This document shows positions 1 to 64,000 of a DNA stretch of 64,000 nt, in pieces. Position numbers and translations under genes: made by a program. Under the pieces are notes generated by a model. That model did not search any database, was not told where the DNA came from, and was given only the letters and a program-made list of their open reading frames with translations. Within the stretch, counting starts at the first letter, position 1; every line of letters starts with the position of its first letter. Source of the stretch: Rhodovulum bhavnagarense (GTDB taxonomy: Bacteria > Pseudomonadota > Alphaproteobacteria > Rhodobacterales > Rhodobacteraceae); the NCBI RefSeq assembly GCF_004343505.1, contig NZ_SLXU01000013.1, forward strand, positions 1 through 64,000. Reading direction: 5' to 3'.

Positions 1-631
1 GCGCATCAGCCCATGTGCCACGTTTTTTAACGGGGTCCAGCCCACCAATAAGCGATCGGCAACTGCCCTTCCGGTGCAACATAGCACAAGCTGTTGCTAC
101 CGCGCACAGGCGGGCTGCGGCCCGGAACGGTTTTTTAATACGTTTCTAACCCGCCTTTTCCTGCCTGCAACAGCCCGCCGAGATTCGATTTTGAAAAGCC
201 TCGGTCAAGGCCGAAGTTCTGTTGCGCCACCCAAGAGCGGCGGTCTAGGTTCCTTGGGCGATTCAGTTCGACTTGGGGGGACCACGCGCCAGAAAGCACA
301 TTTCGGCCATGCTGTTGACCAGCGGCGACAAGACGCCGGTCGGCGGTTTTGGGGAAATGGCCGGTATTGCTTTCGACATGCAGGGCGGTATGCCCGGCAG
401 GCGCCTCTTGGTCCGTGTTTCCGGTTCCGCACGCGAGTGTGGCAAAGCGAAAAACTTGCAAGCAGGGCACGCCGCTGGCGTCGCCGCTGGCGGTTGTCTC
501 GTCTTTGATGGGCCGGTTTGACGGACCGGACGGGGCCCCGTGTCGGATCGGCGTGCGCAGGCTTAACGCGACGGCAGGTGCTGTCATGGCAGGGCTGCGT
601 ATCACACGGGATGTAACGAGAGCGGGCGGAC
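1..631. other. Non-coding leader upstream of dnaA
   Basis: I find no convincing gene here. Open frames on both strands have arginine/alanine-rich translations typical of chance frames in high-GC DNA. A T-run at 131-136 follows GC-rich sequence and could be the terminator of a gene lying upstream, but the stem is weak. I looked for DnaA boxes (TTATCCACA and close variants) and saw none, so nothing marks this stretch as the replication origin. It presumably holds the dnaA promoter and a 5' leader. Confidence 0.6.
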
Positions 632-2002
632 ATGACCGAAGAGACCTGGGGCCTCATTTGCGACGATCTTCGAAAAACGATCGGCCAGAATAATTTCGTG
701 ACCTGGATCGCGCCGCTCAGGTTCTCTGCGGTCAATGACGGCGTCGCTAGGTTCGATGTGCCCACCAGCTTTGTCGGCGACTGGGTGAACCGCAATTTCT
801 CTGACAAGATTATCGACCAGATGTCGCGCAACGGCATCGAGGTCGACCGGCTGGAATTCTCGGTGGCGTCAGGCGGTTCTGCCCCGGCCGTCACTCATCG
901 TGCCGCCGAAACTTCCACGAACGGGCCGCGCCGCGCGCCCGAGGCTGTGGCCGGCGACGATCTGCCCGGTGCCCCGCTCGACTCGCGCTTTACCTTCGAC
1001 AGCTTTGTGACCGGCAAGCCCAACGAATTGGCCCATGCCGCCGCACGCCGTGTGGCAGAGGGGGGGACGGTTACTTTCAACCCGCTGTTTCTCTATGGTG
1101 GCGTAGGCCTGGGCAAGACACACCTGATGCACGCCATCGCCTGGGAATTGCGCGCGCGCGCGCCTGAAATGCGGGTCGTCTACTTGTCGGCCGAACAGTT
1201 CATGTACCGTTTCGTGCAGGCGCTGCGCGAAAGGGACATGATGGGATTCAAGGCGCTGTTCCGCTCGGTCGACGTGCTGATGGTGGACGATGTGCAGTTC
1301 ATTGCCGGCAAGGACAGCACGCAAGAAGAATTCTTTCACACCTTTAACGCGCTGGTCGACCAGAACAAGCAGATCATCCTGTCTGGTGACCGTGCACCGG
1401 GCGAGATCGAGAACCTCGAAGAGCGGATCAGGAGCCGCCTGCAATGCGGGCTGATCGTCGATTTGCACCCGACCGATTACGAACTGCGCCTGGGTATCCT
1501 GCAACAGAAGGTCGAACTGTACCGCCAGCAATATCCGGGTCTCGTCCTGTCCGACGGGGTGCTGGAATTCCTTGCCCATCGCATCGTCAACAACGTCCGT
1601 GTTCTCGAGGGTGCGCTGACCCGGCTGTTCGCCTTTGCCTCGCTCGTGGGCCGCGAAATCACGCTTGAGCTGACCCAGGACTGCCTGGCGGACATCCTGC
1701 GCGCGAGTGATCGAAAGGTCACGATCGAGGTGATCCAGCGCCGTGTGAGCGAGCATTTCAACATGCGCCTGTCCGACATGATCGGCCCCAAGCGTCACCG
1801 CACGATCGCCCGGCCACGCCAGATCGCGATGTACCTGTCCAAGCAACTGACCTCGCGATCGCTGCCCGAGATCGGGCGCCATTTCGGCGGGCGTGACCAC
1901 ACCACGGTGATCCACGCCGTCAAGCGCATCGAGGAATTGCGTGCCGCCGATCCGCAGATCGCCGAGGATCTGGAACTGCTGCGCCGTATGCTGGAGGCCT
2001 GA
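632..2002 (+). CDS. dnaA: Chromosomal replication initiator protein DnaA
   Basis: DnaA is the AAA+ ATPase that binds DnaA boxes, melts oriC and loads the helicase. The 456-residue protein shows the full layout. An N-terminal interaction domain covers about 1-75, followed by a variable linker to about 117. The ATPase domain has Walker A GGVGLGKT at 156-163 and Walker B VLMVDD at 215-220. The C-terminal DNA-binding helix-turn-helix carries the family signature GRDHTTVIHA at 420-429. The ATG at 632 is chosen because it gives the usual N-terminus. dnaN, recF and gyrB follow on the same strand, the classical order. A hairpin with a short T-run sits just downstream, so transcription may partly end before dnaN. 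Confidence 0.98.
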   Translation: MTEETWGLICDDLRKTIGQNNFVTWIAPLRFSAVNDGVARFDVPTSFVGDWVNRNFSDKIIDQMSRNGIEVDRLEFSVASGGSAPAVTHRAAETSTNGPRRAPEAVAGDDLPGAPLDSRFTFDSFVTGKPNELAHAAARRVAEGGTVTFNPLFLYGGVGLGKTHLMHAIAWELRARAPEMRVVYLSAEQFMYRFVQALRERDMMGFKALFRSVDVLMVDDVQFIAGKDSTQEEFFHTFNALVDQNKQIILSGDRAPGEIENLEERIRSRLQCGLIVDLHPTDYELRLGILQQKVELYRQQYPGLVLSDGVLEFLAHRIVNNVRVLEGALTRLFAFASLVGREITLELTQDCLADILRASDRKVTIEVIQRRVSEHFNMRLSDMIGPKRHRTIARPRQIAMYLSKQLTSRSLPEIGRHFGGRDHTTVIHAVKRIEELRAADPQIAEDLELLRRMLEA

Positions 2003-2065
2003 GATCACCCGCTGCGGCCTTGACGCCCCTTTCAAAGTCCCGGACAGTTCAGAAAACGCTTGAGC

Positions 2066-2097
2066 CGGGAGGCGAAGCCGCTACGGTTCGCCTCCCG
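2066..2097 (+). terminator. Hairpin terminator or attenuator between dnaA and dnaN
   Basis: Perfect 11-bp arms at 2066-2076 and 2087-2097 (CGGGAGGCGAA / TTCGCCTCCCG) enclose a 10-base loop and are followed directly by TTT. The hairpin lies 64 bases after the dnaA stop and 22 bases before the dnaN start. The T-run is short, so termination may be partial and dnaN could be read through or have its own promoter. Confidence 0.7.
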
Positions 2098-2118
2098 TTT
2101 GCCATGAGGAGCGAGGGC

Positions 2119-3237
2119 ATGAAGATCAGCATCGAACGCGGCACCCTCTTGCGGGCTGTCGGTCAGGCGCAATCCGTGGTGGAACGACGCAACACCATAC
2201 CGATCCTTGCCAATGTCCTGATCGAGGCCGAGGGCGATTGTGTCAGTTTCCGCGCGACAGACCTGGATATCGAGGTGGTCGACAAGGTGCCCGCGCAGGT
2301 CGAGAGGGCCGGCGCGACCACGGTGCCCGCGGTCACCCTGCATGAAATCGTGCGAAAACTGCCGGACGGGGCACTGGTGCAACTGACCGATGACAGCGCG
2401 TCCGGGCGGTTGACGGTGCAGGCCGGGCGGTCGCATTTCACGCTGGCCACCCTGCCCAGGGAGGATTTCCCGGTGATGGCCTCGTCGGAATATTCCTCGA
2501 ATTTCTCTGCCCCAGCGCCTGTTTTGCGCCGCCTGTTCGACAAGTCTAAATTCGCGATCTCGACCGAGGAGACACGGTATTACCTGAATGGCGTCTACAT
2601 GCACGTCGCGCAGGGCGAGAATGGCCAGGCTCTGCGCTGTGTGGCGACCGACGGTCACCGGCTGGCCCGGATCGATGCAGCCCTGCCGGAAGGCGCCGAA
2701 ACCATGCCCGGCGTGATCGTGCCGCGCAAGACCGTGGGCGAGCTGCGCAAGCTGCTGGATGATGACGAGGCGCAGATCGCGGTATCGGTGTCGGAAACCA
2801 AGGTGCGCTTTGCCACGCCGGAAATCACCCTGACCTCCAAGGTGATCGACGGCACCTTCCCGGACTATACGCGGGTGATCCCGATGGGAAATACCCGGCG
2901 CCTGGAAGTGGACGCCGCAGAATTTGCCCGCGCCGTCGACCGTGTGGCAACCGTCAGTTCCGAACGTTCGCGCGCGGTCAAGCTGGCGCTGGACGAGGAC
3001 CGGCTGACGCTGTCGGTCAATTCCCCCGATAGCGGGGCGGCCGAGGAAGAGCTGGCCGTGGCCTATGGTGACGATCGGCTGGAAATTGGGTTCAACGCGA
3101 AATACCTGCTGGAAATCGCAGGACAGGTGGACCGCGAGAACGCGGTGTTCCTGTTCAACTCGGCCGGCGACCCGACCCTGATGCGCGAGGGCGATGACAG
3201 TTCGGCGGTCTATGTCGTGATGCCGATGCGCGTGTGA
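2119..3237 (+). CDS. dnaN: DNA polymerase III beta subunit (sliding clamp)
   Basis: This is the ring-shaped clamp that tethers polymerase III and other DNA enzymes to the template. The protein of 372 residues has the normal length and the expected three repeated clamp folds. It starts MKISIERGTLL and has the conserved NTIPILANVLI near residue 23 and the C-terminal VYVVMPMRV, the end that closes the family fold. An in-frame start 99 bases upstream at 2020 is open but would run across the terminator hairpin. The ATG at 2119, preceded by the purine-rich GAGGAGCGAGG, matches the family start. Its neighbours are dnaA upstream and recF downstream. Confidence 0.97.
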   Translation: MKISIERGTLLRAVGQAQSVVERRNTIPILANVLIEAEGDCVSFRATDLDIEVVDKVPAQVERAGATTVPAVTLHEIVRKLPDGALVQLTDDSASGRLTVQAGRSHFTLATLPREDFPVMASSEYSSNFSAPAPVLRRLFDKSKFAISTEETRYYLNGVYMHVAQGENGQALRCVATDGHRLARIDAALPEGAETMPGVIVPRKTVGELRKLLDDDEAQIAVSVSETKVRFATPEITLTSKVIDGTFPDYTRVIPMGNTRRLEVDAAEFARAVDRVATVSSERSRAVKLALDEDRLTLSVNSPDSGAAEEELAVAYGDDRLEIGFNAKYLLEIAGQVDRENAVFLFNSAGDPTLMREGDDSSAVYVVMPMRV

Positions 3238-3255
3238 TCCGGGCATCGGCCAGGA

Positions 3256-3272
3256 ACCCGGCTGTGCCGGGT
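3256..3272 (+). terminator. Short GC hairpin after dnaN
   Basis: A perfect 7-bp stem (ACCCGGC, loop TGT, GCCGGGT) lies 18 bases after the dnaN stop. It is followed by GC-rich sequence and then the TATTTT of the 22-base repeat at 3284. It could be a weak terminator or a 3'-end stabiliser between dnaN and recF. The T-run is not directly attached to the stem, so this is tentative. Confidence 0.4.
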
Positions 3273-3283
3273 GCCTCCGGCGG

Positions 3284-3305
3284 GGGTATTTTCACCAAGA
3301 AGAAG
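3284..3305 (+). repeat. Copy A of a dispersed 22-base 3'-end repeat
   Basis: The unit reads GGGTATTTT, two variable bases (here CA), then CCAAGAAGAAG. Copies with the same 20 fixed bases occur at 26496-26517 (minus), 38584-38605 (plus) and 52928-52949 (minus). This copy lies 46 bases after the dnaN stop. Its purine tract runs into the ribosome-binding region of recF, whose GTG start is 8 bases after the unit. Confidence 0.8.
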
Positions 3306-3313
3306 GGCAGGGC

Positions 3314-4432
3314 GTGGCAGAACTGGCCCTGACAGAGCTGTCTTTGTCGCAATTCCGGTCGCACCCGCGGACGAAGCTGGTGCTGGATGGTCGACCGGTG
3401 GCGATTTTCGGTCCGAACGGGGCGGGCAAGACCAACCTGTTGGAGGCGGTGTCGCTGTTTTCGCCGGGCCGCGGGTTGCGCCGGGCCGCAGCCGAGGAGA
3501 TGGCGCGCGCCCCCGGCGGGCTGGGCTGGAAGGTGGCGGGTGTGCTGCGCTCGCTCCACCAGGTGCACGAGGTTGAGACCTGGGCTGAGCCGGGCGGCAC
3601 GCGGCAGGTGCGCATCGACGGCAAGACCGCGGCGCAGGTAGCGCTGGGCCGGATTGCGCGAGTGCTGTGGCTGGTGCCCGCGATGGACCGGCTGTGGATC
3701 GAGGGGGCCGAGGGGCGACGGCGTTTCCTGGACCGGGTGACGCTGAGTTTCGAGCCGGGCCATGCCGAGGTGGTTCTGGCCTATGAAAAAGCCATGCGCG
3801 AGCGCAACCGCCTGTTGAAGGACGCGGTGCGCGATGCCCGTTGGTACGATGCGCTGGAATGGCGAATGGCCGCGGCGGGCGCGGTAATCGGGGAGAACCG
3901 GCGCGCGGCCCTGGCCCGTCTTGCCGCGGCGCAGGTGGGGGCCGAGACGGCCTTTCCACGCGCGAACCTGAGCCTGACTGGGCCCGACGGGAGCGATCCG
4001 GGGGAGCAGGAGGACCTGGTCGGGATTCTGGCGGCGGGCCGCGCGCGCGACATGGCTGCGGGCAGGACGCTGGCCGGGCCGCACCGGGTGGATCTGGACG
4101 CGGTCTTTGCGGCCAAGGGGGTGCCCGCGCGCCTGTGTTCGACTGGCGAGCAAAAGGCGCTGTTGATCGCGTTGATCCTGGCAAACGCCCGTGCCTTGGC
4201 ACAGGATTTCGGGGCGCCGCCGCTGTTGTTGTTGGACGAGGTCGCGGCGCATCTGGATGCAGGCCGACGCGCCGCGCTTTATGACGAGATCTGTGCATTG
4301 GGGGCGCAGGCCTGGATGACCGGCACCGGGCGGGATCTGTTTTCGGGCCTTGGCGAGCGGGTGCAGCATGTCGAGGTCGTCGAGGAGGCGGGTGGATCGG
4401 TCTTGCGGCCGCTGGGGGCGTTTTCCGGTTGA
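3314..4432 (+). CDS. recF: DNA replication and repair protein RecF
   Basis: RecF is an SMC-like ATPase that, with RecO and RecR, loads RecA at gapped DNA. The 372-residue protein has Walker A GPNGAGKT at 33-40. It also has the ABC-type signature STGEQKALLIALIL and a Walker B LLLLDEVAAHLD in the C-terminal third. The start is a GTG at 3314 preceded by AGAAGGGCAGG. The purine-rich tail of repeat copy A supplies part of this ribosome-binding site. The partner gene recO is at 38617 in the same window. The gene sits in the standard dnaN-recF-gyrB order. Confidence 0.96.
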   Translation: MAELALTELSLSQFRSHPRTKLVLDGRPVAIFGPNGAGKTNLLEAVSLFSPGRGLRRAAAEEMARAPGGLGWKVAGVLRSLHQVHEVETWAEPGGTRQVRIDGKTAAQVALGRIARVLWLVPAMDRLWIEGAEGRRRFLDRVTLSFEPGHAEVVLAYEKAMRERNRLLKDAVRDARWYDALEWRMAAAGAVIGENRRAALARLAAAQVGAETAFPRANLSLTGPDGSDPGEQEDLVGILAAGRARDMAAGRTLAGPHRVDLDAVFAAKGVPARLCSTGEQKALLIALILANARALAQDFGAPPLLLLDEVAAHLDAGRRAALYDEICALGAQAWMTGTGRDLFSGLGERVQHVEVVEEAGGSVLRPLGAFSG

Positions 4433-6931
<2,499 letters not shown>

Positions 6932-7039
6932 GGAGGGAGCGTATCGCATCGGTGGCGGTGAAGCGCGGGCCTCGCGTTGTTGCGGGTCGCATGCGGGGCC
7001 ACTATCCTTGCGAGCGTTTTGTCAGGCAAAGGCAGGATG

Positions 7040-7471
7040 ATGAGTATCAAGACCATCGGCGCGATCTTGGCCGGGCGGCCGCTGAACCAAGTCGGCCCAG
7101 GGGCCTCTTTGCAAGAGGCCGCGACCATCATGGCCGGGCAGGGTGTCGGCGCGCTTGCCGTGCTTGACGGTGACCGCCTGGTTGGCATCGTGTCAGAGCG
7201 CGATATCGTATTTCGCGCCGTCGCGCGTGGCCTACCGATGGATGGCACGACGGTGGCACAGGTCATGACGTGCGATCCTGTCACGGTCGAGATCGACCAT
7301 CCGATTTCCGACGCGCTTGCCGTCCGGCTTGGCGATGCATTCCGGCATCTTCCGGTCACCGATAACGGGCGCGTGGTGGGCCTTTTGTCCTACCGCGATA
7401 TCCCGGCCGAATACCTGATGCTTTTCGAACGCTTCCGCGAAATGTCGACGGCGCGTGCGGACGAGGCCTGA
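7040..7471 (+). CDS. Two-CBS-domain protein
   Basis: A small protein of about 143 residues made almost wholly of a tandem CBS pair (Bateman module). The first CBS covers roughly 8-62 (GASLQEAATIMAGQGVGALA, then RLVGIVSERDIVFRAVARG). The second covers roughly 70-125 (MTCDPVTVEIDHPISDALAV, RVVGLLSYRDIPAEYL). Such modules bind adenosyl ligands such as AMP, ATP, NAD or SAM and usually regulate a partner. No partner domain is attached and the target is unknown. Two adjacent ATGs (7037, 7040) follow AAAGGCAGG, and I prefer the second. A TTG further upstream at 6977 is less likely. It lies convergent with the histidine kinase gene at 7511. Confidence 0.88.
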   Translation: MSIKTIGAILAGRPLNQVGPGASLQEAATIMAGQGVGALAVLDGDRLVGIVSERDIVFRAVARGLPMDGTTVAQVMTCDPVTVEIDHPISDALAVRLGDAFRHLPVTDNGRVVGLLSYRDIPAEYLMLFERFREMSTARADEA

Positions 7472-7510
7472 TTTATCGCCGGAACGCAGCAATCACCGGG
7501 ACCAGCGCGC

Positions 7511-10291
7511 TCAGCGCTCCGTCTCGCAAGTCTCGGGGCAGGCGCGCAGCGCCGCCAGCGCGCCGGCCAGCGCACCCAGGTTGATGGGTTTCGCAAACAG
7601 CCCGCGCACACGGTCGCCCTCTATGCGCGGATCGGTCAGGCGCCGGGCCAATGCCGTCATCACGAAAACCGGGATATCGGGCGTATCACGGCCAAGCGCC
7701 TCTACCAGGTCACCGCCATTCATGCCCGGCATATCGTAATCGGTGATGATGGCAGTCCAGGCGCGCGGTTCTTGCAGGGCGATCTCGCAGGCGATGTCGG
7801 GCATGTCGCAAAACGCGACCTCTGCGCCTTGTCGTTCGAGAAAGGCCTGCAAAACCTCGCCGACATGGTGATCGTCGTCGACGATAAGGAATGTCATTCC
7901 GGAAAGGTCCCATTCGACCTGTTGCCCCTCGTCCTGCGGGCTGGGGCCGGTGGCGGTCTGAACCGGCCAGTAAACCGAAAAGACCGACCCCCGCCCCGGT
8001 GCAGAGGAGACGTCGACCGCACCGCCGGCCCCGCGGACCAGCAGCGCGACCATGGTCAGGCCCAATCCGGTGCCACGCGCACCCTTGGTCGAGAAATGCG
8101 GATCGAAGATGCGCGCGCAGGTTTCTTCGTCCATGCCGGAGCCGGTGTCGCGGACCGAGATGCAGGCATAGCGAATGCCCGCCGACAGGGTGCCGACCCG
8201 CAATGCGCGTGCGCGGGTGGGATCGATCGTGCTGACGGTCAGGGCAATGCGTCCTCCCCCTTTGGGCATCGCGTCGCGCGCATTCAGGATGAGGTTCACA
8301 CAGATCTGGTTCAGCGTGCCGGCATCGCCGCGCAGCAACATCATCTCGTCGCCGATATCGACATCCAGCCCGACCGCGGGGGGCAGGCTGGACTGTGTCA
8401 TCGCCGCGACATCGCCCAAGGCCATGCGCAACTCGAAAACGCCGCCCTCGCGTGGTTCGGCGCCGAGGTCCAGCAGGCGATTGACCAGCCGACCGGCCCG
8501 CTGTCCGGCCCGGATGATCCGCTCTGCATGGTCGCGGGCGTCCTGCCCGGCGTGGTTATCGCCGGTAATCAGCGTGGCCGAGCCCTGGATCGCCGATAGC
8601 AGGTTGTTGAAGTCATGCGCCACCCCCGCCGCGAGCTGTGTCAGCGCCTCTTGGCGCTGCGCGCGTAACAGCGCGCGCTGCAACTCTTCCTGGCGGCGCT
8701 CTTCGGCGAGGCGTTCGGTGATGTCGCGGATGATCAGAACCGCGCCCTCGTCCTCGCGCGGGGAATAGGTGATCTCGTGGGTCTGTGCGGCGGTGTCGGG
8801 CCCCAGCCGTTCCAGCCGGTAGGCGCCGGCAAAGCTCTCGTCGCGGATGCCATAGCTTTTGCGCCAGTCGCGCCCAAGGGCCATGTCGGGATGATCAAAG
8901 CCCAAAAGCCGCGCCGCGGCCTGGTTCAGGTAGAGGATGCGGTGAACATCATTGAGGATCACGATGCCGTCAAAGGCCGCGTCGACGGCGGCGGCGCGCT
9001 GGCGCAACAGCGCCTCGATGGTCTTGAGCCGCGAAATGTTGGTCGCCGTGACCACCAGCGCGCCGTCGGCGTCGAGCCGCGCGCGCAACAGATAGCTCTT
9101 GCCATTGGAAAGCGTGATTTCCTGGCCATGGTTGGCAACGGCAAGCGCGCCCAGTTCGGCGCAGTCTGGCAAGCTGTCAAAGCCGGGTCGCGGCGGCGTC
9201 TGAACAAGGTGACTGTCGCGGTTTTCGCCAAAGCTGGTGCCTACCGCCCAGTTCGGCCCCGGCGCCGGGAAAGCCTGTTGCAGGGCCTCGTTGGACAGCA
9301 CCACCACCCCGTCGCGGTCAAGCATCAGGAACCCGCCCTGGGTCACTGCCAGCGCCTGCGTCATACGCTGGCGGATGCGGTCGCGCTCGATCTCGGCGGT
9401 GATGCGCCGGGTCACGTCATTCTGCGTTGCGACCAGGTGCCGGACTTGGCCATCGGGGCCATGCACCGGGTATAGCGTCAACTCGTTCCAGAACAATTCG
9501 CCGGACTTGCGAGCGTTATGCAGCAGGAATTTTCCTTCCTTGCGCTGCTCGACCGCCTCACGCAGCCGCTGCCGCTCGGTGGTGCCGGGCGGCTCTGCCG
9601 ACAGGAAATTGCAGTTCCTGCCGACCAGTTCTTCGGCGTCATAGCCCGTGATCCGTTCGAAACCGGGATTGACGTAGATCAGCGGGGCATCCTCTTTCGT
9701 GGTGTCGGCAATGGCAAAACCAGCGGGCGACCCCTCGATCACCGCGGCCAGCAGGGCGTTTTCCTCGGCCAGGCGTTCGGTCGCCAACGCCCGGGCGAAC
9801 AGGCCGGAATGGCGCTCGACCATGCGCACATGCTGGCGCGAAAACGCGCAGGCCGCCGGATGAAGGCAGATCACCGCCCGTTTCGGCCCTGTTTCCAGAT
9901 CGGGCAGCGGCACCGACAGCACGCTGAGGTGATCGCGGCAGAACACCCTGTGGCCCGGCGCGTCAAGCGCGCGCATGTCTGCGATGTTGCGCGGGCGCGA
10001 GAACGGGTCAAAGGGCGGCTGCCATTCCAGCCCGTGTCGCGCGGGGTCAGTGCCGCGAATGATCCGGGCGGTCCCGGCCCCGCAATCCTCGACCAGCACC
10101 GCCCTTTCCGCACCGGTCGCGCGGGCCAGCGCCTCGAACAGGGCCGCGATCGACAGGCCGGGCGTTGGCGCGCTGGCATAGGCCTCGACCGCGGCCAGCA
10201 GGCCGACCGTTTCCTCATGTGCACGCCGTTCCCGATCCCGTAGGATCTGGAGTTCCAGAAGTGCTTCGCGAAGGCGTTCGTTTTCCAGCAT
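7511..10291 (-). CDS. Soluble hybrid histidine kinase with a LOV photosensor domain
   Basis: A 926-residue sensor kinase with no membrane segment. The order of parts is an N-terminal coil (1-40), a GAF-like domain (about 46-170), a LOV-type PAS (about 180-295), two further PAS domains (about 305-420 and 430-530), HisKA with His559 in AAGVAHDFNNLL, HATPase (Asn666/Asn670, DTGSGM at 715-720) and a receiver domain (about 800-915) with phospho-acceptor Asp851 in DYDMPGMNG. In the LOV domain, GRNCNFL places Cys227 where the flavin-adduct cysteine lies. Asn259, Asn269 and Gln290 match the FMN-contacting positions, so blue-light sensing is likely (inference). It starts 16 bases after the stop of the FIST gene, so the two are probably co-transcribed. 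The output partner is unknown because no stand-alone response regulator or Hpt lies nearby. Confidence 0.9.
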   Translation of the reverse strand: MLENERLREALLELQILRDRERRAHEETVGLLAAVEAYASAPTPGLSIAALFEALARATGAERAVLVEDCGAGTARIIRGTDPARHGLEWQPPFDPFSRPRNIADMRALDAPGHRVFCRDHLSVLSVPLPDLETGPKRAVICLHPAACAFSRQHVRMVERHSGLFARALATERLAEENALLAAVIEGSPAGFAIADTTKEDAPLIYVNPGFERITGYDAEELVGRNCNFLSAEPPGTTERQRLREAVEQRKEGKFLLHNARKSGELFWNELTLYPVHGPDGQVRHLVATQNDVTRRITAEIERDRIRQRMTQALAVTQGGFLMLDRDGVVVLSNEALQQAFPAPGPNWAVGTSFGENRDSHLVQTPPRPGFDSLPDCAELGALAVANHGQEITLSNGKSYLLRARLDADGALVVTATNISRLKTIEALLRQRAAAVDAAFDGIVILNDVHRILYLNQAAARLLGFDHPDMALGRDWRKSYGIRDESFAGAYRLERLGPDTAAQTHEITYSPREDEGAVLIIRDITERLAEERRQEELQRALLRAQRQEALTQLAAGVAHDFNNLLSAIQGSATLITGDNHAGQDARDHAERIIRAGQRAGRLVNRLLDLGAEPREGGVFELRMALGDVAAMTQSSLPPAVGLDVDIGDEMMLLRGDAGTLNQICVNLILNARDAMPKGGGRIALTVSTIDPTRARALRVGTLSAGIRYACISVRDTGSGMDEETCARIFDPHFSTKGARGTGLGLTMVALLVRGAGGAVDVSSAPGRGSVFSVYWPVQTATGPSPQDEGQQVEWDLSGMTFLIVDDDHHVGEVLQAFLERQGAEVAFCDMPDIACEIALQEPRAWTAIITDYDMPGMNGGDLVEALGRDTPDIPVFVMTALARRLTDPRIEGDRVRGLFAKPINLGALAGALAALRACPETCETER

Positions 10292-10307
10292 GCGGGTGAT
10301 CCCGCCC

Positions 10308-11474
10308 TTACTTTGTAAACAGGATACAGGATACCATCAGGTTACCGTGACGATTTCCGGTGTTCAGGATCGGGCCTTGTTCCCCGAATGTGAAGACCAC
10401 GGAAAAGGCCACGCCCGGCAGGGCCTCGCGAACACCGGCGACGAGGTCATCGAGCCGGTCGCGCACGCCCAGCATGCAGCCACCGCAAAACACGATCATC
10501 GCCCCGGCGATGTCATCGGGCATCAGCCTGCCGGTTTCCAGCGCCAACCGCGCAACCCGGCCCGCGCGTTCGGTCAGGGCGCTGGCCGATCCGGTCATCA
10601 GCGTCAGGCGTTCGCCCTCTTCGATCCCGGCGAAAAGATGCAGCCCGCCCGCATCGTCGGCGGCGCTGGGATGGGCCAGCAGGAAATAGGGCACATCGGC
10701 AATCCGGTGGGTTTCGCGCCCCAGTGGCCAAAAGGTGGCCTCTGACAGGATCGAACAGGTCTGCCCCGGCGCGGCCTCGGTCAAAACCGCGCCGCCGGTC
10801 CATTCGGCATAGACCTCGGCGGCGGGGCGGCCGTCGATCTCGGCGATGCGGCGGCCGGTGACGCGGGTGACCACGCCGCTGTGTTCGGTCGGGGCATAGC
10901 CGTTCTGGTAGGCAAGCGAAATCTCGCCGGACGGGTAGAGAACCCCGATCGCCACGGCGCGGACCGAGGTCACACGATCCGCAAAGACCGACCATGCGCC
11001 GGCCACGCTGTTATCGGCGGCGCTGCCTCCGACGATGGGCGTGTCGGTGCCCACCACGTTTTCGATACCCTTCAGGATGCTTTCTTCCTGGCCGGGGGTG
11101 CCGTAGACCCAGACCATGTGCGGCCTCTCCCCGACGCGGTCGGCATTCGCGATGGCGGCCAATGTCGCGGCCTGTGCGGCGGCGGCCGGGTCGTCGCCAA
11201 GCTCGACGATGGCCGTTCCATAGGCGCCCTCGGCATCGGCGATTCCGAACAGAAATCCGGCCGCCGCACCGTTATGCGTCATCGTGCCGCAACACGAGGT
11301 TCCACCCATGACCCTGGTTCCGCGGTCGCAGGCCGCGTCCAGCAGGGGGGCGGGGTCCAGTCCTTCGTCCAGGTGGATGGTACAGAATTGCAGCGCGGTT
11401 GCCAGCGCGCGCAGATCCATTGCGATTTCCGAAATCTGATCTTGTGTATCGAATTCGCGAACGATGATTTTCAT
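10308..11474 (-). CDS. FIST-domain sensory protein (NosP-like candidate)
   Basis: A 388-residue protein with FIST_N (about 30-210; GGTSCCGTM, PIVGGSAADN) and FIST_C (about 215-375; ending FTFGEQGPI and a GN-rich tail). FIST proteins are ligand-sensing modules. The NosP branch binds haem and senses nitric oxide, and is usually encoded next to a histidine kinase that it controls. Here the gene directly precedes a hybrid kinase, as expected for a NosP/kinase pair, but I cannot assign the haem-ligand histidine by eye, so the NosP role is inference. The start is the ATG at 11474 (MKIIVREFDT) with AAGGGA upstream. The frame is open 39 bases further. A globin gene lies 99 bases upstream on the same strand. 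Confidence 0.85.
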   Translation of the reverse strand: MKIIVREFDTQDQISEIAMDLRALATALQFCTIHLDEGLDPAPLLDAACDRGTRVMGGTSCCGTMTHNGAAAGFLFGIADAEGAYGTAIVELGDDPAAAAQAATLAAIANADRVGERPHMVWVYGTPGQEESILKGIENVVGTDTPIVGGSAADNSVAGAWSVFADRVTSVRAVAIGVLYPSGEISLAYQNGYAPTEHSGVVTRVTGRRIAEIDGRPAAEVYAEWTGGAVLTEAAPGQTCSILSEATFWPLGRETHRIADVPYFLLAHPSAADDAGGLHLFAGIEEGERLTLMTGSASALTERAGRVARLALETGRLMPDDIAGAMIVFCGGCMLGVRDRLDDLVAGVREALPGVAFSVVFTFGEQGPILNTGNRHGNLMVSCILFTK

Positions 11475-11573
11475 TTGTTCCCTTGCCGCCCAAATGCGGC
11501 TTCGCTCTGCCAAATGGCACTAAGGTCACCCATCATGCAAAGCCCATGCCGTTGTCGTGCGGCTGATACCTGG

Positions 11574-11987
11574 TCAGTCCTCATGGGCGGCGGCAATCAT
11601 TTGTCTGGACAGCTCGCCGAAAATTCGTTGCCAGGCGGCGCGGTCCTGTGCGGAAAAATCACGGCCTAGCAAGTCGTCAAGCGCACAAACAAGTGCCTCG
11701 CCGACATGGCCATACTGATCGGGTGTCACGCCATAGCCCTTGTGACGCAGGGCCAGTTCGGACACCGCATCGGCAAGCCCCGCCGTGTTGTCGTGGCTAT
11801 CGATGATGTAATCGAGGGTTTCCACCAGTTTATTGCCTTGTAGGCCCATGTCGGTGCTGAAAAGCGTTCGCGCCGAGGGGTCGAGTCTGAACAGGTGATC
11901 GTAAAAGGCCGCGGCGATGTTGCCGGGGATCGTTGCGGCGATTGCCCAGGTGCGGCGAACCCTGTTGATGTCGGATACCGATGTCAC
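11574..11987 (-). CDS. Single-domain bacterial globin
   Basis: A 137-residue haem globin of the bacterial single-domain/flavohaemoglobin-related type with no reductase domain. The B10 tyrosine is Tyr29 (AAAFYDHLF), the CD1 phenylalanine is Phe43 (ARTLF) and the proximal F8 histidine is His82 (LRHKGYGV). Such proteins bind O2 or NO and act in delivery, NO detoxification or sensing. The GTG at 11987 is chosen as start because GGGAGA lies about 8 bases upstream and the length fits the family. The open frame extends to 12071 but encodes unrelated sequence. It is the first gene of an apparent operon with the FIST protein and the LOV kinase, suggesting that haem-gas chemistry and signalling are linked. 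Confidence 0.88.
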   Translation of the reverse strand: MTSVSDINRVRRTWAIAATIPGNIAAAFYDHLFRLDPSARTLFSTDMGLQGNKLVETLDYIIDSHDNTAGLADAVSELALRHKGYGVTPDQYGHVGEALVCALDDLLGRDFSAQDRAAWQRIFGELSRQMIAAAHED

Positions 11988-12346
11988 CGGCGTTTCTCCC
12001 GTGTCGCCATGGCCCCGAGTGCAATGGCGGCGATTGGCGCGCGGCCGTTCGCCTGGCGGATCGCCGACCACTGCGGCGCGCTATCGTTGTCCTTCATTTG
12101 CTGGGCGCGCGCAACATGTGATGATCGCATCCGCCGATCGGCGTGATCTCGTGACCCGGTCGTGGCAAGGGCGATATCGGCCGGGACAACCCCGATGAAA
12201 ATGATCGGAAATAGTGACCAAGTCACAGACCGGCGCTCCGGTTTCATGTTCACCATACCGCAATCGGCCGCGCTTGCTGCGGCTTGCGATGGCGACCGGG
12301 CCGGTCCCACATGCCGCCGCAACAGGTCCAACCATCGGGAGCCCCC
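11988..12346. other. Divergent intergenic region, globin operon / NifX-like gene
   Basis: These 359 bases separate the minus-strand globin operon from the plus-strand NifX-like gene and must hold both promoters. I see no protein gene. The only clear dyad is GTGAC-CAA-GTCAC at 12214-12226. I looked for FNR/NNR-type TTG-N8-CAA dyads in the region and found none that I would defend. Confidence 0.6.
12214..12226. promoter_or_regulatory. Perfect 5-bp dyad, possible operator
   Basis: GTGAC and GTCAC flank a 3-base CAA spacer in the divergent promoter region between the globin operon and the NifX-like gene. The symmetry and position suit a dimeric regulator, but 13 bases is short and could arise by chance. 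No regulator is assigned. Confidence 0.3.
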
Positions 12347-12712
12347 ATGCGTATTGCCGTTGCCAGTCAGAATTTCCGCACCGTGACGTCCCATGTCGGC
12401 CGCACGCGCCGTTTTTTTGTTTTCGAGGCGGTTGCAGGACAGCCCGCGACCGAGATCGAACGGATCGACCTTCCCAAGGGTATGGCCTTGCATGATTTTT
12501 CGGGCACGGGGCACCATCCTCTTTACGATGTCGAGGCGATCATCGCCGGCAGCGTCGGGCGCGGTTTCGTCCAGCGCATGGGGGCGATGGGCATACGCGC
12601 AGTGGCCACGGCCGAGACCGACCCGGCAGAGGCCGCCCGCGCCCTTGTCGAAGACCGCCTTGCCCCGCCCGCGCCACACGATCACGACGATGCGGGGTGC
12701 TCGCACGATTGA
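12347..12712 (+). CDS. NifX/NafY-type (dinitrogenase FeMo-cofactor fold) protein
   Basis: A 121-residue protein with the NifX/NifB C-terminal fold (Pfam Nitro_FeMo-Co). It starts MRIAVASQNFRTVTSHVGR, followed by the conserved central GxGHHPLYD and SVGRGFVQRMGAMGIRAV segments. The last 15 residues are rich in His and Asp with one Cys (HDHDDAGCSHD), suggesting metal binding. In nitrogen fixers this fold carries iron-molybdenum cofactor precursors, but stand-alone copies are common in non-fixers and have no settled role. No nif gene is present here. The ATG at 12347 follows CGGGAG. It is divergent from the globin/FIST/kinase operon, so a shared regulation is possible but unproven. Confidence 0.8.
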   Translation: MRIAVASQNFRTVTSHVGRTRRFFVFEAVAGQPATEIERIDLPKGMALHDFSGTGHHPLYDVEAIIAGSVGRGFVQRMGAMGIRAVATAETDPAEAARALVEDRLAPPAPHDHDDAGCSHD

Positions 12713-12751
12713 TCCCGGCGCCCGGCAATTGCCTTGCCTGCACCGCGCGCC

Positions 12752-13651
12752 CTATGTCACGCGCGCGGGCAACGTCAGGCCGCGCAGCAATTCGTCGGTT
12801 TCCATTGCGCGTTTGCCTTCGCGCTGGGCCTGCACGATCTCGACCGCGCCAGTTTCGCAGGCAATCACCAGCCCGCCCAGCACCTGCCCCGACGGGCCGT
12901 TTCCTTCGGTTACGCGGGCACGCAGCAGTTTCAGACGTTCGTCTCCTGCCACGCACCATGCGCCGGGAAAGGGCGAAAGGCCGTTGATGTGGTGTGCCAC
13001 CTGATCGGCGGGGCGGTTCCAGTCGACCCGTGCCTCGGCCTTGTCGATCTTGGCGGCGTAGGTCACGCCGGCCTCGGGTTGCGGCTGCGGCGTCAGGTCG
13101 GGCAGGTGGGCCAGCGCCTGCACGATCAGCCGCGCGCCCATGGCCGACAGCCGGTCATGCAAGTCGCCCGTGGTTTCCTCGGCCCCGATCGGGGTGGCCT
13201 CGCGCATTAGCACGGGCCCGGTATCAAGCCCTGCCTCCATCCGCATGATGCAGATGCCGGTTTCCGCGTCGCCCGCCATGATCGCCCGGTGGATCGGCGC
13301 CGCCCCGCGCCAGCGCGGCAACAACGAGGCATGGATGTTCAGGCAGCCATGGCGCGGCGCGTCCAGCACCGGCCGCGGCAGGATCAGGCCATAGGCGACT
13401 ACAACGGCGACATCCGCCTGTAGCGCGGCAAAGTCTGCCTGCGCCTCGGCCCCTTTCAGCGAAACGGGGTGGCGAATGGGCAGGCCCAGAACCTCTGCCC
13501 GCGCATGGACGGGGCTCGGGCGATCCTTCTTGCCGCGCCCGGCAGGGCGGGGGGGCTGGCAATAGACGCAGGCGATGTCGTGACCCGCATCCACCAGCGC
13601 ATCCAGAACCGGCACGGAGAACTCGGGCGTGCCCATGAAGACGATGCGCAT
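12752..13651 (-). CDS. fmt: Methionyl-tRNA formyltransferase
   Basis: This enzyme formylates Met-tRNAfMet from 10-formyl-THF to make the initiator tRNA. The 299-residue protein starts [16 protein letters not shown]. It carries the formyl-transferase core with the catalytic segment [20 protein letters not shown] (Asn, His) and [13 protein letters not shown], then the C-terminal tRNA-binding domain. It begins one base after the stop of the upstream def-like gene. It forms the third gene of a def/def-like/fmt operon, which pairs formylation with deformylation. Confidence 0.97.
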
Positions 13652-14155
13652 TCAGCGCCTCCGCTTTTCGTATTTCCTAAGCAGGCGGTCCCGTTTCAGC
13701 CGCGACAGGTTGTCGAAATACATCCGCCCGTTCAGATGGTCGACCTGGTGCTGCACCGAGGTCGCCCAAAGCAGGACGAAATCCTTCTCCTCTACCTCGC
13801 CACCCTCGTTCAGGAACCGCACCGTCACCGCGCGGGGGCGTTTCACGCTGGCCCAGACGCCGGGCAGGCAAGGGCTGGCCTCGTCATGCGTGCGCAGTTT
13901 TTCCGAGTAAGCGACGATTTCGGGGTTCGCCATGCGGATCGCCTGACCGCGTTCCTCGGAACAATCCACCACCGCCAGACGTTGCAGCACGCCGATCTGG
14001 TTGGCCGCCAGCCCAACGCCTTGGCCCGGCATGGCCTCCATCGTGTCGATCATGTCGTCCCAGATTGCGCGGATCTCGTCGGTGATAGTCTCGACCGGTG
14101 CGACCGCGGTGGCCAGCCGAGGGTCGGGCCATTGCAGAATGGGCCGGACACTCAT
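13652..14155 (-). CDS. Peptide deformylase-like protein lacking the catalytic Glu
   Basis: This is a 167-residue paralogue of the deformylase encoded just upstream. Motif 1 is intact (GVGLAANQIG, about 46-55). Motif 2 is altered: around Cys96 it reads EASPCLPGV where the family has EGCLS. Motif 3 reads QHQVDH at 135-140, so the metal-binding His136 and His140 remain but the catalytic Glu is Gln137 (codon CAG, read directly). The canonical Glu acts as general acid/base, so deformylase activity is doubtful. A regulatory or changed-substrate role is possible. The start ATG at 14155 overlaps the stop of def by 4 bases and fmt follows at once, so expression is coupled. Confidence 0.9.
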   Translation of the reverse strand: MSVRPILQWPDPRLATAVAPVETITDEIRAIWDDMIDTMEAMPGQGVGLAANQIGVLQRLAVVDCSEERGQAIRMANPEIVAYSEKLRTHDEASPCLPGVWASVKRPRAVTVRFLNEGGEVEEKDFVLLWATSVQHQVDHLNGRMYFDNLSRLKRDRLLRKYEKRRR

Positions 14156-14679
14156 GCCGTGTCCCGAGACCGCTCGCGCTTGAGTTTCTTCATCCGACGG
14201 GTGATGAGCTGTCGCTTGAGCGGCTTGAGATAGTCGATGAACAACGTACCGTTGAGATGGTCGATCTCGTGCTGCACGCAGGTCGCCCATAGACCCGACA
14301 GTCGGTCCTCGTGCGGATCGCCCGCGGGGTCGGTCCATTGCACGACAACCTCGGCGGGGCGGGTGACCTCGGCCCAGGTTTCGGGGATCGAAAGGCATCC
14401 CTCTTCGTGAATGTTGCGATCGTCCGATTCCCATACGATCTGCGGGTTGAACATGGCAAGCGGGCGGGGCGGGGCGCCCTCGTCCTTGGCGCAGTCCATG
14501 ACGATCAGGCGATGCAGGATACCGATTTGTGGCGCGGCCAGCCCGATGCCCGGCGCGTCATACATGGTTTCCAGCATGTCCTCGGCGAGTTTCTGCATCG
14601 CCTCGTCGATATCAGAAACGGGGTCGGCCACAGTTTTCAGGCGCGGATCTGGATGGATCAGGATCGGTCTAATGCTCAT
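14152..14679 (-). CDS. def: Peptide deformylase
   Basis: This metalloenzyme removes the N-formyl group from new polypeptides. The 175-residue protein has all three family motifs: GIGLAAPQIG (about 44-53), EEGCLSIP with metal ligand Cys95, and QHEIDH with His137, catalytic Glu138 and His141. The frame is open well upstream, but family starts look like MSIRPILIHPD. The ATG at 14679 fits, and another ATG 6 bases earlier is possible. No strong ribosome-binding site is visible. It is the first gene of the def/def-like/fmt operon and is divergent from the aminotransferase-fold gene at 14783. Confidence 0.96.
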   Translation of the reverse strand: MSIRPILIHPDPRLKTVADPVSDIDEAMQKLAEDMLETMYDAPGIGLAAPQIGILHRLIVMDCAKDEGAPPRPLAMFNPQIVWESDDRNIHEEGCLSIPETWAEVTRPAEVVVQWTDPAGDPHEDRLSGLWATCVQHEIDHLNGTLFIDYLKPLKRQLITRRMKKLKRERSRDTA

Positions 14680-14782
14680 GATCATGTGATTTAGGGGATG
14701 TGCGGGCCTTGCGCAATGCGGCGAAGTCTTGCGTCCGTGTTTCCAGCCGCTAGCTTGGCAGCGCAGCACCAAGGAGCGTTTG

Positions 14783-15952
14783 ATGGACTTCGACCAGATC
14801 ATAGACCGGCGCGGCACCCATTCCATGAAGTGGGACATGATGGAACAGGTCTATGGGGTGCCCGCCGACGACGGTATCGCGATGTGGGTGGCGGACATGG
14901 ATTTCCACCCGCCCGAATGCGTCACGCAGGCCGTGCGTGCGATGGCCGATCACGGGATCTATGGTTATCACGGGGATGATGCCGCCTACAGGCAGGCAAT
15001 CGGCTGGTGGATGTCCGAGCGCCATGGCTGGCAGGTCCGGCCAGACTGGATCTTTACCACCCATGGCCTGGTGAACGGAACCGGGCTGTGCATCGATGCG
15101 TTCACGGCGCCCGGCGATGGCGTGGTGCTGTTCACGCCGGTCTATCACGCCTTTGCCCGCGTGATCCGCGCAGCCGGGCGGCGGGTGATCGAATGCCCGC
15201 TGGTCAATCGCGATGGCCGTTACGAGATGGATTTCGATGCCTGGGACGACCTGGCCCACGGCGCGCGAATGGTGATCCTGTGCTCGCCGCATAATCCCGG
15301 TGGGCGCGTCTGGACGCGCGATGAGTTGCAGGGCGTGGCCGATTTCGCCCGCCGCCACGACCTGATCCTGGTTTCGGACGAGATACATCACGACCTGGTC
15401 TTTCCGGGAGCGCAACACATGGTGATGGACCTCGTGGACGAGAGCATCCGCGACCGACTGGTGATGATGACCTCATCCACCAAGACCTTTAACATCGCGG
15501 GCGCGCATGTCGGTAATGTCATCATCCCCGATGAAAGCCTGCGCGCGCGCTTTGCCGGCCGGATGGGGGCATTGGGGATTTCGCCAAATTCCTTTGGTGT
15601 CGCGATGGCGACGGCCGCCTATTCGCCCGAGGGCGCGGAATGGGTCGATGCGCTGATGGTCTATCTCGACGGCAACAGGCGGCTGTTCGATGCGGCCGTG
15701 AACGCCATTCCCGGCCTTTCCTCGATGCCGCTTGAGGCGACCTATCTTGCCTGGGTCGATTTCGCGGGCACCGGGATGATGGCGCGGGATTTTACCACCC
15801 GGGTCGAACAGGATGCCCGGATCGCTGTAAATCATGGCCCCAGCTTTGGCCTGGGGGGCGAAACCTTCCTGCGGTTCAACATAGCCACGCCCCGCGCCCG
15901 GATCGAAGAGGCGGTGACGCGGTTGCAACAGGCATTCGGCGACTTGCAATAG
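14783..15952 (+). CDS. PLP-dependent C-S lyase, MalY/PatB family
   Basis: A 389-residue fold-type I PLP enzyme. The N-terminal DRRGTHSMKWD and VADMDFHPPECV segments are typical of the MalY/PatB group (cystathionine beta-lyase-like). The cofactor site shows CSPHNPGGRVW, the Asp of VSDEIHHDLVF and the Schiff-base Lys in SSTKTFNIAG. Such enzymes cleave cystathionine or cysteine conjugates to pyruvate, ammonia and a thiol, and are often annotated as aminotransferases. AAGGAG lies 6 bases before the ATG at 14783. It stands alone between the def operon and a GST-family gene. The exact substrate is not shown by the sequence. Confidence 0.9.
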   Translation: MDFDQIIDRRGTHSMKWDMMEQVYGVPADDGIAMWVADMDFHPPECVTQAVRAMADHGIYGYHGDDAAYRQAIGWWMSERHGWQVRPDWIFTTHGLVNGTGLCIDAFTAPGDGVVLFTPVYHAFARVIRAAGRRVIECPLVNRDGRYEMDFDAWDDLAHGARMVILCSPHNPGGRVWTRDELQGVADFARRHDLILVSDEIHHDLVFPGAQHMVMDLVDESIRDRLVMMTSSTKTFNIAGAHVGNVIIPDESLRARFAGRMGALGISPNSFGVAMATAAYSPEGAEWVDALMVYLDGNRRLFDAAVNAIPGLSSMPLEATYLAWVDFAGTGMMARDFTTRVEQDARIAVNHGPSFGLGGETFLRFNIATPRARIEEAVTRLQQAFGDLQ

Positions 15953-16036
15953 TGCGCACATGCAGAGGCCCTGCGCGGATCGCGCAGATGTCGGCTGGGC
16001 GTGAAGGTCTAGCTCTTTCCTGAAAGGGAGGGCAAA

Positions 16037-17026
16037 ATGGGCCAATTGATCGAGGGTGTCTGGCATGACACCTGGTACGACACCGACAAGACCGGCGGGC
16101 GATTTGTCCGCTCCACCGCCGGGTTCCGCAACTGGGTCACGCCCGACGGCGCGCCGGGGCCAAGCGGCAAAGGCGGCTTTGCCGCGGAAAGCGGGCGCTA
16201 CCACCTTTATGTCTCGCTGGCCTGTCCCTGGGCGCACCGGGCGCTGATCTTTCGCGCGATCAAGGGACTGATGCCGCATGTCGGCGTGTCGGTCGTTCAT
16301 CCCGATATGCTATCTGAGGGCTGGACCTTTGCCACGACCTTTCCCGGCGCGACGGGCGACGATCTGTATGGGCTAAGGTTTTTACGCGAACTCTACACCA
16401 GGGTGGACCCCGTGATTTCGGGCCGGGTTACCGTGCCGGTTCTATGGGACAAGCGGCGCGAAACCATCGTGTCCAATGAATCGGCCGAGATCCTCCGCAT
16501 GTTCAACTCGGCTTTCGACGGCCTTACCGGCAATCGCGACGATTACTGGCCCGCGCCCTTGCGTGCCGAGATCGAGGCCCTCAACGCCCGCATCTATGAC
16601 ACGGTCAACAACGGCGTCTACAAGGCCGGTTTCGCCACCAGCCAAGGGGCCTATGACGAGGCGGCAGAGGCGCTATTCGAGACGCTGGACTGGCTGGAGG
16701 ATCTGCTGTCGCGCAACCGCTACCTGACGGGCGACCGGATCACCGAGGCCGACTGGCGGCTGTTCACCACGCTGGTGCGGTTCGACGCGGTTTATCACGG
16801 CCATTTCAAATGCAACCGTAACCGGCTGGTCGATTTTCCCAACCTCTGGGCCTATGCGCGCGACCTGTATCAATGGCCCGGCGTGGCCGCGACGGTCAGC
16901 TTTTCCCATATCGTGCGCCACTACCATTACAGCCACGACACGATCAATCCGTACCGCATCGTGCCGATCACGCCGCGCCCCGATTGGGAGGCCCCGCACG
17001 GTCGGGCACGGCAAGGTGCGGCGTGA
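16037..17026 (+). CDS. Glutathionyl-hydroquinone reductase (GST Xi class, YqjG/ECM4 family)
   Basis: This 329-residue enzyme of the GST superfamily uses a cysteine to reduce glutathionyl-hydroquinones. The active-site motif is SLACPWAHRALIFRA (Cys near residue 63). It is preceded by the family N-terminus with FVRSTAGFRNWVT and followed by the C-terminal all-helical domain (ITEADWRLFTTLVRFD and HYHYSHDTINPY). GAAAGGGAGG lies just upstream of the ATG. It probably protects against quinones. No operon partner is evident, since the next gene starts 60 bases downstream with its own leader. Confidence 0.93.
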   Translation: MGQLIEGVWHDTWYDTDKTGGRFVRSTAGFRNWVTPDGAPGPSGKGGFAAESGRYHLYVSLACPWAHRALIFRAIKGLMPHVGVSVVHPDMLSEGWTFATTFPGATGDDLYGLRFLRELYTRVDPVISGRVTVPVLWDKRRETIVSNESAEILRMFNSAFDGLTGNRDDYWPAPLRAEIEALNARIYDTVNNGVYKAGFATSQGAYDEAAEALFETLDWLEDLLSRNRYLTGDRITEADWRLFTTLVRFDAVYHGHFKCNRNRLVDFPNLWAYARDLYQWPGVAATVSFSHIVRHYHYSHDTINPYRIVPITPRPDWEAPHGRARQGAA

Positions 17027-17086
17027 ACATTTGCCAGGGACGCGGGGGCTGTTAAGCTGAGCCCGATTTGTTTTTCGGAGCTTTCC

Positions 17087-18268
17087 ATGCGTCTTTTCCC
17101 CTCTCTCGCGGCCTGCCTGTTTGCGGCTTGTGCCGCTGCCCCGCTTGCCGCGCAGGTGCCTTGCGGCGGCACCTTTTCCAGCTTCGTGCAGGGTCTCGAG
17201 GACGAGGCGGTGCGCCGTGGCCATGACCCCGCTCGGGCAAACAGGTTTTTCGCACAGGCCCGCCACGACCCAGCGGTGATCCAACGCGATCGGGCCCAAG
17301 GTTTTTTCCAGCGCGATTTCGCGGATTTCTCGCAACGCCTGATCAGCCAGTACCGGCTGGATCGGGGCCGTCAGAACGCCGTGAAATATGACCCGGTCTT
17401 CGACGTGATCGAACGGCGCTACGGGGTGTCGCGCGGGGTGCTGCTGGCCTTCTGGGCGCTGGAGACCGATTTCGGCGCGGTTCAGGGGGATTTCAACACG
17501 CTGAACGCGCTGGTCACCCTGTCCCATGACTGTCGCCGGCCCGGTCTGTTCCGCCCGCAGGTCTTTGCCGCGCTGACCCTGTTCGAACGGGGCGATTTCA
17601 GCACGTCGACCACCGGCGCCTGGGCGGGTGAGATCGGGCAGGTGCAGATGCTGCCCAGGGACATCCTGGAAAACGGCGTGGATGGCGATGGCGACGGGCA
17701 TGTGCGGCTGAAGACCTCGGCGCCGGATGCGCTGATGTCGGGGGGGCGGATGCTGCAATCCCTGGGCTGGCGCGCAGGCGAGCCATGGTTGCAGGAAATC
17801 GTGCTGCCCGCAGGGCTGAACTGGGCCGATACCGGGTTGGATCATACCAAGCGGGTGTCGGACTGGGCAGCCCTTGGCGTGCGCGGGCGCAGCGGGCCGC
17901 TGGGGCCGGGCAACCTGCCTGCCTCGGTCCTGCTGCCGATGGGGCGCAACGGGCCGGCCTTCATTGCCTATCCGAATTTCAAGGTGTTCTTCGAGTGGAA
18001 CAAGAGCCTGGTCTACGTCACCACCGCCGCCTACCTGGCGACCCGGCTGGAGGGCGCGCCGGTCTATGACATGCGCAACCCCGATCCGGGGCTCTCGGGC
18101 GGCGAGATGAAGCTGTTGCAGCAAAAGCTGGCCGCGCGTGGCCACGACGTAGGCGGGATCGATGGTATCCTCGGCGCAAAGACCCGGATCGCGGTCCAGA
18201 AGGAACAGCAAAGGCTGGGCATGCCCGCGGATTCCTGGCCGACGCGGACGCTGCTGAACCGGCTATAG
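17087..18268 (+). CDS. Lytic murein transglycosylase, MltB family, with peptidoglycan-binding domain
   Basis: This exported enzyme of 393 residues cleaves peptidoglycan glycan strands to 1,6-anhydro products. A signal peptide covers about 1-22 (hydrophobic stretch ending LAAQ; no lipobox Cys). The SLT_2 catalytic domain has its Glu in LAFWALETDFG and the downstream SWAG-like GAWAGEIGQVQMLP. The C-terminal PG_binding_1 domain (about 330-393) has LLQQKLAARGHDVGGIDGILG. A second protein of the same architecture is encoded at 59928. It lies convergent with smc. Confidence 0.93.
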   Translation: MRLFPSLAACLFAACAAAPLAAQVPCGGTFSSFVQGLEDEAVRRGHDPARANRFFAQARHDPAVIQRDRAQGFFQRDFADFSQRLISQYRLDRGRQNAVKYDPVFDVIERRYGVSRGVLLAFWALETDFGAVQGDFNTLNALVTLSHDCRRPGLFRPQVFAALTLFERGDFSTSTTGAWAGEIGQVQMLPRDILENGVDGDGDGHVRLKTSAPDALMSGGRMLQSLGWRAGEPWLQEIVLPAGLNWADTGLDHTKRVSDWAALGVRGRSGPLGPGNLPASVLLPMGRNGPAFIAYPNFKVFFEWNKSLVYVTTAAYLATRLEGAPVYDMRNPDPGLSGGEMKLLQQKLAARGHDVGGIDGILGAKTRIAVQKEQQRLGMPADSWPTRTLLNRL

Positions 18269-18311
18269 GGGCGCGCTCGCAATACCTGTCGCCAGGCCTT
18301 GCCTCCCGCGC

Positions 18312-21300
18312 TCAGGCCACCATCTGTTCGGCCTTCTTGAGATCGACACTGACCAGTTGGCTGACGCCCTGTTCGCCCATGGTCACGCCGAACAGCCGGT
18401 CCATCCGGCTCATGGTCACGGCATGGTGGGTGATGATCAGGAACCGGGTGTCGGCCCGGCGGGTCATCTCGTCCAGCAAATCGCAAAACCGGGTGACATT
18501 GGCGTCGTCCAGCGGCGCGTCGACCTCGTCCAGCACGCAGATCGGCGCGGGGTTGGCCAGGAACACGCCAAAGATCAGCGCCAGCGCGGTCAGGGTCTGT
18601 TCGCCGCCCGAAAGCAACGACAGGGTGGACAGTTTCTTGCCCGGGGGCTGGCACATGATTTCAAGTCCCGCCTCAAGCGGGTCGTCGGATTCGACCAGCA
18701 CCAGCTTGGCCTCGCCGCCGCCGAAAAGATGGGTGAACAGCATCGCGAAGTTTGAATTGACCTGTTCAAAGGCGGTCAGCAGCCGCTCGCGCCCCTCTTG
18801 GTTGAGGCTGGCAATGCCCGCGCGCAGGGTGCGTATCGCGGCCTCCAGGTCCTGTTTTTCCTTGCGCAGGTTATCATGCTCGATCTGGACCTCTCGCGCG
18901 TCTTCCTCGGCGCGCAGGTTGACCGCGCCCAGGCTGTCGCGCTGGCGTTTCAGGCGGATGACGTCATGTTCCACGGTTTCGGCATCGGGCATCGCGTCGG
19001 GATCGACGCCCAGCATGTCAAGCAACGCCCCGGGCGTCAGTTCGAGTTCCTCGACGATTCGGGCAGTGGCCTGGGCGGCGCTGTCACGGGCGGCCTCGGC
19101 GCGGGCTTCGGCGGCGGCGCGTGCCTCGCGCGCCTCGCTGGCCGCTTTCTCGTTATCGCGGGCGGCGCGATCTGCTTCGCGCAGGGCGGCTTCGGCCCCG
19201 GCCAGGGCATCGGCGGCGGCAGCGCGGCGGGCCTCGGCCTGTGACAGCGCATCCTCAAGTTCGGCCCGGCGGGCGGCAATCGCCTCGGGCGCCTGTCGCG
19301 CCTGCGCCAGCTCAGCCTGTGAGCCTTCCTTGCGCTGCGCCAGTTCGCCCAGGCGGGTTTCGGCGGTTTCCAGCCGGTGGCGCCAATTGCCCAATTCGAT
19401 CGTGATCTCTTGCAGGCGTTTCTGGCGCGCGGTGCCCTCGCGCTTGCGCTCGTCATGGGCGGCACGGCGGGCCATCATCGTCATGCGCGCGGCCTCGACC
19501 GTGGTCTTGACATCCTCGACACGGGCGCGTGCGCTGTCCAGGTCGGCCAGCCCGGCAAGCGCGGTTTCGGCCTCGTGCAGGCGTCCCCGCGCGGCGGTGG
19601 CCTCGTCGTCATGCCGCCGTACCGCCAGCCTGGCAGTTTCAAGCTTGCTGGCGGCGATGCTGCTATCGGCTTCGGCGCGAGACAGGGCGCGCCCGGCCTC
19701 GGCAAGGTCACGATCGGCGGCGCGGCGGGCCTCGCGCGCGGTGCGATCTGCCTCGGCGGTCTCTGCCAGGCGCCGGGCTAGCGCCTCGTGGGTCTCGGCC
19801 GCGGTCTCGGCGCGGACGCGGGCCTCGTCATGGTCGCGTCGCAAGTCCGCCAGCCGGTTGATCTGTTGCAGACGCAGGGCGGCGGCGCTGGGTGCATCCT
19901 CGGCGCCTGCGCGAAAGCCGTCCCAGCGCCAGAGATCGCCTTCGACCGTCACCAGCCGCTGGCCGGGGGCCAGCGCAGCGTGTAGCCGGGTGCCGGTTTC
20001 CACATCGGGGACTAGGCCGATCTGGGCGATGCGACGCGCCAGCAGGTCGGGTGCGCAGACATGGTCGGCCAAGGGCGTGGCCCCGCTGGGCAGGGGTTGG
20101 TCGCGCTCGTAACCGGGCAGCGCGGTCCAGCCCGCGCCGCCCTCACCCTCTAGCCGAGGCGCGCGCAGATCGTCGGCCAGCGCGGCCCCCAACGCCTTTT
20201 CAAAGCCGGGATCGACGCCCAGCAGATCCAGAACTTGCCCGCCTTGCGCGGTGTCGCGCTCTACCAGGCGGGCGAGGGCTGTGCGCTCGGCCTCAAGCGC
20301 GCTGGCCTCGCCCTGGGCGGCGGCCTTGCGGGCACGGGCCTCGGCCTCTTGGGCCTGTGCCTCTGCGCGGGCCTCGTCGGCGGCAGCCAGCGCCGCCTCT
20401 GCCGCCTCGGCGGCTTCGGCCGCTGCCTCTTGCCGCGCGCTGGCCTCGGCCAGTTGATCGGCCACCTGCGCCAGCGCCGCCTCTGCCTGTTGGGTCGCGA
20501 TGCGTGCGCGCTCGGCGTCCCGGCTGTTGCGCTCGACGGTTTTCGCGGCATCCTCGCGCAGGCGCTGGGCGGATTGGTGCCGGGCCGACAGCCGCGCCAT
20601 ATCCTCTGTCATCTGCGACAGCGCCTCTTCGCGATCGGACAGGACCGAGGCCGCCTCATGTGCCAGGTCTGCGGCTTCGGCCAGGGCGTCGTCATGCCCT
20701 TCATGTGCCTTTTCAAGCTGGTCGCGTTCCCATTCCAGCCGCTCGATCGTTTCCCCGGCATCCCGGTTCAGACCCGTCTCGCGGTCCATGTCGTGGGCCA
20801 GTTGGTGAACCCGGGCCGTCAGCCGTTCGATCGCATCGGCTGCGCGGGTCTCTTCCTCGCCCAGCGTGTCGCGCTGGACGCCCAGCCGATGCACGATTGC
20901 CGCGGCGATGGCCTCTTCCTCGCGCAGGGGGGGCAGGGCGGTTTCGGCCTCTTCGCGGATGCGGGCGGCCTCTCGCGCGCATCCCTCTGCCTGCGCGGCC
21001 TCTCGCGCGCGGTCGGTCATATGTGCCTCGGCGGTGGCACACGCGCGGTCGGCATCCTTCCAGCGGCGGTAAAGCAGCATCCCCTCGGCCTGGCGCAACT
21101 GTGCGCCGATCTCGCGATAGCGGGCGGCCTGTCTCGCCTGCCGGGCAAGCTGGGCCAACTGCCCGGCCAGTTGCTCGATCACGTCCTCGACGCGGGCAAG
21201 GTTCTGTTCGGCGCCTGTCAGCTTCAGTTCGGCCTCATGCCGGCGCTGGTATAACCCGGCGATTCCTGCGGCATCCTCCAGGACCCGGCGGCGGTTGCGC

Positions 21301-21770
21301 GGCTTGGCGTTAATGAGTTCGGAAATCTGCCCCTGCCGGACCAGCGCGGGCGATTGCGCGCCGGTCGAGGCATCGGCAAACAGCATCTGCACGTCGCGCG
21401 CACGCACATCCTTGCCGTTGACCTTGTAGGCGGACCCGGCATCGCGGGTGATCCGGCGCACGATTTCGAGGATGTCGGAATCGTTGAATCCCGACGGAGC
21501 CAGCCGGTCGCCATTGTCGATGCTCAGCCCGACCTCGGCGAAATTGCGCGCGGGGCGGGTGGCAGCCCCGGCAAAGATCACGTCTTCCATGCCGCCGCCG
21601 CGCATCGCGGTGGGGCGGTTTTCCCCCATCACCCAGCGCAGCGCCTCAAGCAGGTTGGACTTGCCACAACCATTCGGTCCGACCACGCCGGTCAGCCCCT
21701 CGGCGATCACCAGTTCGGTGGGGTCGACGAAACTCTTGAATCCGTTGAGTCTGAGCCGGGTAAAGCGCAC
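18312..21770 (-). CDS. smc: Chromosome segregation protein SMC
   Basis: SMC is the ATPase that, with ScpA/ScpB, organises and segregates chromosomes. The 1152-residue protein has the N-terminal head with Walker A GPNGCGKSN (about 33-41), long coiled-coil arms rich in Ala, Glu, Arg and Gln, and a hinge near the middle (about 505-640). The C-terminal head carries the signature LLSGGEQTLTALALIF and Walker B CVLDEVDAPLDDANV. scpA and scpB are not in the window. The ATG at 21770 gives the standard MRFTRLRLNGFKSF start. The gene is divergent from a GNAT gene across about 220 bases. Confidence 0.97.
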   Translation of the reverse strand: MRFTRLRLNGFKSFVDPTELVIAEGLTGVVGPNGCGKSNLLEALRWVMGENRPTAMRGGGMEDVIFAGAATRPARNFAEVGLSIDNGDRLAPSGFNDSDILEIVRRITRDAGSAYKVNGKDVRARDVQMLFADASTGAQSPALVRQGQISELINAKPRNRRRVLEDAAGIAGLYQRRHEAELKLTGAEQNLARVEDVIEQLAGQLAQLARQARQAARYREIGAQLRQAEGMLLYRRWKDADRACATAEAHMTDRAREAAQAEGCAREAARIREEAETALPPLREEEAIAAAIVHRLGVQRDTLGEEETRAADAIERLTARVHQLAHDMDRETGLNRDAGETIERLEWERDQLEKAHEGHDDALAEAADLAHEAASVLSDREEALSQMTEDMARLSARHQSAQRLREDAAKTVERNSRDAERARIATQQAEAALAQVADQLAEASARQEAAAEAAEAAEAALAAADEARAEAQAQEAEARARKAAAQGEASALEAERTALARLVERDTAQGGQVLDLLGVDPGFEKALGAALADDLRAPRLEGEGGAGWTALPGYERDQPLPSGATPLADHVCAPDLLARRIAQIGLVPDVETGTRLHAALAPGQRLVTVEGDLWRWDGFRAGAEDAPSAAALRLQQINRLADLRRDHDEARVRAETAAETHEALARRLAETAEADRTAREARRAADRDLAEAGRALSRAEADSSIAASKLETARLAVRRHDDEATAARGRLHEAETALAGLADLDSARARVEDVKTTVEAARMTMMARRAAHDERKREGTARQKRLQEITIELGNWRHRLETAETRLGELAQRKEGSQAELAQARQAPEAIAARRAELEDALSQAEARRAAAADALAGAEAALREADRAARDNEKAASEAREARAAAEARAEAARDSAAQATARIVEELELTPGALLDMLGVDPDAMPDAETVEHDVIRLKRQRDSLGAVNLRAEEDAREVQIEHDNLRKEKQDLEAAIRTLRAGIASLNQEGRERLLTAFEQVNSNFAMLFTHLFGGGEAKLVLVESDDPLEAGLEIMCQPPGKKLSTLSLLSGGEQTLTALALIFGVFLANPAPICVLDEVDAPLDDANVTRFCDLLDEMTRRADTRFLIITHHAVTMSRMDRLFGVTMGEQGVSQLVSVDLKKAEQMVA

Positions 21771-21865
21771 GCCTGTCGGTTCCTTTGCCGTATCGCACCC
21801 AAATTTTCCGGCCCTGGTGGGGCAGAGTCAAGCACGGCCCCAACCATTTGATGTTTGGGGTCAAG

Positions 21866-21874
21866 TTATCCACG
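21866..21874 (+). other. DnaA-box-like sequence
   Basis: TTATCCACG differs from the consensus DnaA box TTATCCACA by one base. It lies in the smc/GNAT divergent intergenic region. It is single, with no neighbouring boxes or AT-rich unwinding stretch that I can see, so a chance match or a minor regulatory site is as likely as a functional box. Confidence 0.3.
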
Positions 21875-21989
21875 ACATGTTGCGGCGCTTCAAAAGAGGT
21901 ATCAAAAATACCGATTTTCCAGGTCTATGGTCTTGACCCTTGGGCGCGCTCGTAATGTGTTTGGCGAACAGTCACGGATGGGGCCTGCG

Positions 21990-22436
21990 ATGTCTGTCAC
22001 GATTCGGACCGAGAACCCGCTCTCAACGGATACAGCCTGTCTTGGTGTTGCGGCGGATCTTGCTGGCCGTGGTGTGCAATTTCTTGTCGCGCGCCAGGGT
22101 GAAAGGCCGGTCGGATGGTCGGCGCTGTTGGATCGGCTTGGCTATGGCGAGATCGAGGGCCCCGTGGTGCAGCCACAGGGCGAAGCGGGCGATGAGATCG
22201 GCCGTGCCTTGATCGCGGCACTTGAGGACAGCGCCCGCGATATCGGGCTGGGATGCCTTGCGCGGCGTAGCGCGGCAAACCGGGCCGACGAGATCGCCCT
22301 TTTCCAAAAGATGGGATTCACCGAACGCGGGCCGTTCGGCGGCTATACCGGTGATGCGGGCAGCGTATTCCTGGAAAAACGGATCGGGCTTTATTTCCGT
22401 GGCGTGGATACCGGGCCGCAACTCAGCCCGGCCTGA
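21990..22436 (+). CDS. GNAT-family N-acetyltransferase
   Basis: A protein of about 148 residues with GNAT features. A beta-strand pair FLVARQGERPVGWSALLD leads to the acyl-CoA loop region EAGDEIGRALIAALEDSARDIG and the typical late motif ALFQKMGFTERGPFGGY. The substrate is unknown, and small GNATs acetylate amino acids, antibiotics or proteins. The frame is open to 21855. The ATG at 21990 is preferred because GGATGGGG lies upstream, and 21978 is an alternative. Its last 46 bases overlap the 3' end of the lipoprotein gene on the other strand. Confidence 0.8.
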   Translation: MSVTIRTENPLSTDTACLGVAADLAGRGVQFLVARQGERPVGWSALLDRLGYGEIEGPVVQPQGEAGDEIGRALIAALEDSARDIGLGCLARRSAANRADEIALFQKMGFTERGPFGGYTGDAGSVFLEKRIGLYFRGVDTGPQLSPA

Positions 22437-22699
22437 ACCAGCGCGGGATCGCCCTTGAACGTGCCGGGGCGGATGGCACAACCCGTCCCCATTTCGATCG
22501 CACGATAGGCCCGTTCCATTATGCCGGGCCGACGTTCGGTATTGGTTCGAATCGCCTGTGCCGTGTCGAAATCATGCCAGACTGAAAAGTCCGATCCATC
22601 GACCGTCACCTTCACCGGCGCCCGCCCGGCAAGATGTGGTCCGGGCGAGGCGCACGCCGCCACCAGCGGCAGAAGTCCAAGACAGATAATGTGTTTCAT
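22391..22699 (-). CDS. Small predicted lipoprotein
   Basis: A 102-residue protein with a lipoprotein signal: MKHIICLGLLPLVAAC, with the lipobox VAAC cysteine at about residue 16. The mature part is hydrophilic, with VKVTVDGSDFSVWHD and two further cysteines (GTGCAIRPG, LSCGPV) that could pair in the periplasm. I do not recognise the family. The frame is open further upstream, but only the ATG at 22699 gives a signal peptide. The gene overlaps the GNAT gene tail-to-tail by 46 bases and is divergent from the membrane-protein gene at 22833. Confidence 0.7.
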   Translation of the reverse strand: MKHIICLGLLPLVAACASPGPHLAGRAPVKVTVDGSDFSVWHDFDTAQAIRTNTERRPGIMERAYRAIEMGTGCAIRPGTFKGDPALVQAGLSCGPVSTPRK

Positions 22700-22768
22700 G
22701 CCGCGATTTCTGCCCGGTGCGGTTAATGGCCGGTTAACGTCAGAGGGTGGCGTGACGAAAGAACCCAT

Positions 22769-22797
22769 TTGCAATATTACAGATACCTGTTTATAAC
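22769..22797 (+). promoter_or_regulatory. Sigma70-type promoter for the membrane-protein gene
   Basis: TTGCAA (22769-22774) and TATAAC (22792-22797) are separated by exactly 17 bases, a good match to housekeeping -35 and -10 elements. Transcription would start near 22804, inside the inverted repeat at 22797-22818. The ATG of the gene is at 22833. Confidence 0.65.
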
Positions 22798-22818
22798 ACA
22801 TTCCAATTTGCGAATGTG
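22797..22818. promoter_or_regulatory. Inverted-repeat operator, ATTC-N8-GAAT type
   Basis: CACATTC and GAATGTG form perfect 7-bp arms around an 8-base spacer, giving an ATTC-N8-GAAT core. The dyad begins at the last base of the -10 and covers the expected start of transcription, the usual place for a repressor. As I recall, this core is the site described for the persulfide-responsive ArsR-family repressors SqrR/BigR of alphaproteobacteria. The assignment is inference, and no such regulator gene is in the window. Confidence 0.6.
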
Positions 22819-22832
22819 AACAGGAGTCTACG

Positions 22833-24047
22833 ATGCACGTTGACGTGTCGCGGCCCGCGGACCGCTATTCGCCGCTCTATTTCCTGGCCTCTCTGGGGGC
22901 GGGCGGCCTTTCCGTGACATTTTTCATGTATCTCTTTTTCTGGGTCGACCATCCCGCCCATCCCGTCCCGGTTTTCGAGGATGTGGCGCGGGTCTTCCTG
23001 GCGGGCGGGTTGCCGGTCCAGGGCATGATCGTCCTGGCCTACCTGGGCATCACGATCCTGGCCTTTGTGCATTACAAGCTGCTGATCTGGAATATCGTGC
23101 AGTATCGTCGGCTCAAGGGCACCCCGAAATGGCATGAACTGACAACGACCAATGCCGAGACGCAATTGCTGGCCATGCCGCTGACGCTGGCCATGGCGGT
23201 GAACGTCGGGTTCGTGCTGGGCCTCGCGCTGGTGCCGCGGCTGTGGAGCGTGGTCGAATATCTCTTCCCGCTGGCACTGATCGCCTTTGCGCTGGTCGGC
23301 TGGATCGCCTTTCGCCAACTCGGAGATTTCCTGGGCCGGGTGCTGACCCGGGGCGGGGTGTTCGACGTGACGGCGCATAATTCCTTTGCCCAGCTTCTGC
23401 CGACCTTTGCCCTTGCGATGGTCGCGGTCGGCTTTGCCGCCCCCGCCGCGATGAGCGAGGTGCCCCTGACCGCCGGCGTCAGCCTCATCGGATCTACCTT
23501 CTTCGGGGTGGCGGCGATGCTTTACGGCGTGGTCGCGGCGATCACCGGGTTCAACTCGATGCTGCATTACGGCACGTCGCGGGAATCGGGACCCACGCTG
23601 TTGGTGGTAATCCCGATCATGACGGTGCTTGGCATCATGTTCCTGCGCCAGGAACACGGGATGAGCCATACCTTCGATGCCGAAATCGCCGGGATCGAAA
23701 CACTGGTCTTCCTGTCACGGCTGCTCGCGGTGCAGGTGGTTTTCCTTCTGCTTGGGCTGGTGGTGTTGAACCGCCAGGGCTATTGGGGGCAATACATCTT
23801 TGGCACGGAAAACTCGTCTGGCGCCTATGCGCTGGTCTGTCCCGGTGTCGCGCTGTCGGTGATGCTGCATTTCTGGCTGAATGCCGGGCTGGTCGGTGCC
23901 GGGCTGGTGACGAAATTCTCGCCCGGCTTCTGGGCTATTTCGGGGCTGGCCGTTTCCATCCAGTTCGTGATGGTTTGGTTCGTTTGGCATCTGAACCGAC
24001 GCCATTTCGGCCATGCCCGGCGGGCAGAGCCGGTTCCGGCCGAGTAA
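22833..24047 (+). CDS. Multi-pass membrane protein of unknown function
   Basis: A 404-residue, very hydrophobic protein with about ten or eleven membrane segments, for example near 13-32, 50-72, 105-130, 132-150, 185-205 and 230-250. The overall look recalls TDT/TehA-like or TsoY-type membrane proteins, but I could not confirm a family and do not assign a transport substrate. The ends are hydrophilic (MHVDVSRPADRYSP; HARRAEPVPAE). It has its own promoter with an ATTC-N8-GAAT operator, the pattern associated with sulfide/persulfide-responsive repression, so a sulfur-related role is a reasonable guess only. ACAGGAG lies upstream of the ATG. A strong hairpin follows the gene. Confidence 0.75.
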   Translation: MHVDVSRPADRYSPLYFLASLGAGGLSVTFFMYLFFWVDHPAHPVPVFEDVARVFLAGGLPVQGMIVLAYLGITILAFVHYKLLIWNIVQYRRLKGTPKWHELTTTNAETQLLAMPLTLAMAVNVGFVLGLALVPRLWSVVEYLFPLALIAFALVGWIAFRQLGDFLGRVLTRGGVFDVTAHNSFAQLLPTFALAMVAVGFAAPAAMSEVPLTAGVSLIGSTFFGVAAMLYGVVAAITGFNSMLHYGTSRESGPTLLVVIPIMTVLGIMFLRQEHGMSHTFDAEIAGIETLVFLSRLLAVQVVFLLLGLVVLNRQGYWGQYIFGTENSSGAYALVCPGVALSVMLHFWLNAGLVGAGLVTKFSPGFWAISGLAVSIQFVMVWFVWHLNRRHFGHARRAEPVPAE

Positions 24048-24068
24048 CCCGCGCTGCTTGCGATCAAG

Positions 24069-24093
24069 CTGGGCGGCCAGCGTGGCCGCCCAG
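24069..24093. terminator. Bidirectional hairpin between convergent genes
   Basis: Perfect 11-bp arms (CTGGGCGGCCA / TGGCCGCCCAG) with a 3-base GCG loop sit between the convergent genes ending at 24047 and 24110. There is no long T-run, so it may act as a structure-dependent terminator for both strands. Confidence 0.65.
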
Positions 24094-24109
24094 TGCCGTT
24101 TATGATGGC

Positions 24110-25765
24110 TCAGCGCCGCTGGCCCATCGCCCGCGCCTCGGACAGGGTAAATCCGGTCGCCAGCGCCTCGCCATCCAGCCGCAACTCGATCACAAAGGGG
24201 CAACCTGCCGCCAGGGCGCGTTCCATGGCGGCGGGGAAATCGGCCTGGTCGGCCACAACGATGCCGTCACCCCCATAGGCGCGCGCCAGCGCCGGGTAAT
24301 CGGGATTGGCCAGGTCGGTGCCGCTGACGCGCCCGGGATAGGTCCGTTCCTGATGCATGCGGATCGTGCCATAGCGCCCGTTATTGGCGACGATCACCAC
24401 GACATTGGCACCGTGCTGCACGGCGGTCGACATCTCGTTCAGTGTCATCTGGAAACACCCATCCCCAGCCAGGCAGATCACCGGACGATCGGGATTTTCC
24501 AGCTTGGCCGAGATCGCGGCCGGAAACCCGTATCCCATCGACCCCGAGGTCGGCGCAAGTTGCGTGCCGTGCCCCTTGAACCGAAAATAGCGGTGAAGGA
24601 AGGCGGCATAGTTCCCCGCCCCGTTGGTCAGGATCGCATCCTCTGGCAGATGGGCCGACAGCCAGCTGATCACCTGCTCCATCTTGACCGTACCGGGCGT
24701 CTCTTTCGGGCGCTGCCATGCCTCGTAATCCGCACGCGCGGCGGCGGTCCAGTCGCCCCATGGTCCCGGTCGACCCGCCACATGCGAAAGCGCTGCCAGC
24801 ATCGCGGGCGCGGGCAGGGCGATGCCCGGATCGGGGCGCCAGACCCGGCCCAGTTCGTCCGGGTCGGCATGGACATGAACGATCCGCGCCTTTTGCGCCG
24901 TGGGGTCCAGTAACGTGTAGCCGTCGGTCGCCGTATCCCCCAGCCGCGTACCTAGCGCCAGTACCAGGTCGGCCTGCCTCAGCCTTTGCCCCAGCGCCGG
25001 ATTCATCCCCACGCCCAGGTCGCCCACGTAATGGGAATGGCGGTTATCCATGTGATCCTGCCGACGAAAGGTGACCGCAACCGGCAGGTCGAACCCTTCG
25101 GCAAAGCGCGCGAGGTCTGCCGCCGCCTTGTCAGACCAATGCGGCCCGCCCGCCACCACCAGCGGCCGTTGCGCCTGTTTCAGCGCATCCAGGACGCTCG
25201 AAACCTGCGCTTGCGTTGCCTCGGCGGGCAGCCGCGCAGGGACAGACAGATCGGCCATCTCGGACGCCGCACTCAGCATGTCCTCGGGCAGGGCCAGAAC
25301 CACCGGCCCTGGTCGTCCCGAACAAGCGATGTCGAATGCCCGCGCGATGTATTCACCCAACCGCTCGGTCTGGTCGACCTCGGCCACCCATTTCACCAGC
25401 GGCCCGAAAAAGCGCCGGTAATCGACCTCCTGGAAAGCCTCTCGATCACGATGGTCTCGCGCGATCTGTCCCACGAAGGCCACCATCGGCGTAGAATCCT
25501 GCCGCGCGACGTGCAAGCCGCTGGCCGCGTTGGCGGCCCCCGGCCCCCGGGTGACCAAAACCACGCCCGGTTGCCCGGTCATCTTGCCATAGGCCTCGGC
25601 CATCATCGCCGCGCCCCCTTCGTGACGGCAGACGATATTGGGAATGCCCGCCTCGTACAGCCCGTCAAGGGCGGCGAGAAAACTCTCGCCGGGCACCGAG
25701 AACACGCGCTTTACCCCCCGCATCGCCAGTTGATCGGCCAGGATCTGTCCGCCATGCCGTGCCAT
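24110..25765 (-). CDS. Thiamine diphosphate-dependent enzyme, acetolactate synthase-like
   Basis: A 551-residue ThDP enzyme of the acetohydroxyacid synthase/pyruvate oxidase superfamily. The N-terminal PYR domain carries the catalytic Glu in CRHEGGAAMMAEAYG. A central domain follows. The C-terminal PP domain has the ThDP/Mg motif GDGCFQMTLNEMSTAVQHG ending in VANNGRYG. It lacks a neighbouring small subunit (ilvH), so it is unlikely to be the housekeeping IlvB, and substrate specificity cannot be read from the sequence. Decarboxylation or ligation of a 2-oxo acid is expected. It is divergent from the flavin reductase gene at 25884. Confidence 0.88.
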   Translation of the reverse strand: MARHGGQILADQLAMRGVKRVFSVPGESFLAALDGLYEAGIPNIVCRHEGGAAMMAEAYGKMTGQPGVVLVTRGPGAANAASGLHVARQDSTPMVAFVGQIARDHRDREAFQEVDYRRFFGPLVKWVAEVDQTERLGEYIARAFDIACSGRPGPVVLALPEDMLSAASEMADLSVPARLPAEATQAQVSSVLDALKQAQRPLVVAGGPHWSDKAAADLARFAEGFDLPVAVTFRRQDHMDNRHSHYVGDLGVGMNPALGQRLRQADLVLALGTRLGDTATDGYTLLDPTAQKARIVHVHADPDELGRVWRPDPGIALPAPAMLAALSHVAGRPGPWGDWTAAARADYEAWQRPKETPGTVKMEQVISWLSAHLPEDAILTNGAGNYAAFLHRYFRFKGHGTQLAPTSGSMGYGFPAAISAKLENPDRPVICLAGDGCFQMTLNEMSTAVQHGANVVVIVANNGRYGTIRMHQERTYPGRVSGTDLANPDYPALARAYGGDGIVVADQADFPAAMERALAAGCPFVIELRLDGEALATGFTLSEARAMGQRR

Positions 25766-25883
25766 GTCTTGCCTCCGTCCGCATCATTCGGTGCGCACCC
25801 TGCGCCAGACCTGTGCGCGGCGCAAGCTTGCGGCGACCGGCCCGCGCCATATCTTGACATCACACGGGACAGGAGACTGACAG

Positions 25884-26426
25884 ATGGCCGATTACAGGCT
25901 TTTGGGAATTTCGGGATCGCTGCGCGCGGCCTCGTACAACACCTTGCTACTGCACGAGGCAGCACGCCTTTTCAACCCCGCCGAGTTCATGCTGGGCAAC
26001 CTGCGCCTGCCGCTTTTCGACGAGGATCTCGAGGCCGCCCACGGCATTCCCGAGCCGGTGCAACGCCTGGCCGATCAGATTTTGGCGGCCGATGCGGTGG
26101 TGATCGCGGGGCCGGAATACAACAAATCGATCACCGGCGTGCTGAAAAACGCGCTGGACTGGGTCAGCCGCACGAAAGCCAACCCCTGGGCGGACAAGCC
26201 CGTGGCGATCGTCTCGGCCACGGCCGGGCGGGCCGGGGGCGAACTGACACAAACCGCGCTGCGGCTTTGCCTAGTGCCCTTCCGCCCGCGCATCGTGCCC
26301 GGCCCCGAGGTTCTGGTGGGCCAGGCTCAGGCCCAGTTCGACCCCGACGGGCGGCTTAACAACGACATCAACCGTGAGGCGCTGGCCGGGCTTATGACCG
26401 CGCTCAAGGCCGAGATCGGGCACTGA
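25884..26426 (+). CDS. NADPH-dependent FMN reductase (chromate/quinone reductase family)
   Basis: A 180-residue flavodoxin-fold reductase. The phosphate loop is GISGSLRAASYNTLLL (about 9-24), and the flavin-contact motif is AGPEYNKSITGVLKNALDW (about 75-93). Family members (ChrR/YieF, NQR) reduce quinones, azo compounds or chromate with NAD(P)H through bound FMN. A purine-rich GACAGGAGA lies upstream. The gene is followed by a hairpin (26464-26483) and by repeat copy B on the opposite strand, then convergent rnhA. Confidence 0.92.
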   Translation: MADYRLLGISGSLRAASYNTLLLHEAARLFNPAEFMLGNLRLPLFDEDLEAAHGIPEPVQRLADQILAADAVVIAGPEYNKSITGVLKNALDWVSRTKANPWADKPVAIVSATAGRAGGELTQTALRLCLVPFRPRIVPGPEVLVGQAQAQFDPDGRLNNDINREALAGLMTALKAEIGH

Positions 26427-26463
26427 TCCCGGTCTGCCCCGTGGCCGCGGCGCGCAAAAGCTG

Positions 26464-26483
26464 CCCCTGCATTGCGGCAGGGG
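26464..26483 (+). terminator. Hairpin after the flavin reductase gene
   Basis: A 7-bp stem (CCCCTGC / GCAGGGG) with a 6-base loop sits 37 bases after the stop at 26426. There is no T-run on the plus strand. It is a possible terminator between convergent genes. Confidence 0.45.
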
Positions 26484-26495
26484 TAGTTCCGTTGT

Positions 26496-26517
26496 CTTCT
26501 TCTTGGCGAAAATACCC
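26496..26517 (-). repeat. Copy B of the dispersed 22-base 3'-end repeat
   Basis: Read on the minus strand: GGGTATTTT, CG, CCAAGAAGAAG. It begins 27 bases after the rnhA stop on the rnhA strand and differs from copy A only at one of the two variable bases. Confidence 0.8.
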
Positions 26518-26544
26518 TTGTCGGAACGCCGCCGCCCGCGCGCG

Positions 26545-26997
26545 CTATCGCTTGAAGGGCGCCATTCCCGCCCGCGCCAATTCGTCGGCGCGCTCGTTCT
26601 CGGGGTGACCGGCATGGCCCTTGACCCATTCCCAGCGCACCCTGTGGCGCGCCTGTGCCGCGTCCAGGCGCTGCCATAGCTCGGCATTCTTGACCGGCTT
26701 TTTCGCCGCGGTTTTCCAACCATTGCGTTTCCAGCCGTGAATCCAGCCGGTGACGCCATTTTTCACATAGGCGCTGTCGGTTACGACGGTGATGTCAGAG
26801 GGCCGGTTCAGGCTTTCCAGCGCGCTGATCGCGGCCATGAGTTCCATCCTGTTGTTTGTCGTCTCGGCCTCGCCGCCCGACAACTCGCGCTCCTTGACGA
26901 CGCGCCCGCCCTCTTTCGCTTGCAAAAGCGTCCCCCAGCCGCCCGGGCCGGGGTTGCCGCTGCACGCGCCGTCGGTATAGGCGAAAAGTTCTGCCAT
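26545..26997 (-). CDS. rnhA: Ribonuclease HI
   Basis: This enzyme degrades the RNA strand of RNA-DNA hybrids. The 150-residue protein contains the four catalytic acidic positions in their motifs: [14 protein letters not shown] (Asp), [13 protein letters not shown] (Glu), [12 protein letters not shown] (Asp) and [15 protein letters not shown] (Asp). The ATG at 26997 ([10 protein letters not shown]) matches the family start and has GAGG upstream. The frame is also open from 27021, 4 bases after the preceding stop. It is last in an apparent ispH-DUF3429-methyltransferase-rnhA operon and is followed by repeat copy B. Confidence 0.95.
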
Positions 26998-27024
26998 TGG
27001 GGCCTCGTTCACGGGGGTCATGAT

Positions 27025-27624
27025 TCAATCGCGGTGGGCGGTGACAAAGACGCTATGACCGGGCGTTCCGTCAAAGCCGGTGATCGCCGCGGTCTCTTCG
27101 GCCACGATCTTCAGCCGCGCGCTGACCAGAAGGCCGCGCAATTCCGGTGCGCTGACATAGGTGTATAGACGGCCCAGCCGGTCACGGGCCTCTCCGCTGC
27201 CCAGTTTCATCGCCACCAAAAGGTGCCCGCCCGGACGCAGCGCGCGGCGGATGGCGGTGAAATGGCCCGGCAGGGCCGCGCGCGGCGCGTGCAACAGGCT
27301 GAAATGCGCCCAGACGCCGTCATAGGCGGCGGTCTCGTCCAGCGCGTCGAACGGCGCAACACGCACCGGCAGGCCATGGCGCGCGCGGGCGACCTCGGCC
27401 ATTTCGGGGCAGGCATCCATCGCGGTGACGTCAAGATCTTGTTGGCGCATCCGTGCTGCCGCCCAGCCCGGCCCACAACCCAGATCCAGCGCGCGCCCAC
27501 CCTCGGGCAGGCGCGCGATGAAGGCGGCGAGCCGCCGGGCGGTTTCTTCGCCGTGGTGGATCTCGGAATAATCGGCGGCCTTCTCAGCATAGATGGCCAA
27601 TGTCTGCGCGTCGGTCCCGTTCAC
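27025..27624 (-). CDS. Class I SAM-dependent methyltransferase
   Basis: A 199-residue Rossmann-fold methyltransferase. The SAM-binding motif I is ALDLGCGPGWAAARM (about 46-60), with the acidic residue of motif II in VTAMDACPEM. The C-terminal part has LRPGGHLLVAMK. The substrate is unknown. The start is a GTG at 27624 that overlaps the stop of the DUF3429 gene as GTGA, which indicates translational coupling. The open frame continues far upstream across two other genes, but that part is not coding in this frame. Confidence 0.88.
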   Translation of the reverse strand: MNGTDAQTLAIYAEKAADYSEIHHGEETARRLAAFIARLPEGGRALDLGCGPGWAAARMRQQDLDVTAMDACPEMAEVARARHGLPVRVAPFDALDETAAYDGVWAHFSLLHAPRAALPGHFTAIRRALRPGGHLLVAMKLGSGEARDRLGRLYTYVSAPELRGLLVSARLKIVAEETAAITGFDGTPGHSVFVTAHRD

Positions 27625-28094
27625 AGCAGGGCGGCCGACAGGCAGGCCGCGACGATCGCGGTCAGCGGCACGCGCAGCATCATCCACCAGCGCGGCGCAA
27701 GTCGCAGTGCCCAATAGAGCGCGTCCAGAACCAAAAGCCCGCCATAGCCCCACAACAGCGCCACAACCGATCCCTCGGGGCCACCGCCCACCATGAAGAA
27801 CGCCCAAAGCGCCGGCAGCACCGAAAGCGCGTAGGCGGGCCAGATCGTCCAGCCCCGCGCGCGGGTGGCAAAGCCCCAAAGCACGCCAGACATGAACGCC
27901 AGGATGATTGTGCCATAGAAATTCAGAACGTAGATACCACTGAAACGCGGGCCAAGCGCGCCCTGGCTGAACGTATCTAGAGCCGGAACCAGCGCAGTTG
28001 CCGCCCCCCAGAGAAACGGGATCAGCCCCGCAAGGCCAAGGACCAGCGCGGCGCGGGGCAAGCGTCCAGCGGGGGGTGTGGGTCGATCTGTCAT
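27621..28094 (-). CDS. DUF3429 membrane protein
   Basis: A 157-residue integral membrane protein of the DUF3429 family with about five membrane segments, for example 13-35, 50-75 (IYVLNFYGTIILAFMSGVLW) and 82-102. Members have no established function. It starts 3 bases after the ispH stop and ends in a GTGA overlap with the methyltransferase gene, so it is part of the ispH operon. Confidence 0.82.
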   Translation of the reverse strand: MTDRPTPPAGRLPRAALVLGLAGLIPFLWGAATALVPALDTFSQGALGPRFSGIYVLNFYGTIILAFMSGVLWGFATRARGWTIWPAYALSVLPALWAFFMVGGGPEGSVVALLWGYGGLLVLDALYWALRLAPRWWMMLRVPLTAIVAACLSAALL

Positions 28095-28097
28095 GGC

Positions 28098-29048
28098 TCA
28101 GGCCAGTTCCCGCACGATGCGGGGCAGGCGGAACTGGATTTTTTCGTCGGCGGTCACGACCTCTTCGACGGTCAGGTCGAACCGTTCGCGGAAGGCGGCG
28201 ACGACCTCGTCCACCAGCTGCTCGGGCGCGGAGGCCCCGGCGGTGATGCCCACGGCCGACACGCCTTCCAGCGCGCGCCAGTCGATCTCGGTCGCGCGCT
28301 GGATCAGCTGGGAATAGTCGCAGCCGGCGCGCGCGCCCACCTCGACCAGGCGTTTGGAGTTCGACGAGTTCGGCGCACCGATCACCAACAGCGCCTGCAC
28401 CTTGGGGGCGATCTGTTTCACCGCGCCCTGACGGTTGGTGGTGGCGTAGCAGATGTCTTCCTTGTGCGGCCCCTCGATCGTCGGAAACCGTGCCTGCAAC
28501 GCCTTGACCACCTCGGCGGTGTCGTCGATGGATAGCGTCGTCTGGGTGATGAAGGCCAGTTGCCCTGGGTCTCGGACCATCAGGTTCGCGACATCCTCCG
28601 GGGTTTCGACCAGCAGCACTTCGCCCTCGGGCAGTTGTCCCATGGTGCCGATCACCTCGGGGTGGCCCTTGTGGCCGATCATCACCATCTGTTTGCCGTT
28701 CTCGGCATGGCGGGCGGCCTCCAGGTGCACCTTGGACACCAGCGGGCATGTCGCGTCGACATAGGTCATGTTGCGCCGCTCGGCCTCGGCGGGCACGGAT
28801 TTTGGCACGCCATGGGCGGAAAAGATCACCGGGCGGTCGATCGGGCAATCGTCAAGTTCCTCGACGAAAACCGCGCCCTTGTCGCGCAGCGTGTCGACCA
28901 CGAACTTGTTATGCACGATCTCGTGGCGGACATAGACGGGCGGCCCCCATTTTTCCAATGCCATCTCGACGATCTTGATGGCGCGGTCGACACCGGCGCA
29001 GAACCCGCGCGGCGCGGCAAGATAGAGGGTGAGCGGCGATTTGGTCAT
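28098..29048 (-). CDS. ispH: 4-hydroxy-3-methylbut-2-enyl diphosphate reductase
   Basis: This is the last enzyme of the MEP isoprenoid pathway, an iron-sulfur enzyme that makes IPP and DMAPP. The 316-residue protein has the three cluster cysteines in [25 protein letters not shown] and [12 protein letters not shown], along with the conserved HEIVHN and the TQTTLS segment. The ATG at 29048 follows CAGGAGAAA. It heads the ispH-DUF3429-methyltransferase-rnhA run. YqaA and NYN genes precede it on the same strand with gaps of 60 and 43 bases. Confidence 0.97.
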
Positions 29049-29108
29049 GGCGTTTCTCCTGTCTGCCACAGAGGTAAACCCATGTGCGCGATGCGTCCAG
29101 TCCCCGCC

Positions 29109-29555
29109 CTAACCGGCCGCGGCGGCCGTCGCCCAGGCCAGCGCGGCATATCGACCTGTCTTGGCTATGGTGACCAGCGCCATGAACAACCAGACCGGCG
29201 TGCGCATCATGCCCGCGATCACGGTAAAGGCATCGCCGAAGGGCGCCCAGCTCAGCAGCAGGGTCCATACGCCCCAGCGCGCCCACCAGCCCTGCGCGCG
29301 GACCAGTTGGCCGCCGGTCACGGGGAACCAGCGCCGGGTGCGGAAATGTTCGATCCAGCGGCCCAGCACGTAATTGACCACAGCCCCCAGAACGTTGCCG
29401 ATACTGGCAACGACGATCAGCCAGCCCGCGCCGATGCCGCCCGCCAATTGCAGCCCGACGAAAACCACCTCGGACTGGAACGGCAGGATGGTCGCCGCGC
29501 CAAAGGCGGCGGCGAACATCGTGGCAAGCTGGGCAAGGGTGGCCGCGCCTGTCAT
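29109..29555 (-). CDS. YqaA-family (DedA-related) membrane protein
   Basis: A 148-residue membrane protein of the YqaA/SNARE-associated group. It shows TILPFQSEVVFVGL near the N-terminus, the glycine-rich ASIGNVLGAVVNYVLGRW in the middle, and WAPFGDAFTVIAGMMRTPVW, the typical second re-entrant-like element. DedA relatives act in membrane lipid scrambling or envelope homeostasis, but the function of this branch is not established. It lies between the NYN gene and ispH on the same strand. Confidence 0.85.
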   Translation of the reverse strand: MTGAATLAQLATMFAAAFGAATILPFQSEVVFVGLQLAGGIGAGWLIVVASIGNVLGAVVNYVLGRWIEHFRTRRWFPVTGGQLVRAQGWWARWGVWTLLLSWAPFGDAFTVIAGMMRTPVWLFMALVTIAKTGRYAALAWATAAAAG

Positions 29556-29598
29556 CTTGCAGGATCAGGCGCACAGACCGGCCGTGCCGGCAGCAGGC

Positions 29599-30171
29599 TC
29601 AGTCGATCTCGGTGTCGTGTTCGTCATGGTCATGGCGCGGTTCGCGCGGGGGACGGCCGATCACTTCCTTGAGTTCGTCAAGCTCGATGAAGTTGTCGGC
29701 CTGCCTGCGCAATTCGTCGGCAATCATCGGCGGCTGGCTGCGGATCGTTGACACGACCGACACCCGCACACCCTGGCGTTGCAGGCTTTCCACCAGCGGC
29801 CGATAGTCGCCATCGCCGGAAAACAGCACGACATGATCCACCCGCGGGGCCAGTTCCATGGCATCGACCGTCAGTTCGATATCCATGTTGCCCTTGACCT
29901 TTCGCCGTCCCTGGCTGTCGGTATATTCCTTCGCCGGCTTCGTCACCATGGTGAAGCCGTTGTAGTTCAGCCAGTCGACGAGCGGACGGATCGGCGAATA
30001 GTCGTCGTTTTCGAGGAGGGCAGTATAGTAGAACGCGCGCAACAGCTTGCCACGGCGCATGAATTCTTGCCGCAACAGCTTGTAGTCGATGTCGAAGCCC
30101 AGCGCCTTGGCGGCCGCATAAAGATTGGCGCCGTCGATAAACAGGGCCAAACGTTCGTCGCGGTAAAACAT
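29599..30171 (-). CDS. NYN-domain (LabA/DUF88-type) putative ribonuclease
   Basis: A 190-residue protein dominated by an NYN (PIN-like) domain. Acidic residues lie in the usual places: ALFIDGANLY (Asp near 13), KGNMDIELTVDAM and VLFSGDGDYRPLVE. The fold is that of metal-dependent RNases. The C-terminus is acidic and His-rich (RHDHDEHDTEID). Cellular targets are unknown. The ATG at 30171 has AAGGA upstream and matches MFYRDERLALFIDG starts, while the frame continues to 30333. It is divergent from folK. Confidence 0.87.
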   Translation of the reverse strand: MFYRDERLALFIDGANLYAAAKALGFDIDYKLLRQEFMRRGKLLRAFYYTALLENDDYSPIRPLVDWLNYNGFTMVTKPAKEYTDSQGRRKVKGNMDIELTVDAMELAPRVDHVVLFSGDGDYRPLVESLQRQGVRVSVVSTIRSQPPMIADELRRQADNFIELDELKEVIGRPPREPRHDHDEHDTEID

Positions 30172-30296
30172 CTTTGTTCCTTCACCAATGAAAAATAGCG
30201 ATGACCAATGACCCGGATGAGTGGTGGGACCGCGGGCAGGTTCCTGCCCGGTCCGGCCATCGGAAGACCGCGCGACGAATGTAAGGATAGCATCGG

Positions 30297-30935
30297 ATGC
30301 CGCAACGGCGAAATCTTCATGAAACCTGTACAAAAGGACTGGTCGCGCTGGGCGGGAATGTCGATTTCGCCGGCTCGTCCCCCGCTCGCACCCTTGCGCG
30401 TGCGCTGGCGGTGCTGGATTGCCCCGAAATTCGAATCACCCGGATCAGCCGGTTTTACTCAACGCCCTGCATGCCGGCGGGTGCGGGCCCCGATTTCATC
30501 AACGCGGTGGCCGCGATCGAAACGACGCTGCCCGCGGCGGCCATGCTTGAGCGGCTGCACCGGGTCGAGGCGCGGTTCGGGCGCAGGCGACAGGCACGCT
30601 GGGCGGCGCGGACGCTTGACCTTGACCTGTTGGATCTTGGCGGTGCGATCTTGCCTGACCGCGCCACCCAGGACGCCTGGCGCGATCTGTCCGCCGCGGT
30701 GCAGGCCCGTCTTGCGCCGCCCCGCCTGATCCTGCCGCATCCTCGTCTGCAGGACCGCGCCTTTGTCCTGGTTCCGCTGGCCGAAATCGCCCCGGATTGG
30801 CACCATCCGATTCTCGGGCTGACCGCGAAACAGATGCTCGACGCGCTGCCGAGGGATGAAAAGCTGTCGATTTCTGCCGTATTGGGGCCGTGGGCGGGGC
30901 TTTCCGCCCTTGTCAAGGCTTTTGACAATCAATAA
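30297..30935 (+). CDS. folK: HPPK, 6-hydroxymethyl-7,8-dihydropterin pyrophosphokinase
   Basis: HPPK transfers pyrophosphate from ATP to the pterin in folate synthesis. The 212-residue protein has the family core: LVALGGNVDF, the substrate loop RFYSTPCMPAGAGPDFINAV and the ARTLDLDLLDLGG segment carrying the two Mg-binding Asp residues, then LILPHPRLQDRAFVLVPLAEIAP. AAGGA precedes the ATG at 30297. No other folate gene is adjacent. rpoZ starts 39 bases after its stop. Confidence 0.94.
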   Translation: MPQRRNLHETCTKGLVALGGNVDFAGSSPARTLARALAVLDCPEIRITRISRFYSTPCMPAGAGPDFINAVAAIETTLPAAAMLERLHRVEARFGRRRQARWAARTLDLDLLDLGGAILPDRATQDAWRDLSAAVQARLAPPRLILPHPRLQDRAFVLVPLAEIAPDWHHPILGLTAKQMLDALPRDEKLSISAVLGPWAGLSALVKAFDNQ

Positions 30936-30974
30936 GAGTGTGATTTCCACCCTCCACCAGGAACGGAGTGCCCC

Positions 30975-31331
30975 ATGGCCCGCGTGACGGTAGAAGATTG
31001 CGTTGACAAGGTTCCCAACCGGTTCGAACTGGTGATGCTGGCCGCCCATCGGGCGCGCGAAATCGCCGCCGGTGGCGTGCTGACCGTCGATCGCGACAAC
31101 GACAAGAATCCCGTCGTCGCCCTGCGCGAGATCGCCGATGAAACCCAGTCGGCCCAGGATCTGCGCGAACGCATGATCGAGGCGCACCAGCACCAGATCG
31201 AGGTCGATGAGCCCGAAGAGGACTCGATGGCGCTGTTGATGGGCGGCGGCGAGCCGGACAAACCCTCGGATGACGACATGTCCGAAGAAAAATTGCTGCG
31301 TGCCTTGATGGAAGCGCAGGGGCCGCGCTGA
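30975..31331 (+). CDS. rpoZ: RNA polymerase omega subunit
   Basis: Omega helps assemble and stabilise RNA polymerase and in many bacteria forms part of a ppGpp site. The 118-residue protein begins [24 protein letters not shown] and contains the conserved [11 protein letters not shown] and [10 protein letters not shown]. An acidic C-terminal tail follows. The gene directly precedes rsh, the usual order, which links transcription and alarmone metabolism. Confidence 0.97.
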
Positions 31332-31356
31332 CACGCGCAAGAGGTTTGCGGACAGG

Positions 31357-33477
31357 ATGATCGACGTCGAAGACCTGATTTCGCTTGTCCGCAATTACAA
31401 TCCCCGGACTGATGCCGACCTGATCCGCCGCGCCTATGCCTATGGGCGCGAGATGCATTCGGGTCAGTATCGTCGGTCGGGGGAGGAATACTTTACCCAT
31501 CCCGTGGCTGTGGCCGCCATCCTGACCGAACAGCGGCTGGATGATGCGACCATCGTGACCGCACTGTTGCACGACACGGTCGAGGATACGAAATCCACGT
31601 TTTCCGAGGTCGAGCAACTGTTCGGCCGCGAGATCGCCGAGCTGGTGGACGGCGTCACCAAGCTGACCAATCTTCAGCTTTCATCGACCCGCTCCAAGCA
31701 GGCAGAGAATTTCCGCAAGCTGTTCATGGCGATGTCCAAGGACTTGCGGGTGATCCTGGTGAAACTGGCCGACCGGCTGCACAACATGCGCACGATCAAG
31801 TCGCTGCCGCATGAAAAACAGGTCCGCAAAAGCCACGAGACGATGGATATATACGCCCCGCTTGCCGGGCGGATGGGCATGCAGTGGATGCGCGAGGAAC
31901 TGGAGGATCTGGCCTTTCGCGTGCTCAACCCCGAGGCGCGCAGCTCGATCATCCGCCGCTTCATCACGCTGCAACGCGAATCCGGCGACGTGATTCAACA
32001 GATCACCCAGGACATCCGAAAGGAGTTGGACCGCGAAGGAGTCGAGGCGGACGTGTTCGGCCGCGCCAAGAAACCTTACTCGATCTGGCGCAAGATGGAG
32101 GAAAAGGAACAGGGCTTTTCGCGACTGTCCGATATTTACGGTTTCCGCGTGATCACCGAGAGCGAAGGCGATTGCTATCGTGTGCTGGGGGCCATCCACC
32201 AGCGTTGGCGCGCGGTTCCGGGCCGGTTCAAGGACTATATCAGCCAGCCTAAATCGAACGGCTACCGCTCGATCCAGACCACCGTGTCGGGGCGCGACGG
32301 CAAACGCGTCGAGGTCCAGATCCGCACCCGCCAGATGCACGAGGTGGCCGAGGCCGGCGTTGCGGCGCACTGGTCCTATCGCGATGGCGTGCGGGCGGGG
32401 AACCCTTTCGCCGTGGACCCGGCGAAATGGCTGGCCTCGCTGACTGAGCGGTTCGAGAATGCCGAGGATCACGACGAGTTTCTCGAACACGTCAAGCTCG
32501 AGATGTATTCCGACCAGGTCTTCTGTTTTACGCCGAAGGGGGATGTGGTCAAACTGCCCCGTGGTGCGACACCGCTGGATTACGCCTATTCGATCCATAC
32601 GCGGATCGGTGATTCCTGTGTTGGCGCCAAGGTCGATGGCATCCGTGTGCCGCTCTGGACCCGGCTGAAAAACGGTCAGTCGGTGGAAATCATCACCGCC
32701 GAGGGCCAGCGCCCCCAGGCCACCTGGATCGACATCGTGGTGACGGGCCGTGCCAAGGCCGCGATCCGCAAGTCGCTGCGCGAAGAGGACCGGGGGCGCT
32801 ATATCAAGCTGGGCCGTGAACTGGCCCGTGTCGCGTTCGAGCATGTCGGCAAGAAGGCCACCGACAAGGCGCTGAGAACCGCGGCGAAAAGCTTTGGTTT
32901 GCCCGACGGCGCGGAACTTCTGGCGCGGTTGGGCAGCGCCGAGTTGCGCGCGCAGGACGTTGTCGAGGCGCTTTATCCCGACCTGGCCAATCCCGGCGGT
33001 GACGAGATAGAGCCGTCGCGTGCGGTGGTCGGCCTGTCGCCGGAACAATCCTTTGCCCGCGCGCCTTGTTGTCAGCCGGTGCCGGGCGAACGGATCGTGG
33101 GGATTGCCTATCGCGGACGGGGCGTTGTCGTTCATGCCATCGATTGCCCTGCCCTCGCGAAATTCGAGGATCAGCCAGACCGCTGGATCGATATCCACTG
33201 GCATTCGGGCAAGCATCCCGTGGCCCACACCGTCGGTCTTTTCGTCACGATGCGCAATGACGCGGGCGTGCTGGGCCGTATCTGCACCTTGATTGGCGAG
33301 CAGAAGGCCAATATTTCCGACATGGAATTCATCGACAAGAAACCGGATTTTTATCGTCTGCTGATCCAGGTCGATCTGCGCGATGTGGAACATCTTCATA
33401 CCGTGATGACCGCCCTTGAGGCCGAGAATGACGTGGCCGAGATCGAACGATACCGTGATCCCGAGCGCGCTCTTTAG
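31357..33477 (+). CDS. rsh: Bifunctional (p)ppGpp synthetase/hydrolase (Rsh)
   Basis: Rsh makes and degrades (p)ppGpp in the stringent response. The 706-residue protein has an N-terminal HD hydrolase domain with intact metal motifs (ALLHDTVEDT near residue 70). The synthetase domain has YGFRVITES, the RFKDYISQPKSNGYRSIQT loop and VEVQIRTRQMHEVAEAG. A TGS domain follows (VFCFTPKGDVVKLPRGATPL) and then a C-terminal ACT domain (about 630-706). Both catalytic sites look intact, and RFKD is the motif of bifunctional enzymes. It is the only RelA/SpoT gene visible in the window. rpoZ is 25 bases upstream. Confidence 0.96.
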   Translation: MIDVEDLISLVRNYNPRTDADLIRRAYAYGREMHSGQYRRSGEEYFTHPVAVAAILTEQRLDDATIVTALLHDTVEDTKSTFSEVEQLFGREIAELVDGVTKLTNLQLSSTRSKQAENFRKLFMAMSKDLRVILVKLADRLHNMRTIKSLPHEKQVRKSHETMDIYAPLAGRMGMQWMREELEDLAFRVLNPEARSSIIRRFITLQRESGDVIQQITQDIRKELDREGVEADVFGRAKKPYSIWRKMEEKEQGFSRLSDIYGFRVITESEGDCYRVLGAIHQRWRAVPGRFKDYISQPKSNGYRSIQTTVSGRDGKRVEVQIRTRQMHEVAEAGVAAHWSYRDGVRAGNPFAVDPAKWLASLTERFENAEDHDEFLEHVKLEMYSDQVFCFTPKGDVVKLPRGATPLDYAYSIHTRIGDSCVGAKVDGIRVPLWTRLKNGQSVEIITAEGQRPQATWIDIVVTGRAKAAIRKSLREEDRGRYIKLGRELARVAFEHVGKKATDKALRTAAKSFGLPDGAELLARLGSAELRAQDVVEALYPDLANPGGDEIEPSRAVVGLSPEQSFARAPCCQPVPGERIVGIAYRGRGVVVHAIDCPALAKFEDQPDRWIDIHWHSGKHPVAHTVGLFVTMRNDAGVLGRICTLIGEQKANISDMEFIDKKPDFYRLLIQVDLRDVEHLHTVMTALEAENDVAEIERYRDPERAL

Positions 33478-33506
33478 GGGCGGGCCCGACGCGAAGGAAC
33501 AAAGGC

Positions 33507-34151
33507 TTGGTCTTCAAGCGCCGGGATAAACGCAGTATCGGCCAGATTGTGCTGGACAGTCTCTATCCGCGTGGCGGTTGGGGGCGGGCTATCCATTACA
33601 TCACCCATCGTGTCCGGCGATTGCCCGACAGCCCGCACCGTATCGCGCGCGGCATCTTTGCGGGGGTGTTCGTCTGTTTTACGCCCTTCTTCGGGTTGCA
33701 TTTCATCCTGGCGGCGCTGCTTGCGCGGTTGTTGCAAGGCAACCTGGTTGCCGCGCTGCTGGCCACGCTGGTGGGAAACCCGCTGACCTATGTTCCGATC
33801 GGGGTGGTGTCGCTCAAGACCGGTCATTTCCTGATGGGGACCGAGTTCGACGAGACGATGGAAACCACCCTTCTGGGCAAGTTCGCAGGCGCGGGTGCCG
33901 ATCTCTGGGATAACCTGCTTGCGGTCTTTACCAAGGCGGATGCCGATTGGGCAAAACTCTCGCAGTTTTACCACGAGGTGTTCCTGCCCTATCTGGTGGG
34001 CGGGATCGGTCCGGGCCTGATCGCGGGTATCGCGGCCTATCATCTCGGTATGCCGCTGATCGCGGTCTACCAGCACCGCCGCAAGGGGCGGCTGAAACAA
34101 AAACTGGCGGGGCTGCGCAAGCCGGCCGCCAAGGCAGAGGACCGGCGCTGA
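33507..34151 (+). CDS. DUF2062 membrane protein
   Basis: A 214-residue protein of the DUF2062 family. Two hydrophobic hairpins are visible: about 47-90 ([20 protein letters not shown], then a glycine/asparagine turn [11 protein letters not shown]) and about 165-190 ([19 protein letters not shown]). The ends are basic. Function is not established. The start is a TTG at 33507 with GAAGGA upstream. It is encoded between rsh and pdxJ, its usual place in this group. Confidence 0.84.
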
Positions 34152-34173
34152 GGCCGGCAGAAAGGGCAAGCCG

Positions 34174-34914
34174 ATGGGTAAACTCCGGCTGGGCGTCAAT
34201 ATCGACCACGTCGCCACCGTGCGCAACGCGCGCGGCTCGGCCTATCCCGACCCGCTGCGTGCGGCGAAACTGGCCGAAGAGGCCGGCGCCGACGGCATCA
34301 CCGCGCATCTGCGCGAGGACAGGCGGCATATCTCGGATGCCGATATCGACGGGCTGATGGCGGCGCTGTCGGTGCCGCTGAACCTGGAAATGGCGGCCAC
34401 CCCGGAAATGCAGGCCATCGCCCTGCGCCACCGCCCGCACGCCGTCTGCCTGGTGCCGGAAAAACGCGAGGAACGCACGACCGAGGGCGGGTTGGACGTT
34501 GCCCGGGATGAAACCCGGCTGGCCGATTTCATCGCGCCGCTGCGCGAGGCGGGCTGCCGGGTGTCGCTGTTCATCGGGGCCGACCCCGCACAGGTCGAGG
34601 CCAGCGCGCGCATCGGCGCGGCCGTGGTCGAGTTGCATACCGGCGCCTATTGCGATTTCCACGCCGAGGGCCGCCTTGCCGCCCGTGACGAGGAACTGGA
34701 ACGCCTGCGCGACATGGCCGCCCTTGCCCATTCGCTTGGGCTGGAAGTGCATGCAGGTCATGGCCTGACCTATGACACGGTGCAGCCGGTCGCGGCCTTT
34801 CCAGAGGTTGTGGAACTGAATATCGGCCATTTCCTGATCGGCGAGGCGATCTTTCGCGGCCTTGTCCCGGCAATTGCCGAGATGCGGCGCCTGATGGATA
34901 CGGCGCGGGGCTAA
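34174..34914 (+). CDS. pdxJ: Pyridoxine 5'-phosphate synthase
   Basis: PdxJ condenses 1-deoxyxylulose 5-phosphate with 3-amino-2-oxopropyl phosphate to make the vitamin B6 ring. The 246-residue TIM barrel shows the family signature [16 protein letters not shown] at the start, then [38 protein letters not shown] and the C-terminal phosphate loop [10 protein letters not shown] with [14 protein letters not shown]. It lies 22 bases after the DUF2062 gene and just before acpS, with which it commonly pairs. Confidence 0.97.
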
Positions 34915-34957
34915 GGCGGATGCGACAAGGGCCGCGCATTGCGGAACGGACCGCGTC

Positions 34958-35359
34958 ATGATCCTGGGCATCGGCACCGATCTGGCCAATATCGACCGGG
35001 TGGCGGCGACGCTCGACCGGTTCGGCGATCGTTTCCGTAACCGCGTCTTTACCGAGGTGGAACGGGCCAAGGCCGAGCGCCGCGCCGATGTGGCGGGCAC
35101 CTATGCGAAACGCTGGGCGGCGAAAGAGGCCTGTTCCAAGGCGCTGGGAACCGGGTTGCGCATGGGAATCGCGTGGCGGGACATGGCCGTAGACAATCTT
35201 GAGACCGGCCAACCCGTCATGCGGGTCACCGGCTGGGCGGCCGAGCGGCTGGCGCGGATGACGCCGCCGGGGCATGACGCGATCATTCACGTCACGCTGA
35301 CCGATGATCACCCCTGGGCGCAGGCCTTTGTCGTGATCGAGGCGCGACCCCTCGGCTGA
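34958..35359 (+). CDS. acpS: Holo-[acyl-carrier-protein] synthase
   Basis: AcpS transfers phosphopantetheine from CoA to acyl carrier protein. The 133-residue protein has the Mg-binding Asp in [13 protein letters not shown] (Asp8) and the Glu in [17 protein letters not shown], both family hallmarks, and is of normal length. It sits between pdxJ and lepB in one plus-strand run. Confidence 0.96.
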
Positions 35360-35431
35360 GGCGTCGCCTTGACAGGCCCGCGCGCCCCACGCAAGAAGCG
35401 GCAACCCCAATTTTTCACGACAGGACAGCCA

Positions 35432-36220
35432 ATGGCAGCCAAGGGCGAAAAGCAAGACGGCCTGTGGGAGACGGTCAAGACGATCTTCTGGGCGCTGGTG
35501 ATCGCGGGCGTTTTCCGCACGCTGTTCTTTCAACCGTTCTGGATCCCCTCGGGCAGCATGAAAGACACGTTGCTCGTCGGCGATTTCCTGTTCGTCAACA
35601 AGATGGCCTATGGCTATTCGCGCTATTCCTGCCCGTTCGGTCTTTGCCCGTTTTCCGGTCGCATCCTCGATTCCGAACCCCGGCGGGGCGATGTCGTGGT
35701 GTTCCGTCACCCAGTCAACGGATCGGATTTCATCAAACGTGTTGTCGGCTTGCCGGGCGACACGGTCCAGATGAAGAACGGGGTTCTGCATATCAATGGC
35801 GCAGCGGTGCAGGTCACGGCCGACGGCCAGTTTTCGGAAACCTATTCAAGGCAGGGTCCGATGGGCCATTATCCCCGCTGTGAAAACGCCCCGGTGGGCG
35901 AGGGGGGCACCTGTACCAAGTCGCGTTTCATCGAAACGCTGCCCGGCGGCGAGTCGCATGCCATCCTCAACATCACAGACGGCGTGTTTTCCGACAATAC
36001 GCCGGTCTTTGCCGTGCCCGAGGGGCATTATTTCACGATGGGCGACAACCGTGACAACAGCCAGGACAGTCGCTATGCGCAGTCCAATGGCGGTGTGGGC
36101 TTCGTGCCGGCCGAGAACCTGATCGGGCGGGCCGACCGGGTGATGTTCTCGTCCGCAGGACGATCCTTGTTCTTTGTCTGGACCTGGCGGTCGGACCGGT
36201 TCTTCAAGGCGATCGAGTGA
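35432..36220 (+). CDS. lepB: Signal peptidase I
   Basis: This membrane-bound serine protease removes signal peptides from exported proteins. The 262-residue protein has an N-terminal membrane segment (about 15-34). The catalytic Ser42 lies in [14 protein letters not shown] and the catalytic Lys102 in [13 protein letters not shown], and [12 protein letters not shown] is present. The ATG at 35432 has ACAGGA upstream. The frame is open from a TTG at 35369, which is less likely. The stop lies 4 bases before the rnc GTG start. Confidence 0.96.
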
Positions 36221-36224
36221 GCGC

Positions 36225-36914
36225 GTGAAACTGTCTGCCGACCTTTCCGCCTTTGCAGACCGGCTGGGCCACGCGTTCAGGCGGCCCGAGCTGCTGATCC
36301 GTGCGTTGACGCATTCCTCTTTGTCCAGCTCCACACGCCCAGATAACCAGCGGCTGGAATTCCTGGGCGACCGGGTGCTGGGACTGGTGATGGCAGAGGC
36401 CCTTTTGTCGGCCGACCAGGCCGCGTCCGAGGGTCAGCTTGCCCCGCGCTTCAACGCGCTGGTCCGGCGCGAGACCTGCGCCGCTGTCGCGCGCGACCTG
36501 GGGCTCGGCGAGGTTCTGAAACTGGGCCGGTCCGAGATGATGTCTGGCGGACGGCGCAAGGAGGCGCTGTTGGCCGACGCGATGGAGGCGGTGATCGCCG
36601 CAGTGTATATCGACGGCGGTTTCGAGGCCGCGCGCGGACTGGTGCTGCGCCATTGGGGCGGCCGGATCGGCGCGGTCGAGGCGGATTCGCGCGACGCAAA
36701 GACCGCGTTGCAGGAATGGGCGCAGGCGCGTGGCCTGAACCCGCCGCGCTATGTCGAACTGGCGCGCGAGGGCCCCGACCACGCGCCCCGCTTTACCATC
36801 GCAGCCCGGCTGGAAACCGGGCAAGAGGCGCAGGCCGAGGCCGGGGCCAAGCGCCAAGCCGAACAGGCTGCGGCCCATGCCTTGCTCTCGCGGCTGGTGC
36901 AGGACGAGACGTGA
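36225..36914 (+). CDS. rnc: Ribonuclease III
   Basis: RNase III is the double-strand-specific endonuclease for rRNA and mRNA processing. The 229-residue protein has the signature [18 protein letters not shown] with catalytic acidic residues, a second acidic cluster in [18 protein letters not shown], and a C-terminal dsRNA-binding domain (about 155-229; [35 protein letters not shown]). The GTG at 36225 is chosen because the upstream open frame lies inside lepB. era follows, the conserved lepB-rnc-era order. Confidence 0.95.
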
Positions 36915-37037
36915 GGCGCAAACGTGCGCGGCTTCCGGTTGTGCCTGCGCCGCCTGCGGGGTGGCCTTGCGGCTTTGCGCTGGCGAAACCGGTCGAAATC
37001 GGCTAGCAGCGCTGCTTGAACACAAGGAGCGGTCCGA

Positions 37038-37946
37038 ATGACCACACGCGCCGGATTCGTCGCCCTGATCGGAGAGCCTAACGCGGGCAAGTCCACCCTG
37101 CTCAACCGCATGGTGGGTGCCAAGGTGTCGATCGTCACCCACAAGGTGCAGACCACACGCGCCCGTATCCGCGGCGTGGCGATGGAAGGGGATGCCCAGA
37201 TCGTTTTCGTCGACACGCCGGGCCTGTTCCGCCCGCGCCGCCGGCTGGATCGCGCCATGGTGGCCGCCGCATGGGGCGGGGCCGCGGATGCCGACGTGAT
37301 CGTCCTGCTGGTCGAGGCCCATCGTGGCCGAACAGGGGGCGTGGATACCATCCTTGAGGCCCTGCGCGATCGAGTGACGGACAATCAGCGCGTGGCGCTG
37401 GCCATCAACAAGATCGATCGCGTCAAGGCCGAGGCCCTGCTGGCGCTGTCGGCCGATCTGAACGCGGCCTACCCTTTCGAGCGGACCTTCATGATTTCTG
37501 CGGAAAAGGGGCACGGGGTGGACGATCTGCGCGAATGGCTGGCCGGCGCGCTGCCCGAGGGGCCGTGGCTATATCCCGAGGACCAGATCGCCGACCTGCC
37601 TCTGCGGATGATCGCGGCAGAGGTGACGCGCGAAAAGCTGACCCTGCGCCTGCACCAGGAACTGCCCTACCAGTTGACCGTCGAGACCGAGAAATGGGAG
37701 GATCGCCGTGACGGGTCCACCCGGATCGACCAGATCATCTATGTCACCCGCGAGGGCCACAAGGGGATCGTGCTGGGCCATAAGGGTGAGACGGTAAAAT
37801 CCGTCAGCCAGGCGGCGCGGGCGGACCTGTCCGAGTTCCTGGGCCGTCCGGTGCACCTGTTTCTCCAGGTCAAGGTGAGGCCGAACTGGCTGGACGAGGC
37901 GGAACGCTATTCCGAAATGGGGCTGGATTTCCGCGAGGGCGATTGA
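37038..37946 (+). CDS. era: GTPase Era
   Basis: Era is the GTPase that binds 16S rRNA in 30S assembly. The 302-residue protein has G1 GEPNAGKS (12-19), G2 within KVQTTRARI, G3 DTPG, G4 NKID and G5 SAEKG. The C-terminal KH domain shows GHKGIVLGHKGETVKSVSQAAR. ACAAGGAGCGG lies before the ATG. Its last 40 bases overlap the end of a convergent small membrane-protein gene. Confidence 0.97.
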   Translation: MTTRAGFVALIGEPNAGKSTLLNRMVGAKVSIVTHKVQTTRARIRGVAMEGDAQIVFVDTPGLFRPRRRLDRAMVAAAWGGAADADVIVLLVEAHRGRTGGVDTILEALRDRVTDNQRVALAINKIDRVKAEALLALSADLNAAYPFERTFMISAEKGHGVDDLREWLAGALPEGPWLYPEDQIADLPLRMIAAEVTREKLTLRLHQELPYQLTVETEKWEDRRDGSTRIDQIIYVTREGHKGIVLGHKGETVKSVSQAARADLSEFLGRPVHLFLQVKVRPNWLDEAERYSEMGLDFREGD

Positions 37947-38167
37947 TCCCTTTCGCGGAATAGTCGCGTTTCCAGGTAGCGCAGGATCGCGAAATAGGCC
38001 ACGGCGCAGACCCCGATATTGAAGATCAGCATCAGCGCCACGAAGATTCCCTTTCGGGAGAAGCCGGCAAAGACGATGATGTCCAGCACGATGGCGGCGA
38101 TGATCACGGGCTTGGAAAAGGGCGGCAGAACGCGGCGGGGCTTGTCGGGGGCGGTGTCGTCGGACAT
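37907..38167 (-). CDS. Small two-helix membrane protein, hypothetical
   Basis: An 86-residue protein with a basic N-terminus and two predicted membrane helices, about 20-37 (IIAAIVLDIIVFAGFS) and 42-63 (IFVALMLIFNIGVCAVAYFAIL), then a charged tail. No family is recognised. The ATG at 38167 has GAGA upstream. The coding pattern is credible because the hydrophobic segments are coherent, but the 3' end overlaps era by 40 bases, so the true end should be checked by comparison. Confidence 0.62.
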   Translation of the reverse strand: MSDDTAPDKPRRVLPPFSKPVIIAAIVLDIIVFAGFSRKGIFVALMLIFNIGVCAVAYFAILRYLETRLFRERDQSPSRKSSPISE

Positions 38168-38239
38168 GCGTGGCTTTCTCTTGGCTTGTTGTTGCCATGT
38201 TAGCATCCCCGGCGCCGGGCACCAGCGGTGCGGTGCCCC

Positions 38240-38566
38240 ATGCGACTAACCGCCGAGTTCTGGGTCCAGGCCTACATGGCGCGGCTGCGGCTGGTCGATA
38301 TTCCGGCCTTCGTCGTAGTCCATGGCGACGACACTGCCGGTGCGGTCCTGGTCAAGCTGAACACGCTGGACGGACAGGCGCGGGCGTTCCAGCGCAGCTT
38401 TGACCTGGCGGCCGGCGATCGCGTCTGGATCGTCTTGGCCGAGGGGGAGGAGGCCGAGGTCGATGCCGCGATCGCCCGGCAGCGCGGGTTCGATCCCGAT
38501 CTGTGGGTGGTGGAGGTCGAGGATCGCGCGGGGCGCCACCTGCTCGATCAACCCGGACTTGCGTGA
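38240..38566 (+). CDS. DUF1491 family protein
   Basis: A 108-residue soluble protein of the alphaproteobacterial DUF1491 family. It starts [18 protein letters not shown] and has the [17 protein letters not shown] and [18 protein letters not shown] blocks. Function is unknown. It sits directly upstream of recO, its usual neighbour. Repeat copy C follows 17 bases after the stop. Confidence 0.85.
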
Positions 38567-38583
38567 CTTTGCCGGCAGGATCT

Positions 38584-38605
38584 GGGTATTTTTCCCAAGA
38601 AGAAG
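38584..38605 (+). repeat. Copy C of the dispersed 22-base 3'-end repeat
   Basis: The copy reads GGGTATTTT, TC, CCAAGAAGAAG. It lies between the DUF1491 stop and recO. The purine tract is followed by CAGGGGG and the recO ATG 11 bases after the unit, so it may contribute to ribosome binding there, as at recF. Confidence 0.8.
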
Positions 38606-38616
38606 CAGGGGGCGCG

Positions 38617-39345
38617 ATGATCGAGTGGCAGGATGAAGGCGCGGTCCTGGCCATGCGTCCGCATGGCGAAAGTTCGGCCATCGTCGAGATGTTCACCGCC
38701 CGTCACGGTCGCCACCTGGGCGTGGTGCGGGGCGGCGTGGGCCGACGGATGGCGCCGGTGTTGCAGCCGGGCACCCAGCTGGCCGTGACCTGGCGCGCGC
38801 GGCTGGCGGATCACATGGGCAGTTTCACGGTCGAGCCCTTGCGCGGGCGGGCGGGTGCGTTGATGGGGGATCGCGCGGCGCTGGCCGGGCTGAACGCGGT
38901 GACTGCGCTGTTGTCCTTTGCCCTGCCCGAGCGCGAGGCGCATCCGGCGCTTTACACCCGTTCGATCACGATGCTGGATCTGCTGGCCCATGGCGATGCC
39001 TGGCCTCTGGCCTATCTGCGCTGGGAACTGGCGCTGCTGGAGGAGATGGGGTTCGGGCTGGACCTCACGCGCTGCGCGGTTACCGGGGATCGCGACGATC
39101 TGGTCTATGTTTCGCCGAACTCCGGCCGCGCGGTCAGTGCCGAGGGCGCGGGCGACTGGGCAGACCGGCTGTTGCCGTTGCCGCCCTGTCTTTTGGGGCA
39201 GGGGCCGGTCCGGGGACAGGAGGTTGCCGAAGGGTTGCGCACAACCGGGTATTTCCTTGAGAAATGGCTCGCGCCGGCGCTGGGAGAGAGGCCCCTGCCC
39301 GCGGCGCGGGGGCGACTGGTGGAGGTGCTGGCGCGGGTCCTGTGA
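38617..39345 (+). CDS. recO: DNA repair protein RecO
   Basis: RecO anneals single strands and loads RecA with RecF and RecR. The 242-residue protein has an N-terminal OB fold ([26 protein letters not shown], then HLGVVRGG) and a helical C-terminal domain. That domain includes [18 protein letters not shown], the region that carries zinc cysteines in some homologues, here with Cys only in LTRCAV. The ATG at 38617 follows GCAGGGGG. A GC-rich hairpin ends the unit. Confidence 0.93.
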
Positions 39346-39351
39346 ACGCGA

Positions 39352-39377
39352 ACGCCCCGGCGCAAGGGCCGGGGCGT
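39352..39377. terminator. GC-rich hairpin between recO and mcd
   Basis: Perfect 10-bp arms (ACGCCCCGGC / GCCGGGGCGT) with a 6-base loop start 7 bases after the recO stop and lie 21 bases before the convergent mcd end. It has no strong T-run. It is likely a bidirectional terminator. Confidence 0.65.
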
Positions 39378-39397
39378 CAGTTCGGTTCGTTCAAGTC

Positions 39398-41083
39398 TTA
39401 CCCGAGGACACGGCGTGCAATAACTTGCGCCTGGATCTCGGCGGCCCCCTCGAAGATGTTCAGGATGCGGGCGTCACACAGGATGCGGCTGATCGTGTAT
39501 TCCAGCGCGAAGCCGTTGCCGCCGTGGATCTGCAGCCCGTTATCGGCGCAGGCCCAGGCCACGCGGGCGCCCAGAAGTTTCGCCATCCCGGCCTCAAGGT
39601 CGCAGCGGCGGTCGTTGTCCTTTTCCCAGGCCGAGAAATAGGTCAGCTGGCGGGCCACCATGATTTCTACCGCCATCATCGCCAGCTTGTCGGCCACGCG
39701 AGGGAAGTTGATCAGCGCCTTGCCGAACTGCTTGCGGTCCTGGGCGTATTGCATCGCCACGTCCAGCGCCGATTGCGCCACGCCGATGGCGCGCGCCGCG
39801 GTCTGGATGCGGGCCGATTCGAAGGTCTGCATCAGCTGCTTGAAGCCCTGGCCCTCGACGCCGCCCAGAAGGTTCTCGCCCTTGACCTTGAACTTGTCGA
39901 AGCCGAGCTCGTATTCCTTCATGCCGCGATAGCCCAGCACCTCGATTTCGCCACCTGTCATGCCGGGGGTCGGGAACGGATCCTCGTCGGTGCCCGGCGT
40001 CTTTTCGGCCAGGAACATCGACAGGCCCTTGTAATCGCTGGTCTCGGGATCGGTGCGCGCCAGCAGCGTCATCACATGGGTGCGCGCGGCATGGGTGATC
40101 CAGGTCTTGTTGCCGGTCACCTCGTAATCGTCGCCGACCTTTACCGCGCGGGTGCGCAGCGAACCCAGGTCAGAGCCGGTATTGGGTTCGGTGAACACCG
40201 CGGTGGGCAGGATTTCCGCGCTGGCGAGTTTCGGCAGCCAGTGTTGTTTCTGCTCTTCGGTGCCGCCGCAGAGGATCAGTTCGGCGGCGATTTCGGACCG
40301 GGTGCCCAGGCTGCCCACGCCGATATAGCCGCGCGAGAGTTCCTCGGACACCACGCACATCGACGCCTTGGACAGGCCGAACCCGCCATATTCCTCGGGG
40401 ATGGTCAGGCCGAAGACGCCCAGTTCGGCCATCTCCTCGATGATCTCCATCGGGATCAGCTCATCCTTGAGGTGCCATTCATGGGCGTTGGGTTCCACCC
40501 GGTCCTGGCTGAACCGGCGGAACTGGTCGCGGATCATTTCCAGTTCGTCATCCAGGCCGGTGGCGCCGACGGTGGAATTCGCGGCCTGTTCCTGCATCAG
40601 TTCGACCAGTCGCGCGCGCGCGCGCGCAGAATTGCCGCATTGGCAAAGCGCCGTCACCGCGGCGTCCCCGGCCAGCGCGGCCTGGGCCTCGGCCGAGACG
40701 CCGATATCCTGAAGGCGGACGATTTCGCCCTGGCTCATCGGGATGCCGCCCTGGATTTGCAGAAGGTATTCGGCAAAGGCGATCTGGTGGATCAAATGTT
40801 CGATCTCGCCGAACTTTCCATCTGCGTTCAACCGCATGGCCCAGGATTGCATCTGGGTGAGGGCCTGGGCGTAGGTGGCCAGCCATGCCAGGCCGTGCGC
40901 CGCACCCTGGTGGGCCTCGACCAACCTGCCCGAGATGCGCCCATCCTCGGTCACGAGGGCGCGAACCGCCTCTCGTGCGTCATCCAGAACGGCATTCACC
41001 GGGGCAAGCGCGGCCTCGGTCTTGTCCAGCAGATCGGGGAAGAGGGCGTTCGACGCGGGCATATCCTGACCGTCATGGGGCAT
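39398..41083 (-). CDS. mcd: (2S)-methylsuccinyl-CoA dehydrogenase
   Basis: A 561-residue flavoprotein of the acyl-CoA dehydrogenase family with an extra N-terminal domain of about 180 residues. This layout marks Mcd of the ethylmalonyl-CoA pathway, which oxidises methylsuccinyl-CoA to mesaconyl-CoA during acetyl-CoA assimilation. The catalytic part begins near LDDELEMIRDQFRRF and shows FTEPNTGSDLGSLRT, VTGNKTWITHAART and the C-terminal QIHGGNGFALEYTISRILCD. The ATG at 41083 follows AAGGAG. No other pathway gene is in the window, so the assignment rests on length and domain layout; a generic acyl-CoA dehydrogenase is the alternative. Confidence 0.85.
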   Translation of the reverse strand: MPHDGQDMPASNALFPDLLDKTEAALAPVNAVLDDAREAVRALVTEDGRISGRLVEAHQGAAHGLAWLATYAQALTQMQSWAMRLNADGKFGEIEHLIHQIAFAEYLLQIQGGIPMSQGEIVRLQDIGVSAEAQAALAGDAAVTALCQCGNSARARARLVELMQEQAANSTVGATGLDDELEMIRDQFRRFSQDRVEPNAHEWHLKDELIPMEIIEEMAELGVFGLTIPEEYGGFGLSKASMCVVSEELSRGYIGVGSLGTRSEIAAELILCGGTEEQKQHWLPKLASAEILPTAVFTEPNTGSDLGSLRTRAVKVGDDYEVTGNKTWITHAARTHVMTLLARTDPETSDYKGLSMFLAEKTPGTDEDPFPTPGMTGGEIEVLGYRGMKEYELGFDKFKVKGENLLGGVEGQGFKQLMQTFESARIQTAARAIGVAQSALDVAMQYAQDRKQFGKALINFPRVADKLAMMAVEIMVARQLTYFSAWEKDNDRRCDLEAGMAKLLGARVAWACADNGLQIHGGNGFALEYTISRILCDARILNIFEGAAEIQAQVIARRVLG

Positions 41084-41252
41084 GAATCGTCTCCTTCTTG
41101 CGGCTTGGGGTGGCATAAGATCTTTGCAGATGCAGCGCAACAAAAATTCAAATAGACACTGTAGTTTGAAGCATAATGTCGCCCTCTTTTTTGCACTGCG
41201 GCGCGCCGGGCTCCACGATATAGCCGGGGGTCAGGAAAGGGAAACGCCTATC

Positions 41253-42014
41253 ATGATTTTCGGGATCGATCTTCAGCTTTTCATCGCCGCCGTGGCGGTG
41301 GCCTTGTTCGCGGGCGTCGTGAAGGGTGCGGTGGGCTTTGCGCTGCCGCTGATCCTGATTTCGGGGCTGTCCGCCTTCCTGCCGGCAGAGCTGGCGCTGG
41401 CGGGGCTGATCATGTCGACGCTGCTTCTGAACATCGCGCAGGCGTTCCGGCAGGGGGTGGCGGCGGCGTGGGGTTCGGTTCGGAAATACCGGCTGCTGAT
41501 CGGCTGTGTCGTGGCGGCGATCGCGGCCAGCGCACCGCTGGTCACCGTGTTGCCTGACCGCGCGATGTATCTTTTGCTGGGGGTGCCGATCGCGGCCTTC
41601 ACCATCAGCCAGCTCATGGGGCGGCAACTGATCCTGCACGCCCGCCAGCGCGCCCCGGCCGAGGTCGCGATGGGGCTGGTCGGGGGCTTTTTCGGCGGGA
41701 TCGCCGGGGTCTGGGGGCCGCCGGTGATCGCCTATCTTCTCAGCTTCAACACCGACAAGATCGAAATGGTCCGGGTGCAGGGCGTGGTCTTCCTGATCGG
41801 CGCGGCCATGCTGATGCTGGCGCATCTGGGATCGGGCGTTCTGAACGCGCAGACGTTGCCGTTTTCCGCAGCACTGGTTCTGCCCGCGGGGCTGGGCATG
41901 TGGCTGGGGTTCCGGTTGCAGGACCGGCTGAACCCCGACCGTTTCCGCCGCCTGACGCTGGTCGTGCTGACCATCGCCGCGCTGAACCTGGTGCGCCGGG
42001 GTCTGATGGGCTGA
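41253..42014 (+). CDS. TauE/SafE-family membrane exporter
   Basis: A 253-residue membrane protein with about eight helices. It shows the two family half-motifs: AGVVKGAVGFALPLILISGL near the N-terminus and GLVGGFFGGIAGVWGPPVIAYLL in the second half. TauE/SafE proteins are proposed to export sulfite, sulfoacetate or related anions, but the substrate here is unknown. The ATG at 41253 gives MIFGIDLQLF, while the frame is open to 41082. A strong bidirectional terminator follows. Confidence 0.87.
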   Translation: MIFGIDLQLFIAAVAVALFAGVVKGAVGFALPLILISGLSAFLPAELALAGLIMSTLLLNIAQAFRQGVAAAWGSVRKYRLLIGCVVAAIAASAPLVTVLPDRAMYLLLGVPIAAFTISQLMGRQLILHARQRAPAEVAMGLVGGFFGGIAGVWGPPVIAYLLSFNTDKIEMVRVQGVVFLIGAAMLMLAHLGSGVLNAQTLPFSAALVLPAGLGMWLGFRLQDRLNPDRFRRLTLVVLTIAALNLVRRGLMG

Positions 42015-42027
42015 TCAGCAACGAAAA

Positions 42028-42051
42028 GGCCCGGGCGCGAACGCCCGGGCC
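42028..42051. terminator. Bidirectional terminator between tauE-like gene and amtB
   Basis: Perfect 10-bp arms (GGCCCGGGCG / CGCCCGGGCC) with loop CGAA. On the minus strand the stem is followed by TTTT, a good intrinsic terminator for glnK-amtB. On the plus strand it follows the tauE-like gene by 13 bases. Confidence 0.8.
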
Positions 42052-42074
42052 TGTCTTGCCTGCATGGACTGACC

Positions 42075-43412
42075 TCAGCCTTTGGCGAATTCGGGATAGG
42101 CTTCCATCCCCAGTTCGCCGATATCCAGGCCCTGGACCTCTTCCTCTTCGCTGACGCGGATACCCATGACCGCCTTGAGGATGAACCACACCAGGCCCGA
42201 GACCACGAAGACGAAGGCGCCCACGATCACGATCGAGATCAACTGGCCAAACAGCGAGGCATCGCCGTTGGTCAGCACGACCGCGATGGTGCCCCAGATA
42301 CCGGCGAACAGGTGCACCGGGATTGCGCCGACCACGTCGTCGATCTTGAGCTTGTCGAGGAACGGCACCGCGAAGACCACGATCACGCCGCCGATGGCGC
42401 CGATCACGGTCGCCATGCCCAGGGACGGCGTCAGCGGTTCGGCCGTGATCGACACCAGGCCCGCCAGCGCGCCGTTCAGGACCATGGTCAGGTCCGGCTT
42501 GCGATACAGAACCTTGGTCAGGATCAGCGCCGCCAGCGCGCCGCCGGCAGCGGCGGTGTTGGTGTTGGCCATGATCCGGCTGATGTCGGCGACGTTGCCG
42601 GCGGTGTCCATGTAGAGCTGCGAGCCGCCGTTGAAGCCGAACCAGCCCATCCACAGGATGAACGTGCCCAGCGTGGCCAGCGGCAGGTTGGCGCCCGGCA
42701 TCGGGTGAACCGAACCGCCCTTGCCGTACTTGCCGATGCGCGGCCCCAGGATCAACGCGCCTGCAAGCGCGGCCCAGCCCCCGACGGAGTGCACGACCGT
42801 CGAACCGGCGAAGTCGAGGAAGCCGAAATTGGCGTCAAGGAACCCGCCACCCCATTTCCACGAGGCCTGGATCGGGTAGATCAGCCCGGTCAGCACCACG
42901 ACGAAGATCAGGAAGGGCCACAGCTTGATGCGTTCCGCCAGCGCGCCCGACACGATCGAGGCGGTGGTGGCGCAGAACATCAGCTGGAAGAAGAAGTCCG
43001 AGCCGACCGAGGCATAGGTCAGGTCGGTTTCGGTATCGGCCAGCCCGACCGGTTCCAGCGATGTCCAGCCAAATGCGCCCAGCACGTTGGTGATCGTCCA
43101 TCCATCGCCCGGATACATCAGGTTGTAGCCGATCAGGTAATACATGATCGCCGCGATCGAGAACAGCGCGACGTTCTTCATCAACTGCATCGCGGTGTTC
43201 TTCTGGCGCACCAGCCCGGCCTCGAGCATGGTGAAGCCCGCGGCCATCCACATCACCAGGAACCCGGTGACGAGGAACATGAAGGTGGTAAAGATATAAC
43301 CGATCTCCGCGTTTGGCGGCGTCATGTCCACCTCGGCGGCCTCCTGGGCAAAACCCAGCGCGGGCAAGGCCACCAGGCCCGCCGCGAGGGGAAGAAGTTT
43401 CGTCAGTTTCAT
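42075..43412 (-). CDS. amtB: Ammonium transporter AmtB
   Basis: An inner-membrane ammonium channel of 445 residues. A signal peptide (1-22) precedes the mature start. It has about 11 membrane helices with the conserved FDFAGSTVVHSVGG-like element (DFAGSTVVHSVGGWAALAGA), the twin pore histidines (one here, the second in GAIPVHLFAGIWG) and FILWMGWFGFNGGS. The acidic C-terminal tail would contact GlnK. glnK lies 36 bases upstream, so the pair forms the usual nitrogen-regulated operon. Confidence 0.97.
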   Translation of the reverse strand: MKLTKLLPLAAGLVALPALGFAQEAAEVDMTPPNAEIGYIFTTFMFLVTGFLVMWMAAGFTMLEAGLVRQKNTAMQLMKNVALFSIAAIMYYLIGYNLMYPGDGWTITNVLGAFGWTSLEPVGLADTETDLTYASVGSDFFFQLMFCATTASIVSGALAERIKLWPFLIFVVVLTGLIYPIQASWKWGGGFLDANFGFLDFAGSTVVHSVGGWAALAGALILGPRIGKYGKGGSVHPMPGANLPLATLGTFILWMGWFGFNGGSQLYMDTAGNVADISRIMANTNTAAAGGALAALILTKVLYRKPDLTMVLNGALAGLVSITAEPLTPSLGMATVIGAIGGVIVVFAVPFLDKLKIDDVVGAIPVHLFAGIWGTIAVVLTNGDASLFGQLISIVIVGAFVFVVSGLVWFILKAVMGIRVSEEEEVQGLDIGELGMEAYPEFAKG

Positions 43413-43448
43413 GTCTCTTGGTCCTCTGTCTGGGGTCGTCGCGGGGGA

Positions 43449-43790
<342 letters not shown>

Positions 43791-43902
43791 TCAACCCTCT
43801 TCCGGTTTTGGCAGGTGCCCCTGCGGGATCTCACAGGGAAAGAAAGCGGGGCAGGGTGGAGATGACTCAAGGAATCGCGGCGGCAATGCCGTGCGATCAC
43901 GT

Positions 43903-43933
43903 CATTATTTGCACAAAATTTGCACAAATAATG
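43903..43933. promoter_or_regulatory. 31-base AT-rich inverted repeat between glnK and the PBP gene
   Basis: Arms CATTATTTG (43903-43911) and CAAATAATG (43925-43933) are perfect 9-bp complements around a 13-base spacer. The spacer region contains a TTGCACAAA direct repeat shared with the arms. It is strikingly AT-rich for this genome and sits in a 264-base divergent promoter region. It is probably an operator or promoter element for glnK, the PBP gene, or both. No regulator is assigned. Confidence 0.6.
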
Positions 43934-44051
43934 TGATATGATGAAATCTTGTGCGAATTGGGAAATCGAATCGTGATACGAGGGAAACTCCACAATCGTG
44001 TTCTACCGGGATAAGGTGGGACAAAGACCACAAGAGGCGGCGGGCAACGAG

Positions 44052-46187
44052 ATGAGCAGCAAGGGCCGGAAACGACCCCCACTGGCGGCAGAGAAACGCC
44101 ATGCGAAAAAGACCAGGACACCGGTCCGCCGCAAACCGGCGGCCACGCGGCGCAAGCCCGCCCGCCGGGGCAATCCCGTGGCCGGGTTTTTCCGCGCGCT
44201 CATCGGTTGGACCCTTGGCCTGATATGGAAAGTGTTCTCGCGCCTTGCGTTGGCCGGGGCGATCGTGCTCGGGCTGGCGGTCTATTATTTTCACGCCAAG
44301 CTGCCCGAGATGACCGCGCTTCTGGACGGCCGCACGCGAGGGTCGGTCACCTTGCTGGATCGCGATGGACAGGTTTTCGCCTGGCGCGGCGAACAGTTCG
44401 GCGGCCAGATCACTGCAGACACCGTGGCCCCGGTTCTCAAGAACGCGGTGATCGCCACCGAGGACAAGCGGTTCTATCGTCATTTCGGCATCAGCCCGCG
44501 CGGCGTTGCCGGCGCGATCAGGATCAACCTGTCCGAGGGGCGCGGGCCGTTGTCGGGCCATGGCGGGTCAACCATCACGCAGCAGACCGCGAAACTCTTG
44601 TGTCTGGGCGTGGCCTTTGATCCCGATATCTGGAAAAGCGAGGCCGAATACGAGGCCGACTGCCGCCGCACGACGCTGGCGCGCAAGATCAAGGAGGCGG
44701 TCTTTGCCCTTGCGATGGAGGTGAAATACACCAAGGACGAGATCCTGACGATCTATCTCAATCGCGCCTATCTGGGCGCGGGCGCACGGGGGTTCGAGGC
44801 CGCGGCGCAACGCTATTTCGGCAAATCGGCCAACCAGGTGAACGTTTCAGAGGCGGCGATGCTGGCGGGGTTGCTAAAGGCGCCGACGACCTATGCGCCG
44901 ACCAACAACCTTAAACGGGCTCAGGACCGGGCCAACCTGATCCTGGGCCTGATGCAGGACCAGGGCTATCTCGGGCCGAAAGACGCCGCGATCGCGCGGG
45001 CCAATCCCGCGCGCCTGTCAGAGGCGGCAGAGGCCCGTGCAGGCGGGTATTTCGCCGATTGGCTGATGGGTGCAGGCCCCGATTTCCTGACACGCGACAC
45101 GACCGAGGATGTCGTGATCAGAACCACGTTCGACCCGCAGATCCAGGCCGCGGCCGAAGAAGCGGTGCGCTTTGTGTTCCAGGAAAAGGTGCGCGACGGG
45201 TCCAAGGCCGAAACCGCGGTGGTGGTGATGTCGGCTGACGGCGCGGTGCGCGCGATGGTGGGCGGGCGCAAGACCGCGATCGGCGGGTTCAACCGGGCCA
45301 CCATGGCACTGCGCCAGACCGGATCGGCGTTCAAGCCGTTCGTCTATGCCGCGGCGCTGGACCTGGGCTATGGCCCGAACGCGACGGTGGTGGACGAACC
45401 GCTGACCATCAACGTGCCGGGTTCGGGCCCCTATTCGCCGGAAAACTACGACCGAAAATTCCACGGCCGGGTGACGCTGACCGATGCATTGCGCCATTCC
45501 TACAACATCCCCGCGGTCAAGGTGTCCGAATCGGTGGGGCGCGCGAACGTGCGCCGAATCGCCGCCGATTTCGGGCTGGAAAGCGATCTGGCGCTGGGCC
45601 CGGCACTGGCGCTGGGGGCCTCGGAATCGACGCTTATCGACATGACGGGCGCCTATGCGGGCATCCTGAACGGAGGGTCGAGCGTGACGCCTTACGGCCT
45701 GGTGGAACTGCGTCTCAAGGGTGACAGCGACCCCTTGATGGGGCAGGTCGGCGGTATGGGCGAACGGGTGATTTCGCGCGATGCTGCGCAGGGCCTCGTC
45801 TACATGATGCACCAGGTGATCGAGGCGGGCACGGGCCAGCGCGCGAAACTGCCCGGCTGGCAGGCCGCCGGAAAGACAGGCACCACCTCGGCGGCGCGCG
45901 ACGCTTGGTTCATCGGGTTCACCGCCGATTACGTCGCGGGGGTCTGGATGGGCTATGACGACAACACGCCGCTGAAAGGTGTTACCGGCGGCGGTCTGCC
46001 CGCCGAGATATGGCATGAAACGATGATGCGGGTTCATGCCGGACTTTCGCCCCGGCCATTGCCGATGCGGGTGCCCGCGGCCGGGCCGGGTGATCCCCGC
46101 CAGGATGCCGGCCCCCGGCCCGATCGCGACAACGTTGCCGAGGGCATCCTGAACGAGTTGCTGGGCCTTTTCCGCGGCGGGAACTGA
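44052..46187 (+). CDS. Class A penicillin-binding protein (PBP1A type)
   Basis: A bifunctional peptidoglycan glycosyltransferase/transpeptidase of 711 residues. A basic cytoplasmic N-terminus (1-40) is followed by one membrane helix (about 55-78). The GT51 domain has its catalytic Glu in VIATEDKRFYRHFGI and GGSTITQQTAKLL. The transpeptidase domain has RQTGSAFKPFVYAA (SxxK), SYNIP (SxN) and AGKTGTTSAARDAWF (KTG). It has a short insertion after LLCLG and a Pro-rich C-terminus. The ATG at 44052 is preferred; a GTG at 43998 is open. It acts at the periplasmic face of the inner membrane and is divergent from glnK. Confidence 0.93.
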   Translation: MSSKGRKRPPLAAEKRHAKKTRTPVRRKPAATRRKPARRGNPVAGFFRALIGWTLGLIWKVFSRLALAGAIVLGLAVYYFHAKLPEMTALLDGRTRGSVTLLDRDGQVFAWRGEQFGGQITADTVAPVLKNAVIATEDKRFYRHFGISPRGVAGAIRINLSEGRGPLSGHGGSTITQQTAKLLCLGVAFDPDIWKSEAEYEADCRRTTLARKIKEAVFALAMEVKYTKDEILTIYLNRAYLGAGARGFEAAAQRYFGKSANQVNVSEAAMLAGLLKAPTTYAPTNNLKRAQDRANLILGLMQDQGYLGPKDAAIARANPARLSEAAEARAGGYFADWLMGAGPDFLTRDTTEDVVIRTTFDPQIQAAAEEAVRFVFQEKVRDGSKAETAVVVMSADGAVRAMVGGRKTAIGGFNRATMALRQTGSAFKPFVYAAALDLGYGPNATVVDEPLTINVPGSGPYSPENYDRKFHGRVTLTDALRHSYNIPAVKVSESVGRANVRRIAADFGLESDLALGPALALGASESTLIDMTGAYAGILNGGSSVTPYGLVELRLKGDSDPLMGQVGGMGERVISRDAAQGLVYMMHQVIEAGTGQRAKLPGWQAAGKTGTTSAARDAWFIGFTADYVAGVWMGYDDNTPLKGVTGGGLPAEIWHETMMRVHAGLSPRPLPMRVPAAGPGDPRQDAGPRPDRDNVAEGILNELLGLFRGGN

Positions 46188-46207
46188 TCCCGCCGCCGGT
46201 TCCTGTG

Positions 46208-46813
46208 TCAGCCGGCGCGTTGAAGATCGGCGATCAGCCGGTCCAGATCGCCCTGCCGCTGGTCCAGCATGGCGCCTATCTCGGTGCGTTCGCTGGCCAG
46301 CATGTTCACGCCTTCGATGAAAACGTTGAAAAACAGGTCGCGCCCCGAGCGGTCGGAAACCAGGAAGATGACCTCGATCGGGGCCTCGCCACGCAGGTAG
46401 GCCGTGGTCTTGACCTCGTGAAAGTTCTTGTAGGGGCGGGCTTGCTCGACCTTGAGGCTGCCGCCGATGAATTCGCGAAAGCGCCGTCCGTATTTGCGCG
46501 AGATATATCCGCGAAACGCCGTGGTGAAGGCCGATAACTGTGCCGGGCTGGCGCTGCGCGCGGCCACGCCCAGCGCCGAGCGCGCGATGATCGGTACGTC
46601 GGAATAGCGCACGAAAATTCGTTCGAATTCCTGCAACATCCGGGCCTCGGAGCGGCCCGAGTTGATGACCGCGTTGATATCCGCAACGACCTGGTCGATC
46701 AGGGCGGTGGCCTCGGGCGTGGTCAGGGCGCGGGCGGGGGGGGCAACCGTCAGGGCGGCCCCGGCCGCAAGACCGGACATCAGAAAATGGCGGCGGGTGG
46801 CATCACTGCGCAT
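46208..46813 (-). CDS. mlaC: MlaC-type phospholipid-binding periplasmic protein
   Basis: A 201-residue exported protein of the MlaC family, which ferries phospholipids between the outer-membrane MlaA complex and the inner-membrane MlaFEDB transporter. The N-terminus MRSDATRRHFLMSGLAAGAA has a twin-arginine-type signal with a cleavage site near PARA. The mature domain shows the MlaC pattern FVRYSDVPIIARSALGVAAR, RGYISRKYGRRF and VIFLVSDRSGRDLFFNVFIEGVN. It overlaps the end of mlaA by 11 bases. The rest of the mla system is not in the window. Confidence 0.9.
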   Translation of the reverse strand: MRSDATRRHFLMSGLAAGAALTVAPPARALTTPEATALIDQVVADINAVINSGRSEARMLQEFERIFVRYSDVPIIARSALGVAARSASPAQLSAFTTAFRGYISRKYGRRFREFIGGSLKVEQARPYKNFHEVKTTAYLRGEAPIEVIFLVSDRSGRDLFFNVFIEGVNMLASERTEIGAMLDQRQGDLDRLIADLQRAG

Positions 46814-47588
46814 CTGTTGCCTCCAGAGGGGTGGCATAGGCATCTGCATATGGGGTGGCGTAGGGATCGTCATAAGGGTCGAAATAGTCGGGCATCGCGT
46901 CGCGGCCCAATTCGTGACGACGTTTTTGCAGGTATCCGATCCGCAGTTGGGCGTAACTGTCGGCGCTGTCATACAGCACTTCGTCGATCGTGCCCGAATA
47001 GGTAAAGCGCTTGTTCAGCCCGGCGCCGACGCTGGTGCCGCGCCCGATCCAGCGCTCGTCGGGACCCAGTGCCGAGCCCAGCGGATCAAGCGCCATGTCC
47101 ACGATCAGCCCCACCGTGTCGCGTTCCGTCGAGGGGCCGAGGAAGGGCAGTTCGACATAGGCGCCTTCGGGAAAGCCCCAGACATGCAGCGTTTCGCCGA
47201 AATCGGTCTCGACCTCGGGCGCACCCATGCGCGTTGCCGGGTCGAACAGCCCGCCAATCCCGATCGTCGTGTTGACAAGGAACCGCACACCGTTTTCCAC
47301 CGCGTCGCCCGGGCGCAGTTGCAGCAGGCTATTGGCCATCTTGCCCGGCAGAGACAGGTTGCCGGCAAAATTTCCGATCCCCTCGCGCAGCGGGCCGGGA
47401 ACGGCCCGGCCATAGCCCGAGGCGAGCGGACGCACGATGCCGCGATCAACGTCCTTGTTGAAGTCGTGAACGGCACGGTTGCGCGCCTCGTAAGGGTCGT
47501 TGAACTCGTTTGTGCCGTCATGCGGGGTGCAGGCGGCCAGCGCCACCATGCCCGCGACGGCGAGAATGGAATATCTCGAATGCCGCAC
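46803..47588 (-). CDS. mlaA: MlaA/VacJ-family outer-membrane lipoprotein
   Basis: A 261-residue lipoprotein of the outer-membrane lipid asymmetry system, which removes misplaced phospholipids from the outer leaflet. The signal is VRHSRYSILAVAGMVALAAC, with the lipobox Cys at about residue 20. The family core is present: NDPYEARNRAVHDFNKDVDR, the FLVNTTIGIGGLFDPAT loop, DFGETLHVWGFPEGAYVELP and LGPSTERDTVG. The start is a GTG at 47588 with AGGA upstream. The C-terminus ends in short DPYATPYADAYATP repeats. It is first in the mlaA-mlaC operon. Confidence 0.92.
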   Translation of the reverse strand: MRHSRYSILAVAGMVALAACTPHDGTNEFNDPYEARNRAVHDFNKDVDRGIVRPLASGYGRAVPGPLREGIGNFAGNLSLPGKMANSLLQLRPGDAVENGVRFLVNTTIGIGGLFDPATRMGAPEVETDFGETLHVWGFPEGAYVELPFLGPSTERDTVGLIVDMALDPLGSALGPDERWIGRGTSVGAGLNKRFTYSGTIDEVLYDSADSYAQLRIGYLQKRRHELGRDAMPDYFDPYDDPYATPYADAYATPLEATDAQ

Positions 47589-47771
47589 GCCGTGGGTCCT
47601 AACCGGGAAAAAGACATCATCGATGACCGATTGCGCGCAAGGGAACCATGCTGGGCGGCGGATCACAAGTGCCACCCGCATCTCGAGGTACAAAGCGTTG
47701 CATTTTGATGTTTCGCGGGCAGGCGCGCGGGGGTAGCTTTTGTTCGACGCGTCAATCCCACGGAGTACGAC

Positions 47772-48236
47772 ATGCAAGCAACCTTCGAGGCCCGCCTCGC
47801 CACGTTGGGCGTGACCCTGCCAGATGCCCCCGCCCCCGCGGCCAATTACGTGCCTTACGTGATCGCGGGCGACCTGGTCCATGTATCGGGCCAGGTCGCC
47901 ATGGTTGATGGCAAGTTCATCACCGGCAAGCTGGGCGCCGACATGGACGTCGCGGCCGGGGCCGCCGCCGCGCGGGCCTGTGCGATCAGTCTTCTGGCGC
48001 AGGTCAAGGCGGCCTGCGGCGGCGATCTGGACCGGCTGGTACGGGTGGTGAAGCTGACCGGCTTTGTCAACTCGACCCCCGATTTCGGAGACCAGCCCCG
48101 CGTCATCAACGGCGCCTCGGATTTCCTGGTCGAGGCATTGGGCGATGCCGGGCGGCACGCACGCTCGGCGGTCAGCGCGGCCGCGCTGCCCTTTGGTGTC
48201 GCGGTGGAAATCGAGGGTATCTTCGAAATCCGATGA
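47772..48236 (+). CDS. RidA-family protein
   Basis: A 154-residue protein of the RidA/YjgF group, whose best-known members hydrolyse reactive enamine/imine intermediates from PLP enzymes. It shows YVPYVIAGDLVHVSGQVAM, the central RACAISLLAQVKAACGGDLD and the C-terminal HARSAVSAAALPFGVAVEIEGIFEI carrying the conserved Arg of the active site. Longer RidA subfamilies like this one are less well characterised. Its stop overlaps the GDPD start by 4 bases. Confidence 0.92.
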   Translation: MQATFEARLATLGVTLPDAPAPAANYVPYVIAGDLVHVSGQVAMVDGKFITGKLGADMDVAAGAAAARACAISLLAQVKAACGGDLDRLVRVVKLTGFVNSTPDFGDQPRVINGASDFLVEALGDAGRHARSAVSAAALPFGVAVEIEGIFEIR

Positions 48237-49000
48237 GCGTACTACCGCCATCCTTCTTGCACGCCCCGATCGCCCATCGCGCCTTGCACGACCACGGGGT
48301 CGGTCGCCCCGAGAATTCGATCGAGGCAGTTCGCGCCGCGATCGCCGGCGGATTCGGCATCGAAATCGATATCCAGCCGTCCGCCGATGGCGTGCCTATG
48401 GTGTTTCATGATTACGACCTGTCCCGCCTGACGGGCGAGACAGGGCCGGTCTCGGCGCAGGGCGCGCGCGTGCTTGGCACGATGGTCTTGCGGGGCGGCG
48501 CGACGGGTATTCCCACGCTGGAACATGTGCTGGATGAGGTCGCGGGCCGCGTGCCCCTGCTGATCGAGATCAAGGATCAGGATGGCGCGATGGGCCGCGG
48601 TGTGGGGCGGCTGGAACGCGCGGTTGCGCGGTTGCTTGCGCGATATTCGGGCGATGTGGCGGTGATGTCGTTCAATCCCCATGCTGTCGCCGTTCTTGCC
48701 GAGGCCGCGCCGGATATCCCGCGCGGCCTGATCACCTGCGCGTTCGAACCGGGCGATTGGCCCACGCTGCACGCCCCGGTGCGCGACGTGCTGCGCGACA
48801 TACCCGATTACGACAGGCTCGGGGCCTGTTTCATCTCGCATCGCTGGACCGATCTGGCCCGGCCTCGGGTGCGTGCGCTGCGCCAGGCGGGTGCCGCGAT
48901 CTTGTGCTGGACCGTGAAAAGCGTCGGCGATGAACGGATCGCGCGATCCGTCGCCCACAACATTACCTTCGAGGGCTATGCCGCCGCGCACCCCGCTTGA
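48233..49000 (+). CDS. Glycerophosphodiester phosphodiesterase
   Basis: A 255-residue TIM-barrel phosphodiesterase that would release glycerol 3-phosphate from deacylated phospholipids. The catalytic His pair and metal ligands lie in APIAHRALHDHG with RPENSIEAVRAAI, GIEIDIQPSADGVPMVFHDYDL, and PLLIEIKDQ. There is no signal peptide, so it is likely cytoplasmic. ATGA overlaps the RidA gene, and the GNAT-like gene follows 12 bases later. Confidence 0.94.
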   Translation: MSVLPPSFLHAPIAHRALHDHGVGRPENSIEAVRAAIAGGFGIEIDIQPSADGVPMVFHDYDLSRLTGETGPVSAQGARVLGTMVLRGGATGIPTLEHVLDEVAGRVPLLIEIKDQDGAMGRGVGRLERAVARLLARYSGDVAVMSFNPHAVAVLAEAAPDIPRGLITCAFEPGDWPTLHAPVRDVLRDIPDYDRLGACFISHRWTDLARPRVRALRQAGAAILCWTVKSVGDERIARSVAHNITFEGYAAAHPA

Positions 49001-49012
49001 CCTGCTTGCGGC

Positions 49013-50233
49013 GTGACCCATTTCCAGCCCATGCAGGATGCGGGCAAGATACCCGACCCGGTCGAGGTCGATGTGCTGTCCTCGCTGTCGCAGATCGCGG
49101 CGGAGGACTGGGATGGCTGCGCCTGTCCAGAGGCCGCCGATGGGGGCCGCCCCGACGATCCGTTCACCACACACCGCTTTCTCAAGGCGCTTGAGGATAG
49201 CGGCTCTGTCGGGCCCGGCACCGGATGGGGGCCACATTACCTGGTGGCGCGCCAGAACGGCGTTCCGATCGGGGTTGCCCCGCTTTATGCCAAGTCTCAC
49301 AGCCAGGGCGAATACATCTTCGATCACAACTGGGCCGATGCCTATATCCGGGCCGGCGGGCGGTATTATCCGAAATTGCAGGTCGCCGTGCCCTTCACAC
49401 CGGCGACCGGGCGGCGCCTGCTGGCCCGACCGGGACATGAAACGGTGGCGCAGGCGGCGCTGGTGCAGGGGGCGGTGCAACTGGCGGCCGAAAACGGGCT
49501 GTCCTCGCTGCATGTCACCTTCTGCACCGGGGACGAGGCCCGCGCGGGTGTGCAGATGGGCCTGATGCACCGCATCACCCAGCAGTTTCACTGGGAAAAC
49601 CGCGGCTATGCCGATTTCGACGCCTTCCTGGCCGATCTGTCCTCGCGCAAGCGCAAGACGATCCGCAAGGAGCGCCGCACCGCGCAGGCGTTCGGTGGCA
49701 CGATCCGCCAGGTCAGCGGGGCCGACATCACCCGCGATCACTGGGCGGCCTTCTGGCGCTTTTACCAGGACACCGGGATGCGCAAATGGGGCACGCCCTA
49801 TCTGACCCGCGCCTTCTTCGACATCGCGCAGGAGGTTCTGCGCGACGACGCGCTTCTGGTCGTGGCAGAGCGGGGCGGCACGCCGGTGGCCGGTGCGCTG
49901 AACTTCATCGGGCGGCAGCGGCTATACGGCCGGTACTGGGGCTGTGTCGAGGATCACCCCTGCCTGCATTTCGAATGCTGCTATTACCAGGCCATTGACC
50001 ATGCCATCACGCACGGGCTGGACACGGTCGAGGCCGGCGCCCAAGGCACGCACAAACTGGCGCGCGGCTACCTGCCGGTTCAGACCCATTCCCTGCACTG
50101 GATCGCCGATCCCGGCCTGCGCGGCGCCATCGATCGCTATCTCCGGGCCGAGCGGGACGCGGTGGACGAGGAAATCGAGGTGCTGACCGATTACGGCCCC
50201 TTCCGAAAGGCGCATCCGGAGGAACATGAATGA
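49013..50233 (+). CDS. GNAT/FemAB-like acyltransferase (COG3146 type)
   Basis: A 406-residue protein of the large GNAT-like group often labelled peptidogalycan biosynthesis protein (DUF482/COG3146). Visible features are [54 protein letters not shown], the basic [16 protein letters not shown] and a late HTLARGYLP-like [18 protein letters not shown]. The acceptor is unknown. The start is uncertain: a GTG at 49013 or an ATG at 49031. It overlaps the next gene by 4 bases (ATGA), so it is in one unit with RidA, GDPD and PCD. Confidence 0.82.
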
Positions 50234-50523
50234 CCGACAGACTGACCGACGCCGAACGCGAAACCGACCTTGCACCGCTGCTGGACAAGGGCTGGGCGAT
50301 GGACCCGCGGGGCGATGCGATCAAGCGGACCTTCGTGTTCGACGATTTCGTTCACGCTTTCGGTTTCATGGCCCGCGTGGCCCTGGTTGCTGAAAAGATG
50401 AATCACCACCCCGAATGGACCAATGTCTACGCCACGGTAGAGGTGCGGCTGACCACCCATGATGCCGGCGGGCTGACGATGCAGGACATCGTGCTTGCCC
50501 GCCGGATGGAGGTGCTGGCCTGA
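50230..50523 (+). CDS. Pterin-4a-carbinolamine dehydratase family protein
   Basis: A 97-residue protein with the PCD hallmark [29 protein letters not shown], including the two active-site histidines. It recycles oxidised pterin cofactor in organisms with pterin-dependent hydroxylases, and lone copies may have other pterin roles. It starts in an ATGA overlap and ends 3 bases from the convergent peroxiredoxin gene. Confidence 0.93.
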
Positions 50524-50526
50524 TCC

Positions 50527-51015
50527 TTACAGCGCGTCCAGCAACGCTTCACCGGCCGAGACATCGCACGCGCCCGGATTGTCCTCGACATTGAGAATGC
50601 GAACCTCGCCATCCTCCACCAGCATCGAGTAGCGTTGCGAGCGGTCGATCAGGCCCACCGGCGGCGCGGTGAAATCCAGCCCCAGCGCCGTGGTAAAGCT
50701 GGCATCGGGATCGCCCAGCATGGTGATGCCGGCGGCCGTGGCCCCGGTCGCCGCGCCCCAGGCGCCCATCACGAAAGGGTCGTTGACCGACACGCAGATC
50801 ACCTCGTCCACGCCCTTGGCGCGCAACTCGTCATGGGCGCGGATGAAGCTGGGTACATGGGCGGAATGGCAGGTCGGCGTGAACGCGCCGGGCACGGCGA
50901 AGATCACGACCTTGCGGCCCTTGATCCGTTCGCCAAGGTTCACCTGTTCCGGCCCATCGGCCCCCATATGCACAAGCGTCGCGTCGGGCAGCCTGTCACC
51001 GGTCGAAATCGTCAT
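50527..51015 (-). CDS. Peroxiredoxin (Prx5/PMP20 type)
   Basis: A 162-residue thiol peroxidase that reduces H2O2 and organic hydroperoxides. The peroxidatic Cys lies in VPGAFTPTCHSAHVP (about residue 49), with the conserved Arg/Thr context. A second Cys near the C-terminus (NPGACDVS) could resolve. RIKGRKVVIFAVPG and VNDPFVMGAWG are typical of the Prx5 group. The ATG at 51015 follows GAGGGAGAGA. It is divergent from the FAD oxidoreductase gene. Confidence 0.94.
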   Translation of the reverse strand: MTISTGDRLPDATLVHMGADGPEQVNLGERIKGRKVVIFAVPGAFTPTCHSAHVPSFIRAHDELRAKGVDEVICVSVNDPFVMGAWGAATGATAAGITMLGDPDASFTTALGLDFTAPPVGLIDRSQRYSMLVEDGEVRILNVEDNPGACDVSAGEALLDAL

Positions 51016-51095
51016 GGGTCTCTCCCTCTTGATTGCCATTTCTTCCCCGCGTCAGGTAGTTTGCGCGGGACGTCAGGCCAGCGGAGAGACTGCAA

Positions 51096-52301
51096 ATGTC
51101 CCATATCGTCATCATCGGGGCCGGGCAGGCCGGGGCGGCACTGGCCGCCAAGCTGCGGGCGCTGGGCCATGCCGGGCCGATCACCATGATCGGCGAGGAA
51201 TCCGTGCCCCCCTATCAGCGCCCGCCGCTGTCCAAGAAATACCTGCTGGGCGAGATGCCGCTGGAGCGGCTCTTTCTGCGGCCCGAATCCTTTTATGCCG
51301 AGAACGGGATCGAGTTGCGGCTGTCCGATACCGCCGTGGCCATCGACCGGGCCGACCGCAAGGTGATCGCGGGCGGCGCGGCGATCCCCTATGACCAGCT
51401 TGCGCTGACCACCGGCGCGGTGGCGCGCCGCCTGCCGGGGGCCATCGGGGGCGAGTTGGCCGGGGTGCATGTGGTGCGGACGCTGGCCGATGTCGATACC
51501 ATGGCGCCCGATTTCGCGCCGGGCCGCCGGGTGCTGGTGCTGGGCGGCGGCTATGTCGGGCTGGAGGCCGCGGCGGTCGCCGCGCAGCGGGGCATGCAGG
51601 TCACGCTGCTGCAGCATTCCGACCGGGTGCTGCGCCGGATCGCCTGCCCCGAAACCTCGGCCTATTTCGCCCGGCTGCACCGCGATCACGGGGTGGACCT
51701 GCGCGAGAATACCCAGATCGCCGCCCTGCGCGGCGGGACATGGGTGGAACAGGCCGATCTGTCCGACGGCACCTCGATGGAGGTGGACACGGTGATCGTC
51801 GGCATCGGCGTGACGCCGGCCACCAGCCTGGCGGAGGCCGCCGGTCTGGCCATCGAGAACGGAATCGCCGTGGACGAGATGGGCCGCACCACTGACCCGC
51901 GGATCTGGGCGGCGGGCGATTGCACCAGTTTTCCCTTCCGGGGCGCGCGCATCCGGCTGGAAAGCGTGCAGAACGCCATCGACCAGGCCGAGGCCGTCGC
52001 CGCCAACATGCTGGGGTCGGAGGCACCTTATGTGCCGGTCCCGTGGTTCTGGTCGGACCAGTATGACGTGAAACTGCAGATCGCGGGGCTGAACACCGGG
52101 TACGATCGCGTGGTGGTCCGCAAGGGCGACCGCGATCTGACCGTCAGCCACTGGTATTTCCGCGGCGCGAACCTGCTGGCCGTGGACGCGATGAACGATC
52201 CGCGCGCCTACATGACCGCCAAGCGCCTGATCGAGGCCGGTCGCTCGCCCGACCCCGGCATGGTGGTCTCGGGCGACCTCAAGTCGCTGATGGCCGCGTG
52301 A
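51096..52301 (+). CDS. FAD-dependent ferredoxin reductase-like oxidoreductase
   Basis: A 401-residue flavoprotein resembling rhodocoxin/putidaredoxin reductases. The N-terminal FAD Rossmann motif is HIVIIGAGQAGAALAAKL, the NAD(P)H motif is RVLVLGGGYVGLEAAAVAAQ (about 145-164), and the second FAD motif is RIWAAGDCTSF. PPYQRPPLSKKYLLGE is typical of the family. A partner ferredoxin or P450 is not visible nearby. Its stop overlaps the rsmD GTG by 4 bases. Confidence 0.92.
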   Translation: MSHIVIIGAGQAGAALAAKLRALGHAGPITMIGEESVPPYQRPPLSKKYLLGEMPLERLFLRPESFYAENGIELRLSDTAVAIDRADRKVIAGGAAIPYDQLALTTGAVARRLPGAIGGELAGVHVVRTLADVDTMAPDFAPGRRVLVLGGGYVGLEAAAVAAQRGMQVTLLQHSDRVLRRIACPETSAYFARLHRDHGVDLRENTQIAALRGGTWVEQADLSDGTSMEVDTVIVGIGVTPATSLAEAAGLAIENGIAVDEMGRTTDPRIWAAGDCTSFPFRGARIRLESVQNAIDQAEAVAANMLGSEAPYVPVPWFWSDQYDVKLQIAGLNTGYDRVVVRKGDRDLTVSHWYFRGANLLAVDAMNDPRAYMTAKRLIEAGRSPDPGMVVSGDLKSLMAA

Positions 52302-52858
52302 GGATCATCGCGGGGCGCAACAGGGGGCTGAGCCTGGCCTCGGTCGGCAAGGGCGACAAGGGCGCGCATCTGCGCCCCACCACCGACCGGGTGCGCGAAA
52401 GCCTGTTCAACCTGATCCTGAACGGCCCCTATGGCGATCCGGTGACGGGTGCGCGGGTGCTCGACCTGTTCGCGGGCACCGGCGCGCTGGGGCTTGAGGC
52501 GCTGTCGCGCGGCGCGGCGCAGGTGACATTCGTCGAGAACGGGGCAAAGGCCGCCGCGTTGATCCGCGAGAATGTCGCGAAATGCCGGGCCGGGTCCGAG
52601 ACGCGGCTGATCCGCCGCGATGCCACCCGGCTTGGGGCACATGACGGGGCACCCTTTGACCTGGTCTTCCTTGATCCGCCCTATGGCAAGGGGCTGGGCG
52701 AACGCGCGCTGGTCGCGGCGCTTGCGGGTGGCTGGATCGCACGCGGTGCATTGATCCTTTGGGAAGAGGGCGCCGCCGTCACGCCGCCCGAGGGTCTGCG
52801 CCTGCTCGATAGCCGCCGCTATGGCGACACCCGCATCGCGATCCTTGCCCGCGACTAG
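52298..52858 (+). CDS. rsmD: 16S rRNA (guanine966-N2)-methyltransferase RsmD
   Basis: RsmD methylates G966 of 16S rRNA. The 186-residue protein has the family start RIIAGRNRGLSL, the LRPTTDRVRESLFN segment, the SAM site VLDLFAGTGALGLEALSRGA and the catalytic LVFLDPPYGKG (NPPY-type). The GTG start overlaps the stop of the oxidoreductase gene (GTGA), so translation is coupled. The gene is convergent with the LOG-family gene. Confidence 0.95.
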   Translation: MRIIAGRNRGLSLASVGKGDKGAHLRPTTDRVRESLFNLILNGPYGDPVTGARVLDLFAGTGALGLEALSRGAAQVTFVENGAKAAALIRENVAKCRAGSETRLIRRDATRLGAHDGAPFDLVFLDPPYGKGLGERALVAALAGGWIARGALILWEEGAAVTPPEGLRLLDSRRYGDTRIAILARD

Positions 52859-52927
52859 TGCATAAGGGTCTCGGGGGGCACGGCGGTACCCGGCACACCG
52901 GTCACTCTTTCGGCAGGACGAGCTGTT

Positions 52928-52949
52928 CTTCTTCTTGGTAAAAATACCC
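52928..52949 (-). repeat. Copy D of the dispersed 22-base 3'-end repeat
   Basis: Read on the minus strand: GGGTATTTT, TA, CCAAGAAGAAG. It begins 40 bases after the stop of the LOG-family gene on that gene's strand, inside the 131-base gap convergent with rsmD. A short GC-rich stem (CCGCC / GGCGG) lies just before it on the same strand. Confidence 0.8.
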
Positions 52950-52989
52950 TTTGAAAGGTTGATGCCGCCGCGCCGGGCGGGGGGATGGG

Positions 52990-53805
52990 TCACGTAGGGG
53001 GGCGCCAGGCCTCGATCGCCGCCACTGCCTCCGCGGCGGTTTCCACGTAGGTGAACAGCTCCAGGTCCTCGCGCGCGATGGTGCCCGCTTCGGCCAGCGC
53101 CTCCCAGTTGATGATCTTTTCCCAGAACGCGCGCCCGAACAGCAGGAAGGGCACCGGGTCCATCCGCTTGGTCTGGATCAGGGTCAGCGCCTCGAACATC
53201 TCGTCCAGCGTTCCGAACCCGCCGGGAAAGATCGCGACCGCCGCCGCCCGCATCAGGAAATGCATCTTTCTGATGCCGAAATAGTGAAAGTTGAAACACA
53301 GCTCGGGCGTGATGAAATCGTTGGGGCGTTGTTCATGCGGCAGCACGATATTCAACCCGATCGACACGCCGCCCGCCTCTGCCGCGCCGCGATTGCCCGC
53401 CTCCATCACGCCGGGGCCGCCGCCGGTGACGATGACATAGTCCAGGCCTTCGGTTTTCTGGCCCTTCAGCGTCATGAGCCGTGCGAATTCGCGCGCCTCG
53501 TCGTAATATAGGCTCAGTTCGGCCAGGGTCTGGGTTTGGGCCTTGTGGCTTTGTTCCGGTTCGGGGATCCGGGCGCCGCCGAACAGGACGATGGTGCTTT
53601 CGACCCCGTATTCCTGCATCGCCAGATCCGGCTTTGTCAGCTCGAGCTGTAGACGCACACCGCGCATCTCGTCGCGGCACAGGAAATCGGGATCGGCAAA
53701 AGCCAGGCGATAGGCGGGCGACAGGGTCTGCGGCGTTTCGGGTGTTTGCCACTGCCGTTCCACATCGGTCCGTGCATCGGGAAAGCTGCGTTTGACGTTG
53801 TCCAT
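52990..53805 (-). CDS. LOG-family protein (cytokinin riboside 5'-monophosphate phosphoribohydrolase type)
   Basis: A 271-residue protein of the LOG family. The nucleotide-binding motif [21 protein letters not shown] and the upstream [16 protein letters not shown] are the two family signatures. It is longer than the plant-type LOG enzymes, with about 80 extra N-terminal residues. Related bacterial enzymes hydrolyse AMP-type nucleotides to adenine and ribose phosphate. The ATG at 53805 follows GAGGGCAGG. It is divergent from dapD, and the open frame continues beyond the start without coding sense. Confidence 0.9.
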
Positions 53806-53898
53806 CCTGCCCTCGCTTTCGTCGAGATTGCGCCCTTGCCCCTCAGCGTCTATAGCCTCGGGCGCAATCGGACCAGTCACCATCCCCGGAGGAGCCCA

Positions 53899-54726
53899 AT
53901 GTCCAACGCCCAGCTCGAAGCCGCCATCGAAGCCGCGTGGGAAGCGCGCGACACCATCACGCCCTCGACCGGCGGCGAGACCCGCGAGGCGATCGAGACC
54001 ACGCTGGCCGCGCTGGACGCGGGCGCCCTGCGGGTGGCCGAGCGCCAGGAGAACGGCGACTGGCATGTGAACCAGTGGGCGAAAAAGGCGGTGCTGCTGG
54101 GCTTTCGCCTGAAGGACATGGAACAGCAGGATGGCGGCCCGCAGGGTGGCCACTGGTGGGACAAGGTCGATTCGAAATTCAAGGGCTGGGGCGATGCGGA
54201 ATGGCGCGAGGCCGGGTTCCGCGCGGTACCCAACTGCGTGGTGCGGCGGTCTGCCTATATCGCGCCGGGCGTGGTGCTGATGCCCAGTTTCGTCAACCTC
54301 GGCGCCTATGTGGACGAGGGCACGATGGTCGACACCTGGGCGACCGTGGGCAGCTGCGCGCAGATCGGCAAGAACGTGCACCTGTCGGGCGGCGTGGGCA
54401 TCGGCGGCGTGCTGGAGCCGATGCAGGCCGGCCCGACCATCATCGAGGACAACTGCTTTATCGGGGCGCGCTCCGAGGTGGTCGAGGGCTGCATCGTGCG
54501 CGAGGGCTCGGTCCTTGGTATGGGTGTGTTCATCGGCAAGTCGACCAAGATCGTCGACCGCGAAACCGGTAATGTCATGTATGGCGAGGTTCCGCCCTAT
54601 TCGGTGGTGGTCGCCGGGTCCATGCCCTCGAAGGGCGGCGTGAACCTTTATTGCGCTGTGATCGTGAAACGGGTGGATGCACAGACGCGTTCGAAAACCG
54701 GTATCAACGAGTTACTGCGTGACTGA
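53899..54726 (+). CDS. dapD: Tetrahydrodipicolinate N-succinyltransferase
   Basis: This enzyme is the succinylation step of the DAP/lysine pathway. The 275-residue protein has an N-terminal helical domain and a left-handed beta-helix with hexapeptide repeats. The repeats start near [20 protein letters not shown] and continue through [17 protein letters not shown] and [15 protein letters not shown], with the family C-terminus [23 protein letters not shown] precedes the ATG. dapE, a later step, lies about 1.6 kb downstream. Confidence 0.97.
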
Positions 54727-55051
54727 CAAGCCCCGCAAAGCCCATTTTGTCTATACGCTTCTGGTGCAGGTCGGCCGCAAGGCCGATGACGGCCTGCCCG
54801 AGGGTGCGACCGGCGCGGGGCTGATTTGTTATGCCTCGGGCGTGGACGAGGCCGAGGCGGTACGCGAAACGGTGGCGGTGCTGAAACAGGCGGGGCTTGC
54901 GCCGCTTGAGGTCACCGGCCATGGCACCGCCGCGGAACGCCGGGCCGAAGGCCACGAGATCGACGCCGAGGAAGAGGCTCTAATGGCTCGCGCATTGGCC
55001 GAGAACGCGGTCATCGTCGCCCAGATGGAGCCGTTCTTTGATGCCGATTAG
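54719..55051 (+). CDS. Small conserved-looking hypothetical protein
   Basis: A 110-residue soluble protein. The GTG start at 54719 overlaps the dapD end by 8 bases. Features are [37 protein letters not shown] and an acidic C-terminal half ([21 protein letters not shown]). I do not recognise a family. The overlap with dapD suggests co-expression. Its last 4 bases overlap the end of the convergent Hint-protein gene. Confidence 0.72.
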
Positions 55052-56124
55052 CGGCTGAGCAGCGCAGAACGCAGTGTCGCGGCCTCGAACTCCCGAAGCA
55101 GGCGGCGGGCCGGGATGTCATGCAGCGGCAGCGCCTCGGCAGGCAGGGCGTGAAGGCAACTCGTCGCCAGCACCCGCGGGCTTTTGCGGATTTGCCCCAC
55201 GAACAGGCTCTCGATCGGACAGCCGGCGGCCTCGACGATTTCGTGCCGGTCCAGCAGAACCTGGTGATAGCGTAGCACGCATAATCCGCGTCGGCGAAGC
55301 GCGTGCGGGCCGGGGCATAGCCACTGTGCCTCGATCAACACCTCGTCGGCGCCGAACAGGTATTCGACATCGGCCCCACCGATCACCAGGCGCTGTTCTG
55401 GCGCGACGATGATATCCTGCGCCAGCCCCAGGTATGGCGCCAGGAGTTGCACCGGGGCCGCCCCGCCCAGCGCCGGCACCTCGTGCCCACCTGCCCAGCG
55501 CACCGGTACCGAACCGTTGTCGCGGGTTTTCACCAGGTCGCCGGGGCGCAGTGTCTCGATCGGGGCGGGTCCGGTCGGGGTCAGGACCGGCGTGCCGGCG
55601 GCGATGCTGGGGCGCAGGCCCACCGGTTCCAGCGTATCGGCAATGGCCACGCAGTCGATCCCGCCATGCAGCCGCACGCCCCCTGCACCGTTACAAAGCA
55701 GGGCAATATCTTCCTGTATCAGCGGCAGGGGATCGGGGAATTCCTTTTGCACCAGGATACCCTCGGCGGCCTCCTCCAGCGAAAGCAACCCCCGTCCCGC
55801 CACCATGTCCCAGCAAAGGGTCAGGCGGATACGGCCTGACAGGTGCGCCGCGCCCCGATCCAGCGTGACCTGGTAGCGCCGCCGTCCCAGCCGGTGCGCC
55901 AGCACGACCCGGCTGCCCGCGGTGATCTGGATCGACAGGTGCCGTGGCCGCGGGCCGGGCACATGCAACAGCAGTAAAGTTCCTTCCGCGAGATGTGCAC
56001 GGCCCAGTTCGGCCTCGATCTGGAGGCTGCCGCGCCGGAGCGCCGAGCCGGTTGCCGATGCATCGCCAGGGCAGGGCGCCAGGCCGCCGGGGGTCGAGGG
56101 GTCGGTGACGGCGATCCAGCTCAT
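55048..56124 (-). CDS. Hint (hedgehog/intein) domain protein
   Basis: A 358-residue protein. The N-terminal half (1-175) is of unknown type and beta-rich. The second half is a Hint_2-like domain starting near residue 176: [41 protein letters not shown], then QNIIVAPEQ-like [13 protein letters not shown] and the block with [17 protein letters not shown]. Hint domains cleave or rearrange peptide bonds using an N-terminal Cys. Here the aligned position is Ser or Ala rather than Cys, so autoprocessing is uncertain. The ATG at 56124 gives [10 protein letters not shown]. It is wedged between dapD and dapE on the opposite strand. Confidence 0.82.
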
Positions 56125-56360
56125 GCCCGGTCCCCTGCCGGGGGGCAAAGGCGTCCGATGATCTGGCGTTGCGATCTGGCCATGCCTTCTGTTCCCCTTG
56201 GCCGCGGATGCCGCGCGGCCTGACCCGGTTGGGATCATGGCGAAAAATTTCCGCCGGGTTAAGGGCTGATAGCCTTACCTTTGTCCAGAATCCGGCCGCA
56301 AGTTGCAGCGCGCGCGCGCGCAGGCTATCGCTGGTGCGACCAAAGCCGAAGGATGCCTTG

Positions 56361-57509
56361 ATGACCATGCCCACCGATCCCGTCGCCCTGACCGCCGAGT
56401 TGATCCGCTGCCCCTCGGTCACGCCGACAGAGGGCGGCGCGCTGCGTCTGCTTGAGACGCGGCTTTCCGCGGCCGGGTTCGAGTGTCGGCGGATCGACCG
56501 GGGAGGCGTGGCAAATCTCTTTGCCCGCTGGGGCGCGCGGGGGCATCCGGCGAGTTTCGGGTTCAATGGCCATACCGACGTGGTGCCGGCGGGCGACACC
56601 GTCGCCTGGACCCATGCGCCATTCGGTGCGACGCAAGCCGAGGGTTGGCTATGGGGGCGGGGGGCCGTGGACATGAAATCGGGCGTGGCGGCCTTTGTCG
56701 CGGCGGCCATCGATTTCGTGCGCGACACGCCGCCCGATGGCGCCATCGTTCTGGCGATTACCGGCGACGAAGAGGGCGACGCGGTCGACGGCACGACGGC
56801 GCTGCTGGACTGGATGGCAGATGAGGGCGAGCGGATGTCGGTCTGTCTGGTGGGGGAACCCACCAGCCGCGAAATCCTTGGCGACATGATGAAGATCGGC
56901 AGGCGCGGATCGATCACCGCCTGGTTCACTGCCCATGGTGTGCAGGGCCATGCCGCCTATCCGCAGCGTGCGCAAAACCCTATCCCGGCGCTGGCCCGCC
57001 TGATCGAACGGCTGACGGCCTATCGGCTGGACGAAGGCACGCGCCATTTCGACCCCTCGACCTTGGCCGTCACAACGTTCGATACCGGCAATCCCGCAAC
57101 CAACGTCATCCCCGGCTTGTGCCGCGCGACCGTGAACATCCGGTTCAACGAGGTCCACAGCCCCGACAGCCTGGCCGAATGGCTGCGTGCCGAGGCCGAC
57201 AAGGTGACCGAGGAAACCGGCATCCGCTTTGACATGGAAACCAGGCTTTCGGGTGAAAGTTTCCTGACGCCGCCGGGCGTCCTGTCAGACCTGGTCGCGC
57301 GCGCGATCGAGACCGAGACCGGCCAGCGGCCGGAACTTTCGACATCGGGCGGCACGTCGGATGCGCGTTTTGTCAAGGATCACTGCCCGGTAGTGGAATT
57401 CGGCCTTGTGGGAAGGACGATGCACCAGGTCGACGAGCGGGTGGCGATTGACCAGATTGGCGCGCTGAAACGGATCTATTCGCGTATCCTTGCCGACTAT
57501 TTCGGCTAG
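56361..57509 (+). CDS. dapE: Succinyl-diaminopimelate desuccinylase
   Basis: DapE is the di-zinc enzyme that removes succinate from N-succinyl-LL-DAP. The 382-residue M20-family protein has metal and catalytic residues in [39 protein letters not shown] and the C-terminal [20 protein letters not shown], with the family [11 protein letters not shown]. The dimerisation domain lies in the middle (about 175-290). AAGGA precedes the ATG at 56361, and an ATG two codons later is possible. Confidence 0.96.
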
Positions 57510-57562
57510 GGCGCGACGCTTTGCGGCTGACGGCGGGGGGCGGTCGTGATACTCCGTTGCGC

Positions 57563-59830
57563 ATGGCTCGCATCCCCTCGAAATCCGAGATCCTGGACTG
57601 GATCGCCGATAACCCCGGCAAAAGCGCCAAGCGCGACATTCCCAAGGCGTTTGGCATCAAGGGTGCCGACCGGATCGACCTGAAGCGCGTCCTCAAGGTG
57701 CTTGAGGACGAAGGCCACCTGGAAAAGCGGCGCAAGACTTACCGCGACCCCGACCGCCTGCCCCCGGTCACCGTGTTGCAGATCCTCGCGCCTGATGCGC
57801 AGGGCGATCTTTTTGCGAAACCGCTGGAATGGCACGGCGAGGGCCCCGAACCCCGCGTTCTTTACGTGCCGCGCGAGGCCGACCCTGCGCTGGGTGCGGG
57901 CGACCGGATCCTGGCAAAGCTGCAAGAAATCCGTGCCGAGGATCACCAGTACGAGGCCCGCCTGATCCGCAAGATCGGTGTGAACCCGAAACGTGTGCTC
58001 GGCATCTTCCGCAAGGGGGGCGAAGGTGGCCGGATCGTGCCCATCGACAAGGGCGCGGACAAGGAATGGATGGTTGGCCGCGATGCCACCCATGGCGCGC
58101 AGGACGGCGAACTGGTCGAGGCCGAACAAGCTGGCCCGCGCAGCCATCTGGGCCTGCCGCGCGCGCGCATCGTCGAACGGCTGGGCGATCCCACGGCGCC
58201 CCGTGCCGTCAGCCTGATCGCCATTCACCAGCACGGGATTCCCGATGCCTTTCCCGATGCCGTGATCGCCGAGGCTGATCGCGCCAAACCTGCGGGGCTG
58301 GGCGAGCGTGAGGATCTGCGCCACTTGCCCCTTGTCACCATCGACCCGGCCGATGCGCGCGACCGCGACGACGCGGTTCTGGCGATCCACGATGATGACC
58401 CGAAAAACAAAGGCGGTTTTGTCCTTTGGGTGGCGATTGCCGATGTCGCCCATTACGTCACGCCGGGATCGGCGCTGGACCGCGAGGCGCGCAAGCGGGG
58501 AAATTCCACCTATTTCCCCGACCGCGTGGTGCCGATGCTGCCCGACCGGTTGTCGGGGGATCTGTGTTCGTTGCACGAGGACGTGCCGCGCGCCTGTGTC
58601 GCCGTTCGGATGCAGATCGACGCGCAGGGCACCAAGCTGTCGCACCGGTTCACCCGTGCCCTGATGCGATCGGCGGCCTCTTTTACCTACCAGGAGGTGC
58701 AGCAGGCCGAGGATGGCGCCCCGAACGCGCATACCGCGCCGTTGCTGGACGAGGTGATTCACCCGCTCTTTGCCGCGTATCGCGCCCTGACCCGCGCGCG
58801 TGAGCTGCGCCAGCCGCTGGACCTGGACCTGCCGGAGCGCCGCATCGTGCTGAGCGATGAGGGCAAGGTCGAATCGGTCAAGTTCCGCGACCGGCTGGAC
58901 GCCCATCGGCTGATCGAGGAATTCATGGTGCTGGCCAATGTGGCCGCGGCCGAGGAACTGACCCGCCTGCGCCGTCCTCTGTTGTTTCGCGCGCACGAGG
59001 AACCCAGCCCCGAGAAACTGGACGCGCTGCGCGAAGTCGCGGCCGCCTCTGGCTTTACGCTGGCAAAAGGACAGGTTCTGAAGACGCGCCACCTCAACGA
59101 CCTGCTGGACCAGGCGATGGGGACGGAGTTTTCGGAATTGATCAACCTGTCGACCCTGCGCTCGATGACGCAGGCCTATTACACGCCCGAGCATATCGGT
59201 CATTTCGGGCTGGCCTTGCACCATTACGCGCATTTCACCTCGCCCATCCGCCGCTATGCCGACCTGGTGGTTCACCGCGCGCTGATCACGGCGCATGGCT
59301 GGGGCAAGGACGGGCTGTCGCCGCACGAGATCGATGAGCTTGAGGCGACCGCGACACATATCTCGGAAACCGAACGCCGCTCGATGGCGGCCGAGCGTGA
59401 CACCACCGACCGTTATCTTGCCGCCTACCTATCCGAACGGGTCGGCTCCGAGTTCGAGGGCCGCATTTCCGGCATCGCGCGGTTCGGCGTGTTCGTCACT
59501 CTGGATGAAACCGGCGCCGATGGCCTGATCCCGATCCGCGAATTGGGGGGCGAGTATTTCCACCACGACCGCGAGGCGCAAACCCTTATGGGCGCCGATA
59601 CCGGGGTGATCATCGGGATCGGCCAGCGGGTGACGGTTCGCCTGTCAGAGGCGGTGCCGGTCACCGGGGGGCTGACGCTGGAATTGTTGACGCTCGACGG
59701 AAAGGCCCTGCCCCGTGCTGGGCGGCGCAGTGGCGGCAAGCCGCCCAGGCGCAAGCTCGCCCATGCCAGGGGCAAGGCGGCCGCCAGCGCGAAAAAGGCC
59801 GCGCGTAAGGTCAGTCGCACCCGCCGTTAG
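57563..59830 (+). CDS. rnr: Ribonuclease R
   Basis: RNase R is a processive 3'-5' exoribonuclease of the RNase II/RNB family that degrades structured RNA. The 755-residue protein has an N-terminal winged-helix region (SKSEILDWIADNPGKSAKRD), cold-shock domains, and the RNB catalytic core with the acidic cluster TIDPADARDRDDAVLA and HYAHFTSPIRRYADLVVHRAL. An S1 domain (EGRISGIARFGVFVTLDE) and a Lys/Arg-rich tail complete it. The ATG at 57563 is preferred over an upstream TTG at 57521. Confidence 0.96.
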   Translation: MARIPSKSEILDWIADNPGKSAKRDIPKAFGIKGADRIDLKRVLKVLEDEGHLEKRRKTYRDPDRLPPVTVLQILAPDAQGDLFAKPLEWHGEGPEPRVLYVPREADPALGAGDRILAKLQEIRAEDHQYEARLIRKIGVNPKRVLGIFRKGGEGGRIVPIDKGADKEWMVGRDATHGAQDGELVEAEQAGPRSHLGLPRARIVERLGDPTAPRAVSLIAIHQHGIPDAFPDAVIAEADRAKPAGLGEREDLRHLPLVTIDPADARDRDDAVLAIHDDDPKNKGGFVLWVAIADVAHYVTPGSALDREARKRGNSTYFPDRVVPMLPDRLSGDLCSLHEDVPRACVAVRMQIDAQGTKLSHRFTRALMRSAASFTYQEVQQAEDGAPNAHTAPLLDEVIHPLFAAYRALTRARELRQPLDLDLPERRIVLSDEGKVESVKFRDRLDAHRLIEEFMVLANVAAAEELTRLRRPLLFRAHEEPSPEKLDALREVAAASGFTLAKGQVLKTRHLNDLLDQAMGTEFSELINLSTLRSMTQAYYTPEHIGHFGLALHHYAHFTSPIRRYADLVVHRALITAHGWGKDGLSPHEIDELEATATHISETERRSMAAERDTTDRYLAAYLSERVGSEFEGRISGIARFGVFVTLDETGADGLIPIRELGGEYFHHDREAQTLMGADTGVIIGIGQRVTVRLSEAVPVTGGLTLELLTLDGKALPRAGRRSGGKPPRRKLAHARGKAAASAKKAARKVSRTRR

Positions 59831-59927
59831 GCGAGAATCGGCTCTTTGGAAGTATCGCGATCAGAGCGGGCTTTGCCGTTCCTTGCATGGGCGCTACACT
59901 TTCATCAAATAACGAGAGTCAGAGCAG

Positions 59928-61247
59928 ATGCCCGTCACACGTCTTTTTGTCGCGGCCTTGTGTGCCGCGACGGTTCAGGGGGCTGCCGCGCAGGCCGCCG
60001 GCCTGGACAGTGTTCCGCGCCCCCAGGGGCGGCCGGGCGATACGGTCGCGGCCACCAGCCCGCGCCCAGCGTCCCGTCCAGCCGTCACGATGGAGACAGA
60101 TTTGAAACCGGTGCAGGTCTCGACTGCCAATATCGGGTTCCAGCGCTGGATCGACGGTTTTCGCGACCGGGCGCTGGCGCAGGGTATTTCGGCCCCGGTC
60201 TTTGACCGGGCCTTTGCCGGTCTGCGCTATAATACCGACGTGATCGATCGCGACCGAAACCAGTCCGAGTTCACCAAGACGATATGGGATTATCTCGACA
60301 GCGCGGCCTCTGATACCCGCATCCGCAACGGTCAGGCGGCGCTGCGTGAGCACGCGCGCCTGCTGGAGCGGATCGAGGCGCGTTATGGCGTCGACAAGGA
60401 AGTCGTCGTCGCGGTCTGGGGGTTGGAAAGTGCCTATGGCGAATTCCGCGGAAAGACCCCGATCATCGAGGCGTTGGCAACACTGGCCTATGACGGTCGG
60501 CGCGGACGGTTCTTTGAACAACAGTTGATCGCGGCCCTCAAGATCCTGCAATCGGGCGATACCACGCCGCGCAACATGACCGGGTCCTGGGCGGGCGCGA
60601 TGGGGCACACGCAGTTCATCCCGACATCTTACCTGGCCTATGCGGTGGATTTCACCGGCGACGGGCGGCGCGACATCTGGGCCGACGATCCGGCGGATGC
60701 GCTGGCCTCCACCGCCGCCTACCTTGCGCGGTTCGGCTGGACCAAGGGGCAACCCTGGGGGGTCGAGGTACGTCTGCCCCGTGATTTCAATGTGCAACTG
60801 GCCGATCGCGACGTGAAACGAATGCCCTCGCAATGGGGCGCGATGGGGGTGCGCGACATGTCCGGCCGTACCGTTCCCGATTATGGGCGCGCCTCGATCC
60901 TGCTGCCCGCGGGCGCGCGCGGCGCGGCCTTCATGATCTTTGACAATTTCGCGGTGATCGAGCGGTACAACACCGCCGATGCCTATGTCATCGGGGTGGG
61001 GCACCTGTCTGACCGGCTAAGGGGTGGCGGTCCCATCCAGGCCGCTTGGCCGCGCGGCGACCGGGCATTGCTGTTTGCAGAGCGCCAGGAGTTGCAGGAA
61101 AGGCTGACGCGCGCCGGGTTCGATACGCGTGGAATCGACGGAAAGATCGGCCCCAACACGATTGCGGCGGTGCGTGCCTACCAGCGGTCCGTGGGGCTTG
61201 TCCCGGATGGCTATGCCAGCCTCGACCTGCTGAAACGCCTGCGCTAG
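59928..61247 (+). CDS. Lytic murein transglycosylase, MltB family, with peptidoglycan-binding domain
   Basis: A 439-residue exported enzyme with the same architecture as the protein encoded at 17087. A signal peptide (about 1-21, ending AAAQA) is followed by a Pro-rich linker. The SLT_2 domain has its catalytic Glu in VVAVWGLESAYGEFRG and SWAGAMGHTQFIPTSYL. The C-terminal PG_binding_1 domain (LQERLTRAGFDTRGIDGKIG) completes it. It acts in the periplasm on glycan strands. It lies after rnr and convergent with the PII-like gene. Confidence 0.94.
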   Translation: MPVTRLFVAALCAATVQGAAAQAAGLDSVPRPQGRPGDTVAATSPRPASRPAVTMETDLKPVQVSTANIGFQRWIDGFRDRALAQGISAPVFDRAFAGLRYNTDVIDRDRNQSEFTKTIWDYLDSAASDTRIRNGQAALREHARLLERIEARYGVDKEVVVAVWGLESAYGEFRGKTPIIEALATLAYDGRRGRFFEQQLIAALKILQSGDTTPRNMTGSWAGAMGHTQFIPTSYLAYAVDFTGDGRRDIWADDPADALASTAAYLARFGWTKGQPWGVEVRLPRDFNVQLADRDVKRMPSQWGAMGVRDMSGRTVPDYGRASILLPAGARGAAFMIFDNFAVIERYNTADAYVIGVGHLSDRLRGGGPIQAAWPRGDRALLFAERQELQERLTRAGFDTRGIDGKIGPNTIAAVRAYQRSVGLVPDGYASLDLLKRLR

Positions 61248-61275
61248 CAGGTGGTGTCGGCGCGGTCAGGGCGGG

Positions 61276-61587
61276 TCAGAACCGTTCTGCCCGCAGAACC
61301 TCGCAATCGCCGATCGTGACCACCCCGATATGCCGTTCGACCACGGAAAACGTGGCCTCAAGCAGCGCGTCCAGCCGCTCGGCGCGCAGGATGCAGACTA
61401 CCGCGACCATCCCGCCTGCGGGGCCGACCTGTCCTTCGCGGCTCCAGCTTCCAGAGCGGCCGGACCCGCCCAGAACCGGCAGCACCGTGTAACCGGTGAC
61501 GCCTGCCTCGTGGAGCGCGGCGCGCAGGCGGCGCTCCATCGGGGCCTCGATAATGATTTCCACCCGTTTCGCGGCATGGGTGCGCAT
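61276..61587 (-). CDS. PII-like (SbtB-type) regulator of the bicarbonate transporter
   Basis: A 103-residue small protein with the PII fold. It starts MRTHAAKRVEIIIEAPMERRLRAAL, has a GYTVLPVLGGSGRSG segment where the T-loop starts, and ends VVERHIGVVTIGDCEVLRAE. Tyr51 and the classic GlnK T-loop are absent, and the cyanobacterial SbtB C-terminal Cys loop is also absent. SbtB-type proteins bind adenyl nucleotides and gate SbtA. Its ATG at 61587 lies 4 bases after the sbtA-like stop, so co-expression and a gating role are likely (inference). Confidence 0.85.
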   Translation of the reverse strand: MRTHAAKRVEIIIEAPMERRLRAALHEAGVTGYTVLPVLGGSGRSGSWSREGQVGPAGGMVAVVCILRAERLDALLEATFSVVERHIGVVTIGDCEVLRAERF

Positions 61588-61591
61588 GTGC

Positions 61592-62569
61592 CTAGCCTCC
61601 GGTGGCAAGCCGGGCCGCCGCGAGATACAGCGGAATGCCCAGCGTCAGGTTGAACGGAAAGGTGATCCCCAGCGACAAGGTGAGATAGATCGACGGGTTG
61701 GCCTCTGGCAGGGCCACGCGCATGGCAGCCGGCACCGCAATGTAAGAGGCCGAGGCGGCCAACGTCATCATCAGGACCACGCCCCCGGCCGAAAGACCCA
61801 GCACAAGGCCCGCGATGAGCCCGGCCAGGCTACCCACGACGGGCATGACCAGTCCGAAGGCCAACAATCCCGGCGTCATCACGGACCGGCAGGCGCGCAG
61901 GTTGCGCCCCGCGATCAAGCCCATGTCCAGCAGGAACAGGCAAAGCACGCCCTTGAAAGGGGCCACGATGAAACTGTCTATCTCGGCCAGTCCGGCCGGG
62001 CCGGTCACCCAGCCGATCACGAAAGCCCCCAGCAAAAGGACGATGGAACCATTCAGCAGGATTTCGCGCCATAGGCCGGTTTCGACCCGGCCCGTTCCGC
62101 CGCGCCGCATCACCAGCCATAGCGCGGCAAGGATCGCCGGCGCCTCCATGATCGCCGCAACGGCGACCATGAATCCCTCGGGTTCCATGCCTCGGCTTGT
62201 CAGGACCGAACTCGCCGCCACGAAGGTCACGATCGAGATAGATCCGTAATGCCCGGCGACCGCGCCCGCATTCACCGTGTCCAGCCGGGTCATGCCTCGT
62301 AACAGGGCAAAGGCGATGAAGGGCAGGCCTGCCGACAATACCACGCCCGCGCCCAGCGCCAGTAACAGCGTGGCGTCCAGCCCGTGCGCTGCAACGCCCG
62401 CGCCGCCCTTGAACCCGATCGCGAACAGCAGGTAAAGTGACAGTGCCTTGGCGGCGGCTTCGGGCACGCTGAGATCGGATCGCGCCAATGCCGCGGCAAG
62501 GCCCAGCGCAAAGCTCAGAACGATGGGTGACAACAGGTTCGCCGCCGCAAGGTCGAGGAACGTTCCCAA
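61592..62569 (-). CDS. SbtA-family sodium-dependent bicarbonate transporter
   Basis: A 325-residue membrane protein of the SbtA (DUF897) family with about ten helices in two inverted halves. Features are FAIGFKGGAGVAAHG, GAVAGHYGSISIVTFVAAS (family GHYGS element), the matching second-half segment LDMGLIAGRNLRA and ASASYIAVPAAMRVALPEANPSIY. SbtA imports bicarbonate with Na+. The only good start is a TTG at 62569, preceded by AAGGAG at 7-base spacing. Upstream codons in frame are not family-like. It lies between the carbonic anhydrase and PII-like genes on the same strand. Confidence 0.9.
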   Translation of the reverse strand: MGTFLDLAAANLLSPIVLSFALGLAAALARSDLSVPEAAAKALSLYLLFAIGFKGGAGVAAHGLDATLLLALGAGVVLSAGLPFIAFALLRGMTRLDTVNAGAVAGHYGSISIVTFVAASSVLTSRGMEPEGFMVAVAAIMEAPAILAALWLVMRRGGTGRVETGLWREILLNGSIVLLLGAFVIGWVTGPAGLAEIDSFIVAPFKGVLCLFLLDMGLIAGRNLRACRSVMTPGLLAFGLVMPVVGSLAGLIAGLVLGLSAGGVVLMMTLAASASYIAVPAAMRVALPEANPSIYLTLSLGITFPFNLTLGIPLYLAAARLATGG

Positions 62570-62626
62570 GGTCTGTCTCCTTTTCGAAGTCAGCCGGCGA
62601 TCGCCGGGCAAGACCCGGCGGAAAGA

Positions 62627-63277
62627 TCACACCGGGACGAAACGCCCGGTTTCACCATCGAAATATTCCACGATCCCTGCCCCGATATCGTTCCAGGCAC
62701 CATGCAGCGAAAGCTCTTCCGCCTCGATGGCGGATTTGACGAAGGGAAAGCTGAGCAGGTTTTCCAGCGAAACCAGGACCGCGTCCTTTTCCATCGCCTC
62801 GAGGCGGGCCTCTTCGTCCGCGATGCCGGACTGACGTTGATAGCTGGGGCGCAGGATGTCCATCCAGCGACCGATAAAGCTGGTCTTTTCCTCTAGCTGG
62901 GGGGCGTTTCCGGCGCACATGTCATGGCACCCCTTGACTCCGCCGCACTTTGAATGACCCAGCACCACAAGGTTGGCGACCTTGAGAACCGTGACCGCGT
63001 ATTCCACCGCGGCCGAGGTGCCGTGGTAATCGCCGTCGGGCGCATAGGGCGGCACAAGACCCGCGATGTTGCGGTGAATGAAGAATTCTCCTTCGTCGGC
63101 GCCGAAGATCGAGGTGACGTGGATACGCGAATCACAACAGGAGATGATCATCGCGCGCGGGCGCTGGCCTTCGTCGGCAAGCCGGCGGTACCAGGCCTTG
63201 TTCTCGGCATGGGTCGTGGCCTTCCAGCCATGGTAACGCTGTATCAGGTACTGCGGCAGTGGGCGGGCGATCTGCAT
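62627..63277 (-). CDS. Beta-class carbonic anhydrase
   Basis: A 216-residue zinc enzyme that interconverts CO2 and bicarbonate. The zinc ligands fit the beta class: Cys47 in ISCCDSRIH with Asp49 and Arg51, and His108 and Cys111 in LGHSKCGGVKG. The ATG at 63277 (MQIARPLPQY) follows CAGGAG. It heads a minus-strand run with the SbtA-like transporter 57 bases downstream and the PII-like gene after that, an inorganic-carbon uptake unit. Confidence 0.95.
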   Translation of the reverse strand: MQIARPLPQYLIQRYHGWKATTHAENKAWYRRLADEGQRPRAMIISCCDSRIHVTSIFGADEGEFFIHRNIAGLVPPYAPDGDYHGTSAAVEYAVTVLKVANLVVLGHSKCGGVKGCHDMCAGNAPQLEEKTSFIGRWMDILRPSYQRQSGIADEEARLEAMEKDAVLVSLENLLSFPFVKSAIEAEELSLHGAWNDIGAGIVEYFDGETGRFVPV

Positions 63278-63439
63278 CGACGTCTCCTGTCTTGTCCTGA
63301 GCGCGCTAGATAAAGAGCATTTGCGAGGAATTCGACCCATTTCGCACGGCCGGTTCAAGACTTTGTTGACCGGCTTGGCCCAAGGCTTGGCGCGGGTGTG
63401 GCAGGCGTTGGAGGGTTTGGTTTGAGTTCTGTTGTCGTG

Positions 63440-63802
63440 ATGCGCCAGAAGGAACCGCTGAAGCTTGATTCAGAGCGGTTGGCAGACATGTTCGTGGAAT
63501 TGGGCGAGGCTCGGGCGACCGATCTTATAGCGTTGTCGCTGTCGCGTCTGGAGCAGTTGATGGCGGCGCTGGAACTGGCCGGCGGGCAGATGCGGCGTGG
63601 CGATTGCATCGACCTTGCCGGCCAGGTCGCGGCGCTGGCCGATGCGCTGGGCATGACCAGCCTGGGCCAGGCGGCGCGCGGCATGGCCCGTGCCGCGGCC
63701 TCGGGCGATCCGGTGGCGCTGGCCGCGACGTGGGCGCGACTGGTGCGCGTGGCACGCCGGTCCCACCGGATCGCGGCGGAACTTCAACACCGGTCCGGCT
63801 GA
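63440..63802 (+). CDS. Small helical hypothetical protein (Hpt-like length, no His)
   Basis: About 120 residues, mostly helical. It has KLDSERLADMFVELGEA, LSLSRLEQLMAALELAGGQ, GQVAALADALGMTSLGQAA and a basic C-terminus. The four-helix pattern and length recall Hpt phosphotransfer proteins, but no HxxKG histidine is present at the expected place. No family is assigned. The start is the ATG at 63440; a TTG at 63422 is possible. It is followed by the partial aminopeptidase gene. Confidence 0.6.
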   Translation: MRQKEPLKLDSERLADMFVELGEARATDLIALSLSRLEQLMAALELAGGQMRRGDCIDLAGQVAALADALGMTSLGQAARGMARAAASGDPVALAATWARLVRVARRSHRIAAELQHRSG

Positions 63803-63865
63803 TCGCGCTTGCGGGTGGCGCGGGGGCGGTTACCCTTGGCACAGTCGAAGATCAGCCAGGGACCG

Positions 63866-64000
63866 ATGCCGATGATGCCCAACCAACCCCGTTTCGCCGC
63901 GCCCGATGCCGATGCGCTGCCGCTGTATGCGGTTGGCGAGGGGGCTTTGGAGGCGTTTCGCGCCACGCTTTCGGGTGACCAGGCGGCCTGGCTATCGGCC
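63866..64000 (+). CDS. Leucyl aminopeptidase-family protein (partial, 5' end)
   Basis: The window ends inside this gene, and only 45 codons are present. The start ATG at 63866 follows AGGGACC. The N-terminus MPMMPNQPRFAAPDADALPL, with YAVGEGALEAFRATL after it, resembles the N-terminal domain of M17 leucyl aminopeptidase-like proteins in this group. The catalytic domain lies outside the window, so the call rests on a short match. Confidence 0.55.
   Translation, partial: MPMMPNQPRFAAPDADALPLYAVGEGALEAFRATLSGDQAAWLSA

Follow-up and report, generated by a model that had tools for sequence, protein, structure and literature searches.

A FIST protein gene paired with a LOV hybrid histidine kinase gene, often near a globin gene, in Rhodovulum bhavnagarense and its relatives

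Passages of PMC12570481 describe the FIST protein NosP as binding and controlling the kinase encoded next to it; hemin-bound NosP binds and inhibits this neighbour kinase, and does so more strongly with NO. In the parts of PMC4398556 and PMC8738867 that treat VpsV-VpsS of Vibrio cholerae, a FIST gene lies upstream of the gene for VpsS, a hybrid kinase with a predicted cytoplasmic location that feeds biofilm and quorum control; these parts mention neither a LOV domain nor a globin. Genes for H-NOX, a haem-NO protein, lie beside genes for kinases or GGDEF proteins, and section 10 of PMC8738867 reports FIST genes near some hnox genes. An RTX agglutinin is under the influence of NO and H-NOX in Paracoccus denitrificans biofilm, according to passages of PMC5588039. 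The passages of PMC literature surveyed treat bacterial NO sensing and the sensing of blue light as inputs that act on biofilm control separately. The review PMC8846402 covers FIST/NosP and LOV, treated separately in its passages, and the review PMC9500659 mentions both NosP and globin. Among the PMC matches listed, a set mostly without subscription papers, none described a FIST protein in combination with either a LOV kinase or a gene for a globin.

We analysed 64,000 nucleotides of Rhodovulum bhavnagarense (contig NZ_SLXU01000013.1, positions 1 to 64,000; hereafter the window). Three genes lie head to tail on its minus strand: a globin gene (11574-11987), a FIST gene (10308-11474) and the gene of a hybrid kinase with a LOV domain (7511-10291). 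Re-derived positions agree with the original prediction, including the gaps of 99 bases between globin and FIST and 16 bases between FIST and kinase, and Pfam confirmed the globin, FIST and LOV-bearing hybrid kinase domains that it had named. Start codons were picked by eye: GTG at 11987 behind GGGAGAA for the single-domain globin (137 aa), ATG at 11474 behind AAGGGA for the FIST protein (388 aa; stop ending at 10308) and ATG at 10291 for the kinase (926 aa; stop ending at 7511). The mechanically called FIST ORF starts further upstream, with TTG at 11513 (401 aa), and the globin ORF with GTG at 12071 (165 aa). The three genes presumably share one transcript. Downstream of the kinase is a convergent CBS-domain gene (6977-7471); no response regulator gene lies directly after the kinase, and no RTX or polysaccharide-type gene lies beside the window cassette.

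The order of the genes, their conservation, the domain composition, the retained residues and the neighbouring genes in relatives were computed directly. The sample comprised 19 genomes of the same family in which a close FIST gene occurs, namely 15 of 295 sampled genomes and four more congeners, the window's genome included. A related hybrid kinase was encoded downstream of FIST in 18 of the 19, directly in 17 and behind an H-NOX gene in one. Reciprocally, a search of the 295 genomes with the kinase N-terminus gave 14 matches (window included), 13 of them beside a FIST gene. Together these counts indicate that the FIST-kinase pairing is beyond chance. The three-gene order of the original prediction was thus conserved in its FIST-kinase part; a linked globin gene accompanied 12 of the 19 cassettes (nine directly upstream of FIST, three one or two genes away) and was missing from seven, including three of the four FIST-bearing congeners, which carry only more distant globins elsewhere in their genomes. 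Across the class, 385 sampled genomes (a few of them also in the family sample) gave six matches at 1e-10: the window's genome, G210, the weak matches G439, G486 and G578, and the close match G601 from outside the family. Named records include relatives from Alteromonas, archaea and Aeromonas. The cassette is a small gene set common to scattered relatives.

The FIST protein contains FIST_N (3.7e-22, 79.6 bits against a cut-off of 23.2) and FIST_C (2.9e-20, 73.2 bits against 28.5) and therefore belongs to the FIST family. Its gene, like those of NosP with NahK/ErcS-type kinases and NosK of Burkholderia, stands next to a histidine kinase gene, in the window and in relatives; like VpsV, it stands upstream of a hybrid kinase. 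Membership in NosP was not supported, however, as the curated NosP equivalog model gave 34.9 bits against a cut-off of 450 and aligned only with residues 36-240 of the ORF (401 aa). The near_NosP_CTERM model for NahK/ErcS near-NosP kinases likewise gave 75.3 bits against 400 with the window kinase. NO sensing by this FIST protein is thus an analogy only. We judge the cassette to be of the NosP-kinase kind, differing in its LOV domain, its globin gene and its NosP-model score, and in a LuxR-type regulator found in relatives; VpsV-VpsS also differs, in the source passages, by lacking mention of LOV and globin. At E<=1, a PDB sequence search with the FIST protein gave no relative. Its AlphaFold model (mean pLDDT 94.2) was nearest to FBXO22 among solved folds, followed by barbiturase/cyanuric acid hydrolase. 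According to passages of PMC11185555, the FIST domain of FBXO22 lacks an obvious pocket for a ligand, and haem leaves its binding to a partner unaffected.

The kinase (7511-10291, minus strand) comprises, by Pfam and model, an N-terminal helix, a GAF-like domain, LOV, further PAS matches besides PAS_9, HisKA, HATPase_c and a receiver. HisKA (residues 550-609, 8465-8644; 2.7e-11) contains the phospho-acceptor His559 by motif, HATPase_c (residues 655-778, 7958-8329; 3.4e-19) follows, and the receiver (residues 802-910, 7562-7888; Response_reg 2.3e-13) contains Asp851 by motif; with all three above cut-off the protein is a hybrid histidine kinase. The first PAS (residues 180-300, 9392-9754; PAS_9 4e-26) is a LOV domain, since its best solved sequence matches are LOV proteins, a structure model covering residues 1-310, with a mean pLDDT of 87.0, resembles LOV proteins, and alignments and model place Cys227 in a GRNC motif of the GxNC type. 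This fold and cysteine are shared with LOV histidine kinases, of which Brucella LOV-HK was among the solved matches. Unlike these, the kinase combines LOV with HisKA/receiver and with a GAF-like domain, its gene is partnered with a FIST gene, and it fails the curated model of blue-light-activated histidine kinases (NF052306) beyond LOV, with 90.4 bits against 450 over residues 168-299 only. The GAF-like domain (residues 44-183, 9743-10162) is suggested by the model and bacteriophytochrome matches; Pfam GAF did not match the window kinase, and in the homologue L008 GAF_2 scores just under its cut-off. This domain and the missing regulator after the kinase were absent from the original prediction.

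The helix at the kinase N-terminus (residues 1-40, 10172-10291; residues 2-40 in the model) has a motif like ERLREALLEL..LR.RE, in which E5, L7, R8, L11, E13 and L31 were invariant across 18 aligned rows. This short segment is a candidate dock for the FIST protein. A 169-position N-terminal model matched 24 of the 295 family genomes at 1e-4; 16 of the matches began at model position 3 or lower and the other eight only at later, GAF-like positions. Fifteen of the 16 were at FIST loci, with an H-NOX gene intervening in G134, and one, G242, was at an H-NOX locus; all but G253, G017 and G242 served as training rows. No FIST gene was found in 13 kb at the H-NOX locus of G242, and the idea that the motif marks FIST partners exclusively was weakened. 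A 45-residue model, run on 358 called proteins, missed the proteins encoded beside FIST in G134 (E 0.18), G601 (1.4), G017, L004, L009 and L010.

The globin (11574-11987, minus strand) was identified by Pfam (2.9e-17, 63.7 bits against a cut-off of 22). Flavohaemoprotein (Hmp), which has a C-terminal reductase part, did not fit this 137-aa protein, with 50.7 bits against 432 and residues 34-160 of the ORF aligned to positions 6-135 of 399. Solved structures matching best were 3s1i and 3ubc, 'Hemoglobin-like flavoprotein' (1.5e-19 and 1e-18). Single-domain globins of the 3s1i type include HGbI of Methylacidiphilum; genomic context sets the window globin apart from them. His82, Gln50, Tyr29 and Phe43 were identical in all 15 aligned globins (13 FIST-linked, window included), and the globin domain with its proximal His82 defines a single-domain haemoglobin. 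In the globin tree the FIST-linked members clustered (four label changes against 10.4 in shuffles; 0 of 500 as low), and 12 of the 13 fell into a single group of 16 rows with weak internal support.

Absent from the original prediction were also the regulator, the RTX/polysaccharide neighbours and the H-NOX versions of the cassette in relatives, which say more about function than the window does by itself. A LuxR-type response regulator gene directly followed 13 of 18 kinases; the one scanned with Pfam has receiver and GerE domains. The window's genome encodes two homologues of this regulator elsewhere, beside other kinases, and their scanned neighbours were FeoB, DUF4198, MgtC, integrase and MobA genes. 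An RTX-group protein was encoded in eight of the 19 stretches around cassettes, and 10 of the 19 contained genes of the sugar-nucleotide/glycosyltransferase group (Pfam scans covered a single member per group). At two loci, G134 and L003, FIST and kinase are separated by an H-NOX gene, and neither locus has a linked globin; unlike H-NOX systems, most other cassettes have a globin instead. Both H-NOX proteins keep the stretch HVEVxKLYP, which presumably holds the proximal His. Other FIST genes occurred with a GGDEF protein (L008), a GGDEF-EAL protein (G017), a nucleotide cyclase whose HNOBA match falls below the cut-off (G210) and a kinase with Hpt (G601).

We infer each signalling step, ligand and output of what may be a signalling cassette, in which, at about even chances in our estimate, the FIST protein is a separate sensor subunit of the LOV hybrid kinase. 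The FIST protein would bind a ligand and dock on the N-terminal helix/GAF-like part; by analogy with NosP, NO on haem is the leading candidate ligand, and the accompanying H-NOX and globin genes point to a diatomic gas. Blue light would act on the same kinase via the LOV cysteine, and both inputs would set His559 autophosphorylation and the state of Asp851. Phosphate would then pass to the NarL/LuxR-type regulator. Most relatives encode it beside the cassette; in this strain its part would probably fall to either of the two homologues elsewhere. The output may be surface attachment by RTX adhesin and polysaccharide, and the globin would most likely bind or remove NO or O2 locally and so tune the gas signal. 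With such a gene set, the cell may be able to take both light and a gas like NO into account when choosing a lifestyle. A recurring FIST and LOV kinase, often with globin and sometimes H-NOX, would make NO/light integration directly testable with three small proteins.

Each input admits another explanation. The FIST protein could sense a non-NO cue, such as thiol redox or a small metabolite, via its CxxC pair and His376, merging light with redox. Cys330, Cys333 and His376 are identical in all 21 close rows, and the NosP model failed; the CxGC motif recurs in six of 14 further FIST loci (L004, L006, L007, L005, and L044 and L056, which are one gene) and is absent from eight (CxGR or none). The H-NOX and globin genes speak for a gas instead, and we regard this alternative as rather unlikely. 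The cassette also indicates a subfamily of FIST proteins that carry a CxxC pair. A LOV domain that serves in redox sensing or persists as a relic, leaving a plain FIST-kinase system with no light input, seems improbable: the cysteine is retained in 15 of 17 kinases directly following FIST, and Gln290 in all 17 aligned rows. This alternative would fit G253 and G213, which have lost the cysteine and kept the FIST-kinase pair, and Asn228 of the window, against Arg in the 14 other cysteine-bearing rows. Cysteine loss occurred only twice, in G213 with a globin nearby and in G253 without, too few cases to tie it to globin loss.

Somewhat short of even odds, the globin may detoxify NO as a dioxygenase or buffer O2, accompanying the operon without a role in signalling. 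This would suit a single-domain haemoglobin with His82, Gln50 and Tyr29, the seven cassettes without linkage and the three with the globin one or two genes off. It would also suit the FIST-less close homologues G173, G045 and G092, the last directly before a nitrite-reductase-like gene. The clustering of FIST-linked globins and their position directly before FIST in nine of 19 cassettes argue against this reading. The separate-sensor reading extends, quite doubtfully, to a light-gated gas sensor in which haem-FIST, LOV and globin would convert NO and light into a light/NO/oxygen decision on attachment. FIST and H-NOX would then be interchangeable sensors on one kinase chassis, plugged in by the N-terminal helix, with the globin as tuner. 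Haem-nitrosyl is photolabile, and the globin would remove NO with O2 present, hence the three-way computation.

An NO-responsive promoter was rejected: neither a strict FNR box nor a NorR-like site occurred in 20 upstream stretches (some start sites approximate), and a relaxed TTG-N8-CAA occurred in two (G139 and G213), the window not among them. Like a search for cd1 nitrite reductase, which had no match in the window's genome, this weighs against the separate-sensor reading. Separately, a 13-base dyad, GTGACCAAGTCAC, was observed at 12214 in the window.

The original prediction of three minus-strand genes lying head to tail holds in the window: the globin (11987-11574, GTG start), FIST (11474-10308) and hybrid kinase (10291-7511) genes are separated by 99 and 16 bases. 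Ribosome-binding sites, judged by eye, lie ahead of the start codons of the globin and FIST genes. Downstream of the kinase is a convergent CBS-domain gene (6977-7471, plus strand; Pfam). Upstream of the globin gene is a divergent small gene (12347-12712, plus strand), whose product we take to resemble the NifX/dinitrogenase-cofactor family, and the 13-base dyad GTGACCAAGTCAC is found between the two at 12214. The gene fmt (12752-13651; Pfam) is accompanied by two adjacent, mutually related small minus-strand genes (13652-14155 and 14152-14685), by appearance presumably peptide deformylase copies.

We searched 295 family genomes, one per genus, with the window's FIST protein and obtained matches in 16: the window's genome, 14 genomes at 45-60% identity and G210, a weak match at 28%. 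Within the genus, FIST was found in 5 of 16 genomes, including the window's. The close-FIST set comprised 19 genomes including the window's, and the neighbourhoods of the other 18 were compared. A kinase is encoded downstream of FIST in 18 of the 19; in the odd one, G017, a GGDEF-EAL protein takes its place. The kinase gene is directly 3' of FIST in 17 genomes (the two are 11-24 bases apart in 15 of them and 131 bases apart in G215, and they overlap by one base in G682); in G134 they are separated by an H-NOX gene. Conversely, a search with kinase residues 1-310 at 1e-25 matched 14/295 genomes; 13, including the window's, adjoin FIST, and the 14th (G135) matched in the LOV part only. The predicted three-gene order was thus borne out in relatives for FIST and kinase but only partly for the globin gene, which is directly upstream of FIST in nine genomes (the window's, G035, G072, G139, G180, G215, G243, G264 and G675), one or two genes off in three (G004, G185 and G213) and unlinked in seven (G017, G134, G230, G253, G682, G685 and G688). 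Globins by themselves are common (66/295 family genomes); those linked to FIST group together on a tree in which most inner branches are weak, and His82, Gln50, Tyr29 and Phe43 occur in 15/15 aligned rows. Among named records, an Oceanicola MAG carries the globin, FIST and LOV kinase genes, at which point its contig ends, and FIST, H-NOX, kinase and regulator genes are present in a MAG of Paracoccus haematequi. Two congeners (L052 7860-8959; L053 3653-4752, the pair scanned) carry a RES/Xre toxin-antitoxin pair upstream of FIST, in the position that the globin gene occupies in the window.

Domains in the three genes were assigned with Pfam and NCBIfam. The kinase consists of an N-terminal helix, a GAF-like domain, LOV, further PAS stretches, HisKA, HATPase_c and a receiver, with no membrane domain matched; the GAF-like assignment, without a Pfam match, is inferred from the predicted model. 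Cys227 and Gln290 are present in the LOV domain. Of the 17 kinases encoded directly 3' of FIST, 15 retain the cysteine (missing from G253 and G213). Position 228 is Asn in the window vs Arg in the 14 other cysteine-bearing rows of the alignment, a substitution that may affect flavin binding or recovery.

The N-terminal segment of the kinase is the leading docking candidate. An ERLREALLEL-like start is found in 17 aligned kinase rows, with E5, L7, R8, E9, L11 and E13 invariant, and the segment can also be aligned in a FIST-adjacent GGDEF protein (L008) and two H-NOX-type kinases. A longer N-terminus model recovered the GGDEF-EAL protein of G017, which was absent from its training set. A 45-residue model gave no useful E-value for related kinases away from FIST (two in the window's genome and the second kinases of G685 and G688), but it also failed on several FIST-adjacent proteins, which counts against exclusiveness. 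Nor is the segment exclusive to FIST partners, as a G242 kinase carries it beside H-NOX without FIST. That locus (L129, 2345-7494), reached via the kinase N-terminus search, encodes H-NOX, a 1328-aa kinase and a response regulator, adjoins polysaccharide export and pyruvyl-transferase genes, and is the same cassette with H-NOX alone.

A regulator of ~204 residues, with a receiver and a LuxR-type domain in the one member scanned, follows 13/18 kinases. It is two genes on in G675, the G185 stretch ends at a contig edge, and none lies beside the kinase in the window's genome, G253 or G682. The window's genome has two homologues (47% and 43%), each directly 3' of another hybrid kinase. In the congeners G685 and G688, the stretch that encodes FIST, the LOV kinase and the regulator also encodes a second kinase, which suggests that such a regulator is shared between kinases. 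Members of an RTX-repeat group (one member scanned) occur in 8/19 stretches and of sugar-nucleotide or glycosyltransferase groups (one member per group scanned) in 10/19; no RTX or polysaccharide-type genes lie near the cassette in the window. According to the excerpted report (PMC5588039), biofilm formation in Paracoccus denitrificans is mediated by an RTX agglutinin whose abundance is lower when hnoX is mutated.

FIST would act on the kinase as a separate sensor subunit, by analogy with NosP, for which such action on a neighbour kinase has been demonstrated (PMC12570481, in excerpt). Blue light would enter through the LOV domain, and phosphate would pass to the NarL/LuxR-type regulator to control attachment; regulator partner and output in the window strain are extrapolated solely from relatives. 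Because H-NOX and globin keep company with FIST, a diatomic gas is the leading putative ligand. The NosP-type assignment originally proposed was not upheld, since the FIST protein fails the curated NosP model, and NO as its ligand would be an analogy. The FIST structure was predicted with confidence (mean pLDDT 94.2), its closest solved folds being the FBXO22 FIST domain, then barbiturase and cyanuric acid hydrolase (8-11% identity). Cys330, Cys333 and His376 are invariant in 21/21 close rows, and the CxGC motif occurs in 6 of 14 further FIST loci and is missing in 8; fold comparison and conserved residues yielded no nameable haem ligand. No match to cd1 nitrite reductase was found in the window's genome.

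In the literature as excerpted, FIST genes next to kinase genes, FIST genes in the vicinity of H-NOX, and LOV kinases (some solved) are each known, and no report of FIST paired with a LOV kinase or a globin gene was seen among the matches listed.

The window's genome has an H-NOX gene away from the cassette (G000:C2:191141-191608). In G210 (L043, 3504-5507), the distant FIST gene is directly 5' of a nucleotide cyclase gene with an HNOBA match below cut-off. A Rhodospirillales MAG (L008, 3-2222) has FIST directly 5' of the gene for a GGDEF protein that also contains PAS and GAF_2-like stretches. Two archaeal FIST proteins from a Borrarchaeum MAG (L006 6641-7897; L007 6671-7897) show 31-33% identity and have the CxGC motif in common.
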